A DNA stretch of 37,653 bases from Eubacterium sp. Its GTDB lineage: Bacteria; Bacillota; Clostridia; Lachnospirales; Lachnospiraceae. The stretch is taken from assembly GCA_021769425.1 (NCBI GenBank), contig JAETSX010000036.1, forward strand, positions 1-37,653. Reading direction: 5' to 3'. Under the pieces are notes generated by a model that saw only the letters and a list, made by a program, of their open reading frames with translations, did not search any database and was not told the DNA's origin. Shown here piece after piece: positions 1-37,653 of this stretch. Position 1 is the stretch's first letter, and each line of letters begins with the position of its first letter. The translations under genes were made by a program, and so were the position numbers.

Positions 1-228
<228 letters not shown>

Positions 229-466
229 CTTTCCGGCCAGTCCCTTCCTTAACCGTTCCGCCCTCACGGGCAAATCCGCTTAAGTCCGGTCTCTCTGGCT
301 TACTGTTTTTAGGTTGCATCTTTCAATGCCTGTTCTCTTGAATCTTCCGCCGACCTCCATCGCTTTCGGCCGGCCTCTCCGCTCAATTGCGGAAACTCGT
401 TTGAATCTTTCAAGGTTATTCCACTGTTCAGTTGTCAAGGTCGTTTTGTTGTTTAACAGCTTTTGT
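229..466 (-). other. rRNA operon leader (untranslated)
   Basis: About 240 bases between the proximal rRNA promoter and the 16S 5' end. It should be transcribed as the pre-16S leader and holds no convincing gene. A second TTGACA-like hexamer lies at about 431-438, but no good -10 box is placed for it, so it is not called as a promoter. Confidence 0.6.
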
Positions 467-495
467 ATTCTATCATAATCTTTTCTGTTTGTCAA
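467..495 (-). promoter_or_regulatory. rRNA promoter, proximal (sigma-A type)
   Basis: On the minus strand a perfect -35 TTGACA (490-495) and a -10 TAGAAT (467-472) are separated by exactly 17 bp. Transcription would start near 460 and run into the 16S gene. Confidence 0.85.
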
Positions 496-562
496 CAACT
501 TTTTTATTTATTTTTCACTGTCGCTTTAAGTCATCTTTTGTCTTTCCGCAACCAGCTTGAAT

Positions 563-591
563 ATTTTACCATGGCATTTCTTATTTGTCAA
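563..591 (-). promoter_or_regulatory. rRNA promoter, distal (sigma-A type)
   Basis: Minus-strand -35 TTGACA (586-591) and -10 TAAAAT (563-568) with a 17-bp spacer. It lies between the tRNA-Ser genes and the proximal promoter, giving tandem rRNA promoters. Confidence 0.8.
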
Positions 592-641
592 TATCTTTTT
601 CGATATTTTTCAAATATTTTACATGATACAACATTCAGAAC

Positions 642-730
642 GGAGAAGGAGGGATTTGAACCCTCGCGCCGCTATTAACGACCTGCACCCTTTCCAGGGG
701 TGTCCCTTCGGCCAGCTTGGGTACTTCTCC
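642..730 (-). tRNA. tRNA-Ser (anticodon GGA)
   Basis: Minus-strand sequence folds as a class II tRNA with a 7-bp acceptor stem GGAGAAG/CTTCTCC, a TTCAAATC T-loop, a long variable arm typical of serine tRNA, and an anticodon loop CTGGAAA with GGA at positions 34-36. The CCA end is not encoded. It is the downstream member of a tRNA-Ser pair preceding the rRNA operon. Confidence 0.95.
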
Positions 731-791
731 ATGTGGCAAAATAATAGTGAGACTATTATTAAGTTATCTGCTGTTGTCATTCCGATAAAGC

Positions 792-876
792 GGAGAAGGT
801 GGGATTCGAACCCACGGTCCCTTTCGGAATCACTGGTTTTCAAGACCAGCTCCTTAAACCACTCGGACACCTCTCC
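792..876 (-). tRNA. tRNA-Ser (anticodon TGA)
   Basis: Minus-strand class II tRNA beginning GGAGAGGTGTCCGAGTGG, with anticodon loop CTTGAAA (TGA), a long variable arm and a TTCGAATC T-loop. It lies 61 bp upstream of the tRNA-Ser(GGA) gene and about 30 bp downstream of a strong promoter, so both tRNAs are probably co-transcribed. Confidence 0.96.
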
Positions 877-906
877 GAATCGTCTGTTTTCAACAGCGCA
901 TGTATG

Positions 907-935
907 ATTCTAGCAAAATATTTCTAATCTGTCAA
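907..935 (-). promoter_or_regulatory. Promoter of tRNA-Ser pair / rRNA operon
   Basis: Minus-strand -35 TTGACA (930-935) and -10 TAGAAT (907-912) with a 17-bp spacer, placed just upstream of tRNA-Ser(TGA). It is the first of three near-consensus promoters feeding the rRNA operon. Confidence 0.85.
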
Positions 936-1037
936 TAGGTTTTTTTATTTTTTTACAGTTTTTTTTACAATTTTTTTCTAGTTCGGGCAGCAATGTCATT
1001 TTATTAAGTATCCGGTTAGATTTTTCATGAGTCTAAC

Positions 1038-1415
1038 CTAAAGTTTCTTCTTAAATACTTTGCTGATATGCTGAAATCCTCGGTCTGAATGAAAAATGGG
1101 TCTTACATCGGGAAACGCTGCAGTCGCTTTGTCAAACGTTTGAAATACCAGCCTGTTATCAATGGTTGAGCCAGGATGTCATCCTCCGATACCCTGAGAC
1201 ATGATTGAAGCGTTCATCATACACCTTGATGAGTTCCGCAAGTCTGATATTCTCAAGCTCTTCCTCTGGCGCCTTCCTATGCAGCCATTTATATAATAAG
1301 CGGCCCTTGCTATTTCAAGATGTCTGCACATCCATTCTATGCTCCATTTTTTCTCTGTATGGAAATGCCGGACAGTTGAATATTTTGATTTATGACGTGC
1401 CCTCCCAAGCCTCAC
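1038..1415 (-). pseudogene. IS3-family transposase OrfB, broken
   Basis: The minus strand reads as the start of an IS150-like OrfB (GTG start, residues MRLGRARHKSKYST), through a helix-turn-helix-like stretch ending YYKWLHRKAPEEEL and FNHVSGYRRM. A frameshift lies near 1291. After codon WLNH (near 1160) a stop is followed directly by sequence matching a much later part of the protein (DNRLVFQTFDKA, HSDRGFQHISKVFKKKL), and then the homology ends. The DDE core between these parts has been deleted and the C-terminus is missing, so it cannot encode a transposase. Confidence 0.8.
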
Positions 1416-1474
1416 ATTCTTTCATATTCTTTTACTTTTTTTAACAGTTCAACCAACATATCCTTTTCTACCAA

Positions 1475-2164
1475 CTAGTGTTTCAAACTTAGATTTTCGC
1501 GCCGTAAACGTTCCAACTCGTCTACCTCATCATCCGTTTTGCGGTGTCCCCGCCTGTCTGTCAATCCGTCTTCACCATTGGCATCGTATTTCTTTATCCA
1601 TGAATAAACCTGGCTGTAAGAAAAGCCATGCTTTGCTGCCGTATTCTTATAATCGCGGTTATGACTGATACAATCATCGACAACCTTTTTCCGTTCTTCA
1701 AAAGTTGTTTTTCTCCGCGCTTCTGCCATATAGGCCTCCTGTTTCGGATCGCAATCCTTAAGTTCTCTATTGGCATTATACACCTTCATCCATCGTCTTA
1801 AAACAGAACGGCTGGAGATTCCATGCCTGGCAATGATATCATCAACGGAACCTTCACCATTCAAGACTGCCTCTACGCATTTTATTTTAAATTCTTTAGA
1901 ATAAGTTCTGTTCTTTTTATGACAGAACGCGGATATTCCATGAATCCTGTATTCGTTAATCCATCCTCTTAATGTCGAATAACCTATTCCATACTTATCG
2001 GCAGGGAAGTGGACAGAGCCTATCCCATCAATAGTATGATTCACTCTAATTAACCTTATGTTTCGCTTGTCTAAATTTCCATCTGCCGCGTTGTCATCAG
2101 TCAACGTAGCCACCGCTACGTCTCCTTCTTCCGCCTTGCATATGATAGTTATAGACTTTAGCAC
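1475..2164 (-). CDS. IS3-family transposase OrfA (helix-turn-helix), probably non-functional
   Basis: 229 aa as read. Three consecutive helix-turn-helix units are visible (around DKYGIGYSTLRGWINEY, ARHGISSRSVLRRWMK and AAKHGFSYSQVYSWIKKY), ending in a leucine-rich LERLRRENLSLKH segment, as in IS150-type OrfA. The TAG at 1475 looks premature, because the frame continues with homologous-looking sequence LVEKDMLVELLKKVKEYERM. The first about 45 residues are encoded by a palindromic repeat shared with 33481-33665, not by the IS, so the true start is uncertain. The partner OrfB is deleted. Confidence 0.7.
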   Translation of the reverse strand: MLKSITIICKAEEGDVAVATLTDDNAADGNLDKRNIRLIRVNHTIDGIGSVHFPADKYGIGYSTLRGWINEYRIHGISAFCHKKNRTYSKEFKIKCVEAVLNGEGSVDDIIARHGISSRSVLRRWMKVYNANRELKDCDPKQEAYMAEARRKTTFEERKKVVDDCISHNRDYKNTAAKHGFSYSQVYSWIKKYDANGEDGLTDRRGHRKTDDEVDELERLRRENLSLKH

Positions 2165-2165
2165 T
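2037..2165. repeat. Dispersed palindromic element, copy A (partial)
   Basis: Shares TGCAAGGCGGAA, CGTAGC...GGCTACG-like and GGCAGATGGAAATT blocks in the same order and spacing as the 185-bp element at 33481-33665. The outer inverted repeats are missing or replaced by IS and ispD sequence. See the matching copies at 6209-6286, 31114-31324 and 33481-33665. Confidence 0.6.
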
Positions 2166-2901
2166 TCACAGTAACAAGGTCTTTCCTATGATACAAAAAA
2201 GCTGCCGCCAGCTTTAAATCTTCCGGCGTCGTAATCTTAATGTTTTCGTAAGAACCCTCTACTAATTTTACTTTACGGCCGCACATTGTCTCCAGCGCCA
2301 TGGCATCATCTGTCACAGCAAACGTTTCCCCTTGCTGTTCCCGTTTCATCAGTTCTTCATAAGCCTGATAAATCAATGGAAATGCAAAAGCCTGGGGTGT
2401 CTGAATCTGCCAGACATATTTCCGCTGAGGCGTTTCTTTTGCAAATAAAAATTCATCCGCAATCTTTATCGTGTCCTTTACCGGCATCCCTGCTGCGCAG
2501 GCCTGAAATGCTTCCGCCGCCTGGGCGCATCTGCAGATAATTTCATTGTTGATAAACGGTCTTGCGCCATCGTGAATCATCACATAATCCGGCCTGCACC
2601 CGGATTGATTCAGCTCCGTCAGCCCGCAGAATACCGAATGATACCTCTCTTTTCCTCCGGCTATTACGGATGTTACCTTGGTAAACCCATATTTTTCTAC
2701 AATTTCTTTCCGGCAGTATTCTATCTCTTCCCGCCCGGCTACCAGTACAATTTCGTCTGCCATGCTTTGTTCGAAAGCCTGCAGAGCATAATACAGCACA
2801 GGTTTCCCCTCCAACATCAAATATTGTTTGGGCACCGTACTGTTCATTCGTCTTCCTTTTCCGGCAGACAGAACCACTGCCGCATATTTTTTTCCTGCCA
2901 T
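2158..2901 (-). CDS. ispD: 2-C-methyl-D-erythritol 4-phosphate cytidylyltransferase IspD
   Basis: 247 aa. IspD transfers CMP from CTP to MEP in the non-mevalonate isoprenoid pathway, in the cytosol. The family motifs run in order: nucleotide-binding LSAGKGRRM (11-19), VPKQYL (23-28), GGKERYHSV (82-90), HDGARPF (110-116), PVKDTIK (140-146), QTPQAF (167-172), VTDDA (196-200) and SYENIKITTPEDL (217-229). The SD GGGAGAACGGGA precedes the ATG. The last about 12 residues (FLYHRKDLVTVKC) are unlike typical IspD tails and are encoded by a segment found again at 8846-8894, suggesting that the 3' end was altered by rearrangement. It lies downstream of tsaD, separated by two micro-ORFs. Confidence 0.95.
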   Translation of the reverse strand: MAGKKYAAVVLSAGKGRRMNSTVPKQYLMLEGKPVLYYALQAFEQSMADEIVLVAGREEIEYCRKEIVEKYGFTKVTSVIAGGKERYHSVFCGLTELNQSGCRPDYVMIHDGARPFINNEIICRCAQAAEAFQACAAGMPVKDTIKIADEFLFAKETPQRKYVWQIQTPQAFAFPLIYQAYEELMKREQQGETFAVTDDAMALETMCGRKVKLVEGSYENIKITTPEDLKLAAAFLYHRKDLVTVKC

Positions 2902-2923
2902 TCCCGTTCTCCCAGCTTTGGTT

Positions 2924-2971
2924 TCAGTTCTCCCATTCCTGTTTTTCCAGTTTCAAAATCAGTTCTTTCAT
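2924..2971 (-). CDS. 15-codon micro-ORF in tsaD-ispD junction (copy 2)
   Basis: ATG...TGA reading MKELILKLEKQEWEN, preceded by GGTGGAAGGG. It is the second copy of a 69-bp tandem repeat and lies 22 bp upstream of the ispD start. Its sibling at 2993-3040 encodes [15 protein letters not shown]. The frame is kept in both copies, but only two copies exist and the arrangement may simply be a by-product of duplicating the tsaD 3' end. Translation is unproven. Confidence 0.3.
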   Translation of the reverse strand: MKELILKLEKQEWEN

Positions 2972-2992
2972 TCCCTTCCACCAGCTTCAGTT

Positions 2993-3040
2993 TCAGTTCT
3001 CCCATTCCTGTTTTCCCAGCTGCAAATTCGGTTCTTTCAT
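2993..3040 (-). CDS. 15-codon micro-ORF overlapping the tsaD stop (copy 1)
   Basis: ATG...TGA reading [15 protein letters not shown]. Its ATG overlaps the tsaD stop codon as TAATG, and GGGGGA lies 6 nt upstream, an arrangement typical of translational coupling. The product resembles the tsaD C-terminus (PNLKLGER), showing that the repeat arose by duplicating the tsaD 3' end. Whether it is translated is unknown. Confidence 0.35.
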   Translation of the reverse strand: MKEPNLQLGKQEWEN

Positions 3041-4125
3041 TATCGTTCCCCCAGCTTCAGATTCGGCATTGCGTTTAAATCCCAGCCGGCAAATTTTCCT
3101 GCAAGATACTCATAATATGCGGCCGCGCCAATCATTGCGGCGTTATCGGTGCAGAATATTTGGGAAGGATGGTAAAATTTAATTCCCCGTTCCCTGCAGG
3201 CAACCTCCATTCCGCTGCGCAGCGTTTGATTGGAAGCCACTCCGCCGGCAATGGCAAACTGATCTATCTGAAATTCCTCCGCTGCCGCCATAGCATGTTC
3301 TATCAGCACATCCGTCACTGCCTGCTGAAACGACGCTGCGATATCCGCTTCCACAATGGGGATATTTTTCATGCGGCTCCCATTGATATAGTTAAGGACT
3401 GCTGACTTCACCCCGCTGAAGCTGAAATCATAGGGATGCTCTGCCACTTTCGCTCTGGGAAATGCAATTGCACGGGAATTTCCTTCTCTGGCGGCTTTTT
3501 CAATCTTAGGTCCGCCAGGATAACCCAAACCAATGGCACGGGCCACTTTGTCGAAAGCTTCCCCTGCCGCGTCATCTCTGGTTCTTCCCAGAATCTCATA
3601 AACGCCGTAATCTTTTACTTTCACCAGATGGGTATGGCCGCCGGATACTACAAGGCATAAAAACGGCGGCTTTAACTCTTTGTTTTCAATATAATTGGCG
3701 CTGATATGCCCCTCGATATGATGCACTCCGATCAACGGTTTCCCTGCTGCATATGCAATGGCTTTTGCCTCTGCCACTCCCACCAGCAGTGCGCCCACCA
3801 GTCCGGGGCCATAAGTGACGGCAATAGCGTCCATGTCTTCCAGCGCCATCCCTGCTTCTGCCAATGATTCCTCTATTACCTGATTGATTCTTTCTATATG
3901 TTTTCTGGACGCAATTTCCGGCACTACACCCCCGTACAGCGTGTGCAGATCGATCTGGGAAGAAATAATGTTGGATAATACCTCTCTTCCGTTTCTCACC
4001 ACTGCAGCCGCTGTCTCGTCACAGGAACTTTCAATTGCCAGAATGACTGCATCCCCCTGTTTCTCTCCTGCCATTTTACCTACTCCTGATAAAATCTCAG
4101 TGTCAGCCTGCTTCTCTTCTGCCAT
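3040..4125 (-). CDS. tsaD: tRNA threonylcarbamoyladenosine transferase TsaD
   Basis: 361 aa from 4125, or 344 aa from the in-frame ATG at 4074, which fits the usual family size better. With TsaB and TsaE it moves the threonylcarbamoyl group onto A37 of ANN-decoding tRNAs. Visible motifs are [12 protein letters not shown] near the N-terminus, the metal-binding [29 protein letters not shown] and [15 protein letters not shown]. Both candidate ATGs have the same SD, AGGAGTA followed by a short A-rich spacer, because a 51-bp tandem duplication copied the initiation region; an upstream in-frame TTG at 4161 is also possible. The first SD overlaps the stop codon of the upstream membrane-protein gene. 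Confidence 0.97.
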
Positions 4126-4160
4126 TTTATTTACTCCTGATAAAATCCCAGTATCCGCCA
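4070..4160. repeat. 51-bp tandem duplication of the tsaD translation start
   Basis: The block GCCATTTTA(C/T)(C/T)TACTCCTGAT recurs at 4070 and 4121 (51 bp = 17 codons). Each copy supplies, on the minus strand, an AGGAG SD and an in-frame ATG followed by GC(A/T)G(A/G)AGA. The outer copy also encodes the end of the upstream gene (ILGFYQE-like text ILSGV). Confidence 0.8.
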
Positions 4161-4691
4161 ATTGCTGTCTTCATCTTTCCGAAGAATATATGTCTGACTG
4201 ACGCGCCCTGATTTTTCGTTCTTATTATTGCTTTTTAAAAAATAAGACACATCTACATAGGCATAATCTTTGCCGTTTTTCGTCTTATATTCCACTTCCT
4301 TGCTGCTCTCCATGGTGATATTGGAAATCTGCTTTTTATCCTCTTTATAGCTGGAAATATCCGCTTTTACCGCCTCCAGATAGAGATCCTGGGGATTGAT
4401 TTCCTGCAGTTCGTCATCCATTAAAATTCTGGCCTGGGCCGTCATTTTCTCTAACTGTTCCTGGGAATAGTCTTCACTGTAGTAGCACTCCAGAATCTGG
4501 TTATAAAACTTCACCACTTCTCTTGCTGTCTTGGGATACGAACGCTCCAAATCCTTGGAAATAATCATTTCCGCCTCTGACAGCCCCGGTTCTTTTCCGC
4601 TGTCTTTCTGAGTCAGGTAATAATAATATCCCAGACACAAAGCGGCGCAGACAACAATAATTATGGCTGATTTCACGCCATTTTTCTTCAT
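4131..4691 (-). CDS. Membrane-anchored protein of unknown function (DUF6715-like)
   Basis: 186 aa. A single hydrophobic segment (about residues 8-26, [17 protein letters not shown]) follows a short basic N-terminus, giving a signal anchor; the rest is a hydrophilic extracytoplasmic domain ending WRILGFYQE, with an NTF2-like look (helical [14 protein letters not shown] region, then strands). No catalytic motif is recognised. It resembles the DUF6715 proteins seen in Lachnospiraceae, an assignment from memory. Its stop lies inside the SD-start region of tsaD, so the two are probably translationally coupled. Confidence 0.75.
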
Positions 4692-4808
4692 AAAAATCCC
4701 TCCTCACCAATCGGGATAAACATGCCTGAATTTTGCTGCAAAATTCTTTGCTTTCCAAAGCATGGATAGACAGACAATCGTCCAACAATGAATTGTTCCG
4801 CCAAATAT

Positions 4809-5714
4809 TTACATAAAATCTAATTCCGCTGTTTTCCCGTCTTTGCCCAGTTTTGCCGCCGGATAAATGCTGCGCACCTCTTCCATATAGTCCTCTGCAT
4901 GCACCAGGGAAGGGCTGAAATGGGTCAGCCACATTTCAGAAACCTCTGCGTCCCTGGCAATTTCCGCTGCCTCATAAAAGGTCATATGCTTATACTGTCT
5001 GGCCTTGGCTGCTTTTTCCTTTTCCGCATACATTCCCTCTATAATTAATAAATCGGCATTTCTGGCATTTTCCGTAATAGCCGCCGCCGGTCTGGTATCT
5101 GTGCAGTAGGTCAGCTTAATCCCCTTTCTGGGCGGCCCTAACACCATATCCGGCGTATAGGATTTTCCTTCCTGCTGAATGATTTCCCCCTTTTGCAGCC
5201 TGCTCCAGAACTTCATTGGGATTCCCAGATTTTTGGCCTGTTCTACCTGAAATTCACCGGCTCTGGGAATTTCTATGGTATATCCATAGCAGGTAATATT
5301 ATGGTTGACACGGAATGCAGTGATATGATACCCCTGTTCTTCCAAATGTTCCACCGGCTGCTCCAGTTCCACAAAGCGGATTTCAAAGGGCAGTTCCGGC
5401 GCAATAACCTTTAGTGCATTGACTACCCGCTCCAATCCTTTCGGGCCTATCATGGTCAGCGGCTCTGTCCGTTCCGCATTCCCCATCGTGAGCAAAAGTC
5501 CCGGCAGCCCGCTGATGTGATCGGCATGATAATGGGTAAAGCATATGGTATCAATAGGCTTTGCGCTCCAGCCTTTCTCTTTCATAGCAATCTGTGTGCC
5601 CTCGCCGCAGTCAATCAAAAGGCTGCTTCCATTGTAGCGGGTCATCAGCGCAGTCAGCCAGCGGTAAGGCAGCGGCATCATCCCTGCCGTTCCCAACAAA
5701 CATACATCTAACAT
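4809..5714 (-). CDS. rnz: Ribonuclease Z
   Basis: 301 aa from the ATG at 5714, which has AAAGGG 6 nt upstream; an in-frame start 15 bases earlier lacks a better SD. RNase Z is a metallo-beta-lactamase-fold endonuclease that trims tRNA 3' trailers. The zinc-binding signature HYHADH (61-66) lies in FTHYHADHISGLPG. Also visible are LLIDCGEGTQ (32-41), TYCTDTRPA with the second metal Asp, and WLTHFSP near the C-terminus. The size fits the short bacterial form. It sits between two small genes in the tsaD cluster. Confidence 0.95.
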   Translation of the reverse strand: MLDVCLLGTAGMMPLPYRWLTALMTRYNGSSLLIDCGEGTQIAMKEKGWSAKPIDTICFTHYHADHISGLPGLLLTMGNAERTEPLTMIGPKGLERVVNALKVIAPELPFEIRFVELEQPVEHLEEQGYHITAFRVNHNITCYGYTIEIPRAGEFQVEQAKNLGIPMKFWSRLQKGEIIQQEGKSYTPDMVLGPPRKGIKLTYCTDTRPAAAITENARNADLLIIEGMYAEKEKAAKARQYKHMTFYEAAEIARDAEVSEMWLTHFSPSLVHAEDYMEEVRSIYPAAKLGKDGKTAELDFM

Positions 5715-5741
5715 AATATTCCCTTTCAAATTCTGTCCTGT

Positions 5742-5969
5742 TTAAACAAATTCTGTTACTTCTATGGTTCGTACCGGAATCTGAAAATTTTTCACCCATT
5801 TGTCATAACAGGTTTCACAAATGTCAAATTCCTGGATTTCCCCGTCTTTTCCTGAGAAATATCCCCACTCTTTTTCTACATGAAGAAATTCTTCCCGGGG
5901 GATTCCTGCTTTCTCCCCAATGACTTTTCCGCAGCAATTACAGATAATTCTCTTATCTTCTGTTTTCAT
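5742..5969 (-). CDS. Small zinc-ribbon-like protein of unknown function
   Basis: 75 aa from the ATG at 5969, preceded by GGGAGGACAAGAG; a longer frame to 6029 has no good SD. Two cysteine pairs (ICNCCGK near residue 9 and ICETCYDKW near 51) suggest one zinc site flanking a central acidic/aromatic stretch (HVEKEWGYFSGKDGE). Such proteins are common in Firmicutes, but no function is known to me. It is the first gene of a run into rnz. Confidence 0.75.
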   Translation of the reverse strand: MKTEDKRIICNCCGKVIGEKAGIPREEFLHVEKEWGYFSGKDGEIQEFDICETCYDKWVKNFQIPVRTIEVTEFV

Positions 5970-6039
5970 CTCTTGTCCTCCCTGCTTTTCGCCTTTTCTG
6001 CATGTTGTAATGGATGAAGCCTGAAACATGATTTGCTTT

Positions 6040-6129
6040 TATACCCATGGCCAAATAATCTGTCAGTAGGTTCACGTTTCTCAAAGAGAACCGTAAATCA
6101 TTTGGCATATAAGTGTGCTCCCGAGTATA
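6040..6129. repeat. TATACCC...GAGTATA inverted-repeat element, copy 1
   Basis: Starts TATACCCATGGCCAAAT and ends GTGCTCCCGAGTATA, with ATCATTTGGCATATAAG before the right end, so the outer arms are inverted repeats. The same organisation recurs at 10906-11124 and 20392-20483, always between genes. Confidence 0.65.
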
Positions 6130-6208
6130 CAACTGACAATTTCTTATTTTTATTATAGCGAAAAGACCCCCGGGTTGGAAAGAGGAAATTACAGCCATTC
6201 TCCCAGAG

Positions 6209-6286
6209 TATTACTCAGGCGGTCAAATGTCGCAGCAGATGACGCATAAAAAACCTTCCTATGCAAGGCGAAGTAATATATTTATA
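6209..6286. repeat. Dispersed palindromic element, copy B (partial)
   Basis: Begins TATTACTCAGGCGGTCAAAT, differing at only a few positions from the left end of the 33481-33665 element, and contains TGCAAGGCG. The right arm is degenerate (about AAGTAATATA). Confidence 0.5.
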
Positions 6287-6327
6287 TCTACAGATGACAG
6301 CTAGCGCTCCATCCGATCAGATATTAT

Positions 6328-6408
6328 ACTTTTGCTTTGCATGATTCGTGCCAGTGCGCATCCCCCGGCAGAGCTATAGAGCTGGCATGAATCATACAAA
6401 GTGCAAGT
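6328..6408. repeat. 27-bp-arm hairpin directly downstream of rimI
   Basis: Arms at 6328-6354 and 6382-6408 pair over about 27 bp with few mismatches (GCATGATTCGTGCCAG against CTGGCATGAATCATAC), around a 27-nt loop. The second arm ends at the base before the rimI stop codon. There is no T-tract, so it is not a classical terminator; an mRNA-stabilising or repetitive element is possible. Confidence 0.65.
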
Positions 6409-6867
6409 CTAATTTGCAGCCGTATGGAGTTCCAGCGCCATAATCATACCGTCTTCTCTGGGCAGTTCATATAAGTTCTTTCGGATTCCGCAGTTTTGGA
6501 ATCCCATTTTCTCATATAAATGAATGGCATTCTTATTAGAAACACGCACCTCTAAAATAATCCGGACAACTCCCCTGCTGCGGGCCTGTTCCAGCAGATA
6601 TGCCAGCATCCTGCGGCCAATTCCCTGATTCTGGCAGCAGGGCGATACAGCCACATTGGTAATTTCACCTTCTCCGCCAAAATAGCAGTACATTCCGCAG
6701 TACCCTGCAATGGCATCGCCGATTCGGGCCGTTATAAACAATGCGTCCTGATTCAGGGTTTCCAAAAATGCCTGTTTGGACCAGGGACATGAAAAAAGCT
6801 GCTGTTCCAGTTCAGCAACCGCGGGAATGTCCCCAATATCCATTTCCCCAAATTCTACTTCTGTCAT
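6409..6867 (-). CDS. rimI: Ribosomal-protein-alanine N-acetyltransferase RimI
   Basis: 152 aa from the ATG at 6867, chosen for the strong SD AGGAGGAGAA; a longer frame begins at 6924 and overlaps the tsaB end. GNAT fold, with the acetyl-CoA pyrophosphate loop in QNQGIGRRML, the preceding beta-strand EITNVAVSP and C-terminal NKNAIHLYEKMGF. RimI acetylates the N-terminus of ribosomal protein S18 and is typically encoded beside tsaB, as here. Confidence 0.93.
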   Translation of the reverse strand: MTEVEFGEMDIGDIPAVAELEQQLFSCPWSKQAFLETLNQDALFITARIGDAIAGYCGMYCYFGGEGEITNVAVSPCCQNQGIGRRMLAYLLEQARSRGVVRIILEVRVSNKNAIHLYEKMGFQNCGIRKNLYELPREDGMIMALELHTAAN

Positions 6868-6920
6868 TTCTCCTCCTGCCGCTTTTTTGCTTACCGTCCC
6901 TGTTCCGCAACGGTATTCTG

Positions 6921-7640
6921 TCACGTCCGTTGTTTCTCCTGCCTCTCCTTTGCCTGCCGTTCCCTCTCTGCCTGGGATAAGCGCAGGTAATCCGGGCTGT
7001 GTTCTGCTGCAGGCTGTGTGTTTCCTTCCCGGTAATAACTGCAGGCCAGAGCTGCTACGGAAGCTGCACGCTGCTTATTCAGATGGGCCGGGGCAAAGGA
7101 ATAAGGCCCCCGGCAGTTTTCTTCCAGATACAGCCGAAATACCGGCACACCGTCTCCCAAAAACACAACCGGACGGTTCCGATTATTGATTTCTTCCACA
7201 ATTTCATCAATCCCCACTGCACACTGGGATTTCAGCGTTTCCATACCATCTGCCGTAAATTCATATAATCCGGTATAGGTCTGGTTTCTTCTGGCATCCA
7301 TCAAAGGGCATACCATATCCCTGCTGCCCCAAAGGTTATAGGCAAGACCGTCCACCGTAGGAATCTGAATCAGAGGCTTTTTCAGGGCCAGCCCCAGCCC
7401 TTTGGCCGTGGCGGAACCAATCCGAAGCCCTGTAAAAGAGCCAGGGCCTCCTGCAACGGCAATTGCATCTATGGCATCCAAATCCAAATCTATCATTTTA
7501 ACGATTGCATCCAACATAGGGAGCAATGTCTGGGAATGTGTTTTCTTGTAATTTACGGTATATTCTGCCAACAGATTGCCTTCTTCCACTACAGCCACGC
7601 TGGCCACCAGGCCGGAGCTGTCCAGTCCTAATATTTTCAT
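6921..7640 (-). CDS. tsaB: tRNA threonylcarbamoyladenosine biosynthesis protein TsaB
   Basis: 239 aa. An ASKHA-fold, inactive paralogue of TsaD that scaffolds the TsaBDE complex. Visible motifs are MKILGLDSSG at the N-terminus, HSQTLLPMLD and AGGPGSFTGLRIG (about 64-76). AAGGAATG precedes the ATG. It lies 53 bp downstream of tsaE, with rimI following, the standard order in Firmicutes. Confidence 0.95.
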   Translation of the reverse strand: MKILGLDSSGLVASVAVVEEGNLLAEYTVNYKKTHSQTLLPMLDAIVKMIDLDLDAIDAIAVAGGPGSFTGLRIGSATAKGLGLALKKPLIQIPTVDGLAYNLWGSRDMVCPLMDARRNQTYTGLYEFTADGMETLKSQCAVGIDEIVEEINNRNRPVVFLGDGVPVFRLYLEENCRGPYSFAPAHLNKQRAASVAALACSYYREGNTQPAAEHSPDYLRLSQAERERQAKERQEKQRT

Positions 7641-7693
7641 TTTCTTTTACATTCCTTTCGCTTCGGCACAGACAGGCAATGAAACATTTTCTT

Positions 7694-8128
7694 TCAGCCT
7701 GTCACCTCTCTTATAGTAATCCTGCGGTAATCAAATCCCTGTTCCAAATCTTTTTCTATCCTGATTTCCCGATATTGCTCCGGAAGAATTTCCTCAATCA
7801 AATTGGCCCACTCAATCATGGTAAGTCCTTTCCCATAGAAATAATCTTCGTAGCCGATTTCCTCCATCTCTTCCACATCGCCAATCCGATAGACATCAAA
7901 ATGGTAGAAAGGCATTCTGCCTTCTTCATAGATCTGGACAATGGTAAATGTGGGGCTGCTGATTGGCTCTTTAATGCCAAGCCCTCTGGCTATGCCCTGG
8001 GTCAGCACGGTTTTGCCGACTCCCAGATCCCCGATTAAGGTATATAAATCTCCCGGTTTGGCCTGCTCTCCTATTTTTTCTCCCAAGTGAAAAGTTTCTT
8101 CCGGGGAAAATGTTTCTGTTTTAAACAT
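7694..8128 (-). CDS. tsaE: tRNA threonylcarbamoyladenosine biosynthesis ATPase TsaE
   Basis: 144 aa, the normal size. P-loop ATPase needed for t6A turnover by the TsaB-TsaD complex. The Walker A motif GDLGVGKT (33-40) is followed by switch-like SSPTFTIVQIYEE, the HFDVYRI strand and MIEWAN, all typical of TsaE. SD GAGGTAAGA precedes the ATG. It lies 17 bp after the YcxB-like gene. Confidence 0.96.
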   Translation of the reverse strand: MFKTETFSPEETFHLGEKIGEQAKPGDLYTLIGDLGVGKTVLTQGIARGLGIKEPISSPTFTIVQIYEEGRMPFYHFDVYRIGDVEEMEEIGYEDYFYGKGLTMIEWANLIEEILPEQYREIRIEKDLEQGFDYRRITIREVTG

Positions 8129-8145
8129 ATTCTTACCTCAATTTT

Positions 8146-8655
8146 CTAAACATGAAAGGGATTCAGTTTCAGGCGATAGCCTTCCAAATGGTTGACGGCA
8201 AGGCCCACCACTTTTTCATATTGTTGGCCGACTGCCTGCCGCGGAATCACATAGGCATTTACCCGGTTGCTGTAGATAAGCAGGCTGTTCTTGGTAGACA
8301 CCATCTTATAAATCTGCTTCCAGTCCAGATCTGCGGTTTGTTCTCCCTGGGATACGTGGATTCCTGCGTCATCAATTTTATAATGAAGAGCCTGTTTTAA
8401 AATCTCGGAGTTTCTGATCTGCTGTTTGGATCGCAGATTCAGGCTTACAGGCACATAAACCAGAAATACCACTCCCAATACCAGGTACAGCAGGGTATAC
8501 ATAACCTCCACCTTTCCAAAAGTGATTCCTGCCATAATCAGTACCCAGACGCCTACAAGGGTTGCCACAATGCCCTGGAATCCGTGATAGGCATGGTAAA
8601 GGTTAAACTGGTACATGTCTTTCTCTGTGATAGCTGCATCAAATTCTACTGACAT
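8146..8655 (-). CDS. YcxB-like membrane protein
   Basis: 169 aa. Two hydrophobic segments (about 28-46 and 52-70) are followed by a cytoplasmic PH-like domain with IDDAGIHVSQGEQTADLDWKQIYKMVSTKNSLLIY and VIPRQAV, the typical YcxB layout. The function is unknown. SD AAGGAGCATACAAA precedes the ATG. It is the first gene behind a promoter at 8688-8716 and is followed closely by tsaE. Confidence 0.8.
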   Translation of the reverse strand: MSVEFDAAITEKDMYQFNLYHAYHGFQGIVATLVGVWVLIMAGITFGKVEVMYTLLYLVLGVVFLVYVPVSLNLRSKQQIRNSEILKQALHYKIDDAGIHVSQGEQTADLDWKQIYKMVSTKNSLLIYSNRVNAYVIPRQAVGQQYEKVVGLAVNHLEGYRLKLNPFHV

Positions 8656-8687
8656 TTTGTATGCTCCTTTTTCTTTGCTTTCGTCAT

Positions 8688-8716
8688 ATTATACTATGTT
8701 CGGATAAGCAGTACAA
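8688..8716 (-). promoter_or_regulatory. Promoter of the ycxB-like-tsaE-tsaB-rimI operon
   Basis: Minus-strand -10 TATAAT (8688-8693) and -35 TTGTAC (8711-8716) with a 17-bp spacer, about 33 bp upstream of the first start codon. Confidence 0.75.
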
Positions 8717-8845
8717 GAGGTTTTTTTCCTGCGCTGGTTTTATGCATTTTTATTTTTGTCTCTGTATTCTTATTCCCGTTCTTCCGCCGGCTGTTCATCG
8801 GTCATGCAGTGCAATTCTGTGCCTCCATATAAAATAGAAAAGTCA

Positions 8846-8894
8846 TAAACTTTAGTGCTTCACAACAACAAGGTCTTTCCTATGATACAAAAAA
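8846..8894 (-). pseudogene. Duplicate of the ispD 3' end
   Basis: On the minus strand this stretch reads FLYHRKDLVVVKH followed by a stop, nearly identical to the last residues of IspD (FLYHRKDLVTVKC) at 2158-2200. The identity continues a few bases past the stop codon (CTAAAGT(C/T)TAT(A/G)ACT). No other part of ispD is present. Confidence 0.7.
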
Positions 8895-8927
8895 GAAGCT
8901 GCTATGAAACACAATTTCACAGCAACT
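8888..8927 (-). terminator. Rho-independent terminator after ribH
   Basis: Minus-strand hairpin with 13-bp arms (8915-8927 and 8897-8909, two G-U pairs), a 5-nt loop and a TCTTTTTT tail at 8889-8896. It ends the riboflavin operon about 65 bp after the ribH stop. Confidence 0.75.
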
Positions 8928-8991
8928 CCTCATACGCCTTAATCCCATATGTTGACCGCAAAAAGGCCGGTTTCATCACAAGTACTTTCAA

Positions 8992-9456
8992 CTACCTCAT
9001 ATTCTGAATCAGATTCACCATCTCAATTGCCGTACATGCCGCGTCATATCCCTTATTTCCAGCTTTGGCGCCGGCCCGTTCAATGGCCTGCTCAATGTTG
9101 TCTGTGGTAACTACGCCGAAAATCACAGGGATTTCTGTCTTCAGCCCTACGGCTGCCACGCCTTTGCTGACTTCTGCGCACACGTAATCGTAGTGCGTAG
9201 TGGCCCCTTTGATTACCGCTCCCAAGCAGATCACTGCATCGTAATTACCAGTTTCCGCCATTTTCTGTGCGGTCAGGGGAATTTCAAAGGCTCCCGGCAC
9301 CCATGCCAGGGTGATGTCGTCGTCATTGACGCCATGGCGGATCAATGCGTCCTGGGCGCCGCCCACCAGCTTGGATACAATGAATTCATTGAACCTGGAT
9401 GCTACAATTCCTACTTTTGTTCCGTTTGCAACTACGTTTCCTTCTAATACTCGCAT
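8992..9456 (-). CDS. ribH: 6,7-dimethyl-8-ribityllumazine synthase
   Basis: 154 aa, the standard length. Condenses 5-amino-6-ribitylaminouracil with 3,4-dihydroxybutanone 4-phosphate in the penultimate riboflavin step. Visible motifs are ASRFNEFI (19-26), VPGAFEIPL (53-61), [14 protein letters not shown] with the catalytic His, FGVVTTDN and [23 protein letters not shown] precedes the ATG. It is the last gene of the rib operon, before a terminator. Confidence 0.97.
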
Positions 9457-9529
9457 AACTTTCTCCTCTTTTCTATTCCTTGCAAAATTGACGCCTGCAT
9501 TCTTCTTTTCTAAAAATATATGTCTACTG

Positions 9530-9670
9530 ATTGTTCTTTCTCTGCACGTTATACCCTATCGTTTCTCATTGCCGACAATGGCTTTCTCCCTGCATGCTAT
9601 GCTTTATCGTTTCTTATTGCTGGCAATGGCTCTTTCCCTGCATACTGCGCTTTATTGTTTCTTTCTGTCA
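9530..9670. repeat. 48-bp tandem repeat between ribBA and ribH
   Basis: About three diverged 48-bp units; the word CTGCA(C/T) recurs at 9542, 9590 and 9638, each followed by CTTTATCGTTTCTTATTGC-like text. Period 48 with no obvious coding role; overlapping ORFs are translations of the repeat. Confidence 0.75.
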
Positions 9671-10870
9671 GTAGTTTGTCATATGCTGCATCTTGCTCTG
9701 CTTGGTTTTCAGATAAAATACGTCTGTTTTTTTTGCCGGCATCTGAATGGGCACCCGCTCCTCAATGGAGATGCCATAGCCAGAAAGTCCGGTGATTTTC
9801 TTGGGATTATTGGTTAGAAGACGAAGCTTTTCGGCTCCTAAATCATGAAGAATCTGCGCTCCGATTCCATAATCCCGCAGATCCGGCGCAAAGCCCAGCT
9901 CTACATTGGCCTCCACGGTATCAAAACCCTTTTCCTGCAGCTCATATGCTTTTAACTTGTTGATCAGTCCGATTCCGCGGCCTTCCTGGCGCATATACAG
10001 CAGAATTCCGCGGCCTTCTTCCGCAATGGCCTTCATAGCAGCGTCTAACTGTTCTCCGCAGTCGCAGCGACCGGAGCCGAACACGTCTCCGGTAAGGCAC
10101 TCTGAATGGACACGGCACAGCACCGGTTTTTTGTCAGTGACATCACCCATGGTCAGAGCCACATGGTGCTCGCCGTTTAACTTATTCACGTAACCGTAAA
10201 TTTCAAATTCTCCGTATTTTGTGGGAAGTTTGGCGTGGGCCTCCTGATGGACCAGACTGTCAATGTCCATCCGATAGCGCACCAAATCTGCAATAGTAAT
10301 GACCGTCATCTGGAATTTTTCTGCCAATTCCAGCAATTCTGTGGTGCGCATCATAGTTCCGTCTTCCCGCATGATTTCACAGCAGAGGCCGCTGGGCTTT
10401 AATCCGGCCAGAATTGCCAAATCTACCGTGGCCTCTGTATGGCCGGTGCGTTTTAAGACGCCTCCTTCTCTGGATTCTAACGGAAACATATGTCCCGGCT
10501 TACGGAAATCTTCCGGCTTTGCATCGTCCTTCACTGCTGCCAGAGCTGTTTCGGAACGCTCAAAGGCGGAAATTCCTGTTTCTGTATTTATGCCGTCAAT
10601 GGATACGGTAAACGCCGTCTGGTGGTTATCCGTATTCTGCTCCACCATTTGTTTTAAGCCAAGCTTCCGGCATAATTCTTTGCTCATAGGCATACAGATT
10701 AGGCCTTTTCCATGAGTTGCCATGAAATTGATATTTTCCGGTGTGGCAAATTCCGCGGCACAGATAAAATCTCCTTCATTTTCCCGGTCCGGATCGTCAA
10801 TTACCATAATGATTTTTCCCTGTCTGATATCTTCAATTGCCTGCGGAATGGAATCCATTTTTTTACTCAT
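9668..10870 (-). CDS. ribBA: Bifunctional 3,4-dihydroxy-2-butanone 4-phosphate synthase / GTP cyclohydrolase II
   Basis: 400 aa. The N-terminal half (about 1-200) is DHBP synthase with [10 protein letters not shown] (25-34), [11 protein letters not shown] and [12 protein letters not shown]. The C-terminal half is GTP cyclohydrolase II with the zinc-binding [24 protein letters not shown] and LLTNNPKK. It supplies both precursors of riboflavin. SD AGGAAGAGAG precedes the start. A tail after [12 protein letters not shown] is short and low in complexity. It lies between ribE and ribH; both flanking gaps hold tandem repeats. Confidence 0.97.
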
Positions 10871-10905
10871 TTTCTCTCTTCCTTTCTAATTTTCTGAACA
10901 GTTCC

Positions 10906-11124
10906 GATACCCGTGAGCCAAATGATTTGCCGGCAGTTTCTTACTATTTCATGAAAAGCTGCAAATGATTCGGCAGCAGTTTCCCACTTTTCCGTGAAAA
11001 GCTGCAAATGATTTGGCAGCAGTTTCCCATTTTCCATGAAAAGCTGCAAATGATTTGGCAGCAGTTTCCCATTTTCCATGAAAAGCTGCAAATGATCTGG
11101 CTAATAGGCATGCTCCCGAGTATA
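10906..11124. repeat. TATACCC...GAGTATA inverted-repeat element, copy 2, with expanded core
   Basis: Starts ATACCCGTGAGCCAAATGAT and ends CATGCTCCCGAGTATA, like the copies at 6040 and 20392, but the middle has expanded into about four 42-bp tandem units (GAAAAGCTGCAAATGATTTG, then GCAGCAGTTTCCC). A 74-codon ORF across it is only the repeat read as 14-residue units. Confidence 0.75.
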
Positions 11125-11145
11125 ACTCAAAAAGCCGATCATTTT

Positions 11146-11796
11146 TTATAAAAATCCATGTTCCATCAGAAAATCTTCTGTAATATTTGATTTCTTTTCC
11201 CCTTGTCTTGGCCCCGTGAGAAGTTTTTCCACGTATTTTCCAATGACATCACATTCAATATTGATGATGCTTCCCGGCCGTTTTTCCGTCAGCGCCGTTT
11301 CCTGGCGGGTATGGGGAATGACGGATACCTGGAAGTCCTCTTTTGTCACTTTTGCCACAGTCAGGCTGATGCCGTCTAAGGCGACGGACCCCTTTTCCAC
11401 GATATACCGAAGCAGCTCTTGCTCTGCGGCAATGGTGTACCAGACTGCATTTTCTTCCTGCCGGACTGCGGCAATGATCCCTGTCCCGTCAATGTGTCCG
11501 GATACAATATGGCCGCCGAATCTTCCGTCTGCCGCCATGGCCCGCTCCAGATTCACAGTCCCGGGAATTTTCAGCTCTGACAAGCTGCTGCGGCGCATGG
11601 TTTCCGCCATTACATCTGCCGTAAATCCGTCTTTTGCAAGGGAAGTTACCGTGAGGCAGATTCCGTTAACTGCAATGCTGTCGCCGATTTTCGTTCCCTC
11701 CAGGACTTTCCGGCAGCGGATTTTTATTCTGGCGGAAAGGGTTTCTTTCTTGATTTCGCAGATTTCCCCTGTTTCTTCTATGATTCCGGTAAACAA
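11146..11796 (-). CDS. ribE: Riboflavin synthase, alpha chain
   Basis: 216 aa. Dismutates two lumazine molecules to riboflavin. The two lumazine-binding repeats are plain: MFTGIIEETGEI (1-12) with VNGICLTV, and GGHIVSGHIDGTGII (about 94-108) with LDGISLTV. The start codon is TTG, supported by SD GGGAGGAAAA and the invariant M-F-T-G-I start. A 137-bp gap separates it from ribD. Confidence 0.97.
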   Translation of the reverse strand: MFTGIIEETGEICEIKKETLSARIKIRCRKVLEGTKIGDSIAVNGICLTVTSLAKDGFTADVMAETMRRSSLSELKIPGTVNLERAMAADGRFGGHIVSGHIDGTGIIAAVRQEENAVWYTIAAEQELLRYIVEKGSVALDGISLTVAKVTKEDFQVSVIPHTRQETALTEKRPGSIINIECDVIGKYVEKLLTGPRQGEKKSNITEDFLMEHGFL

Positions 11797-11933
11797 ATTT
11801 TCCTCCCATCTGCACAGAATTTTCCTGACTGCCGGAAAAGTCTCTGTGCGGTCTTATTGAAATGCAGTTCCTGCAGCCTGCACTAAAAATGCCCATGAAC
11901 CGTTTGCTTAGCGAAAGGGCAATCCTATATCTC

Positions 11934-13049
11934 CTATGTATCAAAACATATTCTGCCAGTCATACATAAGTCCCCGTCAAATTTTGTAACTTCCACATCG
12001 TTCAGTTTGACTGCGTCTTTCATCCGGGAAACGCCGCTGCCCTCAATAGGTGATTTTGCCTTTGCCCCGGCCACCAGTTTGGGGGCGATAAAGGCATAGA
12101 CGCGCTGTACCAGATTTTCTTTCAGAGCGGAAGCATTAAGGGTCCCGCCGCCTTCCAGCAAAACACTGTCGATGCCCCGTTCCCCCAGCTGTTTCATTAA
12201 ATGGGAAAGTTTCAGTTCTCCGTTATCTCCTGCGGGAACTTCCAGAAGAATCACACCGTTATATTCTAACATCTGTTTCTTTTCTTCTAATGCTTTTCCT
12301 TCCTGCTCTCTCCAGGCAAGGGCCCTGCCCGGATTCCAGGCCACAATGGTTTCTATCTGGGAGGCCGTTTTTACAATCTGGCTGTCGAAAGGAATCCGCA
12401 GCCTGGAATCGCAGATAATCCGCACCGGATTCCGGCCGCCCTCCATCCGGCAGTTCAGCATGGGATCATCTGCCAGTACAGTTCCAATCCCTGCCATAAT
12501 TCCCCGGTAACGGTTGCGCAAACATTGGACGTAATCTCTGGACGCTTCTCCGGTTATCCATTTGGAATCGCCTGTTTCACAGGCAATTTTTCCATCCAAT
12601 GTCATGGCATATTTCATTGCAGCAAAGGGCATTTTTGTTTCCATATAGTGAAAAAACATTTCGTTTAAGTTTCTGCATTCCTGCTCCAGAATGCCGGTTT
12701 CCACTATAATTCCATGTTCCCGCAATATCTGAACTCCCTTTCCTGCCACTTTGGGGTTGGAGTCCAGACAACCTACATAGACTTTTGTTATTTTCTTTTC
12801 GATAATGATTTCCGTGCAGGGGGGCGTCTTGCCGTAATGGCAGCAGGGCTCCAGAGTCACATATAACTCTGCCCCTTCGGCATCCTCCCTGCAGTTTAAC
12901 AAAGCATTGCGTTCTGCGTGATATCCGCCGTATTTCTCATGATAACCTGTTGCAATAACCGTTCCGTTCTTCACTGCCACACAGCCCACCATTGGATTGG
13001 GGGACACTTTCCCCTCTCCCTTACGTGCAAGCCCCAATGCCTGCCGCAT
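11934..13049 (-). CDS. ribD: Bifunctional diaminohydroxyphosphoribosylaminopyrimidine deaminase / 5-amino-6-(5-phosphoribosylamino)uracil reductase
   Basis: 371 aa from the ATG at 13049, which has a perfect GGAGG SD 5 nt upstream and gives the usual RibD length. The N-terminal cytidine-deaminase-like domain carries the zinc site HAERNALLNC and TLEPCCHYGKTPPCTEI. The C-terminal reductase domain shows MKYAMTLDGKIA, SKWITGEASR and LLEGGGTLNASAL. The frame continues upstream to an ATG at 13199 (SD AGGAG) through about five 10-residue repeats of the type QTPEDDKRQN; a longer protein of 421 aa is therefore possible. First enzyme gene of the operon, downstream of ribU. Confidence 0.95.
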   Translation of the reverse strand: MRQALGLARKGEGKVSPNPMVGCVAVKNGTVIATGYHEKYGGYHAERNALLNCREDAEGAELYVTLEPCCHYGKTPPCTEIIIEKKITKVYVGCLDSNPKVAGKGVQILREHGIIVETGILEQECRNLNEMFFHYMETKMPFAAMKYAMTLDGKIACETGDSKWITGEASRDYVQCLRNRYRGIMAGIGTVLADDPMLNCRMEGGRNPVRIICDSRLRIPFDSQIVKTASQIETIVAWNPGRALAWREQEGKALEEKKQMLEYNGVILLEVPAGDNGELKLSHLMKQLGERGIDSVLLEGGGTLNASALKENLVQRVYAFIAPKLVAGAKAKSPIEGSGVSRMKDAVKLNDVEVTKFDGDLCMTGRICFDT

Positions 13050-13199
13050 ATAATCCTCCGGCGTTTGATTCTGCCGCTTATCATCCTCCGGCGTTTGATT
13101 CTGCCGCTTATTATCTTTCGGCGTTTGACTTTGCCGCTTATCATCCTCTGGCATTAGATCCTGATGTTTCTTATCTTCTGATGTTTGGTTCTGCTGCAT
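13050..13199. repeat. 30-bp tandem repeat at the ribD start
   Basis: About five 30-bp units (TCCTCCGGCGTTTGATTCTG-like) in frame with ribD. Each unit contains, on the minus strand, a GGAGG or close variant, so the array multiplies the ribD Shine-Dalgarno sequence. It can also be read as a hydrophilic 50-residue extension of RibD. Confidence 0.8.
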
Positions 13200-13284
13200 A
13201 CTCTTTCTCTCCTGAAATCATTGCAAAGGGCGCTCTATATTTCGTTATCCAGGTAATACAATATATGTCCTATTTTGCATCCGA

Positions 13285-13445
13285 CTTGTAGACCGCCCCC
13301 TGCGGCAGTCCCTAAATTCCTAACCCGGATAAACCGCCCTCTGCTACAGTCCTTAAATTCCTAACCCGGATAAACCGCCCTTTGCTACAGTCTCTAAATT
13401 CCTAACCCGGATAGACCGTCCTCTGCTACAGTTCCTAAATTCCTA
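13285..13445. repeat. 41-bp tandem repeat between ribU and ribD
   Basis: About four 41-bp units; CCTAAATTCCTAACCCGGAT recurs with a 41-bp period (TAACCCGG at 13321, 13362 and 13403). The last unit ends at the ribU stop codon. The period is not a multiple of three and no frame is kept. The gap from ribU to ribD (13200-13442) otherwise holds no gene and no second riboswitch. Confidence 0.85.
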
Positions 13446-14102
13446 AGCATGATACCCGGCGTTCTTCCGCACCCTTTTGGAACCTCTGTAATTTCCTTTC
13501 AGGAAAGGAGACAGGGGCTTATAGACCAACACGGTAATCACTACGCTGAACACCCCTTTTACAAAGGTAAAGGGCGCATTGAACAAAATCAGGCACTGCA
13601 GCATATTTTTCATGCCTGGAAATATCATCTGATAAGCTGCCAGTACCGTTTCTTCCGGCATAAAATTGTAATATACGGGATATACGATAAAATAATTGGA
13701 TAAAACACTGAAAAATGCCATCAAAACGGCTCCTGCCAGGGCTCCTGCAACAGCGCTTTTCCTGCCTTTCCACTTCTGATAGATCAGCCCCGCCGGAACC
13801 ACAAATGCGGCTCCCAGAATAAAATTGGACAGTTCCCCCACTCCTCCGGTGGTGGTCATAAACAGATGAAGCAGATTCTTAATCAGGCAAATCATTGCCC
13901 CGCTGACCGGCCCCATGGCAAAGGCTCCAATCAATGCCGGAAGCTCGGACAAATCCATTTTGATAAAAGCCGGCATAATGGGAACGGAAAATTCCAGAAA
14001 CATCAAAAGAAATGCAATCGCTGACAACATAGCCGTCATAGTCATTTTCCAGATATCCTTCCGGCCTGCCTGTTTTCCTGCTGCTGTGTTTTTTGTACTC
14101 AT
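13443..14102 (-). CDS. ribU: Riboflavin ECF transporter S component RibU
   Basis: 219 aa from the ATG at 14102 (SD AAGGAG); the frame runs further upstream to 14159 without a better site. About six hydrophobic segments, with the family features LSAIAFLLMFLEFSVP, FIKMDLSELPALIGAFAMGP and NLLHLF followed by a G-rich loop, match the RibU substrate-binding subunit, which works with the shared EcfAA'T module. It is placed directly behind an FMN riboswitch and upstream of ribD, supporting riboflavin as substrate. Confidence 0.92.
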   Translation of the reverse strand: MSTKNTAAGKQAGRKDIWKMTMTAMLSAIAFLLMFLEFSVPIMPAFIKMDLSELPALIGAFAMGPVSGAMICLIKNLLHLFMTTTGGVGELSNFILGAAFVVPAGLIYQKWKGRKSAVAGALAGAVLMAFFSVLSNYFIVYPVYYNFMPEETVLAAYQMIFPGMKNMLQCLILFNAPFTFVKGVFSVVITVLVYKPLSPFLKGNYRGSKRVRKNAGYHA

Positions 14103-14220
14103 GATAAAACACTCCTTTATAATTTTAATATTCCGTGTCTTCAGAATCAAACCAAGCAAAAGCCCGCATCCTATTTTATATCACAGGAATCGCAGAGCAG
14201 CTTCCGATGACATAAAATAT

Positions 14221-14244
14221 GCCCTGAATCCAGAGATCCAGGGC
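14221..14244 (-). terminator. Attenuator hairpin between FMN riboswitch and ribU
   Basis: GCCCTGGATC and GGATTCAGGGC pair over about 10 bp on the minus strand, followed by ATATTTTATG. Its position just after the aptamer suggests the terminator half of the expression platform, although the T-tract is weak. Confidence 0.55.
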
Positions 14245-14274
14245 ATATAAAATACGCACATTAATAAAAACGCT

Positions 14275-14440
14275 TTCTTCTCCCATCCAGACTGTACTGT
14301 CGGTTTTGGATTCTCACCAAATCATGCCATACGGCTCACGGACTTGCCCTCTTAGGGTATCACCGTCGGTCGGGAATTCCTTTCCTCCAGAATCCTGTAA
14401 TTACGATTCTGCATAAAAAGTCACCCTGCCCTGAAGAACA
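14275..14440 (-). promoter_or_regulatory. FMN riboswitch (RFN element)
   Basis: The minus strand shows the conserved RFN blocks in order: TTCTTCAGGGCAGGGTGA, a long variable P2 arm, ATTCCCGACCGACGGTGATA, GTCCGTGAGCC, GATTTGGTGAGAATCCAAAA, CCGACAGTACAGTCTGGATG and GGGAGAA. It binds FMN and should repress ribU, and through read-through the whole ribDE-BA-H block, when flavin is plentiful. Confidence 0.95.
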
Positions 14441-14459
14441 CTATTTAATTTATGGTTCT

Positions 14460-14488
14460 ATTCTACTCCTGCCGGCCCCATCTGTCAA
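14460..14488 (-). promoter_or_regulatory. Promoter of the FMN riboswitch-ribU-rib operon
   Basis: Minus-strand -35 TTGACA (14483-14488) and -10 TAGAAT (14460-14465), 17-bp spacer, about 15 bp upstream of the RFN aptamer. Confidence 0.85.
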
Positions 14489-14500
14489 CAGGCATATTTT

Positions 14501-16690
14501 TCAGCCTTCCGTTCGACGGGCCGCATGGCCATCCTTACTATGGAAGTCAGAGACTTTCATAGTAAGTTGAATCCGCTTTTTCTGCAAATCCACGCTCATC
14601 ACTTTCACTTCCACAATATCTCCTACACTGACCGCCTCCAGAGGATGCTTGATGTAGCGCTCCGTCATCTGGGAAATATGCACCAGCCCGTCCTGATGGA
14701 CGCCGATATCCACAAAAGCCCCAAAATCAATCACATTTCGCACGGTTCCTTTTAAAATCATGCCCGGAGTCAGGTCTTTCATTTCCAGGACATCGCTGCG
14801 CAGAATTGGCTTTGGCATATCGTCCCTGGGATCTCTTGCCGGTTTTTCCAGCTCTTTTACAATATCCTGCAACGTCATTTCTCCGATTTCCAGCTCTGCC
14901 GCCAGTTTCTTATAATTAGTTACTTTTTTGGAAATTCCTGTCAGCCTGCCCTCCCGGATATCTTCCGGCTGATAGCCAAGTTTGTCCAGCAGCTTTAAAG
15001 TGGCGTCATAGCTTTCCGGATGGACGCTGGTGCCGTCCAAAGGATTTGTCCCGTCAGAGATGCGCATAAATCCTGCGCATTGCTCATATGCTTTGGGACC
15101 CAGCTTTGCCACCTTCAAGAGCTGGGAGCGGGTGAGGAACCTGCCGTTTTCTTCCCGGTATGTTACAATATTTTTGGCGATAACCTTTGTAATGCCTGAG
15201 ATATACTCTAACAGGGAAGCAGAAGCCGTGTTCAGATCCACTCCTACTTTATTCACACAGTCCTCCACGACACCGCCTAAGGCGTCGCTTAATTTTTTCT
15301 GGTTCATGTCATGCTGGTACTGCCCTACTCCGATGGATTTGGGATCAATTTTCACCAGCTCCGCTAACGGATCCTGAAGGCGCCTTGCAATGGAAGCCGC
15401 GCTTCTTTGTCCCACATCAAAATTGGGAAATTCCTCCGTAGCCAGTTTGCTGGCAGAATACACGGAGGCCCCTGCTTCGTTTACAATTACATACTGAACC
15501 GGAGCGGGGATTTCCTTTAACAAATCAACAATAATCATCTCTGATTCCCGGGAAGCAGTTCCGTTTCCCACAGAAATCAGGGAAATTCCGTATTTTTGAA
15601 TCAACTTTTTCAAAACCGCCTTGGATTCCTCCACTTTATTCTGAGGAGCCGTAGGATAAATGACTGTGGTGTCCAGCACTTTTCCCGTGGAATCCACCAC
15701 TGCCAGCTTACATCCGGTGCGGAAGGCAGGGTCCCATCCCAGCACCACCTTACCGGCAATGGGCGGCTGCATCAGAAGCTGCTCTAAATTTTTTCCGAAC
15801 ACCCGAATGGCGCCGTCCTGGGCACGTTCCGTCAGTTCATTTCGGATTTCCCGTTCTATGGCCGGAGCAATGAGGCGTTTATAACTGTCCTCTGCCGCGG
15901 CTTTTAACGCCGGAGAGGTATTGGGATTATCTCTGGTAATGGTTTTCTTTTCCAGGTATTGTAAAATCTGTTCTGCAGGAGCTTCCACTTTTACCGTGAG
16001 AATTTTTTCCGACTCTCCCCGGTTCAGGGCCAGAATCCGGTGTCCCGCCAGCTTTGCCAGCCCTTCTTCAAAATCATAATACATCTCATACACAGACTCT
16101 GCTTCCGGATCTTTGGCAACGGAAGTGATTTTGCCGGTTCGCATGGTAAGATCCCGTATGTATTTCCGGTAGTCTGCTTCGTCTGAAATATTTTCCGCCA
16201 GAATATCCATGGCTCCTGCAATGGCGTCCGCCGGAGTATCCACGCCTTTTTCTGCGTCCAGAAATGCTTCTGCCTCCGTTTCCAGCGGTTTCTCTGTCAT
16301 CTGCAGTAAAATAATATTCGCCAGGGGCTCTAATCCCTTTTCCTTGGCAATAGTGGCCCTGGTTCGCCGCTTTGGCCGGTAGGGACGGTACAAATCCTCC
16401 ACTGCCACTAAAGTTTCTGCAGAAAGTATCTGCTGTTTCAATTCTTCTGTCAGCTTGCCCTGTTCTTCAATAGAGGACAAAACCTGCTCTTTTTTCTCTT
16501 CTAAATTCCGCAGATAGGTCAGCCGCTCATAAAGATTCCGCAGAACTTCATCGTTCAGCGCTCCGGTGGCTTCCTTCCGGTATCTGGAAATAAAGGGGAT
16601 CGTGTTTCCCTCGTCAATCAGCTTTACCGCAGCTTCTGCCTGCTGTTTTCGGATGCTGAGTTCTTCCGCTAATTTTGCAATAATGTCCAT
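14501..16690 (-). CDS. tex: Tex-family RNA-binding transcription accessory protein
   Basis: 729 aa, close to the usual 720-770. The N-terminal helix-turn-helix region shows TIPFISRYRKEATGALND (30-47) and LYRPYRPKRRTRATIAKEKGLEPL. A YqgF/RNase H-like core follows (LGWDPAFRTGCKLAVVD), then helix-hairpin-helix motifs (LLEYISGITKVIAKNIVTYRE) and a C-terminal S1 domain (GTVRNVIDFGAFVDIGVHQDG to VMSVDLQKKRIQLTMK). Tex proteins bind nucleic acid and influence transcription; the exact role here is not known. It stands alone behind its own promoter. Confidence 0.95.
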   Translation of the reverse strand: MDIIAKLAEELSIRKQQAEAAVKLIDEGNTIPFISRYRKEATGALNDEVLRNLYERLTYLRNLEEKKEQVLSSIEEQGKLTEELKQQILSAETLVAVEDLYRPYRPKRRTRATIAKEKGLEPLANIILLQMTEKPLETEAEAFLDAEKGVDTPADAIAGAMDILAENISDEADYRKYIRDLTMRTGKITSVAKDPEAESVYEMYYDFEEGLAKLAGHRILALNRGESEKILTVKVEAPAEQILQYLEKKTITRDNPNTSPALKAAAEDSYKRLIAPAIEREIRNELTERAQDGAIRVFGKNLEQLLMQPPIAGKVVLGWDPAFRTGCKLAVVDSTGKVLDTTVIYPTAPQNKVEESKAVLKKLIQKYGISLISVGNGTASRESEMIIVDLLKEIPAPVQYVIVNEAGASVYSASKLATEEFPNFDVGQRSAASIARRLQDPLAELVKIDPKSIGVGQYQHDMNQKKLSDALGGVVEDCVNKVGVDLNTASASLLEYISGITKVIAKNIVTYREENGRFLTRSQLLKVAKLGPKAYEQCAGFMRISDGTNPLDGTSVHPESYDATLKLLDKLGYQPEDIREGRLTGISKKVTNYKKLAAELEIGEMTLQDIVKELEKPARDPRDDMPKPILRSDVLEMKDLTPGMILKGTVRNVIDFGAFVDIGVHQDGLVHISQMTERYIKHPLEAVSVGDIVEVKVMSVDLQKKRIQLTMKVSDFHSKDGHAARRTEG

Positions 16691-16756
16691 CGAGTAATCT
16701 CCTTATCTCATTTCCCTTTTTACAGGAAAGCTTTCCTTATCCTGCACTATGGAAAA

Positions 16757-16785
16757 GTTTATCTCATATTCTTAAAAAAATCAAG
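16757..16785 (-). promoter_or_regulatory. Candidate tex promoter
   Basis: Minus-strand -35 TTGATT (16780-16785) and -10 TAAACT (16757-16762), 17-bp spacer, about 66 bp upstream of the tex start. Moderate match only. Confidence 0.5.
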
Positions 16786-16817
16786 GACTCTGCAAGTGGA
16801 TGCCAAAATTCTTTTTA

Positions 16818-16846
16818 TTGTAATTTTCCAATGTACATGCTACAAT
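16818..16846 (+). promoter_or_regulatory. Promoter of the DUF4190-like gene
   Basis: Plus-strand -35 TTGTAA (16818-16823) and -10 TACAAT (16841-16846), 17-bp spacer, 35 bp before the start codon. Confidence 0.65.
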
Positions 16847-16881
16847 AAAACACAGCAAAAAAGAATTTAAGGAGGTTTCTT

Positions 16882-17256
16882 ATGGATTACGAATCAAATA
16901 AATCTTATATAGAAATGCGCTCCGCCGGCATGTCTGTGGCTGCAATGATCATGGGGATTCTCGGGCTTGTCATGAGCTGCTGCGTGTATCCGGCCATTAT
17001 ATTCGGCTCCCTGGCAATTATCTTTGCGCTGCTGTCCCGGGGCGGGGAAATGCATACCAACGGATATGCCAAAACCGGATTGATTCTGGGCATTATTGCT
17101 ATCATCTGCGGAGTTCTCTTTCTGATTTATTCTTTTCTTACGATACTGACACAGTTCGGAGGATGGGAAGGCTATCTGAATTATATTGAAGATTTGATGC
17201 AGGAAATGGGGTATCCCGATTCTGCCAGCCCTTATGATTTCTACGATACTCTGTAA
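16882..17256 (+). CDS. Small membrane protein (DUF4190-like)
   Basis: 124 aa. Two long hydrophobic stretches (about 16-50, SVAAMIMGILGLVMSCCVYPAI, and 60-92, AKTGLILGIIAIICGVLFLI), separated by a short loop with LLSRGGEMHTNGYAKTG, are characteristic of DUF4190 proteins; an acidic C-terminal tail follows (YIEDLMQEMGYPD). SD AAGGAGG lies 7 nt before the ATG. The function is unknown. It may be co-transcribed with the gene 101 bp downstream. Confidence 0.75.
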   Translation: MDYESNKSYIEMRSAGMSVAAMIMGILGLVMSCCVYPAIIFGSLAIIFALLSRGGEMHTNGYAKTGLILGIIAIICGVLFLIYSFLTILTQFGGWEGYLNYIEDLMQEMGYPDSASPYDFYDTL

Positions 17257-17291
17257 CTTTATATCAGTTAACGGCTATTACCGCGATTCTG

Positions 17292-17332
17292 CAGCAACGT
17301 CAGCCTTCGGTCTGCTGCCGCAGGCCGACGTT
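17292..17332 (+). other. Intercistronic hairpin
   Basis: AACGTC-GCCT and AGGC-GACGTT pair across a 15-nt loop between the DUF4190-like gene and the next gene. No T-tract follows, so it is more likely a processing or partial-attenuation hairpin than a terminator. Confidence 0.4.
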
Positions 17333-17357
17333 CCTATTTGGAAAGGAGACCGCCGCC

Positions 17358-18458
17358 ATGTACAATCCTCAGCAGCTTATCGAAGAATATCAGAATTTTG
17401 CACCGGGGGAAGCTAAATTGTCCGCAATCCGCCAGGCAATTCAGGAAGCAGATCTGGCAAAGGACTACAGTTACATGATGTATTTCCGCTATGATTACGC
17501 CTGTTCCTGCGAGGACAATTATCTGCTGTATCTCTATGTGATTTTCCCGGAAATTCTGGAACTCTTTGAATCCCATCCGGGGATTCAAATGCCTGCCGGC
17601 TGTTGTCTCACAGCGGCAGAAGCTGTCAATGACACATTTTCGCAGGTTATTGACTGTGCGGACTTTTTTTATCAAATCTCTGTCTCGGATATGGAGCAAT
17701 ACCTGGAGAAATATAAATCCTTCTGTCTGGCACACGGCTATTCCCTTTCCATCTACCATATGGCGGCTGCAAGATTATACCGGGCAGCAGGAGATAAGGA
17801 AAAAGCTATGCACAGCCTTCATGAATTCCGGCTTCTGAACCGCTCCCACCATTTCCGGGATGCGGAAACTGTTGCGTTTGAAGGGGAAATGGCCTGCTGG
17901 TACGGAGATCTTGACAATTTACTGAAAGCGGGAAAACTGCTGGAAACCAGGTACTATGATGAATACGCCCTTATTTTTCAATATGGCAGGCTCGTGTACC
18001 ACTATGCAGTACGGCTTCATGATACAGAAAAGGCCGAGCCTTATTTCAAAAAAATGGAACGCATCCGCCGGAAACTACGGATGCACTCCTGCTATTTTGC
18101 AGATTCTATCGTTTACCTGGTATTGACTGATTTGCCGGCTGCATGGAGCTTCTTTAAGGAAGAAGCTCCTTATCAGTCTCTGACTTACACGCCTCTTGAT
18201 AAAATGGAATTCTGCACCGGCGCTGAGATTATGATGAGGGCTCTCTTAAAACAGGGCAAGAAAAATGTCCGTTTCCGTCTGCCCTCCAAACTTCCCTACT
18301 ATCAGCCGGACGGCTGCTACCGCATTGAAACGTTGGCAGAATACTATGGCGCAGAGGCACAGGATATTTCCAGGAAATTTGATCTCCGAAACGGAAATGA
18401 CAACTCCATCAAAGAATATCAATTATTTCTGGATGCAGTAAAAGATTGTATTGTTTAA
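17358..18458 (+). CDS. Helical-repeat (TPR-like) protein of unknown function
   Basis: 366 aa, soluble, no signal peptide or membrane segment. The whole chain looks alpha-helical, with aromatic-rich paired helices (for example YHMAAARLYRAAGDKEKAMHSLHEF and AEPYFKKMERIRRKLRMHSCYFADS), as in TPR-type proteins. No enzymatic motif and no DNA-binding domain are recognised. SD AAGGAG lies upstream of the ATG. It follows a small membrane protein on the same strand and ends at a strong terminator. Confidence 0.7.
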   Translation: MYNPQQLIEEYQNFAPGEAKLSAIRQAIQEADLAKDYSYMMYFRYDYACSCEDNYLLYLYVIFPEILELFESHPGIQMPAGCCLTAAEAVNDTFSQVIDCADFFYQISVSDMEQYLEKYKSFCLAHGYSLSIYHMAAARLYRAAGDKEKAMHSLHEFRLLNRSHHFRDAETVAFEGEMACWYGDLDNLLKAGKLLETRYYDEYALIFQYGRLVYHYAVRLHDTEKAEPYFKKMERIRRKLRMHSCYFADSIVYLVLTDLPAAWSFFKEEAPYQSLTYTPLDKMEFCTGAEIMMRALLKQGKKNVRFRLPSKLPYYQPDGCYRIETLAEYYGAEAQDISRKFDLRNGNDNSIKEYQLFLDAVKDCIV

Positions 18459-18480
18459 GGTTTTATCTGACAGACATAAG

Positions 18481-18540
18481 AAAACAGAACTCCTGTTTCC
18501 CGCTGTTTGAAAGGCGGCAAACCGCAGTTCTGTTTTTTTA
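18481..18540 (+). terminator. Rho-independent terminator
   Basis: AAAACAGAACT (18481-18491) pairs with AGTTCTGTTTT, followed by a run of T to 18539. A second small hairpin lies in the loop. It sits between convergent genes and could act in both directions, although the minus-strand tail is weaker. Confidence 0.85.
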
Positions 18541-18615
18541 TAGAAATTCTTTGCTCCTTCGTTTGAATGGCCATACAGCCCGCCAAAGACAGCCAAAAAA
18601 GAGGGGCGCCCTTCA

Positions 18616-19380
18616 TCAATACTGGCTATCAGGAAACGGCAAATCAGGTTCCGCTTTCTGCAGTCTGTCAAATTCTCCTGTCACATCCAAATAAAAACTG
18701 ACCACCGTCTGATTCATGTAGGGAGAAATCCAGAGCATTCCAAGCCCGCAGGAGAGCATTCCTAAAAGACTCCACCCAATATAACTCAGATAAATATACA
18801 GCAAACGCCCCTTATTCCCATCCATCAGCCGGGAACTTTCCCGGAAAGCCTCTACCGGCCCCATCTGCGGATGATCCACCAAAAGCAGAAATGCCAGCGC
18901 ATACCGGAACGCCAGGATCAATCCCACAATCAGTCCCGCTGTATAAAGCGCCGCTGCAATGATAAATGCCGGAAGCAGCCCCTGCATGGCTGACACTGTC
19001 CAACACACAATTGCCGGAAGAAAGCATATCAGTTCCATGCCGATAATCATCAGGATGCCAAGAATATATCGTTCCGGCCTTCTGGTAAATTCTCCGAACA
19101 TCATGGAGATCCCTGTATCCTGATCCCTTGCAAATCCAAGCTGCATCCTGCTGATACCGCACTGCATAATCATTGACACGATACTGACAATCAGTGTTGC
19201 CGCCATATATGCCAAAAACTGCACTATCCCTCCTCTGCTGATAAAAAACAGCATATAAAAGGGAATCAGCACTGCAAACATAATCAGGTAAAGCAACAGC
19301 GTCGCTCCTATTACCAGGCCCCAGCGCCCTGTCAGCTTCTCCCTTGCCAGTCTCTTTAATTCTGCCGATGTACGATTCAT
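18616..19380 (-). CDS. DUF975 family integral membrane protein
   Basis: 254 aa from the ATG at 19380 (GGAG 9 nt upstream); a longer frame to 19440 has no SD. It starts with the typical NRTSAELKRLAREKLTGRWGLVIG, has about five to six membrane segments, and carries the DUF975 hallmarks FRYALAFLLLVDHPQMGPVEAFRESSRLMDGNKGRLL and a C-terminal WISPYMN. The transport or stress role is not known. It is convergent with the TPR-like gene. Confidence 0.85.
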   Translation of the reverse strand: MNRTSAELKRLAREKLTGRWGLVIGATLLLYLIMFAVLIPFYMLFFISRGGIVQFLAYMAATLIVSIVSMIMQCGISRMQLGFARDQDTGISMMFGEFTRRPERYILGILMIIGMELICFLPAIVCWTVSAMQGLLPAFIIAAALYTAGLIVGLILAFRYALAFLLLVDHPQMGPVEAFRESSRLMDGNKGRLLYIYLSYIGWSLLGMLSCGLGMLWISPYMNQTVVSFYLDVTGEFDRLQKAEPDLPFPDSQY

Positions 19381-19454
19381 TTCCTTACGCTCCATTTCCA
19401 ATCTGTTGCATATGCCAGTTTTCCAGTATTCTGATTTCATTCTGGCATCCTATA

Positions 19455-19620
19455 TCTAATTATAAACACTGTCCTGATCCCAATCCGGTATTTTTCTGGC
19501 TAATCATAAATACTGTCCTGATTCCAATCCGGTATTTTTCTGGCTAATCATAAATACTATCCTGGTTCCAATCCAGGTTTCCTCTGGCTAATCATAAATA
19601 CTGTCCTGATCCCGCTCTAA
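19455..19620. repeat. 44-bp tandem repeat overlapping the 3' end of the PepSY gene
   Basis: About four 44-bp units; CTGGCTAAT(C)ATAAA-type text recurs at 19496, 19540 and 19584. Each unit contains a copy of the last codons and stop of the PepSY gene (DQDSIYD and stop), so the gene's 3' end has been multiplied downstream. Confidence 0.85.
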
Positions 19621-20319
19621 GATTTCTCCTGTATTGGCATGGATCTTGAATTCATATTCCCAGGTATCTTTTATCAGTTCAACTTCATAAACCGGCACTC
19701 CGTCATCATTATCAAATTCCGCCTTAGTAACGGTTGCCCCGGGAACTTCCGCAAGGGCAATCTGTTTTGCTCTTTCCACCCCGATATAGCCGCTGTGTCC
19801 CGGTTTTGTCTTCAAAGTCAATTTCCACTGATACCCGATTAATTTGCCGGTACGGGCATGGTATTCCAATTCGTACTTTTTGCTTCCCTTCTGCATCTTA
19901 ACCTTATATTCTTCAATTCCATCATCATATTTCAGTCCGATGCTGATAATTTTCGCACCTTTTACTTTCTTCTTTGCCAGTTTTTTGCATTTACTCTCAC
20001 TCATGACCTTTTTAGAACTGGGTCTCACCCGCAATTCTTCCATGTCATATTCTATCAGCTTTCCATCGGAAGCGCGGTAAGTCAGATCATATTCTTTGGT
20101 TCCTTTTATCAGCTTTACCTCATAGACAAGATTTCCTTTCTCATAGTCTTTGTCTACTTCTACTACAGTCGCGCCTTTTACTTCCTTCTTTGCCAATTTT
20201 TCCACCTGTCTGTCACTGGTAATTTTCTTGGCATATGCGGTATTTGGAACGGCAAGAATTCCAATCAATGCCAGACAGCACATCATAAAAATCTTCGCTG
20301 ACAATTTTCGTTTTTCCAT
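19588..20319 (-). CDS. Secreted protein with three PepSY-like repeats
   Basis: 243 aa. An N-terminal signal peptide (MEKRKLSAKIFMMCCLALIG... ending NTAYA, predicted cut near residue 30) is followed by three homologous about 60-residue PepSY-type units, each with a K/A-rich helix (KLAKKEVKGA, KLAKKKVKGA, QIALAEVPGA), a YEV/YKV strand with K-x-x-x-(Y/W)-(D/E), and TGKLI or TGEIL. PepSY domains often inhibit or chaperone extracellular proteases. SD AGGAGG precedes the ATG. It stands alone. Confidence 0.88.
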   Translation of the reverse strand: MEKRKLSAKIFMMCCLALIGILAVPNTAYAKKITSDRQVEKLAKKEVKGATVVEVDKDYEKGNLVYEVKLIKGTKEYDLTYRASDGKLIEYDMEELRVRPSSKKVMSESKCKKLAKKKVKGAKIISIGLKYDDGIEEYKVKMQKGSKKYELEYHARTGKLIGYQWKLTLKTKPGHSGYIGVERAKQIALAEVPGATVTKAEFDNDDGVPVYEVELIKDTWEYEFKIHANTGEILERDQDSIYD

Positions 20320-20391
20320 AAGTCATTCCTCCTGAATTCCATTTGATGATCCTGCACGGACAATCGGTCTTTTTACACAATATTTTGCTGC

Positions 20392-20483
20392 TATACCCGT
20401 GAGCGAAATCATTTGCCAGAAGATTGTTCATAGCTTTGAGGAAAAAGCAAATGATTTGGCAAATAAGTATGCTCGTGAGTATA
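20392..20483. repeat. TATACCC...GAGTATA inverted-repeat element, copy 3
   Basis: Starts TATACCCGTGAGCGAAAT and ends ATGCTCGTGAGTATA, with inner arms (AATCATTTGCCAG, GCAAATGATTTGGC) also inverted. Same family as 6040-6129 and 10906-11124. Confidence 0.7.
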
Positions 20484-20494
20484 ACTGCCTGCTG

Positions 20495-21010
20495 TTACGC
20501 TGCATAGTCAATATTTTTCCCTTTTGCTTCTTCTGCTCCAAGGGTCTTTTTCCTCTGTTCATAGGGGTCGGCAGGATACTTTATCCTGGTGGAAGTGGTT
20601 CCGCCGGATACATAGGTCCTCCCGCATTCCGGGCAGACGGATGTGTGAATGCTGACCGAAGCGGAGACTACTTTGCCGTCCTTCTGGGCTGCCTTAGTAT
20701 AGGCGTTGGACACATGCTCTCCTTCATGGGCCCGGACTGCGCTTCCCGCTGCTTCCGGAGAGATATGAGCTGCAGCCTTAAAAGATACATTCTCATTGGA
20801 CCCGTCCTGATATTTGCGCTTAGCACAGGTCTGGCACTGTTCTTTATCCTTGGATATCTCTTTGACTGAACCATCCCTGCCCTCCCGGATTCCAGGCGTT
20901 CCCTTCGGAACTTGGTTCCCCTGATCGGCGCGTTCTCCGGTATTCCCATATATTCCGTTATAATTCCCATAATTGCTGTAACTGTTTCCCCCGCTGATTG
21001 CTCCTACCAT
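20495..21010 (-). CDS. Putative metalloprotease-like protein (SprA-related / CJM1_0395 type)
   Basis: 171 aa from the ATG at 21010 (GAGG 8 nt upstream); a GTG three codons earlier is possible. The HEGEH motif in RAHEGEHVSNAY is an HExxH zinc site. Cys pairs CQTCAKRKYQDGS and CPECGRTYVSGGTT flank it. The N-terminus is Gly/Asn/Tyr-rich and disordered. This combination fits the family annotated as SprA-related or CJM1_0395 putative metalloprotease; its activity is not established. There is no signal peptide. Confidence 0.78.
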   Translation of the reverse strand: MVGAISGGNSYSNYGNYNGIYGNTGERADQGNQVPKGTPGIREGRDGSVKEISKDKEQCQTCAKRKYQDGSNENVSFKAAAHISPEAAGSAVRAHEGEHVSNAYTKAAQKDGKVVSASVSIHTSVCPECGRTYVSGGTTSTRIKYPADPYEQRKKTLGAEEAKGKNIDYAA

Positions 21011-21089
21011 CACAGACACCTCACTTTTCTTACATATTTTATTCCGCCTCTGCTGTTATGTATCATCACTATATCATATTTTTTTCATT

Positions 21090-21118
21090 TTGACAAACAA
21101 TAAAAAAGATATTATACT
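21090..21118 (+). promoter_or_regulatory. Promoter of the DUF2752 gene
   Basis: Plus-strand -35 TTGACA (21090-21095) and -10 TATACT (21113-21118), 17-bp spacer, about 60 bp before the start codon. Confidence 0.75.
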
Positions 21119-21178
21119 GCATTACAGATAAAATATTAGTGGAAACTTTATTATATAATAAATCGTAAGGATCACGTT

Positions 21179-21619
21179 ATGAGACAACAAGAAAAAGAAG
21201 AAACCGCCCTGTTCTATGTTGGATGGGCATTACTGGCCATAACAGGCGTAATCTGGGTTCTGCTGCGGCTGTTTCCCATACCATTCCAAAAACTGCTGCT
21301 CCCCTGTGCCGTTAAAACTCTGCTTGGAATCTACTGTCCCGGCTGCGGCGGAACCAGGGCTGTATCCGCTCTCCTCCACGGAGATTTTCTGACCTCTTTC
21401 CTCTGCCACCCACTGGTGCCATACACTGCAGCCGTAGGCGGCTGGTTCCTCATCAGTCAGACCATAGAGCGGCTCACCCGGCACAGATTAAAAGTCGGAA
21501 TGAAATACAGAGACGGCTACGTATGGGCCGCCCTTGTAATTGTCGCCGTTAACTTTATCGTAAAAAATCTGCTGCTGATCTTCTGGCACATTGATTTGCT
21601 GAAAGGCATTCAATTATAA
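21179..21619 (+). CDS. DUF2752 family membrane protein
   Basis: 146 aa. The hallmark CPGCGGTRAVSALLHGDFLTSFLCHPL (starting near residue 53) defines the DUF2752 family, with hydrophobic helices before and after (about 10-28, 78-95, 112-135). The family's function is unknown; the Cys pair may bind metal. SD AAGGATCACG precedes the ATG. It is divergent from the metalloprotease-like gene and convergent with lysC. Confidence 0.85.
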   Translation: MRQQEKEETALFYVGWALLAITGVIWVLLRLFPIPFQKLLLPCAVKTLLGIYCPGCGGTRAVSALLHGDFLTSFLCHPLVPYTAAVGGWFLISQTIERLTRHRLKVGMKYRDGYVWAALVIVAVNFIVKNLLLIFWHIDLLKGIQL

Positions 21620-21642
21620 CACTCCAGCGAACTTTTTATACA

Positions 21643-21681
21643 CAGGAGCTGCCCCGGTCCGCATGAGGCAAGGCGCTCCTG
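21643..21681. terminator. Possible hairpin between convergent DUF2752 gene and lysC
   Basis: CAGGAGC (21643-21649) pairs with GCTCCTG (21675-21681), with additional GC pairing inside the loop. No strong T-run in either direction, so termination is only suggested by its position. Confidence 0.35.
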
Positions 21682-21711
21682 CAGTTTCGTCCGTCTCCAG
21701 ACATACTTCCT

Positions 21712-22917
21712 CTAATCCTCAATAAACTGGTCGTGAACCGCCCGAATTGCCTTATCCACATCTTCTTCATTAATCAGCACGGTAATACGGATTTCTGAGG
21801 TGGCAATCATGCGGATATTGATGCCAACATTGTACAAGGCCTCAAACATTCTGGACGCCACGCCGGGATTGGACTGCATGCCGGCGCCCACAATAGACAC
21901 TTTTGCCACTTTGTTATTCACTTCAATTTCCCTGGCCGTAATCCGGTTCTTATGTTCTTTTAAGATAGCAACCGTCTCATCGGCATCCTCTCTGGCCACG
22001 GTAAAAGAAATATCCTTTGTTCCTTCCCCTCCGATGGACTGGAGAATAATATCCACGTTGATATTGTTTTTGGCCAGCAAGTCAAAGATTTTAAAGGCAA
22101 TTCCCGGTACATCCTGTACCCCGAACACTGCGATCCTGGCTGTATTTTTATCTACTGCAACTCCGCTGACAAGCATACTCTCCATGTCTGTCTCCTCCTT
22201 TACGATGGTTCCCTGGGCGGTGTTCAGGCTGGAACGCACTACCAGCTGAACGCCGTATTTCTTTGCCATTTCCACAGAACGGTTGTGAAGCACCTTTGCA
22301 CCCAGCGTTGCTAATTCTAACATTTCATCATAGGTAATCTGTGAAATCTTTTTTGCATTGGGCACTATTCTGGGATCTGCAGTGTAAACCCCCTCCACAT
22401 CCGTGTAGATCTCGCAGGCATCTGCATGAAGCGCTGCGGCAAGAGCTACTGCCGTGGTATCTGAGCCGCCTCGTCCCAGTGTGGTAAGATCGTCATATTT
22501 ATTTACACCCTGAAACCCTGTGACAATGACAATCTTGCGGTTCTCAAGCTCATGGCGGATACGCTGGGTGTCAATTTTCTTAAACCGGGCATTGCCGTAC
22601 CGGGAAGAAGTCTGCATCATCACCTGAAATGCATTCAGGGAAATGGCCGGCACGCCCAACGCTCCCATTGCCATGGACATCAAAGCTGCAGAAGTCTGCT
22701 CTCCGGTAGCCAGCAGCATATCCACCTCCCGCTTGGAAGGATTGGGGGCAATATCTTTTGCCAGTTCCAGCAAACCATCCGTGGTTTTCCCCATGGCAGA
22801 CAATACCACCACCACATCATTTCCTTTCTGATATTCTTCAATGCAGCGTTTTGCCACATTATAAATCCGTTCTTTATCTGCTACGGAGCTGCCTCCGAAT
22901 TTTTTTACGATTAACAT
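21712..22917 (-). CDS. lysC: Aspartokinase (monofunctional, two ACT domains)
   Basis: 401 aa. Phosphorylates aspartate at the head of the Lys/Thr/Met pathway. Kinase signatures are VKKFGGSSVA (4-13), LLATGEQTSAALM, TLGRGGSDTTAVALA, EIYTDVEGVYTADPRIVPNA and KVLHNRSVEMAKKY. Two C-terminal ACT domains (FGVQDVPGIAFKIF and SIVGAGMQSNPGVASRMFEAL) suggest feedback control by lysine and/or threonine. SD AGGAGAAC precedes the ATG. It is 14 bp behind the ApgM-type gene. Confidence 0.96.
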   Translation of the reverse strand: MLIVKKFGGSSVADKERIYNVAKRCIEEYQKGNDVVVVLSAMGKTTDGLLELAKDIAPNPSKREVDMLLATGEQTSAALMSMAMGALGVPAISLNAFQVMMQTSSRYGNARFKKIDTQRIRHELENRKIVIVTGFQGVNKYDDLTTLGRGGSDTTAVALAAALHADACEIYTDVEGVYTADPRIVPNAKKISQITYDEMLELATLGAKVLHNRSVEMAKKYGVQLVVRSSLNTAQGTIVKEETDMESMLVSGVAVDKNTARIAVFGVQDVPGIAFKIFDLLAKNNINVDIILQSIGGEGTKDISFTVAREDADETVAILKEHKNRITAREIEVNNKVAKVSIVGAGMQSNPGVASRMFEALYNVGINIRMIATSEIRITVLINEEDVDKAIRAVHDQFIED

Positions 22918-22931
22918 AATGTTCTCCTGAA

Positions 22932-24134
22932 CTATTTTTGAATGAGATAATCGATCATTTCACAGCCCTTCGCAATATGATGGCTGCTTGCTGCCGCTTC
23001 TTTTTCATTATATTTCCATGTATGTTCCTGAATCCTGCTGCTGTCATACAAAAGATAGGGCACATCATCTCCGGTGTGGGTGCGGATACAGATGGGAGTG
23101 GGATGATCCGGCATAACCAACATGCGGAAATCTTCTCCCGCCTGCTCTAATCCCCGCTTGATGGGCGCAATAACTCGCTCATCCAAAAACTGAATGGCCT
23201 GCACTTTCTTCTCAATGCTGCCCTGATGCCCCATTTCATCCGGCGCTTCCACATGCACATACACAAAATCGCAATTGTCTTTGGTCAGGGCCTCCACGGC
23301 AGCCTTTGCCTTGCCCTCATAGTTGGTGTGAAGCCCGCCGGTTGCCCCGGGAACGGAAATATTTTTCATGGATGCGCCTACGGCAATTCCCTTTAATAAA
23401 TCCACAGCTGACACCATGGCTCCTTTAAGCCCCGTTTTTTCTTCAAAAGAAGACAGAGAGGGCCGGGTGCCTGCCCCCCAGAACCAACAGGAATTGGCCG
23501 GGTGGAGCCCCTGCTTCTTCCGCTCCAGATTGATAGGATGATTAACCAGAATCTCATAGCTTTTCTTCATCATTTCCCGCAGAACGTTATCCTCGGGCAA
23601 ATGCTGTCCAATGGTCTGCCCCAGCACATCATGGGGCTGAACCAAGTTTATCACAGAACCTTTTTCCCAAATGAGAAGATGGCGGTAGCTGGTGCCTGCA
23701 TAAAAATGATAGTTCTCTGTCTCCAGCTCCTTTTTTACCGCCTCCAACAGCGCTGCAGCGTCTTTTGTGGGTATTTCATCAGAACTGTGATCCAGAATCT
23801 TCCGGTCCTCATAATTCTCCTCTTCCTCAGAGAGGGTTACAAGATTGCAGCGCAGGGACACATCATCCTTTTTCATGTCCACGCCGATGCTCAGAGCCTC
23901 CAAGGGAGAACGGCCGGAATAATAAATCTTCGGATCATATCCCAGTACAGACAGATTAGCCGTATCGCTTCCAGGCGACATTCCGTCGGGAATGGTATGC
24001 ACTGTTCCAATTTCTCCTGCTGCCGCAAGCTGATCCATTGCGGGCGTTTTGGCATATTCTAAGGGAGTCATTCCCTGTAACTCTTCCAAAGGACGGTCTG
24101 CCATTCCGTCCCCCAGCACAATCACATATTTCAT
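22932..24134 (-). CDS. ApgM-type phosphomutase homologue, probable homoserine kinase
   Basis: 400 aa, alkaline-phosphatase superfamily. It carries the metal-binding GDGMADRPLEELQGMTPLEYAKTPAMD at the N-terminus, SPGSDTANLSVLGYDP with the nucleophilic Ser, and HVEAPDEMGHQG and MPDHPTPI metal ligands, typical of cofactor-independent phosphoglycerate mutase of the archaeal type. It sits between hom and lysC with gaps of 16 and 14 bp, and no thrB is in the window. Homologues in such operons have been assigned homoserine kinase activity (ThrB2-like), so that role is inferred here. Confidence 0.88.
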   Translation of the reverse strand: MKYVIVLGDGMADRPLEELQGMTPLEYAKTPAMDQLAAAGEIGTVHTIPDGMSPGSDTANLSVLGYDPKIYYSGRSPLEALSIGVDMKKDDVSLRCNLVTLSEEEENYEDRKILDHSSDEIPTKDAAALLEAVKKELETENYHFYAGTSYRHLLIWEKGSVINLVQPHDVLGQTIGQHLPEDNVLREMMKKSYEILVNHPINLERKKQGLHPANSCWFWGAGTRPSLSSFEEKTGLKGAMVSAVDLLKGIAVGASMKNISVPGATGGLHTNYEGKAKAAVEALTKDNCDFVYVHVEAPDEMGHQGSIEKKVQAIQFLDERVIAPIKRGLEQAGEDFRMLVMPDHPTPICIRTHTGDDVPYLLYDSSRIQEHTWKYNEKEAAASSHHIAKGCEMIDYLIQK

Positions 24135-24150
24135 AGGATTCCTTTCTACT

Positions 24151-25353
24151 CTAAACTACGCGAATTCTCTGCAAAATGTTCTTAAGTCCCAGAGCTTTCT
24201 TCCCGTATTCCTCTTCTGACATCACTTCTGTTAAAAAGCCCCTCTCGCCGGCGATTCCTTCTGCCTCTACCCATTCCACCGGGCCGAACTGTCGCTCCAC
24301 CGTCTCTTTCGGTTCCTGGGTTCTTACAAAGAACCGGCTCTTGGCTTTTTTATAGTCCACCAAATCCATTTTCCTGGAACTCCAGGATATCAGAATATTT
24401 GTGTGCAAATGCTTGGCGATATCCACAATATCTGCGACCACTGCGCTTGCCGTGGGGAGCTTCCCTGCGCCGCTTCCGTAAAACATGGCATCGCCCAGTA
24501 CATTTCCATGAACAAAAATTGCATTAAATACGTCATTGACATTGTAAAGAGGATGTTCTTTCGACAAAAGGAACGGTGCAACCATTGCGCAATATCCTTC
24601 CGGCGTCTTCCTGCTGGTTGCCAAAAGCTTGATGACTTTGCCCATTGCTTTGGCATAACGGATATCTGCCGCTGTAATTTTGGTAATTCCTTCGGTATAA
24701 ATTTCTTCAAAATCCACCTGCTGGCCGCACACCAGAGAAGTGAGGATTGCAATCTTCCTGCATGCATCATAGCCCTCAATATCCGCGGTGGGATCTGCTT
24801 CCGCGTATCCTCTGGACTGGGCGTCTTTTAACACATCCTCAAATTCCAGACCTTCAAAGGACATTTTGCTCAGCATATAATTGGTGGTGCCGTTTAAGAT
24901 TCCTGTAATTTCTTCAATCTCATCTGCGGTAAGAGAAGAATTCAGCGGACGGATAATGGGAATTCCGCCGCCTACGCTGGCTTCAAACAGGAAATTAATG
25001 CTCTGTTCTTTGGCGATGGCGATGAGTTCTGCGCCGTGCTTTGCCACCAATGCTTTGTTGGAGGTGGTTACGCTTTTTCCTGCCAGCAATGCCCGCTTCA
25101 CAAATGTATAGGCCGGCTCCACGCCTCCCATGGCTTCCACCACCACCTGCACTTGGGGGTCTTCTGCAATGATGTCATAATCATGCACTACTTTTTCCTC
25201 CATGGGATCTCCCGGAAAATCCCTCAAATCCAAAATATATTTTACTTCAATCTGGTCTCCTGCACGCTTTGCAATGCTCTCCTGATTGGTCTGCAAAACC
25301 TCCACGACGCCGGAGCCTATAGTTCCGTATCCTAAAATTGCAATCTTTATCAT
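24151..25353 (-). CDS. hom: Homoserine dehydrogenase
   Basis: 400 aa from the ATG at 25353, which has GGAGGAAGTT directly upstream; the frame extends to 25395 into tandem repeats and that start is rejected. Reduces aspartate semialdehyde to homoserine. N-terminal NAD(P) motif GYGTIGSG, TSNKALVAKHG, catalytic-domain EASVGGGIPIIRPL, GILNGTTNYMLSKM, EADPTADIEGYDA and a C-terminal ACT-like domain (about 320-400) are visible. First enzyme of the hom-apgM-lysC cluster. Confidence 0.96.
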   Translation of the reverse strand: MIKIAILGYGTIGSGVVEVLQTNQESIAKRAGDQIEVKYILDLRDFPGDPMEEKVVHDYDIIAEDPQVQVVVEAMGGVEPAYTFVKRALLAGKSVTTSNKALVAKHGAELIAIAKEQSINFLFEASVGGGIPIIRPLNSSLTADEIEEITGILNGTTNYMLSKMSFEGLEFEDVLKDAQSRGYAEADPTADIEGYDACRKIAILTSLVCGQQVDFEEIYTEGITKITAADIRYAKAMGKVIKLLATSRKTPEGYCAMVAPFLLSKEHPLYNVNDVFNAIFVHGNVLGDAMFYGSGAGKLPTASAVVADIVDIAKHLHTNILISWSSRKMDLVDYKKAKSRFFVRTQEPKETVERQFGPVEWVEAEGIAGERGFLTEVMSEEEYGKKALGLKNILQRIRVV

Positions 25354-25367
25354 AACTTCCTCCATTC

Positions 25368-25533
25368 TGATGCTTTTCATCTGAGTATTATTCAATCATA
25401 CATCCCACTCTGATGCTTTCCGTCTGATATCATAAATCATACATCTCACTCTGATGCTTCCCGTCTGATATCATAAATCATACATCCCATTCTGATGCTT
25501 TCCATCTGATATCATAAATCATACATCCCATTC
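25368..25533. repeat. 41-bp tandem repeat between the ACT-domain gene and hom
   Basis: Four units; CTGATGCTT(T/C)(T/C)C recurs at 25368, 25410, 25451 and 25492 (41-42 bp), with ATATCATAAATCATACATCC inside. The array fills nearly the whole gap and ends at the hom SD. Confidence 0.88.
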
Positions 25534-25535
25534 TG

Positions 25536-25979
25536 TCACTCTCTGGCCAATATTTTTAAATAATGAATCCCTTCCTGCTGCTCAATATTTTCCACCATCT
25601 GGGACACATTTCCCGTATCCGGCAGCACATCCACACTCAAGGTCAAAGATGCAACCCCGTTCACCGGAATGCTCTGATGGATGGTAAGAATGTTTGCATG
25701 AAAATCCGCCACAATCCCCAGCACCCGGGACAACAGCCCCGGCTCATCATCCATCTGCATTACCATGGTAATGGTCTTGCCTCTGGCATTGTCATGGAAT
25801 GGAAAAATATCATCTTTATACTTGTAAAAAGAGCTGCGGCTGATGCCCACCATATCTGTGGCTTCCTGCACCGATTCTGCCCGCTCTGATTCCAGAAGTT
25901 TCTTTGCTTCCACCACTTTCAGCAAAACTTCCGGAACAGCCTTTTTCTTCAAAACAAAATATTTTGTCTTCTCTTCCAT
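25536..25979 (-). CDS. ACT domain-containing protein (UPF0735 / PheB-like)
   Basis: 147 aa from the ATG at 25979, preceded by GGAGGAGAAA; a long N-terminal extension of the frame lacks homology and is rejected. An N-terminal helix-turn-helix-like part (VPEVLLKVVEAKKLLESERAESVQEATDMVGISRSSFYKYKD) is followed by an ACT domain (TITMVMQMDDEPGLLSRVLGIVADFHANILTIHQ). This layout is UPF0735, often next to hom, and is thought to sense an amino acid. It leads the threonine cluster. Confidence 0.9.
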   Translation of the reverse strand: MEEKTKYFVLKKKAVPEVLLKVVEAKKLLESERAESVQEATDMVGISRSSFYKYKDDIFPFHDNARGKTITMVMQMDDEPGLLSRVLGIVADFHANILTIHQSIPVNGVASLTLSVDVLPDTGNVSQMVENIEQQEGIHYLKILARE

Positions 25980-26121
25980 TTTCTCCTCCGGTCCGCTGCT
26001 CATTTGTCCGGCTATCGTTGGTCTGCAGAACACATTTGCCTTCACAGCATCAATACTTTTCAGCTCTGCCCTGATGGCCTCTTCTGTGTGCCTGTCAAAT
26101 ACATCTGTATCCACAGAGAAG

Positions 26122-26150
26122 ATATTAGCATATTTATTTTCTGAATGCAA
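26122..26150 (-). promoter_or_regulatory. Promoter of the ACT-hom-apgM-lysC operon
   Basis: Minus-strand -35 TTGCAT (26145-26150) and -10 TAATAT (26122-26127), 17-bp spacer. A leader of about 135 nt follows, in which CTTCTCTGTG can pair with CACAGAAGAG. No T-box signature was found. Confidence 0.55.
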
Positions 26151-26157
26151 CCTCTTT

Positions 26158-26763
26158 TTAAAATTTTCTGCTTCCGCCGCTGCTGCTGCGCCCGCCGGCC
26201 CCTGTGTGCACCGTACTCTTTCCTCCGCTGTCGCCGGAACTTTCCTTCTGGATATGCCTGTGGGTGACAAACTGATTCACGAAATGATCTTCCGTTTTCT
26301 CAAGGCAGACGCTTCCGTTTTTCTCAATAGGATATTGATAACTGCCGGACTTGAAGCGGTATGCTCCGATAATCCCTCCTGCAGTAATTCCTCCTGCTGC
26401 AAGCGCTGCAATCCCCGCAAGTAAAATCTCCAATCTGCTGATTCCCCTGTGTTCCTGACGATAGTTTGTCACTTTGCCGGTATCTTCAGTTGTATAGGCC
26501 ATAATATCCCATCCGGTGGTCTCTTCCAGCTCTGCAAGCTGCTGCTTAAGCTCTTCAGATTCCTCTTTTGTCAGAAGAGCCGCATTATCTGCAAACTGTA
26601 GATTCACTTCCTCTTTGCCGGGTACGTTCGGATTCCCTTTTGACAGAAACTGCGGGGCTTTTGAAATTTCTGGATTTTCCCGGGCTTGCAGGGAAAGTTC
26701 AGGAACCAGCAAGCAGCATATCAGTATCAGAAGTATCCCCCGTCTATGTATTTTTTTCCTCAT
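26158..26763 (-). CDS. TPM-domain-like membrane protein, shortened
   Basis: 201 aa from the ATG at 26763, overlapping the upstream stop as ATGA. N-terminal signal sequence (IHRRGILLILICCLLVPELSLQA), then the beginning of a TPM domain (FADNAALLTKEESEELKQQLAELEETTGWDIMAYTT), which stops early: the usual middle of the TPM fold is missing and the chain jumps to a membrane helix (LEILLAGIAALAAGGITAGG) and a tail ending GAGGRSSSGGSRKF. This matches the layout of TPM proteins such as YdjH with an internal in-frame deletion. Part of a ydjGHI-like module. Confidence 0.7.
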   Translation of the reverse strand: MRKKIHRRGILLILICCLLVPELSLQARENPEISKAPQFLSKGNPNVPGKEEVNLQFADNAALLTKEESEELKQQLAELEETTGWDIMAYTTEDTGKVTNYRQEHRGISRLEILLAGIAALAAGGITAGGIIGAYRFKSGSYQYPIEKNGSVCLEKTEDHFVNQFVTHRHIQKESSGDSGGKSTVHTGAGGRSSSGGSRKF

Positions 26764-27544
26764 ATCAGAAAGCCTCCTGCCAGTCCAAGGACAAATACCG
26801 CCAGGAACACAAGCCCGCTGACCGCCCACACCTTTTTATAATCAACCGGAAGCTCTCCGCATACTTTCCCATTCTGCCCGTTCATGGAATAGTAATACAT
26901 TTTGCCGTCCCTGCCCTGATAAGTAACGGTCCACACCGGAAGCAGCACATATTCCCAGTGTTCTCTTCTGCAGTTCAAACGGCAGTTTTTCACTGCTACA
27001 GAATGATAGCCTTTCACCGTTTCCCGAAGGAGACGCTTTCCGTATTCTTCTGCTTCCCTCTTCACGCCGTTTTCCAGTTCTGCCCGTTCCATGTCCCTTT
27101 TTTCTGCTAAAAATCCGGATAAGTAACTCATCTGAAAATCCCGGATATGATTCACATCATAGGGCAGAACCCCCTGAGCCAGTTTCCCGTTGGCTTTACT
27201 TAAAGCATTCCTGGTAAACAGAAAGACGCTGCTGTGGTTTCTTCTGTCACTATTTCCGCACCGCAGCTTGGGCAGTAATATATGCTGCCTGCTTCTTCCT
27301 GCGGAACATGGGCATTCTCCGGATTCTCCGCCATCCGGGCATGGGCATTCTCCGCATTTTCCGAATTCTTCCCTTTCGAACCATTGGCGATTTTCCGGTT
27401 TTCCTCTTCTGCTTCCGGCTGGAGCCGGTTCATTTCCTCCTGAGAAAACGCAGAAGCACAGTATTCGCACCTGTACCTCTGCGTTCTTGGATCAAATACC
27501 AGCTCGCCGTCACAATTGGGACATTTATAACTGACAACTGCCAT
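26760..27544 (-). pseudogene. YdjG-like zinc-ribbon membrane protein, internally deleted and frameshifted
   Basis: The first part (27544 to about 27215) encodes MAVVSYKCPNCDGELVFDP, two CxxC zinc ribbons and ends CPSCGAEIVTEETTAASFC, then goes out of frame. A second frame continues with TRNALSKANGKLAQGVLPYD, RDFQMSYLSGFLAEKRDMERAELE, WEYVLLPVWTVTYQ and a C-terminal membrane helix. From memory, intact relatives have over 100 residues between these parts. The gene therefore seems to carry an out-of-frame internal deletion near 27215. SD AAGGAG precedes the start. Confidence 0.78.
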
Positions 27545-27585
27545 TTGTATTCTCCTTACGCTGATAAAACCTCACTTCACAGAAA

Positions 27586-28824
27586 TTACTGCACTGGTTT
27601 CGGCGCACCGCAATCAGAACAGAATTTGCCGTTATTTACATGGCCGCAGCTGCAGGTCCAAGTTCCTGTTTGCTTGGGCTGAGCTTTTCCGCATTCTGGG
27701 CAGAATCTGCCGCTGTTTTGCGCACCGCATTCACAGGTCCAATCTACCGGTGAACTGCCCATATTCTGGTTTGGATGGAACTGTGTTGCATCGGGATTCT
27801 GCATGTTCAGGCTTTGCTGCATATTCTGGTTCTGCATCTGCATTTGCTGCATATTAGCTGCAGAAGCCGCAGACATTGCGCTGCCGCCGGCCTGCAGCCC
27901 CAGACCCATTCCCATAAATCCGGCCATGGCGCCGTTGGCATTTGAGCCTGCCGCCTCCATTCCCCTTGCCATATGACCCTGCAGATAGCCTTCCCGCACC
28001 AACGGGTCACCAAGCATAGCGCCTTCATTGCGCATATTAATCAGTTCCTTCGATTTCTCATCATAGGAAACACTGGCAATTCCCACTGCCTGGATCTCCA
28101 TGCCCCGCATACGGTTCCAATCTTCGTCCAGGGTATCTGCCATGTATTTGCCAAGCTCCCTGCTCTTCGACGCCACATGGGAAATGCGGATTCCGTCTGC
28201 GGACATTTGATTAATCGCAGACTGGAGGGCTTCTAAGAATTCGGCAAGATACTGTTCATTGATATCCTCAATCTCCACCTGCCCGGCATTTCTTGGAATC
28301 ACTTCCACATAAAACCGGATAGGATCTGTAATCTTGATGGAATACGTACCGTGTGCCCTCAAAAACAATTCCGCGTTGTAAAAATTATCAAAATAGTTGA
28401 CCGGATTTCTGGTTCCGAATTTAATCCCCTTGATTTCCTGTAAATTGATATAAAATACTTTCTGCTTCGCCGGCGTCTGTCCGCCGAATTTAATCCGGCT
28501 GAAAGATTCTTTCACTGTATCCTTTAACTGTCCGTTAAACAGGGAGGGCAGGGAAGAATTGTCCACCTTATAATATCCCGGCTCTGCCGTATAATCAATT
28601 ACTTTCCCGCCGTCCACCAACATCATAAACTGGTTGTCGTATACATGGATGACGGAGCCGTTGCTTACAGTATCTTCCGTTCCTTTCCGATTCTGCCCGT
28701 TTCTGGTCTTTACTCCTCTGGTAAAAACAGTCCTCTCCCCCATGTCGTCCGGTTCATAAACTTCCAGCCACTGGTCTGCAAGACTGCCGGACACTGCCTG
28801 TGCCGCTGCTCTGATAATTCCCAT
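27586..28824 (-). CDS. SPFH domain protein with C-terminal zinc ribbons (YdjI-like)
   Basis: 412 aa. An N-terminal to central SPFH-type domain (about 20-290; FTRGVKTRNGQ, YYKVDNSSLPSLFNG, RAHGTYSIKITDP, WNRMRGMEIQAVGIASVSYD), then a Gly/Ala and Met/Gln-rich linker (about 300-350), then two CxC-x(n)-CxxC zinc ribbons (TCECGAQNSGRFCPECG, TCSCGHVNNGKFCSDCG). B. subtilis YdjI has this layout and is recruited to the membrane by YdjG/YdjH in envelope stress. SD GGAGAGATCAAA. Its likely partners downstream are degenerate. Confidence 0.88.
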   Translation of the reverse strand: MGIIRAAAQAVSGSLADQWLEVYEPDDMGERTVFTRGVKTRNGQNRKGTEDTVSNGSVIHVYDNQFMMLVDGGKVIDYTAEPGYYKVDNSSLPSLFNGQLKDTVKESFSRIKFGGQTPAKQKVFYINLQEIKGIKFGTRNPVNYFDNFYNAELFLRAHGTYSIKITDPIRFYVEVIPRNAGQVEIEDINEQYLAEFLEALQSAINQMSADGIRISHVASKSRELGKYMADTLDEDWNRMRGMEIQAVGIASVSYDEKSKELINMRNEGAMLGDPLVREGYLQGHMARGMEAAGSNANGAMAGFMGMGLGLQAGGSAMSAASAANMQQMQMQNQNMQQSLNMQNPDATQFHPNQNMGSSPVDWTCECGAQNSGRFCPECGKAQPKQTGTWTCSCGHVNNGKFCSDCGAPKPVQ

Positions 28825-28860
28825 TTTGATCTCTCCTGCATTTTAAGGCACGCTCTAGCG

Positions 28861-28977
28861 CTAAACGAACTTTGATTTGTGATCCAAAACTGCATTTTCC
28901 TCTTTATTTACAGCTTTAATCACATAGAAATCAGCCAGCGTTTCCAACAGCATCTCTCTCTTCTCTTCCACTGTCAT
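28861..28977 (-). CDS. Possible small ORF downstream of prfB
   Basis: 38 codons from the ATG at 28977 (MTVEEKREMLLETLADFYVIK...HKSKFV). The frame is open a little further upstream, and AGGAGG overlaps the prfB stop codon, so initiation at a CTG or TTG a few codons earlier is conceivable. The amphipathic, charged composition looks protein-like. The product is unrecognised. Confidence 0.4.
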   Translation of the reverse strand: MTVEEKREMLLETLADFYVIKAVNKEENAVLDHKSKFV

Positions 28978-28996
28978 ATCCCGCAATGCCTCCAGT

Positions 28997-30119
28997 TTAG
29001 TCCTCCTGTGCCTTCCCAAGGCTTTTCCATTTCAGATAAGCATTGATAAACAAATCCAGTTTCCCATCCATCACGCTGTCTACGTTCCCAGTCTCCGCAT
29101 TAGTGCGGTGATCTTTTACCATAGTGTAGGGCTGCATAACATAAGATCGGATCTGGTTGCCCCATCCGATTTCCGTCACCTCTCCCCGGATATCTGCCGC
29201 TTTTTTCTCATTCTCTTCCTGTTTTAACAGATACAATTTGGCCTTTAACATCTGCATGGCCTTGTCTTTGTTCATGTGCTGGGACCGTTCGTTCTGGCAC
29301 TGCACCACAATTCCGGTGGGCAGATGGGTAATGCGGATAGCGGAAGAGGTCTTGTTGATATGCTGCCCGCCGGCTCCGCTGGATCGGTAGGTGTCAATCC
29401 TCAGCTCATCATCTTTAATCTCAATATCCAGATCCTTCTCAATATCCGGCATCACGTCACAGGAGGCAAAGGAAGTCTGCCGCTTGCCTGCCGCATTAAA
29501 GGGAGAAATCCGTACCAGCCGGTGAACGCCCTTTTCTGATTTCAGGTAACCGTAGGCATTCTCTCCCCGCACCTCGAAGGTAATGGATTTAATGCCTGCT
29601 TCTTCTCCGTCCAGAGAGTCCAGCACTTCCACGTCAAATCCCTTGTCTTCCGCCCACCGTTTGTACATCCGGTAAAGCATGGAATTCCAGTCGCAAGATT
29701 CGGTTCCGCCCGCCCCTGCATGGAGGGATACGATGGCATTTTCCGTATCATATTCGCCGGACAAAAGGGTTTTGATTCGGATATTTTCAAAAATTTCTTC
29801 AAATTCCTGTAAGGATTCTTCGATTTCCGGAATCAGGGAAGCGTCGTTTTCTTCATAGCCCATTTCCAGCAATGTTTCAATATCCTCGTACTGGCCGGTT
29901 AATTTGGCATATGTCTCCACATCATCCTTTAAACTTTTCAGTTCTTTCATTTTTACCTGGGAAAGTTCTGTGTTGTCCCAAAAATCCGGGGCTTCCATTT
30001 CCCGTTCTAATTCCTGGATTTTCTTTTCTTTATTTGCCAGGTTAAAGTGAATCCCTCACTTCCACTAATGGTCCTTTGTATGCGTTCAAAGTTGTTTTGA
30101 ACTGGTCTAATTCTACCAT
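28997..30119 (-). CDS. prfB: Peptide chain release factor 2, with programmed +1 frameshift
   Basis: The first 25 codons (30119 to 30045, MVELDQFKTTLNAYKG...VRDSL) end at TAA 30044-30042. Slipping +1 on CTT restores the frame as NLANKEKKIQELEREMEAPDFW and gives a 373-aa protein. RF2 identity is shown by the tripeptide SPF (RISPFNAAGKRQTSF) and the catalytic GGQ (SGAGGQHINKTSSAIR). AGGG lies shortly upstream of the CTT. The slip site is CTT TAA C, whereas the normal bacterial site is CTT TGA C. SD AAGGTG precedes the ATG. Confidence 0.95.
30041..30054 (-). promoter_or_regulatory. prfB recoding site (AGGG...CTT TAA C)
   Basis: Minus strand AGGGATTCACTTTAAC: an SD-like AGGG, the slippery CTT and an in-frame TAA followed by C. 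The frame arithmetic supports a +1 slip of exactly one T. Confidence 0.85.
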
Positions 30120-30161
30120 TGTGTCACCTTCTTTCTGAAATATAATATATGCTCAAGGGAT

Positions 30162-30190
30162 ATTATACGGGTTTCCCCGGGGATCGTCAA
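30162..30190 (-). promoter_or_regulatory. prfB promoter
   Basis: Minus-strand -35 TTGACG (30185-30190) and consensus -10 TATAAT (30162-30167), 17-bp spacer, about 43 bp upstream of the start codon. Confidence 0.85.
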
Positions 30191-30448
30191 TGGGAAACCA
30201 TAAACCGAATAAAAAGGCGGTGGCTGTGTGGGCATGAGCGAGCGCATATTGGCTGCTCCCAATTTTTTATCAGATTTTCCGGAACCTGATTGAAAACCAA
30301 TGTTTCCCTTGTTTTCCGCATACTGCTGATATAAAATAAAGAAAAAAGGATACCGGCATAAGAAGGAACGCAGCAGGTTGATAACACTGATCCCCTGGAT
30401 CCGGAAGCAGCTTCAATATGGAAAAGCCCTGAAAGGAAGTAATGATAT
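30191..30448. other. Intergenic region between prfB and the acetyltransferase
   Basis: About 260 bases with no supported gene; short ORFs here have no SD and no recognisable product. An AAAGGAAG SD for the downstream gene is at about 30432-30439. Confidence 0.5.
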
Positions 30449-30997
30449 ATGATATATTTGGAAACGGAACGTTTGATTCTGAGGGATTACCAGGAAAATG
30501 ATTTTAACGAATATTATCGGCTAAAAACAGATCCCAAAACCATGTATTATTTGCAGGATATACAATTAATTACCAAAGAAGAAGCATATAAAGATTTCCA
30601 TGAGGTTTTGGCTGATATGTCAAGATCTGACAGAAAGTATTATTTTATGCATACTGAATTAAAAGATTCACATGAGCAGGTTGGAAGCGTTGGATATACG
30701 GTAACAGCGGATACTCCTGTTGGAAAAATTGTCGGCGCCGGGTATTTCATTTATCCAAAGTTCTGGGGAAAAGGATATACAACCGAAGCGTTTCAAAGAG
30801 TATTAGAGTTTGCATTTTCTGAGAACAATGTATACAGAGTATCTACAGGATGTCTGGCTGAGAATATAGGTTCTGAAAGAGTAATGCGAAAATGCGGCTT
30901 GATAAAGGAAGCGGAACATATTGATTATGAATGGCACGACGGAAAAATGAAAACACGATTAGAATATCGGTTATTAAAAAGAGAATGGGCCAAATAA
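30449..30997 (+). CDS. GNAT family N-acetyltransferase (RimJ/RimL-like)
   Basis: 182 aa. Starts LETERLILRDYQENDFNEYY, as in the RimJ/RimL-type Acetyltransf_3 group, with the acetyl-CoA loop PKFWGKGYTTEAFQRVLEFAF (about 109-129) and C-terminal NIGSERVMRKCGLIKEAEH. The substrate cannot be inferred. AAAGGAAG lies upstream of the ATG. AT-richer than the genes to its left. Confidence 0.88.
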   Translation: MIYLETERLILRDYQENDFNEYYRLKTDPKTMYYLQDIQLITKEEAYKDFHEVLADMSRSDRKYYFMHTELKDSHEQVGSVGYTVTADTPVGKIVGAGYFIYPKFWGKGYTTEAFQRVLEFAFSENNVYRVSTGCLAENIGSERVMRKCGLIKEAEHIDYEWHDGKMKTRLEYRLLKREWAK

Positions 30998-31065
30998 CTG
31001 CCTCCCTTTAAATGATCCGCAGGCAAAAACGGGCGGCGCTGCCAAAGACAGCAAAGCCCCTTCAT

Positions 31066-31093
31066 CCAGCCGCCTTTTGGTTCGGCTGGTTTC
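31066..31093 (+). terminator. Possible terminator after the acetyltransferase gene
   Basis: CCAGCCG (31066-31072) and CGGCTGG (31083-31089) form a 7-bp stem around a 10-nt loop, followed by TTT. The T-tract is short. An alternative larger pairing with GGCGGC upstream is possible. Confidence 0.4.
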
Positions 31094-31113
31094 GGTATCT
31101 CTGCATACTGATC

Positions 31114-31324
31114 ATGCTCCGGTAATTAAATATCGCAGCATCTTGCCCGCCCAAACCTCCATCTGCTGCGTTGGCCTGCACTCCGTTTCGGTCCGTGCTG
31201 AATGCGTGCCGCTGGCACACAGCCCCATCAATTGCTGTAGCGCCGGCCATGGCTCAATCTTCTGTCTTGTATATAAAGCTGTGTTCTGCGCAATCTGCTA
31301 CGTTATTTCCCCGCCGGAGTAATA
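31114..31324. repeat. Dispersed palindromic element, copy C
   Basis: Left end GCTCCGGTAATTAAATATCG and right end CCCCGCCGGAGTAATA are inverted relative to each other. CCATCTGC(T/C)(G/A)CGTTG and CATCAATTGCTGTAGC lie inside, in the same order as in the 33481-33665 copy. Confidence 0.6.
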
Positions 31325-31414
31325 CCATGCGAATGTTGCAGTTTACATAACCTTATATGCTACACTGTTCACTTTTTGAGGTAATGCTGCTAAATAATTG
31401 TCATTATATGTACC

Positions 31415-31828
31415 TTATCTATTTTTTCTTAATTTCATTCCAAATACGCTTCCTATGACTATCTCAATAATAAATATACCTTCAATTGCGATTCGCAAAC
31501 CAAAAGCATATAGTATAATATACAGTTGACATGTAATAAATATTATTTGCAAGAACATATTAGAGTAATCGAGCAATATCCACTTAACATCTTTAAACCA
31601 TTTATAACTTACATATCGCAAAATACATTTTCCATAAATGAAAAAAAGGACTGCAATCAACGGAAATAAGAATATATGAATCTTACTTACTATAGAGGTC
31701 GGAACTGTCCCCTGCCACTGAATTGCAATTTTACTGTCTAATATAAAATACATTACCGTTCCTGATATTACATTCATGCTAGTGATAATTGCACTTGCAA
31801 AATCATATTTATTCCATTCTTTTTTCAT
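31415..31828 (-). CDS. Small integral membrane protein (DUF1648-like)
   Basis: 137 aa from the ATG at 31828 (AGGAG upstream); a slightly longer frame exists. Four hydrophobic segments (about 10-28, 48-66, 78-98, 108-128). The segment SKIAIQWQGTVPTSIVSKIHIFLFPLIAVLFF resembles the DUF1648 signature (P-x-x-x-HW-x-x-G...SK) found in SdpI-type proteins. The function is unknown. Low GC. Confidence 0.6.
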   Translation of the reverse strand: MKKEWNKYDFASAIITSMNVISGTVMYFILDSKIAIQWQGTVPTSIVSKIHIFLFPLIAVLFFIYGKCILRYVSYKWFKDVKWILLDYSNMFLQIIFITCQLYIILYAFGLRIAIEGIFIIEIVIGSVFGMKLRKNR

Positions 31829-31903
31829 GTCATCACTCCTAACCCGGATCAACCGGAAAAGTTTTGCATTTCCTCCATGTTGCGATTATAATTAAAGAAA
31901 ACG

Positions 31904-33180
31904 ATGGAAGATGTTTTCATGTTACTTACGGATAAATACGCTGACAAAATTTATGACACTCTTACCTGTTATGACCGCGTGATCATTCAAGGGTACATTC
32001 CTGGATGGAGCCACGCGGAGGGCATGACCAGTTATCTTAATGCCAACAGCATCCGTATTTTTGATTATTCCAGCTTTTCACAGCCCTTTACGGAACAAAT
32101 TCGTGAAAACGCACAACGCATTGCCGATGAAAATGGCATCGAAATCGAATTCATCCGTAAACTCCGGGCTTTCCGTAAGGATGACCGTATTCAGCAGATC
32201 ATTTCAGATACCGGTAAAACAGAGGGGCTGGTTCACATCTTTTCTGCCATGGAACAATGCAATGCTTATAAACCATGGCATGATAAAACAACCGAAAAGA
32301 CATTCCTGAAGTTTGACCAGAGCAAATGTCTTCATTATTACTTTTACTTTATTGACAAAGAACCTGGCCTGTGTTATCTGCGCTTACCCACGTGGGCTCC
32401 GCTTCGCCTGCAGTTTTATATAAACGGACACAATCTCCTTGCGCACAAGCTGCAAAAGAAAGATATCCATTACCGTATGCATGGCAATGCTTTTCTTGAA
32501 GTCTCTGATGTGGAAACAGCCCAAAAACTTTCAGAACGCATCAACCCGGAAGACTTCCATAAAGTTCTTGATGTTTTTGCAAAACGGTATTGCCCTGCAG
32601 CTGAGAATCTTGGTCTCAGCTACACATGGACGGTACAGCGGATCGAGTGCGCAACAGATATCATGTTCAAGCAGCCCAGTGAACTGGCTCCTCTTTATGA
32701 TGGGATTGTCAGGACTGCGATCTTTACTGTGAAACCGGACAACATTGCCTCTTTCCTCGGACAGCGTATTACTTACAATTGTAAGAAAGAGATCGGCGCC
32801 AACTATAACCAGCGGATTCTTGGCACAAGGATCAAACACCATATGGGTGATGTGTCAATTAAAATGTACGATAAGTTCGGCCATGTCTTACGGATAGAAA
32901 GCGCCTGCAATATTTTTTTGCAGAACATGATCCTCAGATATTAGAAGCCATCAGCCGGGGAGAATATATGACTTTTGGGATGCAGGGAAAAGATATTCGC
33001 CAGTGCCTGGGAGATATCAGCGCCTCAGCTATGTCCAGAATATTCAAGCGTTTGCGTCTTCATGGAATTATTGAGTGCGTAAAAGGAACTTATAAATACT
33101 TTCCAACAGTCTACGGCAAAGAGATCATCGCAGCCGGACTTACAATCAGAAACCTTGTGCTTATACCAACATTGGCATAG
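31904..33180 (+). pseudogene. Large protein of unknown, mobile-element-like family; internal deletion and frameshift
   Basis: The first part (31904-32944) reads MLLTDKYADKIYDTLTCYDRVIIQG... to TRIKHHMGDVSIKMYDKFGHVLRIES, then falls out of frame. In another frame the text resumes as FFAEHDPQILEAISRGEYMTFGMQGKDIRQ and continues through a C-terminal winged helix (ISASAMSRIFKRLRLHGIIECVKGTYKYFPT...LVLIPTLA) to 33180. I recall this as a roughly 500-residue family found in many copies in some genomes, without known function. The middle of about 90 residues seems deleted near 32913. Confidence 0.65.
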
Positions 33181-33480
33181 GTATTTTTCTGCGCAAAATT
33201 TTGCCATTTTGCACTAAAAATCATTTATAAGTGGCCTAACTGTCTACGCTTAGCTATATACGTTACCACATACCGCCCAAGACTCGCTACGGATGGATGG
33301 CCATTCCTTATCCGGCAGGGATTCCACCTGTTACCCCACACGCCCTTCGCAGGGCGCGCCACCAGTTTACAATTTTCTTATTTTTGAAAAAAATACAAAC
33401 TTAATCTCTTTGCGGTATAATTTAAGCATCCAAACAAAAATCAACACGAAAAGTTATGAGTTTGTATCTACCGCTTATTA
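33181..33480. other. Intergenic, structured end region of the decayed element
   Basis: No gene is supported. A GC-rich segment with a GCCCTTCGCAGGGC hairpin (about 33351-33364) follows the winged-helix fragment and may be the end of the same mobile element. A lone TATAAT at 33416 lacks a good -35 box. Confidence 0.4.
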
Positions 33481-33665
33481 TATTACTCCGGCGGTTAAAT
33501 ATCGCAGTTTTTACTTGTCTGAATTTCCATCTGCCACGTTGTGCCCGATAAAGCGGGGCAGACCCTCATCAATCGTTGTAACCCTCGCTACAATTCATTT
33601 TTCCGCCTTGCAGATAAAAATTTATCCTACGTTAAATTCTGCGATATTTAACTGCCGGAGTAATA
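33481..33665. repeat. Dispersed palindromic (MITE-like) element, copy D, complete
   Basis: 185 bp bounded by 27-bp terminal inverted repeats at 33481-33507 and 33639-33665 (left TATTACTCCGGCGGTTAAAT..., right its near-perfect complement, one mismatch). Inside is a GCCCGATAAAGCGGGGC hairpin. It encodes nothing. This is the reference copy for the related copies at 2037, 6209 and 31114. Confidence 0.8.
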
Positions 33666-33738
33666 CCTTAAAGATTCCGTTTTTAACAGACTGTTTTTAT
33701 ATTTTCAGGATTAATTTTCCACTGCCTCCAAGCCAACC

Positions 33739-34110
33739 GCCAGGAACCTGTTTCTGCCAGTCATCTCCATTTTGACTCTGGACATTGAGGTTTCTTATTA
33801 TAAAGGGAAGACCTTCTGATCCATGGAGGAACACCGGATCCGCAGTAAGGAAAGGATCGAACGGCTGGTGAATCTAATCCGTCTGTCCTACAGCGTCATG
33901 CCCCTGCTTCCCTACAGTGATGAAACCTTTTCCGAATATAAGTCTTCCAGTGCCCGGGAAACCTGGTATGAAATTGGCCAGCAAATCCAGGCGGATATCA
34001 TTTTATGCAGTTTCAGGAGATTTCTCGAAACTATTAAAAATTGTTTTGTCCTGATAAAGGTTGTAGAAGACTACATTTTATCAGGTTTTAGGAAATTTCA
34101 AAAGTTGTAA
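33739..34110 (+). pseudogene. Transposase C-terminal remnant
   Basis: The plus strand reads LFLPVISILTLDIEVSYYKGKTF, then an in-frame TGA at 33817, then MEEHRIRSKERIERLVNLIRLSYSVMPLLPYSDETFSEY...SGFRKFQKL to 34110. The IEVSYY-x-K motif and following helices look like the end of a DDE transposase (IS4-like group; exact family not determined). The N-terminal catalytic part is absent and the stop interrupts the rest. Confidence 0.55.
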
Positions 34111-34244
34111 ACTGGTGTTATCACTAGACAAAATGTAATAATATCTCCTTTACATGAAAAACCTCATGCGCATTTTCAGCTATTTGTTGTTACCCACATT
34201 CTAACCATTTTTGTGAATAACTTTGGATTAAAATTTAGGGCGGT

Positions 34245-34273
34245 TATGATTTTTCATCATTATAAAAATCATA
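34245..34273 (-). terminator. AT-rich hairpin at the end of the reductase gene
   Basis: TATGATTTTT (34245-34254) and AAAAATCATA (34264-34273) form a 10-bp stem overlapping the stop codon of the carrier-reductase gene. It is AT-only and lacks a separate T-tract, so it is a weak candidate. Confidence 0.3.
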
Positions 34274-35723
34274 CATAATTTATACTTTTAACATAGTTGT
34301 AAGCTCTCTTCAAATGGATTTGTTTTACCCTTTTCCATCTAAAACCGACCTTTCTCAGCGCCTTGACTGTCATATCTTGCCTGATTGTATATTTGTTTTT
34401 CATTATGGAATCAAATATTTCACAGTTGAACAAAATCTGATCAAAGGCTTCCCTAATCACTTCGTTACTCACATTTTCTCTATAGTATCTACAGATTTCC
34501 TCTGCATCCATAACCTTGAAATTCACTGACCTATCTGTGACATTTTTGATCAATTTATCAAAACGAACCTTATGTGGGTGTATCATATGATAGGTCTGAT
34601 TGCTTCCTGATGCGTAGAGCATGAGGCGAACTATTCCTCTGGCAATTTGATCTACCATACTAATATCTACCTTATATTCATTTATATCCGGAATGAGTTT
34701 TAACATATTAAGTGCCTTTATAAAAATGTATACACTGCTATCTTCTATATTTTTCTGAAATTTACCATTTGTACTATCAAATAGGATTCCATTCAGCCGA
34801 TAAATTTCGGCGTTAATTCCCTGCTCTCTGTAACTGTACAAAAGCTGTTCTGCGTCAAATTTTGACTGCAGATAATTGTTGTCTAATTTTTGACCCGCAT
34901 CAAAATCAAATTCAGTATAAATAGTACGACCGATATCGGGTTGCTCACCAAAAATTATTCCAATAGAAGACACATGATGGATATCCTTCTTTTTTCCGTT
35001 CTTTGAAAAATTCGCTATAGACCTCACTATTTCAACATTTGTAGCGATAAAATCATTTGTTTTACCCATATGTTTTACCATGGCTGCACTATTTAATACA
35101 GCCTCAACTGATACTGCCATCTCCTTCCAGACTTGTTCAGAAAGTCCGAAATATTCCTTTGTTAGATCCCCCGCATAGCAGTGCAGTCTATTACCATTCT
35201 CATAGATATTTCCAAAATAAAAATTTTGAACTTCTGCCACTCGCTTTGCCGCGGCATCATCATCTTCTGCTCTGGCTATAACGACCACCGTACAATCAGT
35301 ATTCTCTAAAAACTCCCTTAAAATATATGCCCCTAAATATCCTGTTGCCCCCAACAGTAATACTGACTTGTATTTCTGCTCTCTGCATCTTTTCAGTGTT
35401 AATCTTCTGATATCACATTTATAATTCTTTACCTCTCTTTTATCTTGATAGACTTTTTCATGCTTCTGAAATATAAATTTAAGTCTATCCTCAGCCCATG
35501 TAGGATTCAGCTTCATTGTTGAAGCAATAGAATGAATGGTTGCAGTCTCAAAAACCTCTTTAATATCAAGTTCATATTTATTGCTAAGCTGGCTGATGAT
35601 ATCCATTGCTTGAAGAGATGTTCCTCCTAAGTCAAAGAAATCATCATCCAAACCAAATTCTACATCTGGTAAAGTCTTTTTCCATAGTTCATATAGCAGT
35701 TTTTCTTCATATGTACCTTCCAT
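34269..35723 (-). CDS. NRPS-type carrier protein-thioester reductase didomain
   Basis: 484 aa. An N-terminal peptidyl carrier domain (1-75) has the phosphopantetheine site DLGGTSLQAM (Ser36). From about 118 a short-chain-dehydrogenase-type thioester reductase follows: NAD(P) loop GATGYLG (126-132), HHVSS (Ser253/254) and the catalytic Tyr285-x3-Lys289 in NNYLQSKFD. Such domains release a carrier-bound chain by NADPH reduction to an aldehyde or alcohol. It is normally fused to a synthetase; here it is a separate protein. SD GGAGGAGCG precedes the start. AT-rich. It lies 9 bp after the thioesterase gene. Confidence 0.92.
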   Translation of the reverse strand: MEGTYEEKLLYELWKKTLPDVEFGLDDDFFDLGGTSLQAMDIISQLSNKYELDIKEVFETATIHSIASTMKLNPTWAEDRLKFIFQKHEKVYQDKREVKNYKCDIRRLTLKRCREQKYKSVLLLGATGYLGAYILREFLENTDCTVVVIARAEDDDAAAKRVAEVQNFYFGNIYENGNRLHCYAGDLTKEYFGLSEQVWKEMAVSVEAVLNSAAMVKHMGKTNDFIATNVEIVRSIANFSKNGKKKDIHHVSSIGIIFGEQPDIGRTIYTEFDFDAGQKLDNNYLQSKFDAEQLLYSYREQGINAEIYRLNGILFDSTNGKFQKNIEDSSVYIFIKALNMLKLIPDINEYKVDISMVDQIARGIVRLMLYASGSNQTYHMIHPHKVRFDKLIKNVTDRSVNFKVMDAEEICRYYRENVSNEVIREAFDQILFNCEIFDSIMKNKYTIRQDMTVKALRKVGFRWKRVKQIHLKRAYNYVKSINYV

Positions 35724-35732
35724 CGCTCCTCC

Positions 35733-36434
35733 TTACATCTCCATTCCCTTAACTTTTTTGCCAATGATTTCTGCCAATTCCCCGGAAGACTCTTCAAGAA
35801 AAAAGTGCCCTCCGTTTACTGTGTAGATCTCAAGTTTTGATAATTCGTTGTAATCGTTGACAATGGTAACTGGATCAACAAGCTGATCATTCTTTCCAAA
35901 TATCAGAAACTGTTTTCCATCAGGAACAATAGGGTTATCTAATAGATACTCCATGACAATATTATATTCTTGCTGCACTATTTCCTGCTTGTACTCAGAC
36001 AGCTGACGTAACATTCCTTTTGGCAGATTTGGGAACAAAAGCCTGATATTCTCCTCCACATAAGAGCTTATATAACTTTCAAATCCGTCAGCTGCAGATT
36101 TATTAATGATTGATGAACCCAGGAATACTGATTTCACATTAGTGCGCCCTACTTCACGGCTTTTCAGATATACTGCATAGGCGATGATTCCGCCTATGCA
36201 ATGTCCATATAAGATAACTGATCCATTATCATAATTTATCTGCCTCATTACATCAGCAACTACTTCATTCATGTCCCCATAAAGAGGCTCTTTTCTTCTT
36301 TTTCCATGTCCCTTTAATTCAATAGGTATTATTTTAGCTCTGGCGCCAAATTTGTTCTGCAGTTTTTCCTTAAGTATCATAAAACAAGAAACATCTGCAC
36401 CTGCATATGGAATCAAATATATATTGATCATCAT
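35733..36434 (-). CDS. Type II-like thioesterase with Cys nucleophile
   Basis: 233 aa, alpha/beta-hydrolase. The nucleophile elbow reads GHCIGG (77-82), so Cys79 replaces the usual Ser. Asp183 (FGKNDQLVDP) and His210 (NGGHFF) complete the triad. N-terminal IPYAGADVSCF and IELKGHGKRRKEPLYGD match external NRPS thioesterases. These usually clear misprimed carriers; a Cys nucleophile is also known in some product-forming thioesterases. AAGGTGAATT precedes tandem ATGs. It is 11 bp downstream of the synthetase remnant. Confidence 0.9.
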   Translation of the reverse strand: MMINIYLIPYAGADVSCFMILKEKLQNKFGARAKIIPIELKGHGKRRKEPLYGDMNEVVADVMRQINYDNGSVILYGHCIGGIIAYAVYLKSREVGRTNVKSVFLGSSIINKSAADGFESYISSYVEENIRLLFPNLPKGMLRQLSEYKQEIVQQEYNIVMEYLLDNPIVPDGKQFLIFGKNDQLVDPVTIVNDYNELSKLEIYTVNGGHFFLEESSGELAEIIGKKVKGMEM

Positions 36435-36445
36435 TTTAATTCACC

Positions 36446-37560
36446 TTAATATATTGTAATATTTTCTTCTTCAAGGTATGCTGCTATCTCTCTTATTGAA
36501 ACTCCCTCCATAAATTTTCTTATATCAAGTTCCTTATCTGTATTGAGATTTGAAATAAGTTGAATTGCCTTGAGTGAATCTCCTCCTACTTTGTAGAAAT
36601 CATCCGTTACACTAAACTCTTCTGTGCCAAGCACTTCTGCCCATTTTTTTAAAAGAACCCTCTCCATTTCATTCTTAGGTTTCTGGCTCTTTCCAATTCT
36701 TTCTGATGTTGCCTTTGGAAGAGGAAACAACTTTTTAGACACTTTCCCGTTGGCACTGAGAGGAAATGAATCTAGCTGAATTATTCTGCCCGGCACCATA
36801 TACTTTGCAAGGTATTTTCTTGAATAATCAATAACCGCTCTAACTTTCTCCTTTGAAAGAAATTCATTCCTATAATCCTTGTGAGCAACGAGCACACTCT
36901 GGCCATAAAGCTCATTCTCACTTCCTGCAGTAGGAAAACTCTCTACTCCATAGAATCCATTCTCTTTAAGAATACCTAGCCATTGTTCTGCAGTAAGCAG
37001 CGGTGCGTTCTGCTTAAGTCTGAAATCATTGTAATCAGAAAATCCATCAATCATTGACGTTGTTATCATCTGAAGACGATTGTTTCTGTTCTGCTCAAGG
37101 AATATAATCATTCCACCTGGCTTGAGCATATTTCTAATATACTTAAGTGTGACATTCAAATATTTTGCATCGTGAAGCATGTTGGCTGCCATGATAACAT
37201 CATATTGTTCAAGATCATAGCCCTGCTCCTGTGGTGACAGGTTTATGTTGAAAATGTCATAAATAATTTTATCAGCATATTGGGCATAGATTTTCTTTGC
37301 GGTATCAGTAAAGAATGTTGAAAGATCCGTGTACATATAAGATATATCACAGTTCTCAAGTCGTTTGAGAACGCTTGCAGTTGTACCTCCAATTCCAGCT
37401 CCAGTTTCAAGAATCTTAACATCTCTCTTGCCATCAACAAATACTGCAATAATTTCCGCCACAATAGTGTTAAAATATTCAGCAATTGGATTTGTTCTGT
37501 ACAAATTTTCTGCCACATCCCATTTTCCTTCTGGGAAAAGAAGATTAAGCCTGAATTATT
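36446..37560 (-). pseudogene. NRPS remnant: methyltransferase - adenylation C-terminal part - carrier
   Basis: An open frame from GTG at 37516 gives 356 aa. Order: SAM methyltransferase of the type inserted in adenylation domains (MAENLYRTNPIAEYFN, SAM loop LETGAGIGGTT at 36-46), adenylation motifs A9 (KYLAKYMVPGRI) and A10 (SANGKVSKK, Lys258), then a carrier with VGGDSL (Ser314). Homologous text (FRLNLLFPEGKWD) continues upstream of the GTG but meets TAA near 37560, so the substrate-binding half of the adenylation domain and any condensation domain are missing. The carrier and methyltransferase could still be expressed. Confidence 0.8.
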
Positions 37561-37653
37561 CACGGTACAACAGCATCAACCGCTGAGCCCCGGACAGTTA
37601 CTGTATTTTAATTGAATATTGTCTTTCACTTATTTGGTGAATAGAAAAAGACC
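37517..37653. other. Right-edge sequence, possible insertion-sequence end
   Basis: About 90 bp beyond the stop near 37560 shows no NRPS homology. The edge carries GGTGAATAGAAAAAGACC, which resembles an IS terminus (inverse GGTCTTTTTCTATTCACC). The element itself would lie outside the window, so this is only a suggestion. Confidence 0.35.

What the first reader, a model, noticed from the sequence alone, without database searches (positions are those of the whole stretch)
34269..37560. Orphan NRPS-reductase cluster with split carriers and no intact adenylation domain
Seen: methyltransferase-A9/A10-carrier remnant, discrete thioesterase and discrete carrier-thioester reductase, tightly spaced on one strand and AT-richer than the core genes. 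Known: reductase domains release peptide aldehydes or alcohols, and gut Clostridia NRPS pathways of this type make protease-inhibiting aldehydes and pyrazinones. Inference: this is the downstream half of such a pathway, with the reductase split off as its own carrier-bearing protein, which is uncommon. The substrate-selecting domain is missing in this window.
Basis: partly seen in the sequence, partly recalled or inferred. Interest (0 to 1): 0.75.

Follow-up and report, generated by a model that had tools for sequence, protein, structure and literature searches.

The report
Insertion-cut tail of a peptide synthetase
This is the tail end of a bacterial small-molecule assembly line, cut off by a repeated jumping DNA element at the edge of the assembled piece; its nearest relatives suggest a pathway that builds ring-containing, possibly metal-binding compounds rather than the gut protease inhibitors first proposed.

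Summary
The three genes are real: a C-terminal NRPS fragment (methyltransferase, A9/A10, carrier), a type II thioesterase and a separate carrier-reductase (PCP-R), 11 and 9 bases apart, 35.0-36.8% GC against a mean of 47.6% for 23 chosen core genes. The adenylation domain is missing because the frame runs open to 37549 and stops at the terminal repeat of an IS1380-like insertion sequence (37550-37653). That end occurs in 20 near-identical copies, all within 12 bases of a contig end, and the window ends with its contig. The other half was not found next to any of 17 opposite IS ends, and no orphan A domain was found in the assembly. The window PCP-R pairs (100/100) with a separate PCP-R in Cellulosilyticum ruminicola, in a pyochelin/equibactin-like cluster with aryl-AMP ligase, Cy-type condensation domains (DxxxxDxxS in two of three), methyltransferase, Cys-type thioesterase and ECF transporter. 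A fused relative in the same family has three Cy domains; another has none. Best reading: the 3' end of a thiazoline-type synthetase with reductive release from a separate PCP-R, truncated in this genome. New variant of a known kind; the Cy and aryl parts are inferred from relatives.

The parts
37550..37653 (-). End of a multi-copy insertion sequence (IS1380-like); its terminal inverted repeat lies at 37550-37565
   Evidence: 20 near-identical copies (93-100%, the window counted) in the own genome; 37 exact copies of the 16-base terminal repeat over both end types; a degenerate copy carries a partial IS1380 transposase match
36446..37549 (-). C-terminal fragment of an NRPS: part of a methyltransferase domain, A9/A10 motifs, carrier (PCP); 5' end lost at the IS junction
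   Evidence: frame open to 37549
36884..37549 (-). Methyltransferase domain without its N-terminal part; ExGxGxG and AAN..H motifs kept
   Evidence: CurJ, E 4.8e-39, match from residue 179 of the solved chain
36695..36856 (-). A9/A10 end of an adenylation domain that the methyltransferase interrupts (limits approximate)
36473..36658 (-). First carrier domain (GGDSL, read from the translation)
35733..36434 (-). Type II thioesterase with Cys in the nucleophile position (GHCIGG)
34269..35723 (-). Separate carrier-reductase protein (PCP-R)
35523..35696 (-). Second carrier domain (GGTSL), N-terminal in PCP-R
34275..35372 (-). Thioester reductase domain, GATGYLG and YLQSK motifs present (limits approximate)

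Best explanation
The finding is the 3' end of a thiazoline-type NRPS operon whose last large synthetase gene is cut in its methyltransferase domain by an IS1380-like insertion sequence, at which the assembly also breaks. In the intact form, inferred from relatives, a Cy-A-MT-PCP protein would condense and cyclise an amino acid such as cysteine onto a carrier-bound, probably aryl-capped chain and methylate it. The chain would then pass to the carrier of the separate PCP-R protein, which releases it with NAD(P)H as an aldehyde or alcohol, while the type II thioesterase clears wrongly loaded carriers or helps the transfer. Shown here: the IS junction, the domain order, the presence of catalytic motifs, and the kinship of PCP-R and of the methyltransferase. 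Inferred: Cy domain, aryl starter, thiazoline product, order of chain transfer. In this genome the synthetase is probably not functional.
For: The frame is open to the IS edge and the IS end occurs in 20 near-identical copies. PCP-R groups 100/100 with the separate PCP-R of G560 (Cellulosilyticum ruminicola), away from the reductases of the own C4 and C28 NRPSs. The G560 cluster has a DHB/salicylate-type AMP ligase (TIGR02275 E 5.2e-159; 529.9 bits, below its cut-off of 723.55), two condensation domains with DxxxxDxxS, a methyltransferase in the last module, PCP-R and ECF transporter parts; its last synthetase matches bacillamide BmdB best among solved chains. A fused reductase relative of the same family, G145, has three A, three condensation (each with DxxxxDxxS) and four carrier stretches before R, with BmdB as best solved match and a SagB-type dehydrogenase gene beside it. 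The nearest methyltransferase relative, G418 of the same genus (41%), lies in a protein whose condensation domain has DLAIADAGS. The window thioesterase and one of G560's two have GHC; six others with a GH[SC] match have GHS.
Against: No Cy domain was found in the own assembly, and none of its 4 free AMP-ligases matched the DHB ligase model at E 1e-90. The thiazoline type therefore rests on relatives of 41% identity at best. The wider reductase clade that holds the window (99/98) also holds G278, a PKS-NRPS with an HHxxxD condensation domain, so R kinship alone does not prove the type. The methyltransferase tree pairs the window with G418 (91/90), not with G560. Thioesterase similarity does not single out G560: two other loci score better. 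One of G560's three condensation domains lacks the motif (reads EFLIVDWTS), and non-Cy gramicidin synthetase ranks second for its last synthetase, above PchE.
Confidence: 0.6

Rival explanations
1. It is the downstream half of a gut-Clostridia peptide-aldehyde/pyrazinone pathway.
For: A reductase with its motifs present ends the pathway; the genome does hold two NRPSs that end in a reductase.
Against: Those two are single chains with HHxxxD condensation motifs; the window methyltransferase part found no match in them, only the A-end and carrier part did; their R domains lie elsewhere in the tree.
Confidence: 0.12
2. It is the end of a PKS-NRPS hybrid, where the methyltransferase works on carbon, as in yersiniabactin-type lines (recalled).
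For: The methyltransferase matches that of CurJ best among solved chains and pairs with the G418 protein (91/90), which lies downstream of frames that read like ketosynthases (judged from N-terminal sequence only). A reductase relative, G278, is a PKS-NRPS.
Against: No PKS part in the window; PCP-R kinship is closest to G560, where I recognised no PKS frame, though not every frame was scanned.
Confidence: 0.18
3. Whatever its kind, the fragment is a dead remnant: an IS-mediated deletion removed the upstream genes. This concerns the state of the locus and can hold together with the other readings.
For: None of the 17 opposite IS ends carries recognisable NRPS sequence; no orphan A domain among 8 AMP-binding matches; completeness is given as 97.44%.
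Against: TE and PCP-R are open frames with their motifs present, which suggests recent damage; the missing piece may lie in unassembled or unbinned contigs (the shortest contig whose length I saw is 3261 bases).
Confidence: 0.4

Closest known systems
Cellulosilyticum ruminicola JCM 14822 NRPS cluster (NZ_BBCG01000023; G560:C23)
   Same: Separate PCP-R (41% identity), last NRPS module with embedded methyltransferase and carrier, a type II thioesterase with GHC
   Different: Upstream part present; the GHC thioesterase lies upstream of the last synthetases; its PCP-R frame, and an A domain, are split as assembled
   Same: Reductive ending on a Cy-type line; R domain 31% identical to the window's
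   Different: Reductase fused in one 3623-aa chain; no methyltransferase family among its Pfam matches; a SagB-type dehydrogenase beside it
Equibactin locus (Streptococcus equi ICESe2) and the related putative siderophore cluster of C. difficile RT023
   Same: Same general kind: thiazoline-type NRPS, type II thioesterase, in Firmicutes (PMC3672683 and PMC6814731, passages read)
   Different: Equibactin's EqbG ends in a thioesterase domain (with its Ser changed to Ala); no separate PCP-R is mentioned in the passages read; no sequence comparison was made here
Pyochelin synthetases PchE/PchF
   Same: Methyltransferase-type domain inserted in the A domain (recalled); the last G560 synthetase matches dihydroaeruginoic acid synthetase (7EMY) at E 1.2e-159
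   Different: Release by a thioesterase domain (recalled), here a PCP-R
Single-chain reductase synthetases of the own contigs C4 and C28
   Same: Reductive release
   Different: Reductase fused in one chain, HHxxxD condensation motifs, R domains elsewhere in the tree

Membership tests
NRPS thioester reductase (R) domain | Extended SDR with GxxGxxG, YxxxK and a preceding carrier | tested here: met
   TIGR01746 E 4.8e-53, but 180.7 bits is below its cut-off of 213.35
Thiazoline NRPS (pyochelin/yersiniabactin/equibactin kind) | Methyltransferase embedded before A9/A10 of a module that ends in a carrier | tested here: met
   the feature is not unique to this kind
Thiazoline NRPS (pyochelin/yersiniabactin/equibactin kind) | Cyclization (Cy) domain with DxxxxD | tested here: inconclusive
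   Lost beyond the IS; the condensation domains found elsewhere in the own assembly have HHxxxD; present in G560, G418 and G145
Thiazoline NRPS (pyochelin/yersiniabactin/equibactin kind) | Aryl-AMP ligase and aryl carrier | tested here: inconclusive
   0 of 4 free AMP-ligases of the own genome matched the DHB ligase model at E 1e-90; present in G560; assembly incomplete
Thiazoline NRPS (pyochelin/yersiniabactin/equibactin kind) | Thiazolinyl imide reductase | not tested
   Not searched in the own genome
Gut Clostridia single-chain reductase NRPS | C, A, carrier and R fused in one protein | tested here: not met
   PCP-R is its own gene with its own start and GGAGG site
IS1380 insertion sequence | IS1380 transposase | tested here: inconclusive
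   Only a degenerate copy was read (L037): NF033539 E 6.5e-34, 117.2 bits against a cut-off of 180, partial frame
IS1380 insertion sequence | Terminal inverted repeats and target-site duplication | tested here: inconclusive
   The inverted repeat is shared by both end types; 5-base duplications are only suggested, since the targets are AT-rich and repetitive

The most novel reading that the evidence does not exclude
A small subgroup of thiazoline-type synthetases in Clostridia ends in two carriers split over two proteins (a PCP at the end of the methylating module, and PCP-R alone), with a Cys-type free thioesterase that moves or edits the chain between them, so that the product is a thiazoline/thiazolidine aldehyde or alcohol rather than an acid.
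Probability: 0.3. Interest if true: 0.5.

Novelty: new variant of a known kind. Interest (0 to 1): 0.33.

Why it matters
It corrects a plausible but misleading reading: the missing A domain is an insertion-sequence and contig-edge effect, and the genome's single-chain reductase NRPSs lie elsewhere. If the variant is real, Cy-type lines in Clostridia can end in reduction, either fused (G145) or through a separate PCP-R (this window and C. ruminicola), and would give aldehydes or alcohols instead of the acids of pyochelin and yersiniabactin (recalled). C. ruminicola is a named organism in which to look.

Tried and rejected
The other half: AMP-binding, condensation and reductase families in the own genome; 12 NRPS or related proteins against 59 own loci by tblastn at E 1e-3. 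Those loci hold all 17 opposite IS ends with about 3 to 5 kb of flank each, and 16 of the 20 near-identical same-side ends (C175, C181, C201 and C225 were not in that comparison). Only the window's own copies matched. Contig C29 has the one opposite end, among those read, whose 5-base flank would fit as a target duplication, but it encodes a protein that reads like a HAD phosphatase and no NRPS (named by eye). Three other same-side ends share that 5-base flank, so the duplication proves no pairing.

Relatives of PCP-R: none with the single protein in genome contigs; one with the two-row alignment, whose two patterns were narrow, so this is not exhaustive. Family sample: 5 of 397 genomes, the own one included, at E 1e-60; the four others are 29-32% identical inside frames of 1033 to 3624 aa. 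Phylum sample: 2 of 398, the own one included, at E 1e-50. The order sample was searched with the methyltransferase fragment only (9 of 392). The motif scan also matched A-domain stretches and one G027 protein had no DxxxxD match; I counted only places inside condensation domains. In one search one G418 thioesterase (L119:6084-6830) gave no match to the nucleophile pattern and is outside the count.

Not done: structure prediction, selection tests, a thiazolinyl reductase search in the own genome. Papers: passages of PMC3672683, PMC6814731, PMC6668435 and PMC12783407 were read; all others were seen as search listings only. Searches listed no title or abstract start about a separate PCP-R in a thiazoline pathway; several lists were cut (15 of 48, 10 of 14, 10 of 19) and the library is open-access only.

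They showed that only two of G560's three condensation domains carry DxxxxDxxS, that the reductase clade holds both a Cy-type (G145) and a non-Cy (G278) synthetase, and that all 20 same-side IS ends lie at contig ends (lengths; C175 starts at base 7). I left the odds as they were, since these pull both ways.

Full report
What is there. Three genes lie tightly packed on the minus strand at 34269-37549: a C-terminal NRPS fragment with methyltransferase, A9/A10 and carrier; a type II thioesterase; and a separate carrier-reductase, PCP-R. The gaps are 11 and 9 bases, the second one reading GGAGGAGCG just before the PCP-R start. GC is 35.0-36.8% against a mean of 47.6% in 23 core genes that I chose. 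Motifs expected for activity are present: carriers GGDSL (read) and GGTSL, reductase GATGYLG and YLQSK, methyltransferase ExGxGxG.

Why the A domain is missing. The listed start at 37516 is probably not the true start: the frame continues to 37549 and ends exactly where the terminal inverted repeat of an insertion sequence begins, at 37550. The last 104 bases of the window recur in 20 near-identical places of the own genome, the window counted, all within 12 bases of a contig end (lengths), and the window's last base is the end of its 37653-base contig. A degenerate copy carries a partial IS1380 transposase match, below that model's cut-off. By comparison with CurJ the cut lies inside the methyltransferase domain: the match starts at residue 179 of the solved chain. 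So the gene was cut by an insertion, and the assembly broke there.

Is the other half in the assembly? Eight AMP-binding matches exist: three in a 3063-aa and one in a 1435-aa NRPS frame, and four in free ligases of about 500 aa. Condensation domains occur only in those two NRPSs. All 17 opposite ends of the element were compared with 12 NRPS or related proteins, without a match. The other half is therefore deleted, unassembled or unbinned; these cannot be told apart here.

Which kind of pathway. The own C4 and C28 synthetases have HHxxxD condensation motifs and fused reductases, and their reductases lie apart from the window PCP-R in the tree. In order of transcription that cluster holds two frames that read like ABC exporters (one scanned), a thioesterase with GHS, ECF-type transporter parts, a saccharopine-dehydrogenase-like protein, a TubC-C-A-PCP protein, a thioesterase with GHC, an aryl-AMP ligase, a PCP-C-A protein, a PCP-C-A-MT-PCP protein and PCP-R. 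The condensation domains of the PCP-C-A and PCP-C-A-MT-PCP proteins carry DxxxxDxxS; that of the TubC protein reads EFLIVDWTS. The methyltransferase-bearing protein matches bacillamide BmdB best in the PDB (E 3e-213), then linear gramicidin synthetase (E 6.5e-195), then, further down, dihydroaeruginoic acid synthetase (E 1.2e-159). The best methyltransferase relative is in the same genus, G418 (41%; 4 of 29 same-genus genomes matched at E 1e-30, the own one included), in a C-A-MT-PCP protein whose condensation domain has DLAIADAGS.

The wider reductase clade. In the tree of nine reductases the window and G560 pair at 100/100, inside a group of six (99/98) with unresolved order. In that group G145 is a fused PCP-(Cy-A-PCP)x3-R chain: three condensation domains each with DxxxxDxxS, BmdB as best solved match, and a neighbouring SagB-type dehydrogenase. 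G278 in the same group is a PKS-NRPS with an HHxxxD condensation domain. So reductive endings on Cy-type lines exist in this bacterial family, but the reductase alone does not prove the type.

How it most likely works. In the intact form the last module would add, cyclise and methylate a residue on a carrier-bound chain. With no condensation domain between the two carriers, the chain would pass from the module's own carrier to that of PCP-R, or PCP-R would reduce it in trans, and the reductase would release an aldehyde or alcohol. The free thioesterase has Cys in place of the nucleophile Ser, as one of G560's two does, while six others with a match have Ser. Cys at this place is known from the ObiF thioesterase domain, whose triad resembles that of RifR (PMC6668435, passages). 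Its role here is inferred. The step order is inference; no activity was tested.

Known context. The equibactin locus has relatives in C. kluyveri and in C. difficile RT023; the RT023 gene table lists an ECF transporter, thiazolinyl imide reductase, saccharopine dehydrogenase, DHB-AMP ligase and thioesterase (PMC3672683, PMC6814731, passages). Equibactin's EqbG ends in a thioesterase domain whose Ser is changed to Ala. Discrete NRPS lines with a terminal reductase are known (omicsynin, PMC12783407, passages). The combination of a methyltransferase-bearing module, a Cys-type free thioesterase and a separate PCP-R is therefore a variant of a known kind. Its rarity is shown only in the samples searched: 1 of 29, 1 of 24, and none but the own genome above 32% identity among 397 and 398.

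Against this reading. The thiazoline type is inferred from relatives of 41% identity at best; the methyltransferase and PCP-R point to different relatives; the thioesterase does not single out G560 (28% over 107 residues, with two other loci scoring better); one reductase relative is not Cy-type; and no Cy domain or aryl ligase was found in this genome.

Noticed in passing
L119:10391-13142, L117:10138-12718: The thiazoline-type clusters of G418 and G560 carry ECF-type transporter genes with a Trep_Strep membrane protein (in G418 only that protein was scanned), which suggests uptake of the product by an ECF system.
   Followed up: partly
L107:9743-11920, L108:1434-3602: Two proteins of 725 and 722 aa whose N-terminus reads like a thiazolinyl reductase (by eye) and whose part from residue 499 matches the window methyltransferase at about 30%: a possible reductase-methyltransferase fusion.
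   Followed up: no
L123:3669-18752: G145 has a fused synthetase with three Cy-type modules and a terminal reductase, beside a fatty-acyl-AMP-ligase-like protein, a SagB-type dehydrogenase and a phosphopantetheinyl transferase: possibly a poly-thiazole aldehyde or alcohol pathway.
   Followed up: partly
31904-32944: A 346-aa frame without Pfam or NCBIfam match, 47% identical to a stretch of a Paraburkholderia plasmid, between the core genes and the NRPS genes.
   Followed up: partly
1475-2164: A transposase-type helix-turn-helix protein overlapping the end of a gene that reads like ispD (by eye), near the left edge of the contig.
   Followed up: no
L110:6971-8430 and L110:8477-16158: In C. ruminicola the PCP-R is split into two frames near its C-terminus, and two synthetase frames meet inside an A domain; real splits or sequencing errors.
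   Followed up: no
L005:1072-2607, L007:1078-2634: Two free ligases of the own genome near the amino-acid adenylation model (one just above, one just below its cut-off) and below the DltA cut-offs.
   Followed up: no
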